From Sialis fuliginosa (lineage: Eukaryota; Arthropoda; Insecta; Megaloptera; Sialidae): a stretch of 64,000 bases of DNA. A program made the translations under genes and the position numbers. Each line of letters opens with the position of its first letter. The stretch's first letter is position 1. This document shows positions 1 to 64,000 of the stretch, piece after piece. The notes beneath the pieces were generated by a model. It searched no databases. It was given only the letters and a program-made list of their open reading frames with translations, and was not told the origin of the DNA. The stretch lies in the NCBI GenBank assembly GCA_961205875.1, contig OY540818.1, forward strand, positions 12,994,761 to 13,058,760. The letters run 5' to 3'.

Positions 1-600
1 AATAAGGTTAAATTAATTATATTATGCGTCTTGTGATTTTTCGATATAAAGTGTCGTTTGGTTGGAATTTTTAAATTTACAAAAAAAAATTAGAGTACAT
101 TTCGCAACACAAGGGTTCAGTGTTCGAATCCCAAGGTGTTCTGTTTTATTTTATTTTTTTCTTATACCTATAGGTACAACAATACAATAAAAAGTATTTT
201 AACAATAATAATCAATAGATGCAACAATAATACATAGTACGTGTATTACTGTGTATGTCTCAACAATGACGCCATGTAATAAGTACGTATATAATAATAT
301 TTATAAATAAAAGGTAAGTAATTTTCAATTTTACAATACTTTATACCTGTGTAGATAAATAGGTAACAAAGAACTAATTAAGAGCATCTATGTAGATAAA
401 TAGATGTTTTAAATTTAATCAGTTAACAACCATGCATATCATATCTGTGTAGATAAACAGGTATATTATAAAATTAAATTGCATATATTCAATATAAGGG
501 TGTATTGATTTTTGTAATGAAAAATGCACTCTTTCCAATTTTGGAAGTATTATACATGCCATTTTAAATTCATTCATTAAAAATTTGAGTTAATCGGAAT
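1..600 (+). repeat. Left terminal inverted repeat of the palindrome
   Basis: This stretch pairs with 4540-5099 in reverse complement. It carries three related imperfectly palindromic blocks of the form ACCTGTGTAGATAAATAGGT at about 346-365, 386-410 and 446-468, which could be subterminal binding repeats. It also holds a GTTCGAATCCC string at 122-132 that resembles a tRNA-type B box. The right arm lacks a few tens of bases present here near 480-530. Confidence 0.75.
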
Positions 601-2640
601 GGCTTCTGAAAAAATTATTTAAATTTTAATAGTTTATGTAACGACATCTAGCGTGAAAAGTTTGAACTATCAAACACTGGCTGAATGATATTGTTGATGT
701 TTCTGCTAGATGGCGCCATATGAACCTTTTAGTTTTCAATAATCTTTTCTGAAGCCATCCCGACTAATTCAAATTTTTTAAAGAGTTAGAGATTCTATCG
801 TATGTATTAGGACATCCTGAGTCCAAAAATTCACACAAAAAGTTTCGATCGGATCGACAAAACTGTTTATTATCAACATTTGTCTAAACAATTTGTTTGA
901 AATTATTATTATTATTATTAATTATCAGCTTGTCCGTTTACATACGATGGCGTTAAAAATACTTTCAAATTCGAAATGGGTGTATCAATTACCGTACTGA
1001 AAAACTCATCCTTATTGAATTTAAAAATAATTGACACACCATCGTATGTAATATGATGCGCTGATATCAGAAATGATAATAGATTTTAAATCAATTCACT
1101 GGTTCAAAATATGATGAAATTTTTTAAGACAAAAGTTGATAAAAAACCATGTTATCGATCCGAGCGCAACTTTTGATGGGCATATTTGGAATCAGGGTGC
1201 CCTAATACATACGATAGCGTCTCTAACTCGACAAAAAATTTTGGACACCAAAATAATCAGAGGTAATAGCATTGGTAAAAAAACACTCGAAAAATACTTT
1301 TTTCGATTTTCAAATAATTAGATACGTTATCGCATGTAAAGGGATACACTGATTCGACTTTTTCTATCAATTGCAAAATTCATCAAAGGGTTCAAAAGTT
1401 ACAGCCATTTAACGACGAAAAATTGATAAAAAACGGTGATAGGGGTTCGAGCGGAACTTTTTATCAACATTTTTGGAATCACCATGCTGTTATGCGTACG
1501 ATAGCGTGCCTAACTCGACGAAAAAAAATTGTAGCGATGACGTAACATGACGGCGCCTTCACCGTATATAAAAATGTACAAAAATAATATATATTTGGTA
1601 TTTTTGAAAGAGGAATGCTAAAAAATCAAAAAATATTTTATCCTGTATATTTTTATATATGGTGGAGGCGCCGTCGTGTTACGTCATCAGATAAAATTTT
1701 TTTTTATCGAGTTAGGTATGCTATCGTATGTATAACAGCATGGTGATTCCAAAAATGTTGATAAAAAGTTCCGCTCGAACCCCTATCACCGTTTTTTATC
1801 AATTTTCCGTCGTTAAATGGCTGTAACTTTTGAACCCTTTGATGAATTTTGCATCTGATAATAAAAGTCGAATCAGCGTATCCCTTTACATGCGATAACG
1901 TATCTAATTATTTGAAAATCGAAAAAAGTATTTTTCGAGTGTTTTTTTACCAATGCTATTACCTCTGATTATTTTGGTGTCCAAAATTTTTTGTCGAGTT
2001 AGAGACGCTATCGTATGTATTAGGGCACCCTGATTCCAAATATGCCCATCAAAAGTTGCGCTCGGATCGATAACACGGTTTTTTATCAACATTTGTCTTA
2101 AAAAATTTCATCATATTTTGAACCAGTGAATTGATTTAAAATCTATTATCATTTCTGATATCAGCGCATCATATTACATACGATGGTGTGTCAATTATTT
2201 TCATATTCAATAAGGATGAGTTTTTCAGTCAGGTAATTGATACACCCATTTCGAATTTGAAAGTATTTTAAACGCCATCGTATGTAAAAGAACAAGCTGA
2301 TATCACATATTACACCAGATTAAAATTCCTTCATTAGTTAAAAATTACAAGCAAATTGTTTAGACAAATGTTAATAAAAAACAGTTTTATCGATCCGAGC
2401 GATAATTTTTATGTGCGTTTTTGGACTCAGGATGCCCTAATACATACGATAGCGTCTTTAATTCGTTAAAAAAAATTGACTTAGTCGGAATGGCTTCTGA
2501 ATTTTTTTGAAATTTAAAACTTTTATGTGTCGCCATCTAGCAGACACAGCTCGAACTAACAAGCCAGATTTATTTTAGCTTTTCACGATAGATGTTGTTA
2601 CATGTACTTTTAAAGTTACAAAAAAAAATTCAGAAGCCAT
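600..2640. repeat. Internal palindrome 1 (axis about 1614)
   Basis: The left arm (about 600-1540) is the reverse complement of the right arm (about 1680-2640). For example, the block at 1136-1321 recurs inverted at 1904-2092, and ATGGCTTCTGAA at 601 is matched by TTCAGAAGCCAT at about 2629. The apex spacer of about 100 bp is not symmetric. The outer part holds an ATT microsatellite (about 903-922) that replaces about 50 bp found in the inner copies. Confidence 0.85.
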
Positions 2641-4540
2641 TCTGACTAAGTCAATTTTTTTTAACGAATTAAAGACGCTATCGTATGTATTAGGGCATCC
2701 TGAGTCCAAAAACGCACATAAAAATTATCGCTCGGATCGATAAAACTGTTTTTTATTAACATTTGTCTAAACAATTTGCTTGTAATTTTTAACTAATGAA
2801 GGTTTTTTAATCTGGTGTAATATGTGATATCAGCTTGTCCTTTTACATACGATGGCGTTTAAAATACTTTCAAATTCGAAATGGGTGTATCAATTACCTG
2901 ACTGAAAAACTCATCCTTATTGAATATGAAAATAATTGACACACCATCGTATGTAATATGATGCGCTGATATCAGAAATGATAATAGATTTTAAATCAAT
3001 TTACTGGTTCAAAATATGATGAAATTTTTTAAGACAAATGTTGATAAAAAACCGTGTTATCGATCCGAGCGCAACTTTTGATGGGCATATTTGGAATCAG
3101 GGTGCCCTAATACATACGATAGCGTCTCTAACTCGACAAAAAATTTTGGACACCAAAATAATCAGAGGTAATAGCATTGATAAAAAAACACTCGAAAAAT
3201 ACTTTTTTCGATTTTCAAATAATTAGATACTTTATCGCATGTAAAGGGATACGCTGATTCGACTTTTATTATCAGATGCAAAATTCATCAAAGGGTTCAA
3301 AAGTTACAGCCATTTAACGACGGAAAATTGATAAAAAACGGTGATAGGGGTTCAAACGGAACTTTTTATCAACATTTTTGGAATCACCATGTTGTTATAC
3401 ATACGATAGCATACCTAACTCGATAAAAAAAAATTTTATCTGATGACGTAACACGACGGCGCCTCCACCATATATAAAAATATACAGGATAAAATATTTT
3501 TTGATTTTTTAGCATTCCTCTTTCAAAAATACCAAATATATATTATTTTTGTACATTTTTATATACGGTGAAGGCGCCGTCATGTTACGTCATCGCTACA
3601 ATTTTTTTTCGTCGAGTTAGGCACGCTATCGTACGCATAACAGCATGGTGATTCCAAAAATGTTGATAAAAAGTTCCGCTCGAACCCCTATCACCGTTTT
3701 TTATCAATTTTTCGTCGTTAAATGGCTGTAACTTTTGAACCCTTTGATGAATTTTGCAATTGATAGAAAAAGTCGAATCAGTGTATCCCTTTACATGCGA
3801 TAACGTATCTAATTATTTGAAAATCGAAAAAAGTATTTTTCGAGTGTTTTTTTACCAATGCTATTACCTCTGATTATTTTGGTGTTCAAAATTTTTTGTC
3901 GAGTTAGAGACGCTATCGTATGTATTAGGGCACCCTGATTCCAAATATGCCCATCAAAAGTTGCGCTCGGATCGATAACATGGTTTTTTATCAACTTTTG
4001 TCTTAAAAAATTTCATCATATTTTGAACCAGTGAATTGATTTAAAATCTATTATCATTTCTGATATCAGCGCATCATATTACATACGATGGTGTGTCAAT
4101 TATTTTTAAATTCAATAAGGATGAGTTTTTCAGTACGGTAATTGATACACCCATTTCGAATTTGAAAGTATTTTAAACGCCATCGTATGTAAAAGGACAA
4201 GCTGATAATTAATAATAATAATAATAATTTCAAACAAATTGTTTAGACAAATGTTGATAATAAACAGTTTTATCGATCCGATCGAAACTTTTTATGTGAA
4301 TTTTTGGACTCAGGATGTCCTAATACATACGATAGAATCTCTAACTCTTTAAAAAAAGTTTGAATTAGTCGGGATGGCTTCAGAAAAGATTATTGAAAAT
4401 TAAAAGGTTCATATGGCGCCATCTAGCAGAAACATCAACAATATCATTCAGCCAGTGTTTGATAGTTCAAACTTTTCACGCTAGATGTCGTTACATAAAC
4501 TATTAAAATTTAAATAATTTTTCAGAAGCCATTCCGATTA
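2490..4540. repeat. Internal palindrome 2 (axis about 3516)
   Basis: This is the inverted duplicate of internal palindrome 1 and shares the central 2480-2660 segment with it. Blocks at 3038-3226 and 3809-3994 are reverse complements of each other and of the two blocks in the left half. Its apex spacer is the reverse complement of the spacer at 1580-1650, which shows that the whole left half was duplicated in inverted orientation. Confidence 0.85.
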
Positions 4541-5099
4541 AGTCAAATTTTTATGAATGAATTTAAAATGGCATGTATAATACTTTCAAAATTGAAAAGG
4601 GTGTATTTTTCAGTACAAAAATCGATACACATAATATACCTGTTTATCTACACAGATATGATATGCATGGTTGTTAACTGATTAAATTTAAAACATCTAT
4701 TTATCTACATAGATGCTCTTAATTAGTTCTTTGTTACCTATTTATCTACACAGGTATAAAGTATTGTAAAATTGAAAATTACTTACCTTTTATTTATAAA
4801 TATTATTATATACGTACTTATTACATGGCGTCATTGTTGAGACATACACAATATACACGTACTATGTATTATTGTTGCATCTATTGATTATTATTGTTAA
4901 AATACTTTTTATTGTATTGTTGTACCTATAGGTATAAGAAAAAAATAAAATAAAACGGAACACCCTTGGGATTCGAACACTGAACCCTTGTGTTGCGAAA
5001 TGTACTCTAATTTTTTTTTGTAAATTTAAAAATTCCAACCAAACGACACTTTATATCGAAAAATCACAAGACGCATAATATAATTAATTTAACCTTATT
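4540..5099 (-). repeat. Right terminal inverted repeat of the palindrome
   Basis: This is the reverse complement of 1-600, with point differences and small deletions. The three ACCTRTKTAGATAAA-type blocks reappear at about 4636-4660, 4692-4716 and 4736-4757. The arm ends at 5099 and unrelated sequence starts at 5100, about 370 bp upstream of the PIGK start codon. Confidence 0.75.
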
Positions 5100-5469
5100 C
5101 AAAGGGTTCCATAAAAACATTATTTTCTATAATTTTCGATGTTCACGTATTAATATAAATTTTAATATAGATTTTAGTTGTCAATTATTTTTAAGGTATT
5201 TTTGGAAATTTTTTAAAGGATTGAAAAATAAAATCAATACAAATATAGAGTAAATTTTCTTTATTTCTGCTGTAGTTTTAACAATCATAAATTATAATAC
5301 ATTCCTGAATGAAACGAGCGTCAGTCAACACTGTGCGTCAACATAATATGAAGAGGTATTACCTGTCGTATTGCATAGTTAATTTAGTTAACCTACAAGA
5401 ACATACAAAAATGAGTTTGAATTAAAATTAATTAATTTTACTTATATTTAGAATATTACAATAAGAACA
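5100..5469 (+). promoter_or_regulatory. 5' flank of PIGK
   Basis: This is an AT-rich gap between the end of the palindrome and the PIGK ATG, so the promoter and 5' UTR must lie here. I see no unambiguous TATA box or initiator. There is no support for another gene. Confidence 0.3.
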
Positions 5470-7672
5470 ATGGTTTCAAAAGTAGTCGTTTTGGCCCTTA
5501 TTTATAATTTCTTCATTTCAACTGTATGCGCAAGTGACTACCAGGTTAGTTGAAAGCTACAATTAAAAATTACAATGTATTTATTTATTTACAAAACAAC
5601 TTATAGCTTCCAGAAGGCTTCGAACAGTCAACTCACACAAATAATTGGGCAGTATTAGTAGATACTTCAAGATTCTGGTTTAATTATAGACATGTAGCAA
5701 ATGTCTTATCGATTTATCGAAGTGTCAAACGTTTAGGCATTCCAGATAGTCAAATTATACTAATGACTGCTGATGATATGGCTTGTAATCCTCGAAATCC
5801 GCGTCCTGCCACTGTATTCAATAACGCAAATCAACATATTAATGTTTATGGTGATAATGTTGAAGTGGATTATAGAGGTTATGAAGTAAGTCTATCGTAA
5901 TACAATGAGAAATCATTCTATCATGTAAATTATTAGGTAAACGCTATCCAACTAGCAGCCCAAAAGAATTTTTATAGCTCACAAATGAATAATACTTATT
6001 GCCTGTTAAAAAATTTATTTAAATGGTAGATTAGGTAAACGCTATCCAACTAGCAGCCCAAAAGAATTTTTATAGCTCACAAATGAATAATACTTATTGC
6101 CTGTTAAAAAATTTATTTAAATGGTAGATTAGGTAGTACAACTATTTCTAATCACATAATTAAAACTTGTTTAGGTAACAGTGGATAATTTTGTTCGGCT
6201 ATTAACTGGAAGATTGCCTCCTGGAATTCCTCGTTCAAAGCAATTACTTTCTGATGAAGGTAGTAATATTCTTATTTATTTAACTGGACATGGTGGAGAT
6301 GGTTTCCTTAAATTTCAAGACTCTGAAGAAATTACTAGTCAAGAATTAGCTGATGCATTAGAACAGATGTGGCAAAAGCGAAGGTATTTATTGTCAATGA
6401 TCATAAATTTCTAAAATGTTATTGTTTTTTTTTTGTTATTTCCAGATATAATGAAATATTTTTAATGATTGATACATGTCAAGCAGCTTCAATGTATGAG
6501 AAATTATACTCTCCAAATATTTTAGCAGTTGCCAGTAGCCTTGTTGGAGAAGACTCTTTATCGGTAATAAAATAGCTTACCCTTTTTTTTGATTAAACGT
6601 TTTAGACCAGAGGTTCTCAAAGTGTGGGTTGCAGACCGAGTTTGGTCGGTCACGAGAAAAATAAAAAAATATTACGCACCAATAAATGCACAATGGGGAA
6701 TTTTCGATATTTATATAAAAAAATGAACGCAGTTTTGGTTATCAGTGCAAAATACACACCCAACTCTTTCTACCGCAGCTGTAAAAGTGCTGCTCTCTTT
6801 TACAACCTCATACCTGTGTGAAGTTGCATTTTCCTCCATGACTGATTAAACTACAGCTATCAAATTCGTTGGGTTTGAAAGTGACTAATATAGATGTGAA
6901 CATTAAGGATGTAATTAATGAAAACCGAAACCAAGTACATACTCCTCATTAATTTGTCTAAGAAATAAATTTTAAATTGGTATGTACCTATACATCCAAT
7001 TGCCATCCATGTCATGGTTTTTGTTAAAATAAGTGTTTTATTCAATTTTTTAAAACATATCTTAATTAAATGTATTAAAAAAAACTGAAAAAACATAAAG
7101 CGACCTTTTTCTGTTTCTCTCACAAGTCGAACTGGTCGTGAAAATTTTCCATTTTTAAAAGTGGGTCCTGGTCCATTTAAGTTTTGAGAACCCCTATTCT
7201 AGACCATTGTTTTCCAACCTTTAAATTGTATTGATTCATTATTAAATGTTTCAGCATCATATGGATTCAGCTATAGGTGTTTATATAATAGACAGATATA
7301 CATATTATGCTTTAGAATTCTTAGAAAATGTTGATTCTCAAACTACTAAAACAATGGCTCAATTTGTAAGTATTCTTAAATAATAAAAAATAAATGAAAT
7401 ATTCAATAACCATATACTTCTCTTCATAGCTTAACGTGTGTCCAAAGAAAGTTTGCATTTCAACAGTTGGTGTAAGAAAAGATTTGTTTAAAAGAAATCC
7501 AAGTAAAGTACTAGTTACAGATTTTTTTGGTTCAGTTAGACTTGTTGAAATGACATCTCCAGTAGTAAATATTTCAATACCAAAGACTCTAGAAGAAAGT
7601 AGTGATAGTATTAGTAAAGGTGTATATTTCTATGTTGATCAATTAGATAAAAACATTTTTAATAAATCATAA
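5470..7672 (+). CDS. PIGK: GPI-anchor transamidase catalytic subunit (PIG-K/Gpi8)
   Basis: Six exons, all in phase with GT-AG introns: 5470-5544, 5607-5885, 6175-6383, 6446-6563, 7255-7365 and 7430-7672, giving 344 aa. The first 23 or so residues form a signal peptide. The caspase-like C13 peptidase fold follows, with catalytic His157 in TGHGG and Cys199 in DTCQ. Family-typical strings include [54 protein letters not shown] and [10 protein letters not shown]. The enzyme cleaves the C-terminal GPI signal of proproteins in the ER and transfers the GPI anchor, within a complex of PIG-T, PIG-S, PIG-U and GPAA1. The protein stops shortly after the catalytic domain and lacks the C-terminal membrane segment of the roughly 395-aa human protein (see findings). 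Intron 2 carries a 98-bp tandem duplication and intron 4 a fossil hAT element. Confidence 0.93.
5933..6128. repeat. 98-bp tandem duplication in PIGK intron 2
   Basis: Two essentially identical copies lie at 5933-6030 and 6031-6128, each starting TTAGGTAAACGC, followed by a third TTAGGTA at 6129. Each copy begins with a potential acceptor (TTAG). Read after it, one frame stays open for about 32 codons and then hits TAG. No PIGK homology is visible, so it is treated as intronic. Confidence 0.85.
6608..7196. mobile_element. Degenerate hAT-family element in PIGK intron 4
   Basis: Imperfect terminal inverted repeats begin CAGAGGTTCTCAAAG at 6608 and end TTTTGAGAACCCCTA at 7196. The flanking 8-bp duplications TTTTAGAC (6600-6607) and TTCTAGAC (7197-7204) match at 7 of 8 bases. 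The 8-bp duplication and the CAGNGGTTCTCAAA termini are typical of hAT elements. At 589 bp it is far too short to be autonomous. Confidence 0.8.
6814..6952 (+). pseudogene. Fossil C-terminal end of a hAT (ZBED-like) transposase
   Basis: Inside the 589-bp hAT remnant, one frame reads [11 protein letters not shown]. After a break near the TGATTAAAC at about 6843, another frame reads [13 protein letters not shown] and continues to a stop at 6950-6952. This resembles the end of the hAT dimerisation region in ZBED-type transposases. The frame break and the absence of any upstream domain mean it cannot be functional. The assignment is from motif memory, not alignment. Confidence 0.55.
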
Positions 7673-7708
7673 TTTATGTTAAAATGTATTTTTTTATTTT
7701 TAATATTT

Positions 7709-7714
7709 AATAAA
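7709..7714 (+). terminator. Poly(A) signal of PIGK
   Basis: An AATAAA hexamer lies 37 bp after the PIGK stop codon, followed by AT-rich sequence. It fits 3'-end formation soon after the exon-6 stop. Confidence 0.55.
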
Positions 7715-8452
7715 GACTATTGAAATCTCATAAGTAATTTGAAACCTAATCAGCTTCTTCTAATTATACTAAATAAACATTTTTGTGGTTTGCATAACAA
7801 ATTTTCATGATAAGGAATTTTTTTGTTGTGTATTCATATTTATTATGAAATGGAACAAAAAGACAATATTTATGAATCAATATGAATTTCTCATTAAAAT
7901 ATTTTTATCAATAATATTTTGTTCTGCTTTCAGAATAATAAAAAATAAGCATAAAATGAAATTAATAAAATTACCCAATGTGTTTTAAGAATTGTTTAGT
8001 GTTACAGGCACGGACTTAAAAAATAATTACATATTTAAAAAAATTGTGTAACTAATAATTTTTATTACTTTTCTTATATCAAATTAGTAATATTAAAGAA
8101 ATGTATATTTTTTCATTTTATTGGTTTTATTACATACATACATATTTCCTATTTGGTTGAGGTGCAAAAAATTATCTTGAAACTACATAAAATTTAAAAA
8201 AAAAATGCAGCAAATATATTTATAGATTTGTAATTCAAATTGAATTAGTATTATCATAAAAACTGCAAACTATAATTACTTTTAAATCCGACACTGCCCC
8301 AGTTCCTGAGAAATAAGATGACTATTTACATGATTACTGATTCACCTTTTGAACCTCCTAATTGATAAGGTTGTAAGTTGAAAATAACATGTCGCAGATA
8401 GTTAATGGGTCAATCAAATTTGTGTAGTTGATTTTTGTGGAGGTTTTTTACA
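7715..8452 (+). other. Intergenic gap PIGK-Tequila
   Basis: AT-rich spacer with no conserved gene. It includes an open stretch (7785-7988) whose last part encodes a hydrophobic segment followed by a Lys-rich tail. That stretch is discussed as a possible alternative 3' exon of PIGK but is not called a gene. The Tequila promoter should lie close to 8452. Confidence 0.4.
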
Positions 8453-13071
<4,619 letters not shown>

Positions 13072-13134
13072 TGTTATAAAATCGATGTATACTTACGAGA
13101 ATTTAATTATTATTAACTCCTTGAAAAAAATTAA

Positions 13135-13589
13135 AGGAACACTAAATTTTTCCGAAAAAATTTGCTCATTTTTGAAGTAGTGCTGGTAGGTCAAATATGA
13201 TCATTGTAGAACTTGTGGACGATGGAAAATAAAGCAAAATTTATACTTTTCCAATTCAGAGGGGGGGGGGGGGGGGTAAAAAATTTCATTTCTTTTCAAT
13301 AGGATCTAAACAAGGCCCTTTATATTATTGTTATTTAAAGTTTTTTGGTACTTCTTTCATTAAAACTCTAATATCTTAGCACCAAAAAATACTGAGAAAA
13401 TTTCTTAAAAAATGGTTATTTTAAAAGAGCATGCAAAACTTAAAAAATTTATCAATAACATAAAAATACACCTGAATTTGAATATTAGATTAATTTTCCT
13501 TCAATTTTCACTTCCTATAAGTCCAAAATCGATCTTATTTGACCTACTTCGAAAACGAACAAATTTTTTCGAAAAAATTTACTGTTCCT
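13135..13589. mobile_element. Short TIR element (MITE) downstream of the protease
   Basis: The left end (AGGAACACTAAATTT at 13135) and the right end (reverse complement AGGAACAGTAAATTT ending at 13589) match for about 60 bp, including TTCCGAAAAAATTTG-like and GTAGGTCAAAT segments. The interior contains a 16-base G run at 13261-13276. No ORF and no clear target-site duplication are seen, so the superfamily is not assigned. Confidence 0.7.
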
Positions 13590-15054
13590 GAAATATTTTT
13601 CATAAGTTTATTATACAAACATGTAATAATAACGTTGTACATAAGCAAATATGGAATAAATATTTTTTAGAACAAAATTATAACTGTCGATAAAATAAGG
13701 TTACTGTATTTAAAGAAAACTTCGTGACCATATTTAAACAAAATTTTATTTTTAGAACATATTATAGTCTGCTTTGTGACTAAGATGGCAAAATCATTTA
13801 TCTACATATTTTGTATAAATATAAATTTTTTACAGTTTTTATTTTGCATCGTTTTCTTGGTCTTTTTACTGTTTAAGATTATGTTCTTATTTTCTTAAAG
13901 ATATGTTTTTAATTTTTTTGATTGTTGTAAAAAAATAACATTGATTTTTGTTATACTGAATGAAAATCTACCAACTACATATGGATAATTTTTATAAAAT
14001 TAGTTTTTTTTTAAATACCATGTTCTACTAATACATTTATAACGAATAGATTTTTTTTCTAAATTAATATCACTATTAGAGGCAACGTCATGGATTGACA
14101 ATGACAATATAAATTTATCTAACCATATACACACAAATTATTATTTAAATCGGAATATTTATTAAATTAACCCTTAATCACCTAGCTGCAGTACAGGGAC
14201 CTTCAATAATTATTGTATTTATAATACAGGGTTGTGTTTTTTATTATATTATTATATATATTTTTGTAAGTCAAATGTGTCAAAAAATACATTATATTAT
14301 ATTAAAATATTTACAAATTTAACCAAAATTGTCATAGGGGAAGAAAATTTTGCTTCAAATATGTAAGTAAACGACTCTAGCTATAATTTGTGTCATTTAT
14401 AACTTCTATTACAAAATTTACAGCGCAGGTATTTGTGAATTTTAAAATTTGGCTACTTTTGTCTCCTTAAGTATTCTAAAGAGTATAATACTATTACCGT
14501 CACCATAACCGCCTAGATGATTCAGGATTGATAAGAATTGTGCAATCACCTACATATTTTGTGTCCTATTAGACTGCATTCCATTATATTCTATGCGTGA
14601 TTATCTTCATAACACTATTCATTAAAATTTTGCATCAACTAACTAAGATATTTGATGTTTCTAATAAACACAAGTCATACATATTTTTTGTTAATTTGAT
14701 TAAAGGAACATAAAATATGTATTAGCAGAACATTATATTAAATATAAAAAAACACTATCTAAAATAAAACAGTAAGAAATCCATTATTCATTAAACAGTT
14801 GTACCAAACACAGATTTAATATATTAAAAAAAAAAAAGAAATTATTAAATAAAAATTAACGTATAAAAATATTATTTACGTGAATGTTCATTCAATGGAC
14901 GTCACTCATTCTAATACTTTATAATCGGTCAGATTGATACTATGTTTCATATCACAAGCTATTGCCACTTCATTCATAAAATGTATAAAAAATCTATCGA
15001 TGTGCTTGAGAATGTTTACAGATGAGTTGTGGGAACGTTGTTTGAGGCCGTTCC
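13590..15054. other. Gap between protease and GalNAc-transferase 3' ends
   Basis: AT-rich sequence between two converging genes. It probably includes the 3' UTR of the minus-strand GalNAc-transferase. I see no ORF, RNA gene or clear repeat in it. Confidence 0.4.
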
Positions 15055-18000
15055 CTATCTGTTTGCTTGCCATTTGAATTTGGATTTCATGATCCATTGT
15101 TGTCCTGGATCATTTGGAGTACATTCTCGAAGCAGTGGTTGGGCTGGATCACTTGGATCAGGTTTTTGTAAACAGTTTCCTGTATTTATATGTTTGATTG
15201 TTTTCTCCTGCAAATAACAAAATAATCAAAAATATTATTTGCTTTTTTAATGCTGAATAATGTTCATAAATGATATTAAAACATATTAAGGAGCGTTTCA
15301 GTATTATGTAAGTATAATTCCGCTGATTTCAGACCCCCATCACCTTCTTTGTAAGAAAAAATTAGAAAATTATAGACTCCCCCTTATTTTAAATAAATCA
15401 AATAACCTTTTATGTATGGGATTCCCTAAATTGAGTAAGCTACTTTATTTTTATTTCTAATAAAGAATATTTAAACAAATTTGGTATGGAAATAAAATTT
15501 TTTTAAATTAATTTTAAATAATAAATATTATTTTTAAAATATTCATTATTTTGTAAGATTTCTGGTCTCCCCCCACTCACTTCTTTTCTCAGCAAAAGTA
15601 AGAAACAAATTTTACCCCCTCATTCTCTAAGCCTAAACCAAATGTTTCAGAAAGGGTGTAACAGACAGACAGGCACAGTGTTGATTCCAGAAGTGTGATT
15701 TTGGTACAGAACATTAATAAAATACATTATTATTTTAAATACCTGTTCACTATACACCCAAGCTTGGTTTCCTCCCATTCCGTGACAACGTACAAGTTTA
15801 ACTGGTCCCCTTGGATGGGCTGCGTCTAGGCAATTGTCATCAGACATGATTTGTTTTCGTTTAGTATAGGCAAATACTTGATTGCCGCCTAAGTTATGGC
15901 AGTAAGATGACCCTAATGGTTCTCCTGATTTACGACCCATTGTGTCTAAACAATGTTGCGTTTCTACATTACGTACCTGTACAAAATTATAAATTACAAA
16001 TATTACAATAAAATCATACGTAAATGATATAAAATTTTAATTTCTTAAGTAAGTTTAGAATTCTTGGTATAAGTCGTGACATTTTGTAACATATAATAGA
16101 CATTTCCAGTGGTTAATAGTTTAAAAAATAAAATGTCAGATATCCATTTAATTAAATTTGGAAACTTGAATGGTAGACAATGTGACTTATATCCAGAAAC
16201 CTTGTAAGTATTGTAATTAAAACTTACATCTCCTAAATAATAATAGTCTAGTGGCATTTGTGATTCAGGGTATATATTTTCTAAATACCAACGGAAGCTC
16301 TTACACTTCAACCGTTCTCGTAATGCCTTACGCTCAGAAACATCACCAACACTGACACTACGTGCACCTGAAATCAAAACCAAATTAATATCATTACTGT
16401 AATTTTATTGTACATGAAATGAAACAAAGAAACTATAAATTAAAGCATATATAGATAAAATAAAATACAAATGAGAAAACGATGTGCAAAAAAAATTCAT
16501 GCAATCTTAATTTTTTGAGATTTATTTTAAACTTGTAAAATAATGTGATCAAATCTTTGAAACAAGATATTAAGCCAATATTTTTTCATTTAATTTATAT
16601 ACTCAGAACTATAGTAGAAATCTATTTCAACCTCACTACAAGATTTAATAACATTAATAATAAAATTAATCTTTTTAAGGTAGTTGTTATGCAAAACATC
16701 ATTTCAGTAGAATTAAAAAAAAATTCACAGGGGTAAAAGAACAATATCTAACCGAATGTGAAATTTTAACGAAAATTTGCAACTTTAATACATGTCAGTT
16801 ATACCAAGTACATAGGCCTGTTAACCTTCTTGACTGAACGCTTTCGACAGATTTTGATAAAAAAAAACTATCAAACAGCAAAGGGTTATTATTATGATAT
16901 GTAAGAAAAAATTCAAAATGATTCACTGCTTTGTTTTTGAAATACAAACATGGAAAGAATTAAACTTTAACAAACTGTGCGCTGCTAGATGCGTGAGATT
17001 TCTTGAATTGTTGTAATAGCATCAATTTGAAAATCACGCGGCTAGTGGCTCTATTTGTTGATGTAATTTGCATAGCAATGCAAATTTCTCTGATATTTTA
17101 CCATGGTATTATAAGTGTAACTTTTTCATAGTACTGTAGCAAGACAACTACCTTAAGAAAAATTATTTATAATAAAACATTTTATCTTTATAAGCACATA
17201 AAAAACAATAAAATTATCCGACTACAACAACAGATGCATGATAATCCAACACCAATACAATAGTATCATGCAAAGTTAGTAAGGGAGACCTGGATTAATG
17301 TTATAGTAGAACTCCTTCCATTCGTCCAGCCACACCTCGGCCAGACGCGCATTGTTGTGATTTACGATATGACTCGTGCCGCCCGGAAACGTGTACGGAG
17401 TAGACTTACGAAACACGTGCCCTACGTGCGAACATGTCGCTATTTCCAGAGATCCCCCACACATCCACGCCTGTGTGCATTCAGTAGCCGGTAATGACAA
17501 CAATGTTAGTAATTAGCTTTGGTTAGTTTAGTTAATTGACAAATTCACATTTATAAATAACACCTGTTAACTCATATTAATTGTTTTAATAAAAAGCACT
17601 GAAATGGTTAATCATTAAATATATTGATGAAATTTATGTTAATATGTTATATCAGTGGTTTCCAAACTTTTTAGACTCGCAGCGCCCTTCCCTAAGTCAA
17701 AGCGTGACTAACTAGTAATGAACAAGTCAAATAATGGGATTAATGAGCCTCTGTGAAGATGCTGCGCTCCCAAGGGCACAGCGGTACATACTTTGGGAAC
17801 CACTATGTTATATATGATTTAATTTATGATTTTATGTAATCAATTATAATTTCATAAATGATAGCAAGCTTGTGTTTACAAATAGCAATATTGATTTAAT
17901 TTTAGTAAGCTTTGATCTATAGATAAAATAATGTTAATATAAGCTTAATTAATATTAGCATTACATTATTAGATATTACAAATATTACTAATTAATATTA

Positions 18001-21000
18001 ATATTGATTATTAAAAATGAACTGATTACACTTATACATTTTTTCATGATAATTAATATTTAAAATAAAGATAAATAAAACACATCAACCCACTGATCAC
18101 AGATAATAATGAATGTCGTTAATGAATTACTGAAAAATATCTGCCATAAGTTCCAAGGGATAGTGTATGAGTTTCTAGTTAAATAAAACAAATCTTTCTG
18201 GCTAATTAATAAAAGATAGAAAAAAATTAATTAAACATAAATTATAGAAAATAATGTCCCCTACAACTTTTATTATAAATATTTTTATTATTATTAACTG
18301 TTTTATATATAATTTAAAAAAAATTATTTTGTTTATTGATTAGACAGACAAAAAATTATGGAACATAAATATTAAAGGTTCAATATAACTTTTATCTAAA
18401 AATTGTTGTAAAAATGTTTTCACAAATAGGTCTTCTTCCTGGAAGAAAATTGATCCCAAATATAAAATTTCACCCTCTTATGTCGTTTTTGAATTGCAGT
18501 GTCTACAGAGCAATATACAGATATCATGGCAAAAGTAGTTAGAACTAATTCAGGGAAGGTCAAAATGAATATTTCCATCAAAATCTCAAATAAAAAAATA
18601 AATAAAAAAATACATCCTTATATAGGATGGGCCATCTGTTGGTTTTATTTTTGAATTGTGTGTTATTTTGACATTGGGAATACTTTAAAATAGGGGCAGC
18701 ACTAGAAAAAATGACAGAGGACTTTTTTTCAAGAAATTGGTGGAATTTGATGTATAGAACACCGTGATAATTATTCTCCCCCTTCGAAAGAGGGTGCATG
18801 TATAACTTTCTAGGAGCTTACAAATGCTATGTCAAGCGTGTCAGTGTTGCCAATGTCGAAATAATACACACTTCAAAAATAAACCAACAGATGGACCACC
18901 ATAAATATTCAAACACATACATAATGACCATATAAGAAAGTAAAATATATTTAACTTAAAAATAATTAATGATAAATTATTATTTATTATACTACTACCA
19001 TACTAGTTATGCATTGTAAATAATATCCCCTAATTTGTTGTGTTAATATAGACTGTTAAGTACATTTTGCAAGCTGAATACTATAAATATGAAGCTTATC
19101 AAACCTGGGTTCATTGCATAATAGAAATCTCTCCATTCATCCATCCAAACTTCTGCTACACGGGCGGCGTTGTGAAGTACAATTTTCGATACACCACCAG
19201 GGAATGTATATGGAGATTTATCACGGAACACGTGACCGACGCGTGAACAAGGAATTATTTCTAGTGTGCCTCCACATTGCCATACCTGTGTGATCATGAC
19301 GGCAATGCCACGTGCAACAATTTACTTTAATGTAACTTTATATGTATTCATTTTATGATATTTGTATACACAAGCTGCTACACCTATATTATAGCCGTTA
19401 TATGTATAAAAATAAATAATACTTAAAAAACAAGCTGTGTATCAAATATGCAGACATTAAAAGTATTTGTATATTCTAACATATTATAGTAAACTCTGGA
19501 TATAATAACATATTTAAAATGTTACGTTAAAAATTGTATTAAAATAAAGTTCAATAAAAATATAGAAAAGGAAGAAAAACTCATATAAGACACAATTACA
19601 ATTAATTTTGATACACTTTTAGGTAGTTTATATGAGCGCTATTATACCCAGAGTATGGTGTTCAAAATAAATTTTTAAAAAGGTGTATCACATACCCTAA
19701 AACTCATTTCTAAATTTTCACCTCCCCAGATATCCATGCCCTCATCGTACGATCCCAACTCATAGAAATATTCTTTATCGATTGAAAATAGACCTCCCGC
19801 CATTGTTGGTGTATGTAATGGTGCAGTACGATCATTTCCCCTGCGGTCCATTTCACGTTGAGGAACTCTGTACCTAAATAATTAAAATATAACATGTTGA
19901 AACCTAATTTTAATCTTATCAATTCATTACGATAATAACACTCACCATCTGAAATTTAATTTCCAATTGAATCCTCCCCACGTCATATCAGAAGCTGTGA
20001 TATATTGGAAAGTTTCATCAGAAATAACGTCAATGATTGGACAGACAATGATTTTCCTATCATATGCAATGCGTGCTAGTAAAGGTTCAAGCCAGCCTTC
20101 CGTACACTCACAGTGAGCATCGAGGAATGTAATGACTTGCCCGGTGACGTGTTTTGCACCGAGTAAACGTGCCCGTATTAAACCTGACCGTTTTTCTGTA
20201 CGGAATACTAATGTAGGCACTGGCAGAGTTTTTACATAGTCTTCCAGTTCCTTACCCAGATGATCTATTGTTAGGATAATTATAATTAAATATATATTCA
20301 TACAAATGATTACATTTGAATATTAATGCTATTCACCTCTTTCACTAGCATCGTCTACTAGTATAATTTCTTTGAGCAAATTTCTTGGTGATCTATTAAT
20401 AACACTCCACACTGTTCTTAATAATGTTGACCATGCTTCGTTGTGAAATACAATAACAATACTTGTCGTTGGTAATAATGATACATACCGTTTATTTTTA
20501 CATCTATTGAAAATTATTTGTAATATAATAAATCAGTTTTTTAATATTTTTAACTAATATAATTATAAAACTTACCCATCATATCTGACATCTGCTAAAC
20601 TTCTATTAAACAGAATCATGTCACTTGCTAATAAATTAAACTGATTTAGTTTGAATTTTTCTTTCATTAAATCTTCTTGTTCGGGAGGAATTGAAACTGC
20701 TTGACCCATTTCACCTGGTTTACCAATATTTTCTTTTACTGTTGGCGCCGGTCTCCATTTTCTTAACTCCGATGGTTTATAAACAGAATTTTTACTAACA
20801 CTAAGAGCTGTATCGCCCGAATTTACATCTCGTACTAATTTGTTGTAAACTATACTATTTTTATTATTTATTTCTACATCAATTTCACCCTGTTTTTTAC
20901 AGCCCCATGAAGTGGATAAGCAGTCAGAATAAAATGTTAATACTATAACTATAAAAGATATCCATACTAACGACGTAACTAATATTATTCTACACGTATG

Positions 21001-21027
21001 AAGCCGCAATTTACTACGTATTAACAT
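15055..21027 (-). CDS. Polypeptide N-acetylgalactosaminyltransferase (GALNT1/13-like)
   Basis: Coding exons on the minus strand: 20576-21027, 20337-20503, 19946-20264, 19696-19873, then either 19105-19285 or 17290-17470, then 16228-16367, 15743-15976 and 15055-15207, giving 607 aa. It is a type II Golgi protein with an N-terminal membrane segment (about residues 11-32). The GT27 catalytic domain has [13 protein letters not shown] [12 protein letters not shown], the metal-binding DAH (255-257), WGGENLE (362-368) and the GHVF histidine (390). A C-terminal ricin-type lectin domain with CLD and GGNQ repeats follows (about 480-607). It starts mucin-type O-glycosylation by moving GalNAc from UDP-GalNAc to Ser or Thr. 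The NRSPR and QREMDRR strings put it near vertebrate T1/T13; the exact fly orthologue is left open. The two alternative fifth exons are listed separately. Confidence 0.93.
15208..15742 (-). other. Last intron of the GalNAc-transferase
   Basis: Intron between the last two coding exons. It is AT-rich with scattered C- and T-rich blocks, and no conserved element is visible. Confidence 0.6.
17065..17086. promoter_or_regulatory. Perfect inverted octamer-like site
   Basis: AATTTGCAT and ATGCAAATT face each other around four bases. ATTTGCAT is the classic POU-factor octamer. The site lies in the intron downstream of exon 5b. A regulatory role is inference only. Confidence 0.3.
17290..17470 (-). CDS. 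Alternative exon 5b of the GalNAc-transferase
   Basis: This is the second version of the same exon, also exactly 181 nt with the same phases. It runs from [20 protein letters not shown] to INPG. The loop ([18 protein letters not shown]) looks more like vertebrate T1-type enzymes. Because 181 is not a multiple of three, a transcript with both copies or with neither loses frame, so they must be mutually exclusive. Its third codon positions are much richer in G and C than those of exon 5a and the other exons. Confidence 0.85.
17653..17805. mobile_element. hAT-like MITE with perfect 8-bp duplication
   Basis: The 153-bp element starts CAGTGGTTTCCAAACTTTTT and ends TTTGGGAACCACTA. It is flanked on both sides by TGTTATAT (17645-17652 and 17806-17813). 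The terminal sequence and the perfect 8-bp duplication mark a hAT-superfamily MITE. It sits in the intron between alternative exons 5a and 5b. Confidence 0.88.
18630..18896. mobile_element. TIR element between exons 5a and 5b
   Basis: Arms at 18630-18677 and 18849-18896 are near-perfect reverse complements (GGGCCATCTGTTGGTTT at the left, AAACCAACAGATGGACC at the right) around about 170 bp. No clear target-site duplication was found. It can fold into a strong hairpin in the nascent transcript between the two alternative exons. Confidence 0.75.
19105..19285 (-). CDS. Alternative exon 5a of the GalNAc-transferase
   Basis: This is the first of two tandem versions of the exon encoding the end of the Gal/GalNAc-T motif and the flexible active-site loop. 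It runs from [20 protein letters not shown] to MNPG, is 181 nt, starts in phase 0 and ends in phase 1. Its loop ([17 protein letters not shown]) looks to me more like vertebrate T2-type enzymes. Codon use is AT-rich, like the rest of the gene. The acceptor (CACACAG) and donor (GTTTGA) both look usable. Confidence 0.85.
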
Positions 21028-22480
21028 TTTTAATGATTGTTATAGTTTTTAACGATAAGGAAATAACACAGTTAAATCGTTTTTAAATATTATATTTACA
21101 CATGGCTTCTTCGTGAATCTTTTTGATATGTTTAGGTTCTTTAACAATTTTATGACTACTGAATATTCATTGTTTTTTGATATGAGTAGCCATTAGTGGA
21201 GTGTGTCAAAATCTGAAAAATAAAACAATTTAATATCTTATATATTGCCTTTATAATGACATATCAATAGAACCTTTTAAATATTTTATAAAATCAATTT
21301 GTCAGTTATATCAAAACAATTTTTTTAATACTTTTTTTTGTTAAGACTTTTGTTTAATTAACTAACAGAATGAATATTTTTAGAAGTACTTAATACTAAA
21401 ATTGTAGGTATAATAATTACATGTGCTAGTTCAAATTTACAAAACAATTAAAAATATGTACAGCAGTATATGTCAGTTAACAATTATTAATTGCCTTCAT
21501 ATCTTACGAGTAATTATGTGAATGTAAAACTATTGTTGTTTTAGTGCATATAATGATTAAGATATCTGTATGTAATTATAATTTATAATATAAATAATAC
21601 ACACCTAATCTTTTGTAGAAAGAAAATATAGGACAATGTCAAATTTTAGGTATTTTACAATACAACATACTATATTATCAAATTATGTGAATAAAAATTA
21701 AATTTATTGAAATAAACATATAGCTTATCAGTGATATAGTTATGTATTTACTTTCAAAACATGATGTATTTACAATATGAAATACTGCTAGTTTCAATAT
21801 AAAATTAGCAATCTAGAAATAAATAACCTGATTAAACTTTGTAATCAGATTGTTTTATATTTTAGTTTAAAATAATAAAATTATCTGATTAAAATAATTA
21901 AATATATTTTATACAGTAGTAAAAAGATAAGATATGAATTGTGTCATTATTCAAGATTTGATATTTATCATTTGCATTATCAAAAGATAGCTTTAATAAA
22001 TATCAAATAATTAATTAATTAATTAATGTCATAAACATTTTACCTGAATAAATAGGTAGTTACATGACTAATTTTGAAATACGAAATGATTCTATATTAT
22101 GAAATATTGATTTGATTATTTAGCACAAAATGATTCTTATATGTAATTTCGCAATATCGTAATGATTTTTATATCTTAAATACGTGTCTGAAGATTCATC
22201 TACTTTCCAATAATACCGAAAATACTGTAAAGTCAAGGTCGACTACCAAATAGTAAATTATTAATTATTATTTTCAGATATATGCAACGCAATCACTTTA
22301 AATTCCTGACTTAAATACATTTGATTCTAATGTATGAAATTATTTTAATTTTAAACACTGTCAAAACTAAGCAAATTATGTATGAATAACTTACCTATTT
22401 TATTAATTTATTAACCCAAACGTAACATTCTGACACCTGAGCTACACGTCGAACTTATTCACGACTAAACACTAGTGCGA
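21028..22480 (-). promoter_or_regulatory. Probable 5' UTR exons and promoter of the GalNAc-transferase
   Basis: On the minus strand, a splice acceptor (TTTTTCAG) ends at 21213, giving a 5' UTR part of exon 1 at 21028-21212. A good donor (AATAG followed by GTAAGT) ends a likely noncoding first exon at 22395. Transcription would then start near 22450-22490, where a GC-richer patch lies. The rest is AT-rich intron. This is inferred from splice signals only. Confidence 0.4.
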
Positions 22481-22689
22481 AGTTAGCGTTGTCACGTTGT
22501 CACATAACAGTGTATTGGAAATTAATTTTGAATAAATTTTTACACGTTTGTACCAACAGAATTTCTATCACAAAATACAAATCATTTGTACAAATAATGC
22601 AAATATTGTACAACATATTTTGTAAAGAATTTTTATTTATTCGTTGTAATTTAATTATGCAAACTATCCAGTAGAATATTAATAATATT

Positions 22690-23169
22690 ATATTATATAT
22701 CTATGGCCTCCACATTCTATCACGGGCCCCTAGACAGGAATTGTTGGCGGACCCCTCTTTTTTTATATGAATGAATGATCATTTTTTTTAGGTTTTTGAA
22801 TAAAAAAAAAGTCAGGAACGTTTGAATTATCTTTACTTTTTTATACCTACATGCAGAGGTGTAGCTAGGGGTTGTCGAACCCGGCCCCCGTTGGGGGCGG
22901 CAAAATGAGTGAAAATAGCATTATCAGGATTAGTGACATACTCAATAAAAAAATAATACCTCCTTGACAAAATTGAATTTTAGGATTCACTTTTCAATAT
23001 ACAAGAAATAGTAATTCCAACACATCTGGAATGGTATTTTGAAATTGATTTAGGACAAAAAACGGAAAAAAGGGAACACAATTTTTTAAATGAAAAGAAT
23101 TTGCATATAATAACTTTTTTTAATTTATTTATAACTTAAAGTACAAAAGATATACACAGTACTCTTTGT
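22690..23169. other. Gap with a solo hAT-like end
   Basis: CAGAGGTGTAGCTAGGGG at 22854 has the form of a hAT-type terminus and is followed by a G/C-rich tract, but no matching right end was found before RpL37A. It is probably a truncated element. An AATAAA for RpL37A (minus strand, 23124-23129) lies at the right of the gap. Confidence 0.4.
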
Positions 23170-24518
23170 TTACTGTTCTTTGACTTCACGTAACCGTCTG
23201 ACAGCTGATCTGACTGAAGCGGCTGCTGTTGTCGAGTAAACCCACGCACCTCCGGCAACGGTACGCTTGCATCGCTTACATGCCCAAATACCTACACAGC
23301 TACGTTTCATGGCATCCTATAAACAAATACATTAACATATTATCTTAAAACTAATACTTTATTATTTTCACATGTATATTACTGTAACCTAATTGATAAA
23401 TTAATTTTGTAAGAGACCATATAATCAATATAAAACTAACAAAAATCACAACTGGCAGTGTTATGTAAAAATATGCAACATTTTTTTCTGTGGGCTCTCG
23501 TGGTCGTTGTCCATATGAACTAGGTTTTTGGACTGTCATCTATCCTAGTTTATATCAATATGCAATATTAATACTGTTGACATAAAATGTTTTAACTACA
23601 GGAAATTTTTTAAATACAAATTATATTTGAAATATTTTAGTCATAAAGATCTAACTATCATATCATTGTTATATTATTTATGTTTTTGGAATTAAAATGT
23701 GGCACCATGGTCTTTTAAGACATTATTTTTATATTCCGACAAGTATTATCAACTAATATACATTTTATTATGGGACAAAGTTATCTCGATCTTGCTGGTT
23801 CGTTAATTTGCAGCTCCATTATATGATAATAGCAAAACTAAAATTTATAAGTAAATAAATTAACTGAAATATACCTTAGTTTAGTACTTGAACCATTACC
23901 TAAATATAATGTCATAAATATTTTATATTTAAAACATTATATGGAGGGTGCACTTCACATACCAGTACTTAATGCAAACACGTAAGACAAATATTGTGTA
24001 AAATTTGATAAGCCTTGACAAATCCAGAATAGCGAACGAATTATTAGTGTTGATTTACATGCATCTATTTTTACTTAATTTTTATAATAAACATAACATT
24101 AACTGATTTTTTAAATAATTTACTGCTTTTGGTAATCAAAGACAAAATCTTTAACAACGATATGCATCGTGACTAGTTTTCGATACAAATACCATTGAGG
24201 TTAGTTTTCCAAAAATGATAATTTTGTATGTTTATATACCTTTCCACAGAATGTGCATGTATATTTTGAATGCTGCGTGATTTCCATTTTTTTGACCATT
24301 TTACGAAGCGAGGCACCGTATCTGGTTCCATATTTACCAGTGATTCCGACCTTTTTCGTTCGTTTTGCCTAAAAATGAAAACAAGTATATTTTGAGTTAT
24401 GACAGATGGCACGGAAATAATGAATATTAAATATATAAAATATTGTAAAATATCAATTGAACATTAAATAGAACTAAGATGATCAATAATAATATAGATA
24501 AATATAAATAATAACCAT
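23170..24518 (-). CDS. RpL37A: 60S ribosomal protein L37A (eL43)
   Basis: Three exons on the minus strand: 24516-24518 (only the ATG), 24240-24368 and 23170-23316, giving 92 aa, the usual family length. It reads [20 protein letters not shown] at the N-terminus. A zinc ribbon has Cys pairs CTFC and CKRC, and the tail is [12 protein letters not shown] to REVKEQ. It is a structural protein of the large ribosomal subunit. A first exon that stops right after the ATG is common in ribosomal protein genes. A poly(A) signal on the same strand lies at 23124-23129, 41 bp past the stop. A short pyrimidine-rich stretch near 24575-24590 may be the start site. Confidence 0.95.
23351..23539 (-). CDS. Small single-pass membrane ORF in RpL37A intron 2
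   Basis: A 62-codon ORF on the same strand as its host gene. The N-terminus is polar and Pro/Arg-rich ([13 protein letters not shown]). A hydrophobic helix of about 25 residues follows (residues about 25-47), then a short tail with a few basic residues. I do not recognise the family. It could be a genuine nested micro-gene, a retrocopy, or chance in AT-rich intron, where hydrophobic codons are common. The well-ordered polar, membrane, basic layout is the only positive evidence. Confidence 0.3.
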   Translation of the reverse strand: MTVQKPSSYGQRPREPTEKNVAYFYITLPVVIFVSFILIIWSLTKLIYQLGYSNIHVKIIKY

Positions 24519-24683
24519 TTTTAGTGAATTTACTCCTGCACAACTTCAACTGACCACAGACGACAAAGTAACAAGAAATCGCATAGATAAAGGAAATATA
24601 TTCAATTTCTAAAATGATAAGATACGTTTTAGCTTTAGTCTATGCATATTCAAAGAAACAGTGTTCAGATTCACGGTAATACG

Positions 24684-24777
24684 CGGTTAGTGACCGGCAA
24701 GTTTTGATTGGCTGATTTATGGAATGTACCAAAAATTTTATAAATTAGCCAATCAAAACTCGCCGGTCACTAACCGG
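24684..24777. repeat. Inverted repeat upstream of RpL37A
   Basis: Arms at 24684-24720 and 24741-24777 are near-perfect reverse complements over about 37 bp (CGGTTAGTGACCGG at the left, CCGGTCACTAACCG at the right) around a 20-bp loop. Weaker symmetry extends outside. It is probably a small TIR element, about 100-200 bp upstream of the RpL37A start. Confidence 0.75.
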
Positions 24778-25600
24778 TAATTAACCGTTTATGCCGCGAA
24801 TTCTAACAAAATCCGTATCTTTTCTATTTCTATGTATATTTAAATATTAAATATAATTATTTACTATTCTGTACCTATATGGGATGATTATTATGTTTTT
24901 TTAAAATTAATTATATTGATGAATACATACATACATGCATTTTTATAATTTATAAATAAAAGAATTCATAGGTACATAAAAAAAATTACAATAATTTAAC
25001 AATCATATTATATAGCTATGAAAGTTTTATGACCATACGAGAAAGCTGTTAATTGTAATATAGCTGTTGTTTAAAGACTAAAAATATAATAATTTAATAT
25101 TCAAATGAAAAGAGACGCTATAATAAAGAAACATGATTTATTGGATCAACCAACACCTATTCAGCGATTTACATATTTCGTAATTTGCAAAGGATGACAT
25201 TTCGTACTATGCATTCATATACATACAATAATATGCAAATGATAATCATATTTGTCGACCCATCTTTAGATGACGATTCATAAATGATTTATAAAAGCAT
25301 TGTATTCAGATGAAGATACATGTTTGTAATTTAATTTCAGTTTACGCCTACAAGAGACCTAGAGTTTGGGTAGCTACTAAAATATTTTGTACATTAAATG
25401 CTATTTTATTTAGTATGAACAGAACGTAACCAACTTTACAATCCTGGAGGAGCATTATTGATATTTTTTTTTAAATAATAAATAATAAAATAAATATGTG
25501 TCCCAAACAAAAAATCGATTTTCATATGTATTTTTGACCTGCTTTTGAAAATAGATATGAATATTTTTTTGTTGTGTTTAATAGGTCCAGCAGTAGGATC
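24778..25600. other. Gene-free AT-rich stretch
   Basis: No ORF with a recognisable family, no RNA gene and no clear repeat structure was seen. Confidence 0.5.
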
Positions 25601-25609
25601 AACTGTATT

Positions 25610-25790
25610 TTTAAGTTTCCATACCTCAAAATGAAAAAAACCCTTATAGGATCATTTTGTTGTCCGTCTGTCTGCTCGTCAAGATTCTCTTTCTCAGAAA
25701 CGGCTAAAGATATCATGTTGAAATTAATATCAAATACTAAGGTCTACAGTTTCACAGTCTTATAAATTCAATTTTTTAACTCTAACCCTG
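25610..25790 (+). repeat. Dispersed repeat with GTCCGTCTGTCTG core (copy 1)
   Basis: It reads AACCCTTATAGGATCATTTT, then GTTGTCCGTCTGTCTG, then AATATCAAATACTAAGGTCT. Further copies occur at about 59387-59770 (both orientations) and 61610-61860. The short ORFs on both strands across it are by-products of the repeat. Confidence 0.75.
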
Positions 25791-25871
25791 CAATGTAAAA
25801 ATACTTTCCTTTAGGCACAAATGTCTTATTATAGTAAACAGTTAATTATTTTAATTGTGGATTGGTAGTCG

Positions 25872-26925
25872 CAGTGGTGTCTCTAGGGAGAGTGGCACTC
25901 GGGGCGGAAATCGAGAGTTACCCCCCCCCCCCCCCACCGCCAAAAAAGTAAATAAGTTTTATTTTTATCACCCCTATAATTTTTTAACGACAGAAAAAAT
26001 AATAATTCTTTTATATCGTTATCACACTCCTTATAGACTTTCAATGACAACATTTTACTCCCTGGGATCTTAAAATAACCAAAAAATAAGATAACTAGGG
26101 TTTATTTCTTAAGGGCGGGGTAAGGTTTTAAAAAATTTTTTTTGAATTTTTTTTTAACTGAATGCATAATATTTCAAGAATATTGTGTCTAAATTTCAAG
26201 TCGATTGGAGCAAAATTGACGAAGTTATGAGTATTTTTATATCTGGCGGATTTTTATACCTACCCGAGCGCGCTATTGTTTTTTTTAGTGTTCAAAACTT
26301 TAAAGCGTTTTCCCCACAACTCACTTTTTCAAAGTCGGTGCCCCTCATAACGTCAAAACTACTGCACCGATCCTTTTGAAATTTTGAACACTATTTCTGT
26401 ACATGATTTACGAGGTAACGCTGGAGAGTTTTTTTCAAATTTGTTAATAATTTTTATTTTACAATAACAAATTAGCCGATTTTTTCGCAAAAAATCGCGT
26501 TTTTCGCTTCAAAATGTTCCAAAAAAGTGAAAAAACTAAATTTCGAAAAACCCTCCCAGCGTTACCTGGGGAAAACTATTATCTAACGAATGAACTTTGA
26601 TTTTTTGATTTCGGATGATCCAGCACAAAATTATGAGGGGCACCGTAATTCTACTTTTTTCCGAGAGACGTCCGAATAATTGCTGCCATTGCCGTATTTT
26701 TTAATATTTCTTCGTGAAAATTTTATACAACATTCTTCGAATGTCATTCTTTAATGTACCATTGGTTTTAATAAAGAGATTTTAACTGGGTCGTCACAAA
26801 AAATTCACAAAAACATGCCTTTTTTTGTACGAATTAACCTTACCCCGCCCTTAATATAATACACGGGTTTCACCCTTTTGAGAGTGAACCCCTGAGCGGT
26901 CTGCCCCCCCTTAGCGACGCCACTG
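25872..26925. mobile_element. hAT-like element A, interrupted by a nested element
   Basis: The left end is CAGTGGTGTCTCTAGGG and the right end CCCTTAGCGACGCCACTG. They are flanked by GGTAGTCG (25864-25871) and GGTAGTCA (26926-26933), 7 of 8 identical. After the left end come ATCGAGAG and a 15-base C run. Without the nested 738-bp insert and one TTAA copy it is 312 bp, exactly the length of element B at 29870, to which it is homologous in the same orientation. Confidence 0.88.
26113..26850. mobile_element. TTAA-flanked element nested in hAT element A
   Basis: The termini GGGCGGGGTAAGGTT and AACCTTACCCCGCCC are inverted repeats, flanked on both sides by TTAA (26109-26112 and 26851-26854). TTAA duplication is the hallmark of piggyBac-type integration, although these termini start with GGG rather than the CCC I recall for piggyBac. 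The interior has a second inverted pair (AGGTAACGCTGGAGAG at about 26412, CTCCCAGCGTTACCT at about 26556) and no transposase ORF. Confidence 0.82.
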
Positions 26926-27120
26926 GGTAGTCAATATCTTCTTCCGGCCTCCGCCGAAAATACTCGTGAACGCATATTTCAATTAGAATGGAAAGCGTAT
27001 ATGTCTCGGATGGTCAACAACAAAGGGTCATGAGATAAACAGATTTAGATAAGAGCACTGGTAGGTAATTGTCCGGGCCCGCTGCCACCCACGCACGGTG
27101 AAGAGGTACGTGGACCTCAT

Positions 27121-27495
27121 ATGTCACAAAGACATGTCAGCGGAGCAGGGAGACGTGAGCGCATGTTAAACGCATCTGTAAGTGGGCATATCACGACGTT
27201 TTATGTTTGTGTAATTGAACATTTGTTGGACATTAACAGAAGTTATGTATTCATGGAAAAAATACACACGTATGAAATATATGTTGTCGTCGTGGAGCTG
27301 CATCTGGGCTATTTGTTATTGTTTTTGTTATTTATGACTTTTGCAGTTGTGGTTCGTGAGAAAAATTTATGGGGTTTGAAAAAATACAGGTCATCTCATA
27401 CGCGATTAAAAAAGAAAATGGACTTGACTTATTGTGAAACTTGTAATAAAAACATTTATTTGAACAATGAATTACAATTTTGTGTAGCTAATTGA
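27121..27495 (+). CDS. Doubtful 124-codon ORF
   Basis: An open frame starting in a GC-richer patch (27060-27190), with a central hydrophobic stretch (about residues 53-77) and a C-terminal CETC. No family is recognised. A donor-like GTAAGTG lies at 27179 inside the frame, so the GC-richer patch might instead be a first exon of an unseen transcript. Listed only because its length and composition exceed its neighbours'. Confidence 0.15.
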   Translation: MSQRHVSGAGRRERMLNASVSGHITTFYVCVIEHLLDINRSYVFMEKIHTYEIYVVVVELHLGYLLLFLLFMTFAVVVREKNLWGLKKYRSSHTRLKKKMDLTYCETCNKNIYLNNELQFCVAN

Positions 27496-27879
27496 AAAGT
27501 AGTTGGAACATTCTGTATTACCGATATAGACAGCATGGTTGTTTTAAACACCAATAGATGTCGACACAAATAGTTTAAATTGTGATTGGTTAAAATTGTT
27601 AATATGTCTGGCATATTTTAAATTTAACTTTCTTTAGATAAACTACAAATTTTAGTATGAATATATAGTAGTATATGAATACCTACCTATTTTAGAGCTG
27701 CAAAATTTGAACAGAAAAAGTTATATTTTAGAAATAATAAGAGGCGATGAAAAACGGTCGCAAAAAATATTTTATATTTTTTTGGAGAAAACTTCGCTAT
27801 TAAAGAATAAACATTATTGAATCGATAACTCAGTTGTAAGTCTGGGACTACATGCATTTGTTTTTTCCTTAGGCATTGC

Positions 27880-28167
27880 CAGTGGTGTAGCGAAGGTATA
27901 TGGTGTTCAGGGGAAAAAAAATCATATTTTTTATATTAATTGAGTGAAAACCTTCTACTCCCTTCTTCAAAAAAATATATTTTTATTACTATGATAATAA
28001 CAAACCCGTTTAAAAATGTAATAAACGAACAATTTAGTATAGAAATACATTATTTATTTACTTTCATAAAATGCAATCATATTGAGAATGAGATAAAATT
28101 TCGGCCCCCTTCTGTTTGGTGCCAACGAGCAATTGACCCTAGTCCAACCTCCATTGCTTTGCTGCTG
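27880..28167. mobile_element. hAT-like MITE with perfect 8-bp duplication
   Basis: The 288-bp element starts CAGTGGTGTAGCGAAGG and ends CCATTGCTTTGCTGCTG. It is flanked by identical GGCATTGC copies (27872-27879 and 28168-28175). The terminal repeats are degenerate, but the perfect 8-bp duplication and the CAG...CTG ends indicate a hAT-superfamily insertion. The ORFs that cross it are not genes. Confidence 0.8.
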
Positions 28168-28175
28168 GGCATTGC

Positions 28176-29861
28176 ATAAAGTAATTTTTAGAACTAAAAA
28201 ATCCTGTATATAAGTATTAAAATGAAATAAAACGAAAAAATTAAAACATATCATTTATTGTAAAACGTTGATAAAATTCGATCAGTATTACAAAATATAC
28301 AAATATTATACATTACACCAAATGAAAATATGTTAAATTATTTCTTTATCGTAAACAACTATATTGTTTTCTAACACTATTAAAATATTTACTGTTATTT
28401 ACATTTATATATTTATAACTGTATTATACACATGTTTCGAAAAACAATTAAACTAGAATTGTATTGGTAACCATTTTTGACTAACAAACATCTAATGTTA
28501 TTTCACTATTTATGTATATAAATTTTTCTTAAGATTTTATAACTTAACTATAATATTGTTAAGCGATTTTCGCTCAGGAAGTTTTATTTTAGTAAAGCTT
28601 AACATTGTCGAATCTGTAAGTAAAAATTACCAAATAATTAAAACGACAGCATTTATTATTATAAATACAATCAGAGATATAAATTTGTATATTATTGAAA
28701 ACTATGGTTGTTTTTATATTATTGTATATTTACAAGACTTTTTTCTTTAAGATATTTGTGAATAAATAGAAGTAAATTCAATTCTGGTATTAAAATCATG
28801 TTGATCATGAATTTATGGCTGTATTGGAACACATGTAACGTTATATATAAAATTAAATTATAAAAATATATTAATCTATATACTAAACTCGATGTTTTTT
28901 CTTTATTAAATTGTTCAAAAATAGTATTGAGGAAGAAATAATTTTAAATAGCACTACATTTTATAGTTTTAATTGAAGCATTAAAACATTTTACAAATAT
29001 AGTTTGAAAGCACACATTTAAATCTTTTGGCACTTTAATAAACCAATTAAAATTAAAAAATATATATATTTAAACAAACAATATATATTATTAATAAAAT
29101 AAAATATTAGATAGCCGACGTTGAATCTAGAATTAGGGTAACAAATATTAAAGTAAAATGAAGAATCTTGTAACTCGTGAGTAAATAAAATATACCTATT
29201 TGTTTTTTTATTTTAATTTAAACTAATATTAACACAAGGAATCTTCATTAAAATATTCGATCTTGATTCTTTTTTAATATTATTAATATTAAAATATAAG
29301 TAGGAACAATAGTAAGAATTTTCTTTATATTAAATATATTTTATAACATAAATATGTATATGGAATTTAATTTAATTGAAATATAATACACTAAAATCCA
29401 ATTTTAATATTTGAGAAATTTTATAAAAATATCAGTAGCAATCAGTAGAAAAATAATTTTACAATTTTTAATACTGATATAAAAACATGTCTTAGTGACA
29501 AATTTTATTTATTTGCTAAACAACAAAATTTAAACATACATTTATCAATAGCAGATTAAAATGTAAAATATATACTGTTATGGATATATCAAGTACGAAA
29601 TAAATATAAAAACACAGATTTATTTTATAGATAAACAATGTAGTCAATATTTTAATAAGTGAATTTATGTTCGGAGACTTTAATGCGTGGGTACGAAACA
29701 TACAGGCTTGGATTTATAACTTATTCATCAACGTTTGACCTATCTGTGTCCACCTGTTTATTTGAAGGTATTTGTTGATTGAGAATTTGAGAGTATTGTT
29801 GTTTATCATGATAAAAAACAAATGCAGCTTTATTTGGTAATATCCATTTAACATAAATATA
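28176..29861. other. Gene-free AT-rich stretch
   Basis: Very AT-rich with many short runs of A, T and TA. No ORF, RNA gene or transposon end was recognised. Confidence 0.5.
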
Positions 29862-29869
29862 AGTACTCT

Positions 29870-30181
29870 CAGTGGCGTCGCTAGCTCCCCCCCCCCTCCC
29901 TGCGGTGACACCCGGGGCAGAAATCGAGAGTGTCACCCTACCCAAAAAAAGTAAACAGGTTTTATTTTTATTAACAAGTCGTTAAAAAATCACAGGGGTT
30001 ATTTAAAAAAAATGGATGGTTATTACACCCCTTATAGACTTTCAATGACCAAGTATTTTTTTTGACAAACTTACTCCTTGGAAGCTTAAAATAATCAAAA
30101 AAAGAAGTATTTTTTTAACATATTATACGGGTGTCATCCGGGGCGAAACTCCTCGCCCTTTGTCCCTTAGCGACGCCACTG
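29870..30181. mobile_element. hAT-like element B (uninterrupted, 312 bp)
   Basis: The left end is CAGTGGCGTCGCTAGC with a C run, the right end CCCTTAGCGACGCCACTG. It is flanked by AGTACTCT (29862-29869) and GGCACTCT (30182-30189), 6 of 8 identical. It shares ATCGAGAG, CACCCCTTATAGACTTTC and CTTAAAATAA segments with element A. It keeps an unfilled TTAA where A has its nested insertion. Confidence 0.85.
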
Positions 30182-30727
30182 GGCACTCTTAAACTGAATC
30201 AGTGGAAAGTTACAAGTATGCATTACTGTCACTGATTGAATCAGTAAAAGATATAGAATGTAGTATTTTATTATGTATTCAAAAAACCTTTTTTCTGCAT
30301 TGTTAAACGCTGAAAGGTTAAAATATATTTTTGTTTATATTATATATTTTTTTGCTGATATATGAAGTAAGTATATCTATTTCTAGCTATTTTGTACGTT
30401 TTTGCGTCTAGCATACCTGTACAAAAATGAAATAGAAAATATTATTAGTTTTTAAAGATAAATGTAGGTACCTATAATAAAATTTGTATAAAATATTATT
30501 AGAATCTGATATTATTAAATTTTAAATACAATTTCTAACTAACATGTGCTAGGTAGTTTGTATGTGCATTAAATGTTTGAATCTATATACAGTTTACACC
30601 TACCTATGTAATAAATATGTTAAAATAAATTCATATTCAGAAAAAAATGCGGCATGTATATTGTGAATGGGTGATTTGAATGCATGGCTAGATAACTCAT
30701 CTGATTATTCATTGTGGGTACAAATGT

Positions 30728-30880
30728 AATTGTAGCACGGACAACCCCGCGGCTCGGGCGTGGCAAAAACCGAGGTCCTACGTTCGAATCCCTGCCGTTT
30801 TAATATGAAGGCCACGCGAAACCAGTTCGACAACCAAGAGACATCAATTATGATCTAGACGTTTAGTTAATGTTGTATGT
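30728..30880 (+). mobile_element. Probable tRNA-derived SINE fragment
   Basis: A GC-rich island contains GGCTCGGGCGTGGC and the B-box-like GTTCGAATCCC at 30782-30792, followed by about 90 bp ending in AT-rich sequence. The pattern fits the tRNA-related head of a SINE, but no intact cloverleaf could be drawn. The consensus family is unknown to me. Confidence 0.4.
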
Positions 30881-33800
30881 ATTGCAATTATTAGTATAAT
30901 AAACTATCTATTAAATAATTATAACACAATCGCATAGCTAGAGGATAGTCAATAAGTATAAACATGGATCTATTTATGGATGCAAAAATATTATTAGCAT
31001 AAACGTTTGCTAGGTACGTTTTTATTGTTTATAATACTATGTTTTGTAGACTTTATTAAATAAGGTTTATTAGTATTGATGTATTTTAAATAACATTCAA
31101 GTTAACAATATTTTAAAAAGTATGTACCTACATAATTTTAAAAACTATACATATTAATGCAAAAGAAAAGATATTAATTTTGAAATTTGTTAAAAATTTT
31201 GTTGAGGTATTTAAAAATAATTAATTGTAGTATATTTTATGCTTACTTGGTTAATATTTGTCATATTATCCATATTAATATATGCAAGTTTTTATAATAT
31301 GTATTATGTATAGCAAGTGTTATAATTTTTTATGTTTACATGTATATTTTTTGACGTCACAGTATGTGACGATTCTGTGAAGTATGTTGTACCTGTCCGA
31401 CTGGTTCTTTTGCAATTAATTTATTTTTATAATTAAAACACACATCACCCCTCCTCGTTAGCGGTTATTTATTAATTTTACCTTTTAACACCTATTACTT
31501 GTACCGAAATACAAAAGTGACTTAATGACACTATAACACTATAATTATGATTTATAATTTTACGAGTAAATTCTAAACGATAGTGAAATTTATTTAAAAA
31601 CTGGTGGATAAATTTCGGAGGGAATATGACTGGTGATCTATTTTAATTAAAATTGAATGCACTACAAAAAATCTATTTAAATAATATTTCTTGAAAAAAC
31701 TTGAAAAAATAACTATTTTGAGATATCACCCCTTCCCCTTATACATGATTTTGAATGATTTTTAAATGGAACCGTCCTCTAGCTGGACCCAACCAACCAA
31801 GTTTCATTATTATAGGTTTAGTGGTTCATAACTTATGCGTGTGACAAGGATTCAGGGGACAGACACCGAAAAAAGTTTTTGTCTTGACCTTAAAATTTTG
31901 AAATTGAAAGGAAAATAATGAACATACGAAAAACAGCTTCAAGTAAATTATTTAATAACAAATGAAAAATTAAAGTTCTTAACGTCCGGCAGTTCATCTA
32001 GTAATGTAATAGTAAATAAAAAATACACAAGTATCTTTAGTTAATTATTATCTGAAGTAAAAAAAAATCGATCCATAAATAAAATCCAGTCGAGGCGTGT
32101 TATAAATATACCCAAAGCTTGCTGCGTTTTTTCACAGATGTTTGAGATTGTACAAAAGGATTAATGCGTACATAGAGACGTATTTGGACATAGATAAGGC
32201 ACGCGAGTTGTAAGAATTTTTTAATTAAACAAATACCCACGATTAAGTTTTATATCAGTGCTATTAAAAATGTATCTGTAACAATTTGCGGACAAAACAA
32301 GCACTGCAGACGGAGAAAGTGCTCCAAATGATGCCCGTTTCCATTTATGGAATAATATATATATACAATATATATATTATAATTTGCAAATGTATTACTT
32401 AAGCATGTTTGTATACGTATTTATTTACTTATCAAGATTTTCAAAATAAAATATATTGAAATATAATATTCGAATCTAGATTCACAAATCGATTGTGAAA
32501 ATTAATTTAACAAGCATTGTTGAGTTTTTTAATGCAATTGCGGAAAAACGAATAAGTAAAGAAAGTTTTATACATCGGTAGATTTTATATACTTTTTATT
32601 ATTTTATTTTGTTATTAAAGTTTTTTTGATAATGTCGATTAAAGAAAAATTAAAAATTACTAAAATGATATTTGTTGGCTATAATAAAATATAATATTAT
32701 AACAAAATTATTTTGGTTTTTTATTAAAACGGCCCGCAATAAAAACCTTGTCTAGGGCCCCTGGAAGAAATTATAAAAAAGTAATTCAGCATTTAACCTT
32801 TCGATTGATTAAATCATTTGATAAATGAATTTCCGTGTATTTGTTTATTAGTTCTGTTGTTATAATTAAATTAATATATTAGTATATTGAATTGCATGAT
32901 CACATATGACGCGTCAAGTAATTAAAATTACAAAAGAATTGATATTTCACGCCTTCTTGAAGCTAATTAATCAATGCTGGTATTTACAATAGATTTTTTC
33001 CTTCTCATATACTATTTTATATATATGAGATATTTATATGAATATGTTTATGTAGGTTTATGTATAATAAAATTGTTGAATGATGATTTTTCATTTTGAA
33101 ATTGATAAATTAGTATAGTATTGAAGAGTAAAGGTCATTTGTGCTTACTAGCTTTACATCTTAATTTTATGTAATTATCGGATTAGTACATATGTGAATA
33201 AATTAGAAAGAGAAAGAAAGGAAGAGTATAATATGTTTTTAAACTATATAGTGAGGTTCGAATTTAAGTGTTATGTGATATATGAAATTTTTAGTTGAAT
33301 TTTACTAATTATAAGAAAGTCTTACCAATTAAATTTTTGTTAAAAATGCAATTAATAAAAAATGTGTGGAAAAGATTGATTATTTAGAAGAAAAACAAGA
33401 ATACTCAGATATAAATAGTTTATATCGTTTAAGTGTATATTATTTTTTTTTTTTCAAATAGAAAATAATATAAAAATAGTTTTAAAATTAATATAGAATT
33501 TTTTTTATACGTTAAATTAAGATCAATTCTATGATATAGTCACAGTAGATTGTGTGTGGGCAAATTAAAATGTATCAATAATTATACTTTACATTATAAT
33601 AGTCAACGTCAAATAAAAATAATATATACAAATCGTAAAATGTATGATGAAACTCGTCCGATGTCAATAGGATTAACGGATTATGTTTAAATTGACGATT
33701 AACATATGTATGCAGTATATATTTTAATGTAGATTGCGAAACTGTAACATGTTTTACATGATATCTTGTGAATTTTACTGAGAAAATGTATGTAATGTGA

Positions 33801-34648
33801 TTTTTCCATGTTAGAAAACAATTCTTAGTTCAATTAAGATGTATAACTATGTTAATTAACTAACCATTTAATCTACAATTACTACGAAATTTATTTACAT
33901 GCTTTAAAAAATGATCAATAATTTCTAAATAAGAAAATACGTTTTTGTAAATTTTCGTATTATAAAAAAAGTATAGAATAATATTAGAAGAATGTAGGCG
34001 ACGTCGCATACTAAAGAATATTTTTCAAAGGGTCCAAACTATAGTTGTGTCACTATTGGCTGATTTATAATTGACTATTTTAGCATTAGAAAATGATAAC
34101 ACGAATCAACACATATGATTGTGCGATTCAACAGTTTTAGCCAATGTATGAACCATTCTATTTTTACTTTATCAACTTTTAGATAGCGCTGCCAACGTAA
34201 TAGATAATATAGTGTGCATTCAGTTAAACTATTCAATTTTTATATTGATTAAATTTTGGTTTTGAAATTTAATTACTTATATTACATGCATACGAAATCG
34301 TATGCATATACTTAAATAACATATGTATCCGTTTTTATATAAAAAAAGTAAAAATGTGTAATGAACCGTAATGTAAGAATTGCAGCTAGCTTCATTCAGA
34401 ATAACTGAACGCACATTAATGTTAAATTACAAAAGTTTAATTTCCGTTTCCTGAGAAACATTTAATATTGTGAAATACTATAATATTGATATATTTTAAA
34501 TAAGATATTACTTGGTTAGGTGATAATATGATTTTTGTACATTAAATAGTGAGTCTGGAATCACAAAATATCAGTACAAAAATAAAAATGTAATTCTGTA
34601 CTGCTGAGTATGTTTAATTAATACTGAGTTATTGACTTTAACTAAGTT
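30881..34648. other. Gene-free stretch with scattered repeat debris
   Basis: AT-rich sequence. Around 31720-31870 there is debris of a common arthropod repeat (CCAACCAAGTTTCATTATTA, then AGTGGTTCATAACTTATGCG). No ORF with a recognisable family was seen. Confidence 0.45.
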
Positions 34649-34720
34649 GGCTCGTTGGTCTAGGGGTATGATTCTCGCTTCGGGTGCGAGAGGTCCCGGG
34701 TTCAAATCCCGGACGAGCCC
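34649..34720 (+). tRNA. tRNA-Pro (anticodon CGG)
   Basis: A 72-nt cloverleaf. Acceptor stem GGCTCGT pairs with ACGAGCC, the A box is TGGTCTAGGGG, and the anticodon stem CTCGC/GCGAG encloses loop TTCGGGT with anticodon CGG. The T arm CCGGG-TTCAAAT-CCCGG carries the B box GGTTCAAATCC, and the discriminator base is C. There is no intron. A T5 run at 34731-34735 is a plausible RNA polymerase III stop. It reads CCG codons. Confidence 0.96.
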
Positions 34721-37700
34721 GTGTTGATTACTTTTTACGAAAAAGTACGAAATTACATGCAATATGAATTTTTTAGGGACTAGTGAATTAAACTAATGTA
34801 AAAAGCAATCAAGTGGATTTTGCAGACCTATTCAATATCAGTAATTGTAATCGAAAAAAACTAACTAATTTTGTATTTATAGTATGCTAAAAAGTTAATT
34901 TATAAAAAAGAGAAATAAAAAATGAACATAAACAAAAAAGTCAAGTAAATTCTGAATAAAGTGGACAAGAGCAACTTTTAAGTAAAACACGAGCATTAAA
35001 TAATACATTAACTATTTAATTTACAGTTAATTATACATATCTCAGAAAATCTTTATCGTAGTAGTAAAAAATAATATTTTTAAAGATGAAATACATTTCA
35101 AAATATCATACTAAAAAAAGTTGAAAATATAAATTTTAATATTAGTGTAATATATTTTGTTCCTACTGCTTTTGTGCAAAGCTGTATTTTATTCGTAAAA
35201 TAAATTCTCACTTTATCATCCAGATATGTACCAAGTCTTAAGTGCATATTTTGGATCCTCTTTATATTTTAACTTATTTAAAAAACGAAATAATGTAATT
35301 TTTCTTACAACGAATGAATATTTTATAGTACCAAATGACCCACAATATTTTTTTGTTTAAAATTTGATATAGGCAATAAAGAACAGATAAAATGTTGGCA
35401 TGGCTTATGGCTTACATATTTTTCAGTTATGTTAACATAATTAAGACATTTTAAATTCATTTAGATATCGTTAATTGCGTTTTTATTATTCAAGTGAAAA
35501 AATAAAAACCATTTTTGAACATGCTTCACTAATGTAAGTACAGATTTTTGTGTGTTATCTTAATTGAATTTTAAAAGTAGCCTGTACAGAAAAAAAGGAA
35601 ACAAACGCGTTCGTCGCTGAACCAAGTGAGTTTTCTGTGAATGTAGCTTTGACCATAAACGATGCCTTAATTTTAAATGGGTAACGTGAAAGTCTTTTTA
35701 ACATTTCAAATCATAAAAATTTAAACATTTGGTAATTTACTACCCCGTAATAAACTGGGAAAGTTGAATTGTTTACTGAATAATCAAAGTTTCTTTTATT
35801 GTTTTTAAGTGCTTTTTGCTTACGGCGTTCATCAGACGAGCAAACGATCGGTTGGTTGATATGTATTTAACAAAGGTAAAGATAGTAAGATATTAATAGT
35901 TATATGAATAATGAGTGAAAGAGAATGAAAGAGAGAGATGAAAAGTGTAAAAAGATACATAGAGACAGATAAGATGATAAAGAGAGTGAAAATAAAATAG
36001 TTTCCATCATGAGTAATAAAATAATTAAGTAAACGATGAATAATTAAAATAAAAAGAAAGAAAGAAAAGAAAAGAAAAGAAAGAAAGGTGCGATAAAAAA
36101 TTAAAAGGCAGAAAGATAAGTGTGTACAAATGGTTTGATAAAAAATAGAAATAAATCAAAGAAAAAATAAAATATTTTAGGACATATTATAGAGTTCGTA
36201 TATTTTTTTACCGAGTAGAATTTTTATTTAGTTAATTCATCATTAATTATTTTATTTTACTACAAAAAAAAATAAAAGGAAAAAATAACATCCAAATATA
36301 ATATTTAATTTTAAAACAGCAATTCGATACATACGTTCTATATGTCATTAAACCGTCATTTGTTATTTTCTATATTGGCAAACTTGCACAGTCAAACGAT
36401 TGCCGCTATTTTTGCAACACCCGGAAGAAGTTGTCGCGCGTATTAAAACGAGAGCAAATCTTTGAGCGTAGTCGGTGCGGAATGTATAGGAAGTGACAGT
36501 GTTATAGACCTACGCGTTGCCGTTCAAAATTTTAAAACGATGTTTATACATGCACGTAAAAAGAATAAAGCCCACGTCGATATTTTGTTGTAGAGCACAT
36601 GTTCATACTAACAGGGGTGTATTGAAGGGCTTGAATATAAATATAATAATAATAATAATTATTTATTTCAATCTTAATATGAAATTATATTTGTTTTATA
36701 TTTTTTAATGATATTCCACTCAATGTTTTATCAATATCTAAGAGCTTTGATGATTATTTCCTTTTTTAATGGTAAATACAGAACATTTATTAAGAATATT
36801 AGGTGCCAATACGAAAATATTTTAATTATAAATCAAGATTTCAACAGAATTATAATGATGGATGTTTGTCTGTCTAAAGTTAAAACACTGATATTTACAA
36901 ACATTAAATTATAAAATTAAAGTTTTTGGATTGTTTAAATTGATTTTTTATGCTGGCCATATTTAATTTTTGCTTCTCAAACAAAATTTATTTCGTGTAA
37001 AAATAAAATAAATTTTGAATACAGCACTGCCGAGGTTCTATACTTAAGTTCCTATATATATATCTTCTACAATATACACACTTATCTAAACCAGTTATCA
37101 ATTGGCTGTTTTTATGAATATAATGAGACACATAAATACTTGTTTACTTGCATTGAATATTAAGTTTAGAAGCGTACGAAATTATTTTGATTGACGATGT
37201 GGCAAGTACGATATTACTAGAGAATGTATCTCTAAATGTTCTCATTAAATTATGTTTGTAAAGGTTTACAAGCCCTATAAATTGCTCGTTCATATATCAA
37301 CGTTTAACATTTCCCCCAAGTAGCTTTTCAATTCACCTTTCAAAATAAATCAATCATTTTAAGAAGAAGAAAAAATAGATTAAGAAAATGAAGAAGAAAA
37401 GAGCTATTTATCATGACTCATAGCTGTTTTTTTTACTTCCATGTTCCGAAGAAAATGGAAGTATTGTAATACCGTCGAAAAATGATGTCCGAGATATTTT
37501 TTTATTTTTCAGTTTTAATTAGAAGTATATATCTATCGTTGTTGAATAAGTTATCTTTATGATTGTTATTGACATATTTATTAAAATTCAAAATATCAAT
37601 TTCTTTAATACACTCTACCTCATTATATTTCTACACCCATAAGTCCTCCCATATTGAAATATTGTATATAGTAAAAGCGACTACATCTGTACTATCTATT

Positions 37701-39056
37701 ATCAAAATAAAACAGTTAATATTTTTTTTATGACAGACCAAGATACCAGAATTAACTATAAAATACTGAACTAGGATAATTATATAAACCGGTTCATTTT
37801 CATTTCAAAAGTAATAAATAACGTTTTATGAGATTCTTATCAATAATCGTGAAACAAATTACTCGCGAACTGTGTTTTGAATAGTAATAACAAACAAACA
37901 TTCATTTGAATATGCCTATACTAAGGCCAGTATGCAATACTATATTTACAGTTGTCATAACATCAATGAATAAATTTGCAAACTAATTTCTGCCACTGAT
38001 ATTTTTAATTTAATTTTGAAGTTCATTCACTTTATGGTAGGTACATCAATTGCTTGATTTGATGTCTTTTAAAACACCTAAGGGGAAGCAAGAATCCTAC
38101 TCTTGTTTGTGGAAATTCGTTGAAAATTAAAACTTAAATTATTCACAATCCATATTAAAGTTGCTACTGTTATAAACATTGCTTGTTGGATTTAAGTGTA
38201 ATTTTTAATTTCAATTAGGTTGTTTAAAATTTATATATTATTTTTAAATAAATTTGTTTTTTACATTTGCACATTGTATATATCACATATCACAAAATAT
38301 GTAATTACATATTATTAGATAACAGCCTTTTCGATTAATAGAAACATAATAATTAATTTTACTGTCTAACAGCTCATCTTACATAAGTCGGTTGTTAACA
38401 GTTTGCAGTTAAATTTGATAATTTACTTTAATTAATTTTAATTGAATCATGGTTATTAGCAATATTTGAAGATATCTCATCAGTTCTATTTTTCAAAAGA
38501 GGTAACTTTACTAATTAAAAAATTACGAAACATTGATCTAGTTTTTATAATATTTCTATAATTGATGTGTGTGGTCGACTGAGACTGTGACAAGTCTGTT
38601 TGCATATTTATAATGAGTGTCCACAGTCTAACCGTCGTTGTACCTGAAGACACCTGTTGGACTTTCTTCTTTGATTTCACTTTTCGCGATGATCTTGTTT
38701 ATATATTGTACTACAGAGAAAGATGAAACCAATATATTTATTTAGTGTCTATGCTGCTCTCTATTCCTCTCGCTCCGTTGCGTTTTATGATGTCTCTTTA
38801 GGCGCTCAGAGCAGGGTGTGGCTGCACATAACGACAAATACCTCGCAGCGGTATGAAGTACAATATAAAAATATAAGTTAATTAACTCTTTCCTGATATC
38901 GACTGTTTTGCTCTAGATTCTTTATTTGATGTATGGTTTTTCAAACTTTATGAATGTTCTATTATTTCGAGACATATAACTACAACTAATTAGGCGTTGA
39001 TTGATAGGAATACAAAAGAACATTTGATTTAATTTTATAAATGTTTGTAGCAATAA
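34721..39056. other. Gene-free stretch downstream of the hamlet-like gene
   Basis: AT-rich, with an A/G-rich simple repeat around 36050-36090. GC-richer patches lie at about 36410-36540 and 38745-38870. The 38.7-kb patch could be 3' UTR or a downstream regulatory part of the minus-strand zinc-finger gene. No coding region could be supported. Confidence 0.4.
36050..36090. repeat. GAAA-type microsatellite
   Basis: A run of AAAG and AAAAG units within an A/G-rich zone extending over about 35900-36180. Confidence 0.8.
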
Positions 39057-40594
39057 TCAAGTAACATTGTTAGTCGATTTTTGACCTATCGTTTCTCTAT
39101 TTTCTTCATCGTTTGAGCTTTTGTGTCTGTCAGATTTAGGGTGTTTTTCTGTCTCTTGACTTTCTTTTGTTTCCTTTTCTCTTATGATATGCGATTCTGA
39201 CGATGTAGATGATCTTGAAGATAAATTGTCTTTATCACTAAAGTATGAAGAATCTCTTTTATTATCTTCAACCGAACTCTGCGTGGATAATTTTTCTTTA
39301 GGAGAGAGTGAATAGTGAATGGGAACTACATCGAAAGGTCTGTTAGCTAATTGATTTAGGGACAAATTCGGTAATAGTCTATTAGAATTCGATGACTGTT
39401 GTTGGTTTAGAGAGCTTATATGCTGGATCAATCTATTATCGGTAACTTTTCCCATGAATGAACGAATTTCTTCAAAATACGACTCCTCGTTGATTCTTTG
39501 TTGAGACAGTGCTTTCTTGTGTAAATTTCTTTCATCTAGGATGGTGGGACCATCAGCCTCATGTTTCTTTAAGTGCCTGTCCAAGTTGGTCTGCTGGCCG
39601 AAGCAGCGCTCGCACAAAGGGCACTTGAAAGGTTTCTCCTTATTGTGAATGTTGCGTACGTGTCTCTGTAGGTTAGATGAGATGCTGAAGGACCTCTCAC
39701 AGTACTTGCACTTGTACGGCTGTTCGCCCGTGTGAGTTCGCAGATGGCGGGTCAGATTTGCCGAGCGCGGGAATACCTTGCCGCAGAACTTGCACGCGTA
39801 CCTGTCCTTTATTTTTCCACTATTGTTTATGGTTTCGGGGTAGTTCTTTGCACTTGGTAATGAAATAGGAGTATTTGTACTAGTCTGGCCACGAAGAACA
39901 TCAAAAGGAACTTGATTCATATTAACACTAGGACTGAGTAAGTTTGGTCCAAAAAATGGATATCTTTGAGCATACGCCTGCTGGGGCGTCGAATAAGGTA
40001 AAGGTAATCTAGTTAAATGATTGTCATTTTGAGCTCGGTACATGGCTTCCAGCATCATCGGGCTGATTTGTTGAGGTGGAAACAAGACCGGATGATAGTT
40101 TGGAGCATGCGCTTGTGCGTTTGTAGATTTACTTAAAGGAACATCGGGGCTTACACGATCATCATCAACATTAACTTCGTTGTCTTTATCACTAGAGTTG
40201 CTACTAAATGCAGGTGATATGAGATTTCTGTTTTCGTCTTCTATTCTCCTTCTCAGAATGACTTTTTTGTGGTCGACCCGCAGGTCGAGTGGCTGTTCGT
40301 TTGCATCCTGTGGACCTGGTGGTGGTTTCCCCGCCGGTGACATGTGAGGGCCGGGCGACCGTGCGTTATTACGCGACAGGTCGAATGGCATATCATCTCC
40401 CTCGTCAGCTATGAGCTCGGGGACGCGCGCCGATTGTGGGTACACTGACGCTTGCTTGGGCGATGCGTGACCACCTATCAACATTTTCCGTGGCGACGAG
40501 TCTTTCTCGCGCATCGTGAAGTGTGACGTGTGCTGCGTGATGCTGTTGTTACTGGCGTGCCACGGCCGCGCCAAGTCCACCACGCTCATCGGAT
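39057..40594 (-). CDS. ham: 3'-terminal exon of a MECOM/PRDM16/hamlet-type zinc-finger factor
   Basis: Minus strand; the acceptor (GATTGCAG) ends at 40595 and the frame enters in phase 1, so earlier exons lie at higher coordinates. About 511 residues are encoded here. Using residue numbers from the in-frame ATG at 40604, it has a CtBP-binding-type PFDLS (73-77), a second PLDLR (105-109), and three C2H2 fingers at 271-291, 299-320 and 328-348. The strings [32 protein letters not shown] and [15 protein letters not shown] are nearly unchanged from the EVI1/PRDM16 second finger array. After them comes [10 protein letters not shown], also seen in EVI1, then a Ser-rich acidic tail. In Drosophila, hamlet controls sensory-neuron identity; in mammals the family acts with CtBP as repressors. 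The PR domain and first finger array are not in the window. Confidence 0.93.
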
Positions 40595-43233
40595 CTGCAA
40601 TCAAAACAAACGCATATTAAATATTTATTACACTTTTCAAGAACAATACTGGTTGAGTGCAGCTGTCAGAGTAATTATAGTCTTTATGTACCGATATAAA
40701 GAAGAAAACATATGTATAGAAAGGAATTATTAAATGTTTTAACTAACATATTCATTATGTTTTATTTTTAATTTTTAATTTCTTCATCGTTTCTTAGTTT
40801 GAAATTTATGATAAAATCGGTGTGAAATATTAGAACAAATCTTATGAAAAATAATCACTCCAGAAATCATACACGTAGCTGCTATAAAGTTGCCGACACA
40901 AACACGTCCATTTAAAAAGTCATACACAACTGCATCAAAGGTCACATTTTTATATGTGGTTATAAATAAAAAATGAAGTAACGCAATAATACATAACCCA
41001 TTATTCTGCATCGCACGCCTACTGAGATCGTTTTGTGCGATTGTCCGGATCACATATGTTTGTATTTGTGTGCGTGTGTGTGTACTCATGGTATACATTT
41101 TCACCTTGAGGTCTTTTTTGTGGGCTATTCGAAAATTATTATCAGACTCATGTTCTTATCAACATGGCGAGAACTTTTGACATGTATTGATTTGCCAGTT
41201 ATTTTTGATTAGTAGCATTACCTACTGAAATTCTTGCTTTTGCATATTTTTTTTTATAAATGGTATTTACATTCCGAAATCTCTTAAGGAGGTTGACTAC
41301 AAGAAGAAAGGATTGTTTATAGTCCATGATAAAGTATATGATTCAGTAACCGACTGTTCGGAAATAAATTTTTTATTGAAAAAATAAATTTGTAATTTTT
41401 TGAAAATAATTTTATTTTATACATTGCCATAAGAGCTTATGTTAAAGTATCCTATTTTAATTTTTAAACTTAAAAACAAGCCAGATGAAAATTTTTAAAT
41501 ATAATTCTACGTCTTAAAAGAAATGTGAATATTCTATAAAAAATTGAGGTCGATTTAACTATTTTTGTTTCGGTAGAACACCTTCCTAATTGTATAGATT
41601 GAAGTCCATATAAAAATGTATTGCTTTGCAGAGTAATTTATTGTTACGGCATATATCCTTATAGGTCCTAGAGAAATATAATATAGATCGGAACGTTAAA
41701 AAAATATTTGTATATAATATAAATATTTTTGACGTCTGTCGACTATTCTTAACGTAAAATGTTTTTAAAAGTATTTATATCAAGTACGGGTCTGTTAGGA
41801 ATGTGAGTCAATATAATTTTGTTAAGGCTATGATTTTTTTGTAAAACGTAGTCTTCAATCAACGGCAAATTTTATTATTAGGTAATTTAAAAAAGAAACG
41901 CGAAAAAGATATTACTGCGCTTCTTGTTTTATTTTTACTCATCATGTGGTTCAAATTAATAGCTATTTAAGTTGTATTCACATAGAATGTTTTAAAATAT
42001 ACAGAATTATATACGTAAATTTTATTTATTAATGATTGAGTTAATATATAAAAACTACTGAAAAAATGCTAAAAAAAATTATAAGTTTTAAAGGGGAAAA
42101 AATAATTTTTGAGAAATCGAGATAGTCAATTTTTTTAATGGTTACTTATATTTTTATTCCTGCAGAATTATTGCTAATGTCAAGACAAATTCACCTAATT
42201 TAAAAAATCGTTTTCATGAATCTTCCCAAATTCCGCGGATATTCAAATCCTGAAGTGAATTCATTCGATTTGGTTCTTGATGTCAGCAATAATTTTGTGA
42301 CGTCAAAAATATTGGTTTTATCTGACAATGAGTAAACGATAATATAATAATAATATAATAATACTCTCAATTCCTCGGAAAATCCCCAATTTATTAAAAA
42401 AATATCAGTGTTCTTTTTAAAATCGTACAGTTTTTATATTTAACATTTTATTTAATAGTCGATAGTTCTGAAGATATTTGGTCGTATAGTTTTAATGGGA
42501 CATTCTGTATATCAAGTTCTATCTAAGTCTAGTTAATTTTTTGCTGAGAATATTTTTATAGAACTAAAAGATTGTAATCAGTCTTCAAAAAATATCACAT
42601 TCAAATCAAGATAATAAAATTGGCAGACCTGTATGTTAAAACATCCTCTTAAATAAAAATCAATATAATATCGTTCGTGCTTGTTCAAGCTCATGTGCAA
42701 GTGCGCACACAGCTTAACCGCTAATAGCATGTACTCAACAAGTAGCGATATAAAAAGAGCTCACTTTTTTGTGGTCGCGTATACATTATAATCAACGGAA
42801 ACATACTTTTATTACTTTTTAGTGCTACCATATTAAGATGGTGCGATAGCATTCCCGTTTTGCATATATATACTATACTTTTTTATGACGTGCCATCAAT
42901 TTTGAACTAATATTAATTATGATGAAAGTGGCTTTCATTTATGCTGGCCTAATGTCTATTAATATGTGTATAAGTGATGCGGACAGAACGCTTTCCTTCT
43001 CGTTCGTGAATAATACTGTCTGTAACTAAATCAGACATTGATTTTTTTATAAATAATTTGTCTGCTAGTCGGTTTGATTGAACATTACCTTTGACGATAA
43101 ATTATTACAAAATATTCAGCAAACGCACTGATAGATCTAGAAAGTCTCGTGTCTGTTATAATTAATATTAGATATTATTTTATACATACGTATTCTATTG
43201 GTGTTAATTTTTTAAGATATGTCATGATTAATA
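40595..43233 (-). other. Start of a long upstream intron of the hamlet-like gene
   Basis: The acceptor at 40595 requires an upstream exon, but no zinc-finger or PR-domain exon is visible up to 64000, so intron seems likeliest. It is AT-rich, with an ORF of 106 codons at 40784-41104 that I regard as chance. Confidence 0.5.
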
Positions 43234-43241
43234 TACTAGAT

Positions 43242-43449
43242 CAGAGGTTCTCTAACTTATGTGGACCGGGATCCATTTTTTAAAATGGATATTTTTCGCG
43301 ACCCATTCGATATTTTATGAGTAATCAAAATAACGTTAAAAATATGTATTAGAAATTTTTAAATGAATATCGAAAATTCTCCATTGAGCGTTTCTTGGTG
43401 TGTAATATTTTTAATTTTTTTTTCGCGGCTCACACTTTGAGAATCTCTG
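43242..43449. mobile_element. hAT-like MITE
   Basis: The 208-bp element starts CAGAGGTTCTCTAACTTATG and ends CACTTTGAGAATCTCTG. It is flanked by TACTAGAT (43234-43241) and TACTAGAG (43450-43457), 7 of 8 identical. The termini belong to the same type as the element in PIGK intron 4 (CAGAGGTTCTCAAAG). Confidence 0.85.
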
Positions 43450-43457
43450 TACTAGAG

Positions 43458-45571
43458 TATGTAATCATATCATTAGATATTATATTATTTATAGTAGGCT
43501 CTTTTTGGTTTTTTCTTTGAGGAGAAAAATATGAAATATATGATTTCCTGCAATTGGAAATGAAAATTAAATAATTCATTTTTCACAATCGTGAGTATTT
43601 CTTACATAAATGCACACTCAAATAATTTCTATATCGTACAATCATGTTAAGAAAATAAATTGGATTAATTTCTTCAACATGAACTACGTGTAGTTTCGTG
43701 CAGGTGAGGTATACTGCTCCAGTATTTGGTTGGATCGCCCATTAATTAGGTATGTACTAAAATAACATGCGTTTTACAGTGCTTATTATACTTTTCCAAG
43801 CACTTAAATTATTTTTATCACCCAGAGACATGAACGTTACAACCAAACAAAATGCGACTTACAATATCCCTAGATTTTTTTAGTCTTTTGATATTAAATT
43901 CGAAGTTTACATAAATTATTAATAGCCACAGACATGCACAGAAAAATAAACTAACTATTGGTGAAAACCGCATTGAAATCGGTTCAGTAATTCCCGAGTC
44001 TATAAGACTCATACAAACGAAGAAACAATTGATTTTTATTTTTTAATCTGAATGATACGCCGATGACTTGATGGATCGATTTCTTGCTAGTTAATGTGTT
44101 GTAAGTCCTATATCTTTCCTTGTCTAAGCTTAAATTACTGAAAAGAAACATCGCATAAAGATGATCACATTCACTGTCCGAATTTCAGATGATACATTTT
44201 ACAAACAGCGCTAATGATTTCGACCTACAAAAACACACACATTTCTTGGCAGTCACCGTTGCCGCGAAGGCACCTTGACATGCGGGGTATTTGATTTAGA
44301 TACGTACTGCATGTCCCGTAACCACGCATTATGTTATTATTTCCTCGCGTACGTGTTGGATAAATGTAGCGGAAAATTATCGGCACGCAGCAGTGGCTTT
44401 ATCGGAATATTTTCCTGGGGACAAGTAGCGGGGCATCGCACGACTGTTGCACGATGTAGTTACGCGCTGTTATCTGCCCCGCATCTCAATGTGCTCGCAA
44501 TTAGATATTTTAATTTTGTATGAATGTGTTTTCTTAAGTCGTTTTACAATTGTGTAGTTCAGTAATATCAACATCGTTAATTTATAATCGTATATAGAAT
44601 TTATATGTTTTATGTTAAGTTAACTATATAAATAATTAATTTACGTGTTAAAATACATATGTAGATATATAGGTATAGAATTATTCTTTTTTTCCAAATG
44701 TATTAAAGATAAATCCGTTCTGACTATTTTTGATATGATGCATGCGTGCCTGTCTGTCTGTAGACACTGTAACTCAAAAGCGACAAATCATAGGAGGGTG
44801 AAAACCTTGTATTTTTTAAACGATGTTACCTATAACCGGAAATAGATCTTTATTCTTGTCAATTTTTCGAATTATTTTTGAAATGGAGTGAGCTAAAAAA
44901 ATGTTTTGGAAAAAAGTTTTGTACACTGTTCCCTCAGTAGAGCGTACATTTTTTTTTTTTAGATTTCTTATTTTATTTTTGGCATAACCATTTATCATAA
45001 CCGATTGATTACCTATTTTAAAATATTACTGACAATAAATTATGTTTTTAAACAATCCTAATAAATGATATTTAATAATTTACTGAATATTACTAACATA
45101 ATTATAACCTATAATCATTAATTCCGTTCTAATGGTTAAACAAAAAATTGATAAATAATATTTATGATACTCTGTACTTTTATAAATAGATTTTCATTTT
45201 ATGAATGTAATAAAATAATTACCGTAATAATCAATTACGGAGAAAATGAGATAAGTGTAGAATTATTTTCATACTTAAAGTTTTAATCTATAGTATCACT
45301 CATATTCTCATCTCTCTCAGTTTCAAATAGAAATATACGTATATAAATATAATGCAATATTTATCTATAATGCATAAACAAGTCGACCGTTGGACAAGTA
45401 AATTTAGTTTACGCTTCTTCAGAAGACAATGCAGTATAAATACTTTAGACATTGTTTACACACAGAGAAATATACTGGTAAACATTTGTAATATATTATT
45501 TTTCAATCGATATATGGTAGTTTATATTAGATTTTTTTATTACAGCATTATTGTTCGCAGGTTGGGGAAAC
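43458..45571. other. Intronic stretch with GC-richer island
   Basis: Mostly AT-rich. At about 43950-44015 there is debris of a common repeat (GTGAAAACCGCATTGAAATC). The segment 44230-44490 is clearly GC-richer than its surroundings and open for 82 codons on the plus strand, but shows no known family; it may be regulatory. Confidence 0.35.
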
Positions 45572-45574
45572 TAA

Positions 45575-45753
45575 GGGTCGATCCACAATATCGGTCTGGT
45601 TTCGCTCCAATCAAATATAAATTAACAATAAACATTGAAAGCATCCACACTATAGTTATCGTGCCGGTCTCGCTCTAGTCACACTTCAATACAGTATTTT
45701 CTATACTGAATATTTGACTGGAGCGAGACCGGCACAATAGTGTGGATCGGCCC
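45575..45753. mobile_element. Harbinger-like MITE with three arm copies
   Basis: The 179-bp element starts GGGTCGATCCACAATATC and ends TAGTGTGGATCGGCCC, with TAA on both sides (45572-45574 and 45754-45756). A further inner arm at about 45641-45700 (CATCCACACTATAG, then GTGCCGGTCTCGCT) pairs with the right arm around a short apex TATTTTCTA. The 3-bp TAA duplication and GGG start suggest the PIF/Harbinger group. The ORF overlapping it is not a gene. Confidence 0.75.
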
Positions 45754-45756
45754 TAA

Positions 45757-47399
45757 ACGTCAATACTGTTCGCTTATATTTTTTGTTTTTCCTCTCTCAC
45801 TTCTGTACATGACGAGTAGAACGCGTAGAAGCGAACGCGGCGAATATTACTATGATTGGACAACAAAATATTAGGAAAAGATGGTAAACAATCTGACAGT
45901 AATGATATTAGGGGTAGGACAATAAAGATGAACGAACAGTAGCTAACTACATATTATAAGAAATAATAAAATGTCTAGATATATTTGAGAGCTTTAATGT
46001 TTAATTATAATTTTTTTCAAGCATAATATTTAAAATTGATTTATTTAAAAAATGTAATCAAGTATATAATAGAATAAACACTACTAGTCTGGGATATTAA
46101 GAAATTAAGTATGTAAAAAAATCTTTAAGGTTTGTGTACTTTCCACGCATTAAATATAATGGAGATTTAAACGCTAGGTAAAGTATAGATGCTCTAAGGT
46201 TTAAACAATACAGTGTGCGCGGCTAACTTCACATTAATATTACAACGGTTAATATTTATGGTGACAGCACGTCACATCGGCCGATACGTTAGCGCTCTGT
46301 AATACGCAACTTTCAATAAGGTTCGACTCGGTCGGTAATGTAGGTGTTTGTGTCAATAAATAATGTGAAAATGTTGTATACGGTTAATGCTTATCCATTG
46401 TTAATGCCTTGGAACATTTTAGACATGAATTATTTGATTTGAATGAATTTGCAAACTACGCACTATTGTTATTCGTGAATGAAGATATTGATGGATAACT
46501 GCAACGTTTTTTTTTAAAAGGAAAGCCATTAAGAAAGTTTGGGTAATATATTAAGATTATAATTTGATAATGTTACTGTACTAGAATTTACGACGATTAA
46601 ATTTCTAGAAGAAGCAAATAATCATGCATTTTTTGCAAATGTATACAAATAGATTTTTATTGTATAGATACCCACCTACTATTTCACTCCTTTTTCATTT
46701 TACTTTTTTATATTGATTTTATATTTTCTATAAAGTAAAATAATTCATTGCAGGGAAGGGTATAAAACAAAACTATATACGCCAACCTTTTTTTCAACCG
46801 AATATAATTGTATGAGAGGTCTTTCAATAAATATTTTAAAAACTATAATTCTTATTAATATATGGAGCACCTATTCTACAACAAAATAGCTATTCATACG
46901 ACAATTTTTTTATTATATTTTACCTATATGTTTTTTCATATTCTTCCCGTAAAATTTTTAAATACAAAAAAGATAATCGAAAGAAGTGTCGCTTTAGGTA
47001 GGCTTGAGACGTAGTTTAAAAAAAATCATATTAAATGGGTTCAGCTCTATCAAAAAATTGACTTTATTTATTTATTTTTAAAAGAATTTGATATCCTACT
47101 CATAATTCATTTCGAACAATTGAAGCTATCAATGAAAAACAAATCACAAATAATTATAAACCATATCTCAAAAATTGTTTAAGATACTCGTAAATAAAAA
47201 TACTTAAAGATTTCCTTAGGTATATGAAATGTAATAAAAGCGACAAAATCGAAGTCATGGCTTGACGCAGAATGTCTCATATACATATATATTATTTGTA
47301 TTCTGATTCAGTAAATCATACATCTCCATTTATCAAAGAACCGCATTCGTTTGAAAGCGTGAACTGCTTTAAAACATAACAACATAATTTTTCAAGAGC
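45757..47399. other. Intronic AT-rich stretch
   Basis: No gene is visible. A GC-richer patch at about 46205-46335 contains GTGACAGCACGTCACATCGG and might be regulatory. Confidence 0.4.
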
Positions 47400-47640
47400 C
47401 CATCCTATAGAGACAAATCACACGTATCGAACACATCTAAAGACATCGTGCATTGGAGTAATCTCCGGTACCTCGTCATCTTCAGCGGCGCGCGGACAGC
47501 CGGCGGCCGCTTCCTGGTGGACGCAGCGATGCGCGACCCCATCACGCCGTGCCCGAGGACAAGAAAGTCAACCGCGCCGCGCATTGTTCCTCGACATAAC
47601 GGATAACAATGTACGCGATATCTGCTTGCCCGCACATTTC
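47400..47640. promoter_or_regulatory. Strong GC/CpG island of unknown function
   Basis: Core 47470-47590 is the most GC- and CpG-dense segment in the right half of the window (GCGGCGCGCGGACAGCCGGC and similar). Open frames run through it on both strands: 76 codons on the minus strand, and a plus-strand frame reading RYLVIFSGARTAGGRF. None matches a family I know. It could be an exon, a promoter or an enhancer inside the long intron. Confidence 0.35.
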
Positions 47641-47889
47641 TGCCGTTGTTATGTTGATTGTTGGTGATATCGAGATTGTAAGGAATTTAAATATTTATTA
47701 AGTATAAATTATGTAAGGGTCTTGATATGTAATTTGAAATAACTATAAATAAATACAATCGATTTTTTTTCTAATAGGTTTCTGATTTATTTGTTTGAAA
47801 TATTTGATTAGTATTATTTATTGAATTAGCTTTGTCCGGATGATTTGATTTCGTAAGTAATACGTGTTTGGAATAAAAAAACTGCTGTT

Positions 47890-48030
47890 TTGGGCACACA
47901 CATAATAAGGTTACGTAGCCATTTTCACTAACATTTTCTACTTGACAATACGTATCAAGAGCTATTTCATGTTGACAAAGATGTGATCTCTATAAAAGTG
48001 TATATGTGTTTGTATGACGATTTATAAAAA
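47890..48030 (+). repeat. Dispersed repeat, copy 1 of a pair
   Basis: It contains GTAGCCATTTTCACTAACAT, then CGTATCAAGAGCTATTTCAT and ATCTCTATAAAAGTGTATAT. The same sequence in the same orientation occurs at 57030-57150. Confidence 0.8.
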
Positions 48031-49668
48031 AACAATGACTTATTTCTATTAATAAGTTACATTTTGGAATTTTAAAAAAAATTTATTTTATTTAATTTTA
48101 GCATCGATAAATTTGAAATTAGAGAGAGGGATGCTCTGATAACGAATTTGAAAGTAAAATATTTTTATTGCATTTAGGGAGACCTATCTAAAGACATCCC
48201 ACTCAATGGGGTAAGTGAAAAAAAATTGAGTACTCTCTTCAGTCTATGAAAAGGAGGTCCAAAAAATATTTTTTCAAAAATCTCATCATTTCTGTTTTTG
48301 AGTCACCAATTTTCGTCTGTATAGCAAATTTCATCTTAATATAAATGAGTGGAAATACAAAAAAAAATCCGATAGTAACATTTAAAAATTGCGATGTAAA
48401 AAAATCTCTAAATAAACCGTATAATAAATACGATGAAACACAACTTATTACCAACAAAAAACATTATAAACACGTGATACAATATTTTTATATACGATAC
48501 AAAATTTAAGTCCGTTCAAAGTAATTAATAAAAAATGTTTAAAATTATAACAACATAATAACCAAAAATTCGCCCATAAAATATTAAAATTTATTTATAA
48601 GTATTGACAGTATTGATGTTGGCAACAAGTTACTTATGTTGTGAATATCATAACACCATCAAAATAATTTGGTCTGTTGGATATTTAAACGGCGTATCAT
48701 TGTCGGCACTTGGCGTGCTAAAGAAGACCGTTCTTTATTAATGCATACTGTAATTAAAACATAATTCTTATTGTCGCCTGTTTCACAAATCGTGCCCGCG
48801 TAATTGTTATTATGGTGCAGTAATTTAATTGAATATTATAAAACTATATTTTTATGCTCTTTAAGCAACAATTATCTATATTGAATTAATTAAAGTGAAC
48901 TAATGTTTTTTATTCATTCGCGTTGTATTAATTTTTATAATTATTTGCATAATTTATAAAATCATATACTATGTGTGTTGTTAGTTTAAAATAATTTTTT
49001 TATCGATATTAGGGTTAAACGTTTAATATTATTTGAATATTTTGCCTGAAATTCATCTTTATGCTCATTTGTTATAGAATTAAACGTTTACGAGAAATAT
49101 CGATAAAAAGAAAGACTACAGAATTTTACTTTATACGGATGCTTCAATTTACACGAAATAAGCATATATTCTTTTTCGATGTTAAAAAGAAGTTAATGTA
49201 AGTATGTCTCCAAAAATAAATTCTATCAACAGTTTCGTTTTTTTTTTTAAAGTCAAGTTAGTCAAGTACGTTTAACAGTAATACAGCTGAATTAGAATAT
49301 AAAATTATTTTTTGTAATTTCAAAAGTTAAACTGCAGTACTTTCTTTTTATCGACATTTCTCGTAAACAGTTGATTCTGTAACAAATGAGCAAGATATAT
49401 TTTTATGCAGTTTGTGTTAAATAATATTATAAGCGCCAAATTCAGAAAAATTAATAAAAAAAATACTAGATAAAAATAGACGGGCCCATTGGCTCAATGC
49501 ACCCCTGGTCTAAATAATTATTGATTGATATTGGAAATCGATAAAACTTATTAATACTAATCCGATTATCGAATTTCATAACTGTATCTCAATCGATTCT
49601 CAAGATATCGAATAGTTTTGAACAAAATCTCCGGAGGACTTCAGGAAATTTTCATGAAAGTTTACAAA
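48031..49668. other. Intronic AT-rich stretch
   Basis: No gene or transposon end is visible. A somewhat GC-richer patch lies at about 48665-48810. Confidence 0.4.
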
Positions 49669-49813
49669 AAAATATCACAAGTAAAGTATAGCTCACCAGA
49701 TATTTTCAACTTCAAAAGTAGCTCCCACGTTTAATGAGTTTGGAGACCATTTAGAAAATATCACAAGTAAAGTATAGCTCATCAGATATTTTCAACTTCA
49801 AAAGTAGCTCCCA
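49669..49813. repeat. Pair of 59-bp direct repeats
   Basis: The copies 49669-49727 and 49755-49813 differ at about one base (CACCAG versus CATCAG) and share AAAATATCACAAGTAAAGTA and CTTCAAAAGTAGCTCCCA. They are separated by 27 bp of unrelated sequence. Confidence 0.88.
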
Positions 49814-50689
49814 GGATTTCTTATTATTATTAATTACATTTATCTGAACTTGAACCAAAAGTTGTAGTTTTAATGAAGTCTATATAAGAATTTTGTTGCA
49901 TATTACTCAAAGTTTCTTTAGCTATGATTTTTTCGTTTAGATTTTTGTGAGTTAATATTTTTCATATAACCTTTTGTAATGATCACCAAAGCAGAAGAGG
50001 TTAAATTAATGTAGTTCTTCTAAATGATGTAAACAATTTAAAATGTTTGGAAATGTAACGTTCTAGATTAGAAATAAAATTGTCTTTATAATTTATAACA
50101 ATTACATTTATATTTAATGTCCTATAAATGTACATAAAAAATAATGAGTTGTATATAAATAGTGTACACGAAAAAACATAAAGTTAAACGTTAAATAGAT
50201 AAATTAGCATTGACAATGACATCTAAACATAAAAATTATACATTTAAGTCATAATTTTCAAATTAGCATGACTATAAAACTGACAAAACAACTGTGTTAA
50301 GACAAGCACATTATATAAATATATTGTTTGTTTCCTCCATTATGTTTCAAAACAAACAGAATATCACATATAAAATGTAATAAAAACCATAGAGAGCTAG
50401 ATTAGTTATTTGATCATAACGTTTCATTATAGCCATGTTTAAACACTGTTAAATGACATAATTATGTAGTAAATTAGCTGTTAAAGTATTTTGCATAAAT
50501 AATTTTCACGAATAAATTATAGTCTTATTAGTTTTATTGCGAATTTTGAAGATATACAATAATTTAACGTAGAATTTAGTTTGTAAATTTTATAAATGTA
50601 CCTAGTTCTGTTTTTATGTTTGTCGTATATCGAGTAAAAGTTTTGGTAAAATGCAGATACTTGAACCGGAATTTATTCAGCATGGTGCA

Positions 50690-51080
50690 AACAATTTGGG
50701 TTAAAAACCGTTATTTCTTCAGGGTTCAGGTTCGGTTTCGGGTTCAAGCTTGTAATTAAAAGAAAATTGGTATGTAATTCAATTATAGAATTAAAAAAGA
50801 AAGTAAAAAATATGTAAATTTTAGTAATGCATCTGATAATTCACATCATACCATAAAATGTAAACAGATTTTCAGTTAGCTCATTTTATAATCTTTTTTT
50901 TTTAAATCATTGGAGAAAAATATTAAAAATAATTTATTGAACCTTTTAAAAATATATGGTTACCGGTTATCCATGAAAAGGTTCGGATTCAGGTTCAGGT
51001 TCGTTGATTTTAAACATAGCGGTTCGGTTCGGGTTCAGGTTAATGAAAAATACGGGATTTCGAGTTTCAGGTACAAATCT
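50690..51080. repeat. Degenerate GGTTCA/GGTTCGG-rich tracts
   Basis: Two clusters (about 50719-50750 and 50980-51055) are built of GGTTCAGGTTCGG-like units, separated by AT-rich sequence. The unit differs from the canonical insect telomere repeat TTAGG. The clusters are probably mutually related low-complexity or retroelement-tail sequence. Confidence 0.5.
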
Positions 51081-53960
51081 CTGGTAAAATGTAATAATCA
51101 GTGTGAATTTTAATTAATAATTAATTTTTTAATATCTCTATCCGGTGTATAGCACACATCTTTTTGTTAATTAGTTATGAATATAAACGTATACAAATAT
51201 ATGTAATTAATTACCACAATAAAATTTATATCATTTGACTTTTCGGGTTAAAAAATATTAATAAATAATAAAAACTCGTATGTATAAAAGGAAAACAAAA
51301 ATGAATAACGACTACGACGTATATCGTGTGTAATGCAGGTGAAATCAGGTGGGTATGTTTGTAATTTAGAGACAAAAACTACGTCCGTCATCCATGCACA
51401 AATTTTACTCTCTACTAGCTAAACATTAACGCGTCATTAATTTGCTCTACTTATTTCAAATGACTATACGCGATCGCTCACTCTTCATTTTGATATCAAT
51501 TTATGTAATTTGTAGTTTCATTTTTATATCTATTATTCTATTACATTGCTTAAAATTTTTTTTAGACTTATTTCACTTACAGGAAGTCAAGAGAACGGTG
51601 TTATTTATCGAGTTTCTTTTTGCTCGTTGTGGTAAAAATAGTTTGAAAATTGGTTGAAGGTTTTGTAATCGAAGACAGATATTTGTCATTGAGTTCATAA
51701 AAATAAAAGCTATTTACTCCTTTATCTTTTTAGTCTCATTATAAAACGTGTTAATTTTAAAATGCGAGTTTTTGTTGATATCCATTATACATAACATATA
51801 TAGTAGTAACAATACATTTATTTCGGTTAATTAAACTTTTCTATATTTTTATTTCCGACTAATTAGTGTCAATAGGTAGGTAATATATCATTCTACAGGG
51901 TGTTGCATTAATTGTTCCAGTATATATGGTGCATTATCATATTAAGAAATTAAAAAGTAATTAATTTGAATTGCGTAGTTTATGGCATTTTTAATTTAAA
52001 CAAAAACCAGTTAAGAGTAATATTTAATAGCGGTAGTGTATCACGAATATGCGAAAGCTGGTTTTAATGAAATAATAAAAGCTATAACTAAATAAATTCT
52101 ATTTAATACGCCCACATAATAAGGTTTTAATTGAACTACATTACAAAGTTATAATTATGTCGATGAATATAACGAAGTTAGTTTTTGATCGAATGAAAAA
52201 AATATAATTTTTATACGAAGATGGAGGCGTTTTGGCTATAAAAATAAGGTCAGTACAAATTCGTGTTTTATAAATTTTAATAAGGTATTAGAATATCGAT
52301 TGTCTAGATACTGTTAGGTAGTTTTTATTTTTATTATTTCTTTGAACAATTTTAGTTCCGTGTACTTTACACATATTTAAATATATTGCAAGATATGATA
52401 AAGAAGCATTACACTTTTTAAATAGAATTGCAGCAAAATATTTTGACAGTGATTTAATTCGTATAACCATTCGAATATTTATAAATTAATGGAAAACAAG
52501 TTTCTTTAATATATTTTATCTATCATTGTATTCAAAAGTAAGTCATACATTTAGCCTACATCTCATTTGATGTATTTAAGACAATAAGAATGTGTTACAA
52601 AAATGCTGTCCACATCTTTAGTAAAATTGCTGTCATCTTAAGACTTACACGCACTAATAGGCGAATATATACTTATAATAGGATATACATATATGAGTGA
52701 TCTACTTTTTAAAAACAACTATATATCTTTTTAGTAAATACTAGTTTAGATGAAACGTCAAACAAACATCTGGTTCTAAGGCATGTTAATTCTTCAGCTA
52801 AATTTCAACTGACGTTTATGCTAAACGGCTTCTGGATAATTATTTTATAGCGGATGTGTTAATCCATTGGATATCCAATTCAAATGAATATCTTAAATAT
52901 CGTGCATTATTTTTAATTAGAAACCAAACTGATTTATTATTAGATATCTAATAAATTTTGAAGAGTCTTTATTATGACTATGATTTAAAAAACAAGTGTT
53001 TCCTTAATTAAAAATATCAAAGTATTTAGTTTATGACATATATACAGAAATATTTCAGCATTTGTATTGTTTACAAGATTGCGTGCAAAATAAGTTTTTA
53101 TGAAAATTATTTATCATTTTCATTCTGAAAATTGATCTACAATTTATTACACTAATATAATTATTTTAGTATAGGTAGATACCTATGTTTCTTTTTACCA
53201 TATAAACATGGAATTGTTTATGTTTTAATAACTAAACAGAAATACTACCATTAGTTTTTGATCAGATTAATTTGAACTATATAAACTTAATTAATTTTTC
53301 AATTTGTTAAAAAAAAAAACTGTTTTTAGTATCTATAATTATTACATTATATATTGTTAATTGATTTAAGATAAATAGCAATTAATATTTAAATGATGTT
53401 GATGTAATTTGTTATAAAATAATAAAATTAAACTACCAAATCACGTATAAAATAAGATATTCGAAAAAGATATAAATAATCAATTAATTACATGTTGTCT
53501 TAACTCCAATTACGAAAAGTTAAATTTAAACTACACTCAAATTAATACAGATATATTTTAATATATTCATTTTAAAAGAGTTTACATAAAATTAATTTAA
53601 AAAATCAACTTGCATATTGAAAATTCATAAATATTTATTCAGATCAATATTTAGCGACAATAAAAAAATCCAGTTATTAATTATTATTAAATCAGTGTAG
53701 GACTTCCCGTGTAATTTTTTTGTCCTCCCCTTCTCTTCTGTATTCTTGCAATGATCGTGGGGTTTGGGTAATTGGCTTTAGGCAGTCACGATCGATTTTA
53801 TAAGTTTGATAATTAATATCGACTTTAGAGAGGAAGTTTGTTGAAGAAGCGACTCGATGATAAAAAATGATTCGTAAAGTCGGTGCTTGCAGATGTTTAC
53901 TGTTATTAAAAGAAATGGATTAATATATCAGATAACTTTCAACTGTAAAATTATTATTTA
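51081..53960. other. Gene-free AT-rich stretch
   Basis: No ORF of recognisable family, RNA gene or transposon end was seen. Confidence 0.5.
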
Positions 53961-53969
53961 ACATTGCTT

Positions 53970-54950
53970 TTAGTGTTCCATAACACTGCGTCTGTCTGTC
54001 TGTCACAACCTTCTAACTACTAAACCGTTTAACCCATGACCGTTTAACATGATTATAGTAAATGGAATACTAATAAAATAACACCTGAGTTATAAACATA
54101 AAATTATATATTTTTGGCGCATTTTGAGGGGTGAAAATGGGTAACCATTTTTTTTACTCAATCCAGGTAAGTGGGGTATCAAATGGAAGAGAATTTTAAT
54201 AAACGTTTTAATATTTTTAAAATCTTCGTTTAACAAATAAAAAAAACTAAAAACATATTACCTCTTGCGCATATCCGAATACATTAAAAAATGTAAACTA
54301 GGTATTGAAATTAACAATTAAATAATTATAATTAAATTAAGATAACCGAATAAATTGAAAAACTATATGGTGCGGGGCACGAAGCTTGACTCGAATATGA
54401 CAAAATTTTTGTAAATTACCGTGTTAATTTATGATAATTTATTTTTATGTGCATATTATAATGCTATTTATATTAATTATATTTGATTATCCATATATAA
54501 AATCATAAAGACCACTAAATAAAAAATAAAAATAATGAATGAAATATTATTTTGAAATAAATCAATAATTTTTTAATTTACATTACGACATACATACATA
54601 CATATGTATATATAAATATGTTGCATGATGATTTCTTATGTTTATCATATGTGTTACACGTAATAAAGTAATTATTATTTCAGTATGTCAGCGATAAATT
54701 ATTATCGAATTTTAACCATTTTAACCATGTGTTAAATTATTTCACACTAATGAGGTAACAATTTTTTTTATTAATATTTCAATTAAAAGATATTAGAAAT
54801 GTTAAAATAATTTAAAAAAATGTACAAGTGCGCCCTGAGTTATATCGTTATAGGTATAAAACGTAATTATTGATAATAATTAGTTATACGTAGACAATAG
54901 ACCCGATTCCTATAAGGGTTCCGTTGAGGTGCGGAACCCTAAAAAATATT
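53970..54950. repeat. Remnant of a dispersed 'CTGTCTGTC/GGGTTCCG' repeat
   Basis: The left part reads GTGTTCCATAACACTGCGTC then TGTCTGTCTGTCACAACC (about 53975-54030). The right part ends CCTATAAGGGTTCCGTTGAG and GCGGAACCCTAAAAAAT (about 54908-54950). Both ends are typical of a widespread arthropod repeat, possibly two remnants rather than one element. Confidence 0.45.
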
Positions 54951-57029
54951 TTATTTATGTATGATTAATTTATTACATTATTTAGTTGTAAATTTACATA
55001 GTAATTTTTACTGAGAAATGTAAATTGAGACGAAACGTTTATAATATTTATATTTATATATAAAAATAAGTTCGTTCAATACAAAATTCAATGTATTAAT
55101 TTAACATAAAATATAAAGAAAATTAAAGCGATGAATCATCAAGCATATGAAATATATTTTGTAGAATACATAAATCTTGAAAACAGTTTCCATATCAAAA
55201 TAAATGATGAGAAAGTCGCTCTAATTTTTTTCATATACATATACGCGTGCAAGCATTCCGAATCTCCAGCTCGGAGCCGGTTGTATCTTTTATAAAGAAT
55301 CCACAAACCTATCATAGATAACAACACACATAAATTTATTGGGCCGTCAAAACAAAACATAATTTAACACAAACTATAAATATATCATAACAACAACAAC
55401 TAATAGAAACGAAACATTTCTAATATGTTTACCGATACAAGAATTAAAAAGTTGAAACGCTTTGTGCGTAATGTGGAGCGTCTATAAAGTTGGACCCCTG
55501 ACAATCTGCTAGAACAGTATCAATTGTTATTGATGTTTCATATTTCTTGAAATGCAGTTAATTATTCAAATATGATGAAGATGTAATTCTTATCGGCTGG
55601 ATAACTCCTTTTCCAGCTCAGTGATGTTTTTTTTAAAAATAATTATTGTGCAGTTGATTATATTTTATTGTAGGATTATTTCACATTTTTTAAATATTGT
55701 TTTCATATTTAATTTAAGAAAATTATATAGTAATGAGAAAGTAAACATATTTAATAACTATATAAGCTCCGCCCTAGAAAAAGATAATCGATGATGTTTG
55801 TCTTAATATATTTGGAATCTGTTGTAAGCGATTCTGACCTTTAGGGTGGTAGATGACTTCTGAAACCCATATTTCATAATGTTTTTCTCGAGAATTCTCA
55901 CTCGTTTGTTGTAATTTTATGAATTTAAAAGGTGTGGTAAGCCAGAAAAAGAAGTACTAAATGCACCAAGAAATTAAATAAACTAGTCAGAAAAAAAATT
56001 AAAGCCACGTTTAAAATTGTATTGTTTTGTACATGTTTTTATGTTTATACAGTTCGTATATAATATGCTTCCGTAGTTTTTATTAATCTTTAACGTGAAT
56101 AGATTTTGGATAATATTACAATTTGATGCGATTTTAATTTTCACATAAAAACAAATAATTTTCTACAGCTGATTAATTTTTTTTTTTAGGAATCTTCGAG
56201 AAATGGTATTTCATATTTTCGAAGATTTATTAGAAAATTAGAATCACTATTGTCATTAATCATGACACCATAACTCTCTCAACATACCCTTTGTAATATT
56301 CATCAAAACGTTGACAGTACGTTAAAATTACGCGGAATTTAACGACCGGTAGTAAAAAAAATAATAGATTGACGGGGAGGTTATGTTCGTCCGTAAAGCT
56401 GTGTACGACTACGGGCAAGTATCGCTCTAGAAGACGATAGTGGTTTCATTGCTCCGGGCTGTACAAAATTGGACAAGGTCGGAGATGATATGTGTAATTA
56501 ATGGTTATGTGTAACCTATATAACGGGCAGTTGGGCGTTGACTAAAATTAACTTTGAAAGTTCATCGCAACGACTACTACATGATATGTGAACAACAGTA
56601 GAAAATGCTTCGTTTGTTCCTCAAAAGATAACATTGTATTAAAATGATGGGTTCGTGAATTGCTGTTTTTTTTATATCCATGCGCATGTACACTGCATGT
56701 AGAACCAGTTTTTTTTTTATTATATTGTTATTAATGGATATTGGCAATTAAAATTATTGTATGAGTCATATGTACATTGTTATGAAAATAACACATTTTT
56801 TCCATGATTTTAATCAATAATATCTAACCTGTATTTTTTCTGTGCATTATTTTTTAAATAGATATATGGCTAACCTATTCACTAGTTCTGGTAATGACAT
56901 GTATCGTTTCTACCGACAAAAGAACTATTATTATTTTTACGTTAATCTAATTATATTATACCCTACGACGTATAATAAAATATATTATAAACATAATAAA
57001 ACGGGCAAGTGCGTGTTGGGTACGCACAT
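54951..57029. other. Intronic AT-rich stretch
   Basis: No gene is visible. A GC-richer patch at about 56370-56480 (GACGGGGAGGTTATG, then GTACGACTACGGGCAAG) may be regulatory. Confidence 0.35.
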
Positions 57030-57150
57030 GATAGTGTTCCGTAGCCATTCTCACTAACATTATCTACTTGATAAAACGTATCAAGAGCTATTTCATGTTG
57101 ACAAAAGATGTAATCTCTATAAAAGTGTATGTGTATTTATAAAAAAAAAA
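57000..57150 (+). repeat. Dispersed repeat, copy 2 of a pair
   Basis: Homologous to 47890-48030 in the same orientation. This copy is more complete on the left, with ACGGGCAAGTGCGTGTTGGG and GTGTTCCGTAGCC, which resembles a common arthropod repeat whose fuller form reads GGGCAAGTGCG ... GGGTTCCGTA. Confidence 0.8.
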
Positions 57151-59380
57151 TCAATCCTAGAAATCGAATCTTCAAAAATCCCCACTTTCAAAGAAGTAAT
57201 TATGAGTTATTAGTTTAATAATATACCTATATGTTTAATTTTATTTTTATTTTGCAATCTTTCCTCGAGGATAATGATTTATATTTTTACTATATTTATT
57301 TGCCAAATGAATTGAAATGTCACCTAATGTATAATTAAAATTTCATCATATTTTTTCCTCTTGCAGTTTAAAGTTAGATACAAAAAAGTCAATGATGTAA
57401 AGATAAAAGATTTTGCATTTTAATTAATGGAATATCAGTAGTATATCTTACGTAATCTAGAGCACTACTGTATTTCGATTTTTGAATTTTGATTTAGATC
57501 AAAACCGAACTATAAGGTACCAAATTGTGTATGTTATCTATGGGTTTGTTCTGTGTAGAAACTAAATTGTAAAAACTACAGCTTTCAATTGAAATGAAAA
57601 TAGCTCACATAGTCATTATAGTTTTGTTTTGGCCCAGAACAATTTCGATATAATACCGGACAAAAACTATCCATTCTAAATGTTTTATTCTGCATCGTAT
57701 TTTGATGGTTTAAAATTTACGTTTAGTACCATCAAAGTTATATTATTTATATTTACTAAAAGTAGAACTGGCAAAACATTATTATTATTATTTGTAATTT
57801 ATTACACATATAAAAATTCATTGCCATTGTAATAATAAAGAATCTCCAAAATTTGGAAGCTAAATTAAAATAATTAAATAAATAATGATATACTGTATCT
57901 GAGGTTAATGTAGACAGCTGGTATGGTAATTGCTAATAAAAAATGAGTTTGAAATTAATAATTAAAACAAATACCTGAAATACTTGTAATTTAAAAAAAT
58001 ATATGTTTGTATATAAAGCACAATAAATTTTACAAGGCTAGAAATTATTTAATTATTTTAATTAAAATGAACACTATATTAAATCGAAATCTTTTCAATA
58101 ATTGAAATTGATAGTGTTATTAGAACTGCTTCTGTTATTAACATTAACATTGATATAATGGTCAAGTTTTGTAATTATAAATTTTTATAGCATTATTGTA
58201 AAACTGTTATTAATGTCGGATAATTGTATATTTTAAATTATAGTGCTTCGTGATATAAAGAAATAATTAGAAGAATAATTTTCATTCAAAGGTTGTTTAA
58301 AGTAGTTTGATTACTATGTAGAATAATTGTACATAGTGTTATTTTATTTTATTTTATGTTTATTATGTACAAAGGACCCCGCACTTTTCTTATGGAAAGT
58401 GACTTTCGGCCAATTTTTTTGAAGCTTTAGTATGTTGTCCTTGTATTCTCCCGAATAAAAGTCTCCATAGGCGCAAAACTTCAAATGCTCATCTAAAAAT
58501 TTTATAGCCTAGTTATACTATATAAATTGAGTAGCTCATTTACTTTTGTGTACTGTATTTATTTAAGAAATACGTTAAAATAAATAGTAATTTAGTGATA
58601 TCTTAACAAAACAGGTAGGTACACCTTGATATTTCTGAAATCGTTCTCCTGAGAAACCACATTTTTGCAGTTATCATGTTACGAATTAAGACCATCGTTT
58701 TAATATCATTTAAAAATATATTCTGAATGTAAATACATTTTATATTTACAGTTAGTTTCGTCATAATATATGCAAGAGAATATTTGCTATTTTAAAAGAT
58801 TTCACTGATATCTATAAGTTCAAATTCATTAAGCCATTACTGCAAATTACATTTATTTAAAATAAATTTAAAAAATGTAATCTATAATTTTATATCTCAT
58901 CTTGAAATATCCAAATATAAAATTCTGAGAGAGAAGCGACTATTTGGAACATTCAAGGTGGCTCCAAACAGTACACCAATTAAATTTACATAAATGTATA
59001 TTATTTTTTATTGTTCAACACTTTCAATAACAATTCAGTCACCACCCAAACTGTAGGTATTTGAAGATGCTATCTTGACATAATTGTAATCGCTAATTTC
59101 AGTATCCTTAATGGGTTCTATTCCATATTTGCTAATGTCTATATATATCCAATAATAGCTTGAGGGTAGAACAAAATCCATGTCTTCGTGTATCTCAATA
59201 TGGCTATGAGAATTATCAGAACGATCTTATTGTAGGCGAGGTCTGAAATATTGGGTAATGATTGGAGTAATAATATATATACGTACTTTTTAAAAGTGAT
59301 CTAATAAATCTTACTTGTTTGAATTGTATCAGGGCATAAGTAGGTTCTTATTGCAATAAAATATGTTTTAGTGTGAAATT
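57151..59380. other. Gene-free AT-rich stretch
   Basis: No ORF of recognisable family, RNA gene or clear repeat was seen. Confidence 0.5.
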
Positions 59381-59386
59381 GAATGA

Positions 59387-59770
59387 AAAGGAACCCTTAT
59401 AGGATCACTTTTTTATCCGTCTGTCTATCTGTTTGTCCGTCAAGATCCTTAAATTGAAATTAATATCAAATAATAAATTTCAAGATTCTAGATCAACGGG
59501 AAGTAACCCTATAGGTTTTGATGATCTGTGAGTCAGTCAGTCTGTCAGTATCAAAATACGTTTTGAAAGGCCGTATCTTTTTATTGTATTGAGTTAGAAA
59601 TTTGAATTTTGATAGGATTATGGGGCTGTAGATCTTAGTGTTTGATATTAATTTCAACTTGATACCTCTAGCTGTTTCTGAGGATCTTGACAGACAGACA
59701 GATAGACAGACGGACAACAAAGCGATCCTATAAGAGTTTCATTATTCATTTTGAGGTACAGAACCCTCAA
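59387..59770. repeat. Inverted copies of the GTCCGTCTGTCTG repeat
   Basis: A plus-orientation copy starts GGAACCCTTATAGGATCACT with TCCGTCTGTCTATCTG. It is followed by minus-orientation pieces (CCCTATAGGTTTTGATGA, and GACAGACGGACAACAAAG near 59706), so the whole is a rearranged foldback of the family seen at 25610 and 61610. Confidence 0.75.
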
Positions 59771-60479
59771 AACTGTATCTTCGACACATTGATAATAAAG
59801 TTTGTTGACAATTAGTTCGAAAACAAATTCATAAATTGTTAGTTTCACATTGCGCCGTCAGACACCACTTTTGGCTAGAAGCAATGAAATTGACTATAAA
59901 ATATTAAATACATGGTTCTGAAATGTGCAATATATTTCTTCTAATAAAACAAAAATCCAACAGTCCGTAGGTAACTCAACTATAAACGTTATTTCATTAT
60001 CTGGATGGATTTAAAAATGTTCTTTATTATTTGGCGGATACTATGACCTATCATTTTCTCAGAATTTTCAATTAATTTCGCAGATTGTTTCAGTATTCAA
60101 TAGACCAGTTGCAACATTATCTGATGTACAAGTAATAAAGCTGTTTACGATCACGCTCTTCTTGAAGTCTTGTTATATTTTTAATAATAGTGTATAGTAG
60201 TTTTGGATTAATTTTTAAGAGGTGTTGAAAATGATTGATTAATGATAGAATGGTATTCTTCTTTATAACTGCATATAATAGAAACTGTATAGAAATATGT
60301 AAAGTATCAAAACTCCATTTATACGAACTTTCATATTATATCAATTGTTTAGTTGCTTATAATAATATTTATATTAAGTATATAGTTATGTTCTTCTTTA
60401 TTAAATTTAAATAGTTATTATCTATCGTTCACAGTTTTATGTAGTTTCTGAAATCGATCAAACATGTGTTGCAGGCAAA

Positions 60480-60620
60480 TAATCCATACTAATATTATAA
60501 ATGCGAAAAGAATTCTGTTTGTTTGTTATTTTTTCACGGCTAAACTGCTAAACTGATCATGATAAAATTTGGCAGTGAGATAGCTTGTATCCTGAGGAAG
60601 GATATAAGCTAATTTATATC
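60480..60620 (+). repeat. Fragment of a common insect repeat
   Basis: It contains ATACTAATATTATAAATGCG, then TTTTTTCACGGCTAAACTGC, then ATAGCTTGTATCCTGAGGAA. I recall near-identical strings as high-copy repeats in several insect orders. Fragment only. Confidence 0.6.
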
Positions 60621-61609
60621 CAGAAAATTGATTAACATCTAGTATTTGTATGTGTATATAAAAGTATTCATTTATTTTTACAAATATTAACAGATATTTT
60701 TCGATTGATTCAATACATATTTCAATTAAAGTTTAATGCCAAGAGTACCAACGCTGTTTTGAAAATTTATTAATTTTTTTAAAATGTGTGTGTCAAACAT
60801 TGTTAATTTGTATAGTAAAAATATTTATTTTAATTTGACATTTATATTGGTGGTAAATTTTGATTTCTATTCCTGGATATTTTAGCTATTAATTTATTTT
60901 TGAAAATTGAGATATACAACACGATATTGCAAAATGTCAATTTTGTATTTTTATATTTACACATATATAGAAAGTTCATAAGATTCTGATATAAATTTTC
61001 AAGATATATTAATGTATTTTGTTCTGTAATTTATATACGTGCTATATAAACATAAATTCAAGCTATCAGTATTTCAATAAAACTGTAATTCACGCATCTA
61101 TAAATGTCAATAAAAGTAATCAAATATATTGTAAAAATGATATAGAGCAATTAAGAATTGATTCGTATGATTCCGATCTTGTGTTTCCTTCCGGTCTATT
61201 AATTTTCGAATAAAACGTCAAACAAAGCATTAAGTGAATATGAAATCGACAAAATACGATCAATTATTGCAAAACGCGGCGATCCACCTAAATAAACAAA
61301 TACGGAGCGGAAACAGTCATTAATACCACATTAAACCGGATGCATTGGTGCGAGCAAATCGTCTCAGATACACTTTCACGTAACCACTGGACTACAAGAC
61401 GTTCAGCGAGAGTTGAATATACATATGTACACATATTTTATTTATTGTTTTCGGTGATCATTTTTGTGACCGGTTTTCAATGTAAAAATGTAATTTTCTA
61501 ATAATATAAATTATATTATTATATTAAAAAAAATAGGAAACAATGATTTTATTTTAAGCAGTTCTATAATTTGAAATTTATGAAGAAAATTAGTAAAAAA
61601 AACACTGGA

Positions 61610-61860
61610 ACTCTATTAGGATCACTTTGTTGTCCGTCTGTCTGTCCATCAAGGTCCTTTTTTTTAGGAACGGTTAGATGTATCTAGTTGAAATAAATAT
61701 CAAATACTAAGGTCTACAGTTTCATGGCCTTGTAAAAAATTCAAAGTTTCAAGATACGGTCTTTTGATACTGACAAAACCTATAGGGTACTTCTCATTGA
61801 CCTAGAATCTTTAAATTTGGCATGAATGGAAGTCTCATAGTAGCTACAAGTAAAGGAAAA
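61610..61860 (+). repeat. GTCCGTCTGTCTG dispersed repeat (longest plus copy)
   Basis: It reads CTCTATTAGGATCACTTTGT, TGTCCGTCTGTCTGTCC, AATATCAAATACTAAGGTC, then GACAAAACCTATAGGGTACT and ATAGTAGCTACAAGTAAAG. It overlaps the 25610 copy in its first half and the inverted 59500 piece in its second half. Confidence 0.75.
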
Positions 61861-64000
61861 TATTCAAAATTCATTTATTACTAGCTCTATGTGGAATTTT
61901 TACGTGACAAACTTTATTTTGCGGTTTATTTTTTATAGTGTCTACGTAAACGCGCCTAAAAAACGATTTTTAATTCTGGTACAATATATATGAAAATATT
62001 ATTAGGTTTCAATAACTAACTGAAACGATTTTTGATTAAACTAACGTGTTGTCGAAATAACTAATAAAAATTAGACTGTGATAATGAGCAAATTATTTTA
62101 CAAGGTCGGGAAAAAAAGAAAACGTAACGCAATCATTTTTTCAGTAGTGAATTAAATTACAAATGTATACTGTGCGGTTAAAATTCATCAAGTAACACTT
62201 GCGGTTTAAAAGTATAACTTGAGTGCGATGATTTCTAACATTAGATGAAACATTGGGTAGGCATTTCATCAATCGACAGGTGTACATAAATTATTTTATG
62301 ATTTATTTGTAGGTGCGAGTTCTTTAAAAGTATTTGAACTAAAGAAAATAAAAAAATATTATATGTTTAATTAAAAATGGAATTGTACCTAATTGAAAAA
62401 TAATGATACCATTTTGTAGATTTAGGGCATTTATACTGTTGTACTATGTAATTTATGAATTATTGCTAAGAAGAAATATATTTATTTAAATTATTAACAA
62501 TTCATATGAAAGTTACACTTTAAAATGTAATTTATATGTATAGGCTAGATTAATTTATAACCAAAATAAATAAAAAGAAAATATTTTAAAACTAATTAAA
62601 ATTAATTAAATATACAGATATATTTAGAATCTTATTATCGAAGTCCGCAAATATAGTTTGTTTTTTAAATTATACCTTTTATTTTGTTTATGCTTTTTCT
62701 CTAGTAATGGATAAAGTAAAACCAGTAATGAGCACGCAGTGATGGAAAATTGCTAATGATTACAAAATTATAAGTACTCCGACACAAAATATACTGAAGA
62801 AAGAATCGTCAAATTTGAAATAATGTAAAACAGTTGCTATGATAATATAATAAGTAAAAACCATTTTGACACCTATGGGCCGATTGTCATCAAATCACGC
62901 TGTAAGATAATAATATTCAGAAATGGCAGTAATCAAATATCAGCAAATATTTATAATTCAATACATTTAATTTAAAATTAGCCATTACTGGAGTCATATC
63001 CAAGACTGGCGCTAGTACAGGAGTATATATTTAGTCGATAATCAAATTATACTAATTGTAAATTAAAAATAATATTTATAATAATAGTGTACTTATATAG
63101 TTTTAATTTGATATTACGTCTGTAGGAATTTTAAAAATATATGTTCTCAAATCCTTAATTTTTTGTTATTGTATATACATAAGTATTTCATACATGTTAT
63201 TATAGCATATTTGTAAACAGATCGATTATTCTTATACAAAAAAAATCAGTAATTTATGACGTACACATATATCATAGAGTGGATAAAATAAAAAGAGTAA
63301 CCTAAAAAGACTTCCGCGGTAGGTCGAGCATTAGAACAATTCGGCAAAAAATCATTTCGCAGCAGATATTTGCAGCAGTGGCCACGTGTGGCGTTCGAGA
63401 GTGAGACAACATGATTAATGGGTTTATTTGCATATGTTGACATGCCGCCGTCCGTCCTTTTCTAATGTAACGGTAGTTTAGTTAATGGAGAGAAAATTTC
63501 TATTAATTTCAGATGCCTCAAATAGATCGTGATCGAGAACATACATTAATCTTTTTACTACATATGTCGCTATGTTTGCAGAAGCACTCCAGGAATAATT
63601 GTTTCGTGTTAAAGCTAATTAAAATGAACATATATATACCTACCTATATAAATGTTACTTAACTGTTTTAAATCAGATTTTAAATTTTAAGTAAAGACTA
63701 AAATTTGATATCCGTTTTAACATATTTATATTAATTAAATGCACAGTGCTTCCTCGTGCTAAATTCACCAAAGGTAGTTAATTATTGAACAATTTAAATA
63801 AAAACCGATAAAGTGTTCAAATAAATTGCCTGGCTTTTAATTTTATTACAATTTTACTAAAAAATATTAATTCGAAATTTTTCTTAAGACGTACCTGATT
63901 ATTTTTTCGTATAATTTTATTTTTTTAACAATTTCAATGTAAATCTAAATTTATGCAAACGTCAAAATGACATTTATATGTCAAAGTAAATATCATTGAA
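61861..64000. other. Right end of the window
   Basis: AT-rich and without a recognisable gene. The patch 63295-63470 is GC-richer (GTGGCCACGTGTGGCGTTCG) and includes an octamer-like TTATTTGCATATG at about 63424-63436, a possible enhancer in the long intron. Confidence 0.35.

Follow-up and report, generated by a model that had tools for sequence, protein, structure and literature searches.

An exon swap in the catalytic loop of a GalNAc-transferase was described in a bioRxiv preprint of December 2025 for Drosophila pgant5A and pgant5B (PMC12776162; the isoforms are cited there as UniProt Q6WV17-1 and Q6WV17-2). The difference between PGANT5A and PGANT5B is confined to residues 398-457, a segment of 60 residues, in which residues 419-421 read DKS in PGANT5A and KST in PGANT5B, helix I carries the hydrophobic L434 and A437 in the former and the polar N434 and N437 in the latter, and the lectin interface has Thr457 in the former and Pro457 in the latter (PMC12776162). 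D419 raises kcat/KM on a basic Sgs1 mucin peptide, whereas K419 favours the Glu version; with Sgs3 the effect of charge is less pronounced, the kinetics on neutral peptides are similar, and PGANT5A uses Sgs3E faster than Sgs3-MD, contrary to a simple charge rule (PMC12776162). In salivary glands pgant5A is predominant and a partial rescue of the knockdown was obtained by pgant5A only, and the preprint attributes the switch to the salivary glue mucins of flies (PMC12776162).

An alternative-exon charge switch in a GalNAc-transferase is also described for pgant9A and pgant9B, where the exchanged exon (8A/8B) lies in the lectin alpha subdomain according to the available text of PMC6115407. The exon pair studied here resembles it as such a switch but differs in affecting the catalytic loop, and the original prediction was right to keep the two apart. 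In the accessible part of PMC9741552, Pgant5 was already named in 2022 among genes with tandem duplicated exons, alongside the comparable exon substitutions of human GALNT13 and C. elegans gly-5, a set that is presented there as convergent. The idea of a catalytic-loop exon swap is thus not new, the precedent being Drosophila pgant5 (PMC12776162). For mutually exclusive exon clusters in general, the accessible portion of PMC3228551 requires that the exons be homologous and of similar length, that splice sites and frame be conserved, and further that each transcript contain one exon or the other, never both.

The gene analyzed here lies on the minus strand of the window, the whole stretch of 64,000 nucleotides of DNA under study, and has eight coding exons, the fifth of which is present in two tandem versions (5a and 5b). 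Coding exon 1 (20576..21027) contains the start codon, the membrane anchor and the stem; its N-terminus gave a weak alignment (8.7 bits) to the GalNAc-T1 chain 8v9q, at residues 6-32 of the latter. It is followed by coding exon 2 (20337..20503), coding exon 3 (19946..20264), in which residues 253-258 (FLDAHC) contain the DxH motif, and coding exon 4 (19696..19873), the 3' end of which is at phase 0. Exons 5a (19105..19285; loop RDKSPYTF) and 5b (17290..17470; loop RKSTPYTF) each encode residues 373-432 plus one base and are separated by an intron of 1634 nt (17471..19104). Coding exon 6 (16228..16367) and the lectin-domain exons 7 (15743..15976) and 8 (15055..15207, with the stop codon) complete the gene. 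GT2 and ricin-type lectin domains were found in both isoforms. The swapped residues 373-432 lie outside the lectin domain match (residues 478-595), as a pgant9-type lectin switch would not, and a separate pgant9-like gene, judged by eye, is located elsewhere in this genome (C4:9287419). The tandem exons of GALNT13 and gly-5 are probably lectin-domain exons.

The two tandem exons of 181 nt in the same phase were confirmed at these coordinates. Both are entered at phase 0 and left one base into a codon, both have an AG acceptor and a GT donor, and both encode the GHVF motif and the flexible loop, as had been claimed. The claim that the use of both exons or of neither breaks the frame was also borne out: with either 5a or 5b alone an open protein of 607 aa results, while inclusion of both leads to a stop after 453 aa and skipping of both to a stop after 391 aa. 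Similar length, splice sites, reading frame and homology, the marks of a mutually exclusive cluster, were all found for 5a and 5b; by the frame argument, they would exclude each other in transcripts.

Donor sites were scored with a rough matrix on the 201 intronic GT sites of this gene, true donors included. By this measure the 5b donor (CAG/GTCTCC) was poor, since 18% of the sites scored higher, compared to 5% for the 5a donor, and neither acceptor has a clean pyrimidine run adjoining the exon. Exon 5b could therefore be rarely used. The weak GTCTCC donor would also suit a reading in which 5b is an unused relic that persists by chance and the gene makes the 5a form alone. This is considered highly improbable, because 5b is open and in phase, has lost neither GHVF nor the loop PYTFPGG, and matches Drosophila 5B letter for letter at loop residues 419-421 despite the synonymous saturation between 5a and 5b, and because Drosophila 5B is a described isoform (PMC12776162). 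We infer instead that splicing in the living insect makes use of both exons and that the choice between them is regulated by tissue.

With a length of 1634 nt the intron between 5a and 5b is too long for steric exclusion to be the cause of the exon choice. Incompatibility of U2 and U12 splice sites was rejected as an exclusion device, as no donor of the gene resembles the U12 consensus. Pairing of intron 4 with the 5a-5b intron, which would loop out 5a and enforce exclusion in addition to the main explanation, is regarded as unlikely. A 21-nt inverted repeat with 90% complementarity, of which one arm (19356..19376) lies upstream of 5a and the partner arm (17867..17887) within the 5a-5b intron, faintly suggests such looping, but 31 of 1000 shuffles gave a repeat as good, before correction for the three intron pairs tried (94 of 1000 shuffles for the second pair and 51 of 60 for the third). 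The CpG density of 5b was 1.35, the highest in the gene (0.19-1.12 in the eight other exons). CpG density was dropped as a sign of alternative exons, since the window average itself is 1.12.

Judged by its sequence, the gene is the insect orthologue of GalNAc-T1 and corresponds to Drosophila pgant5. When the whole protein of the 5a isoform was compared with the PDB, GalNAc-T1 (8v9q) scored 769.5 bits, the best among the 16 matches listed, followed at a distance by PGANT9 (6e4r, 531.7 bits), T2 (471.4 bits) and T10 (465 bits). Exon 5b was compared by segment, and its nearest PDB match was also T1. The likeness to pgant5A/5B extends to the exon pair itself: the alternative segment has 60 residues (181 nt, 60 codons plus one base) at the same place in a T1 orthologue, it includes the flexible loop and the helix-turn-helix, DKS is found in 5a as in 5A and KST in 5b as in 5B, and the contrast of L434/A437 with N434/N437 is kept. 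At the nine residue pairs named in the text of PMC12776162, 5a agreed with 5A at six and with 5B at one, while 5b agreed with 5B at six and with 5A at none, so each exon misses three of the nine named residues. In contrast to Drosophila, both exons have Ser at 430 and Asn at 456. Both also have Pro at 457, where fly A has Thr, so that the A/B difference seen at the lectin interface in Drosophila is absent here. Thr/Pro457 is not taken to define the exon pair; a shared effect at the lectin interface becomes less likely, and the proposed orthology rests on the other features.

The original prediction described 5a as T2-like and 5b as T1-like. This agrees with the identity counts (5a, 41/60 to T2 and 37/60 to T1; 5b, 44/60 to T1 and 37/60 to T2), but the resemblance is weak and the differences are small. 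The specificity switch between T2 and T1 that was derived from it was not supported, as the 5a isoform is still T1-like over its whole length and the 5a loop is DKS, whereas that of T2 is KQH. It has nevertheless to be considered whether 5a came from a T2-like or other paralogous gene by exon shuffling, in which case one form would have the specificity of T1 and the other that of T2. Besides the identity counts of 5a, the best PDB match of its segment (T2 at 91 bits, T1 at 85.6) and its identity of 42/60 to the paralogue C12:13743608, one residue above that to 5b (41/60), agree with such an origin. The small size of these differences, the 41/60 residues shared with 5b, the loop and the T1-like whole protein make it very unlikely, and the segment tree does not place 5a: in this tree of 12 rows, eight of the nine inner branches were without support and 5a, 5b and T1 were not separated. 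It is concluded that the meaningful contrast between 5a and 5b lies at Drosophila position 419, with Asp in the one and Lys in the other.

Exons 5a and 5b share 41 of 60 residues and, at the nucleotide level, 117 of 181 bases, with 45, 49 and 22 of 60 identities at codon positions 1, 2 and 3, respectively. By the NG86 method dN was 0.275 and dS was undefined because synonymous change is saturated; in shared four-fold codons the third base was kept in 5 of 19. Synonymous saturation points to an old duplication under selection at the protein level, and not to a recent copy or to chance. The intron flanks (300 nt) of the two exons were not more similar than shuffled sequences (139 of 200 shuffles scored as high upstream and 58 downstream). 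In its own genome the segment was found at nine places (all nine candidates were scored), interpreted as eight GalNAc-transferase genes, among which only this gene has two copies. Searches of viral_contigs and genome_contigs for relatives of the exon gave one confirmed locus each, neither from an insect as judged by its ORFs.

The USP segment of the host scored 273.5 bits to 2nxx and 270 bits to 4ozr compared to 157.2 to 1hg4 and 149.8 to 1r1k, and the EcR segment 304 and 297.9 bits compared to 201.6 to 1r20. With the species that we take these PDB chains to represent, the scores place the host outside Diptera and Lepidoptera, and the 5a/5b switch thus probably predates the glue mucins of flies. 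Eleven matches to the carotenoid desaturase family were all below the cut-off (best 47.6 of 238.1 bits) and inside the first 55 profile positions, a result that argues against an aphid as the host. A Tribolium pgant5 paper does not mention splicing in its available text and neither supports nor refutes the switch (PMC8024498). That the exon was duplicated independently here and in Drosophila, with convergent loop residues, would be in line with the accessible part of PMC9741552, where the tandem exons of GALNT13, Pgant5 and gly-5 are reported as convergent events in different phyla, and with the three named residues missed by each exon. It is hardly probable at all, as the length and position of the segment are the same in both insects and the paired residues agree at six diagnostic positions per exon. 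Common descent of 5a/5b and of 5A/5B in Drosophila is the preferred reading.

It is very probable that this gene is a pgant5 orthologue whose exon 5 was duplicated in tandem before the split from Drosophila, and that 5a and 5b are alternatives that tune charge by Asp or Lys. In the proposed mechanism, the fifth coding exon would have been duplicated before this insect's lineage and that of Drosophila parted, and the pre-mRNA would take either 5a or 5b, both or neither giving a frameshift and a truncated product. The choice would exchange residues 373-432, which comprise the histidine of GHVF (aligned with the third metal ligand), the gating loop, which is flexible, and the following helix-turn-helix, and would place Asp from 5a or Lys from 5b at loop position 394 (Drosophila 419). 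By analogy with the Drosophila biochemistry, Asp may confer a preference for positively and Lys for negatively charged acceptor peptides in this insect as well, so that acceptor charge would be tuned instead of T1/T2 specificity switched.

With somewhat less confidence, the Asp/Lys loop switch of GalNAc-T1 orthologues is likely to be an ancient insect, perhaps arthropod, device that predates the split of this insect from the flies. It would then not have evolved for Drosophila salivary glue, as proposed in PMC12776162; flies would have recruited it for glue, and Thr457 at the lectin interface would have been added later on the fly side. The loop charge difference is common to a distant insect and the fly and the Pro/Thr difference at the lectin interface is not, which makes the two parts separable. 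The adaptive account centered on fly glue (PMC12776162) becomes a testable claim, and other, older substrates are indicated. If this is true, one insect gene with a charge dial would do the job of separate vertebrate enzymes.

The gene could be followed on the minus strand at 15055-21027 as eight exons with an open frame from start to stop. Both versions of coding exon 5, 5a (19285-19105, minus strand) and 5b (17470-17290, minus strand), are 181 nt long, are flanked by AG/GT, enter in phase 0 and exit one base into a codon. Inclusion of either one gives a protein of 607 aa, inclusion of both leads to a stop after 453 aa and of neither to a stop after 391 aa; the exon coordinates and the frame logic of the original prediction, which had described the two exons as mutually exclusive, are correct. 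The swap covers residues 373-432; GHVF occupies 389-392, and the loop from residue 393 reads RDKSPYTF in 5a or RKSTPYTF in 5b. The two translations are identical in 41 of 60 residues, and identity at codon positions 1, 2 and 3 is 45, 49 and 22 of 60, respectively. As dS is saturated and the third base is kept in only 5 of the 19 shared four-fold codons, 5a and 5b are ancient duplicates retained through selection at the protein level. Exon 5b (17290-17470) has the highest GC content among the exons of the gene (0.52 vs 0.28 for the window) and contains 16 CpG, compared with 9 in exon 5a.

Against PDB chains, the 5a isoform scored 769.5 bits with GalNAc-T1 (8v9q), 471.4 bits with GalNAc-T2, and 531.7 and 528.3 bits with two PGANT9 structures. 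Pfam assigned both isoforms a glycosyltransferase domain of family 2 together with a lectin domain of the ricin type. By these scores and domains the gene is assigned as the GalNAc-T1 orthologue, pgant5 in fly naming.

The exon pair is real and its anatomy was rightly read; the interpretation attached to it, which included a possible specificity switch between a T2-like (5a) and a T1-like (5b) form, was half right. Exon 5a is indeed slightly nearer to T2 (41/60) than to T1 (37/60), and 5b is nearer to T1 (44/60) than to T2 (37/60). However, 5a is equally near to 5b (41/60) and to a paralogue from the same genome (42/60), its loop triplet is DKS and not KQH as in T2, and the remaining enzyme is unchanged, so that a swap between T1 and T2 specificity was rejected. 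A 12-row tree of the segment gave no resolution.

The genome assembly (392 Mb, 20 contigs) was searched for the segment, which was found at nine places (9 of 9 candidates scored; such counts are lower bounds where families are large): 5a and 5b plus seven widely separated others. These are read as eight putative GalNAc-transferase genes, with two copies only in the window gene. By eye, among the seven other loci L014 resembles T2 and L016 resembles PGANT9. Locus L001 (G000:C9:2548153-2548713 with flanks) is GalNAc-T7-like by eye and, in contrast to the window gene, intronless, with one open frame of 581 aa. Locus L005 (G000:C19:14118-14567 with flanks) lies on a contig where ORFs without introns have, by eye, a bacterial appearance, and one of these ORFs matches the family 2 glycosyltransferase model; this contig is perhaps from a symbiont or contaminant. 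In the viral collection, one contig (L009:4386-5939, IMGVR_UViG_3300031565_011202) codes for a protein of 517 aa, a segment of which resembles a GalNAc-transferase (43% identity over query residues 1-65); further ORFs beside it are glycosyltransferase-like by eye.

A catalytic-loop exon swap is already known from Drosophila pgant5. According to a preprint of December 2025 (PMC12776162), isoforms A and B differ at residues 398-457, a stretch comprising the flexible catalytic loop and a helix-turn-helix, with D419-K420-S421 in A and K419-S420-T421 in B. There, D419 raised activity on a positively charged Sgs1 mucin peptide, with a smaller effect for Sgs3, K419 favoured a Glu version of Sgs1, and kinetics on neutral T-rich peptides were similar; contrary to a simple charge rule, PGANT5A used Sgs3 with Glu faster than Sgs3-MD. 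In salivary glands pgant5A predominates, and knockdown was partly rescued only by pgant5A. Thr457 (A) and Pro457 (B) lie at the lectin-domain interface, with an effect on activity shown. PMC9741552 (2022) also lists Pgant5, GALNT13 and gly-5 as genes showing substitution of tandem duplicated exons. The original prediction correctly put the pgant9 switch in the lectin domain; PMC6115407 places it in the alpha subdomain (exon 8A/8B). In open-licence PMC full text, with most subscription papers and UniProt beyond the search, no report of this exon pair outside Drosophila was found among the papers listed or opened; the word "insect" is absent from the main text of PMC12776162, and the available part of PMC8024498, a Tribolium paper studying pgant5, does not mention splicing.

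The window segment equals that of Drosophila pgant5A/B in length and place, and the loop triplets are fully matched by 5a (A) and 5b (B). At the nine positions for which the text of PMC12776162 names both isoform residues, 5a agrees with A at six and with B at one, and 5b agrees with B at six and with A at none. Positions 430, 456 and 457 are identical between the window exons and show no A/B split. Separation at position 455 is partial, with Met in 5a as in Drosophila A, and Ile in 5b where Drosophila B has Phe. Position 457 is the most informative of these, being Pro in both window exons, and Thr (A) or Pro (B) in Drosophila; the loop charge difference is thus shared with the fly and this lectin-interface difference is not. 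Common descent of the two pairs is the simplest reading.

Steric exclusion between 5a and 5b is ruled out by the 1634-nt intron, and the exon 4 donor is of the ordinary U2 type. On a rough matrix, the donors of 5a and 5b scored 5.76 and 2.77 vs 7.88-11.09 for exons 1-4 and 6; that of exon 7 scored 5.98. Both acceptors end in CACACAG. These weaker donors and the acceptors would be compatible with regulated use, and equally with poor use of 5b. An inverted repeat with one arm at 19356-19376 and the other at 17867-17887 could, by pairing, loop 5a out, but 31 of 1000 shuffles gave one that was equally good. Mis-spliced products would carry a frameshift and presumably undergo decay.

The intron between 5a and 5b also contains a short element (17653-17805) with hAT-like ends CAGTGGTTTCCAAACTTT ... 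GGGAACCACTA, flanked by copies of TGTTATAT at 17645-17652 and 17806-17813; it looks like a non-autonomous DNA transposon. The same intron also holds a foldback element (18619-18907), whose inverted arms measure 33 and 41 nt and show 82% and 88% complementarity. A pair of inverted ends, AAGGTAGTTGTTATG / AAGGTAGTTGTCTTG (other strand), lies at about 16677-17154 in the intron that separates 5b from exon 6 and suggests another small transposon. Elsewhere, the plus strand carries a peptidase C13 piece, GPI8-like by eye (5607-5900), a coding piece with three chitin-binding matches (8624-10456), a trypsin-like piece (11954-12646) and a tRNA-Pro gene with anticodon CGG (34649-34720), the window's sole tRNA call; a C2H2 zinc-finger protein is encoded on the minus strand (39060-40616).

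The distance of the host from Drosophila could be judged from its nuclear receptors. Among the best 60 of 486 matches, the USP segment scored 273.5 bits with 2nxx, 270 bits with 4ozr and 252.9 bits with 1z5x, and only 157.2 bits with 1hg4 and 149.8 bits with 1r1k. The EcR segment, joined from two exon pieces, scored 304 bits with 2nxx, 297.9 with 4ozt, 265.5 with 1z5x and 201.6 with 1r20 (best 60 of 429). Of these chains, 2nxx is from Tribolium, 4ozr and 4ozt from the louse Bovicola, 1z5x from Bemisia, 1hg4 from Drosophila, and 1r1k and 1r20 from Heliothis. Because a fast-evolved USP is common to Diptera and Lepidoptera, these scores place the host outside both orders. No match to the carotenoid desaturase family passed the cut-off of that family, and this argues against an aphid host. 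The evolutionary consequence is modest but useful. PMC12776162 proposes that PGANT5A evolved for glycosylating the basic salivary mucins of Drosophila; if the exon pair is shared by descent with the window insect, the Asp/Lys switch would predate these mucins.
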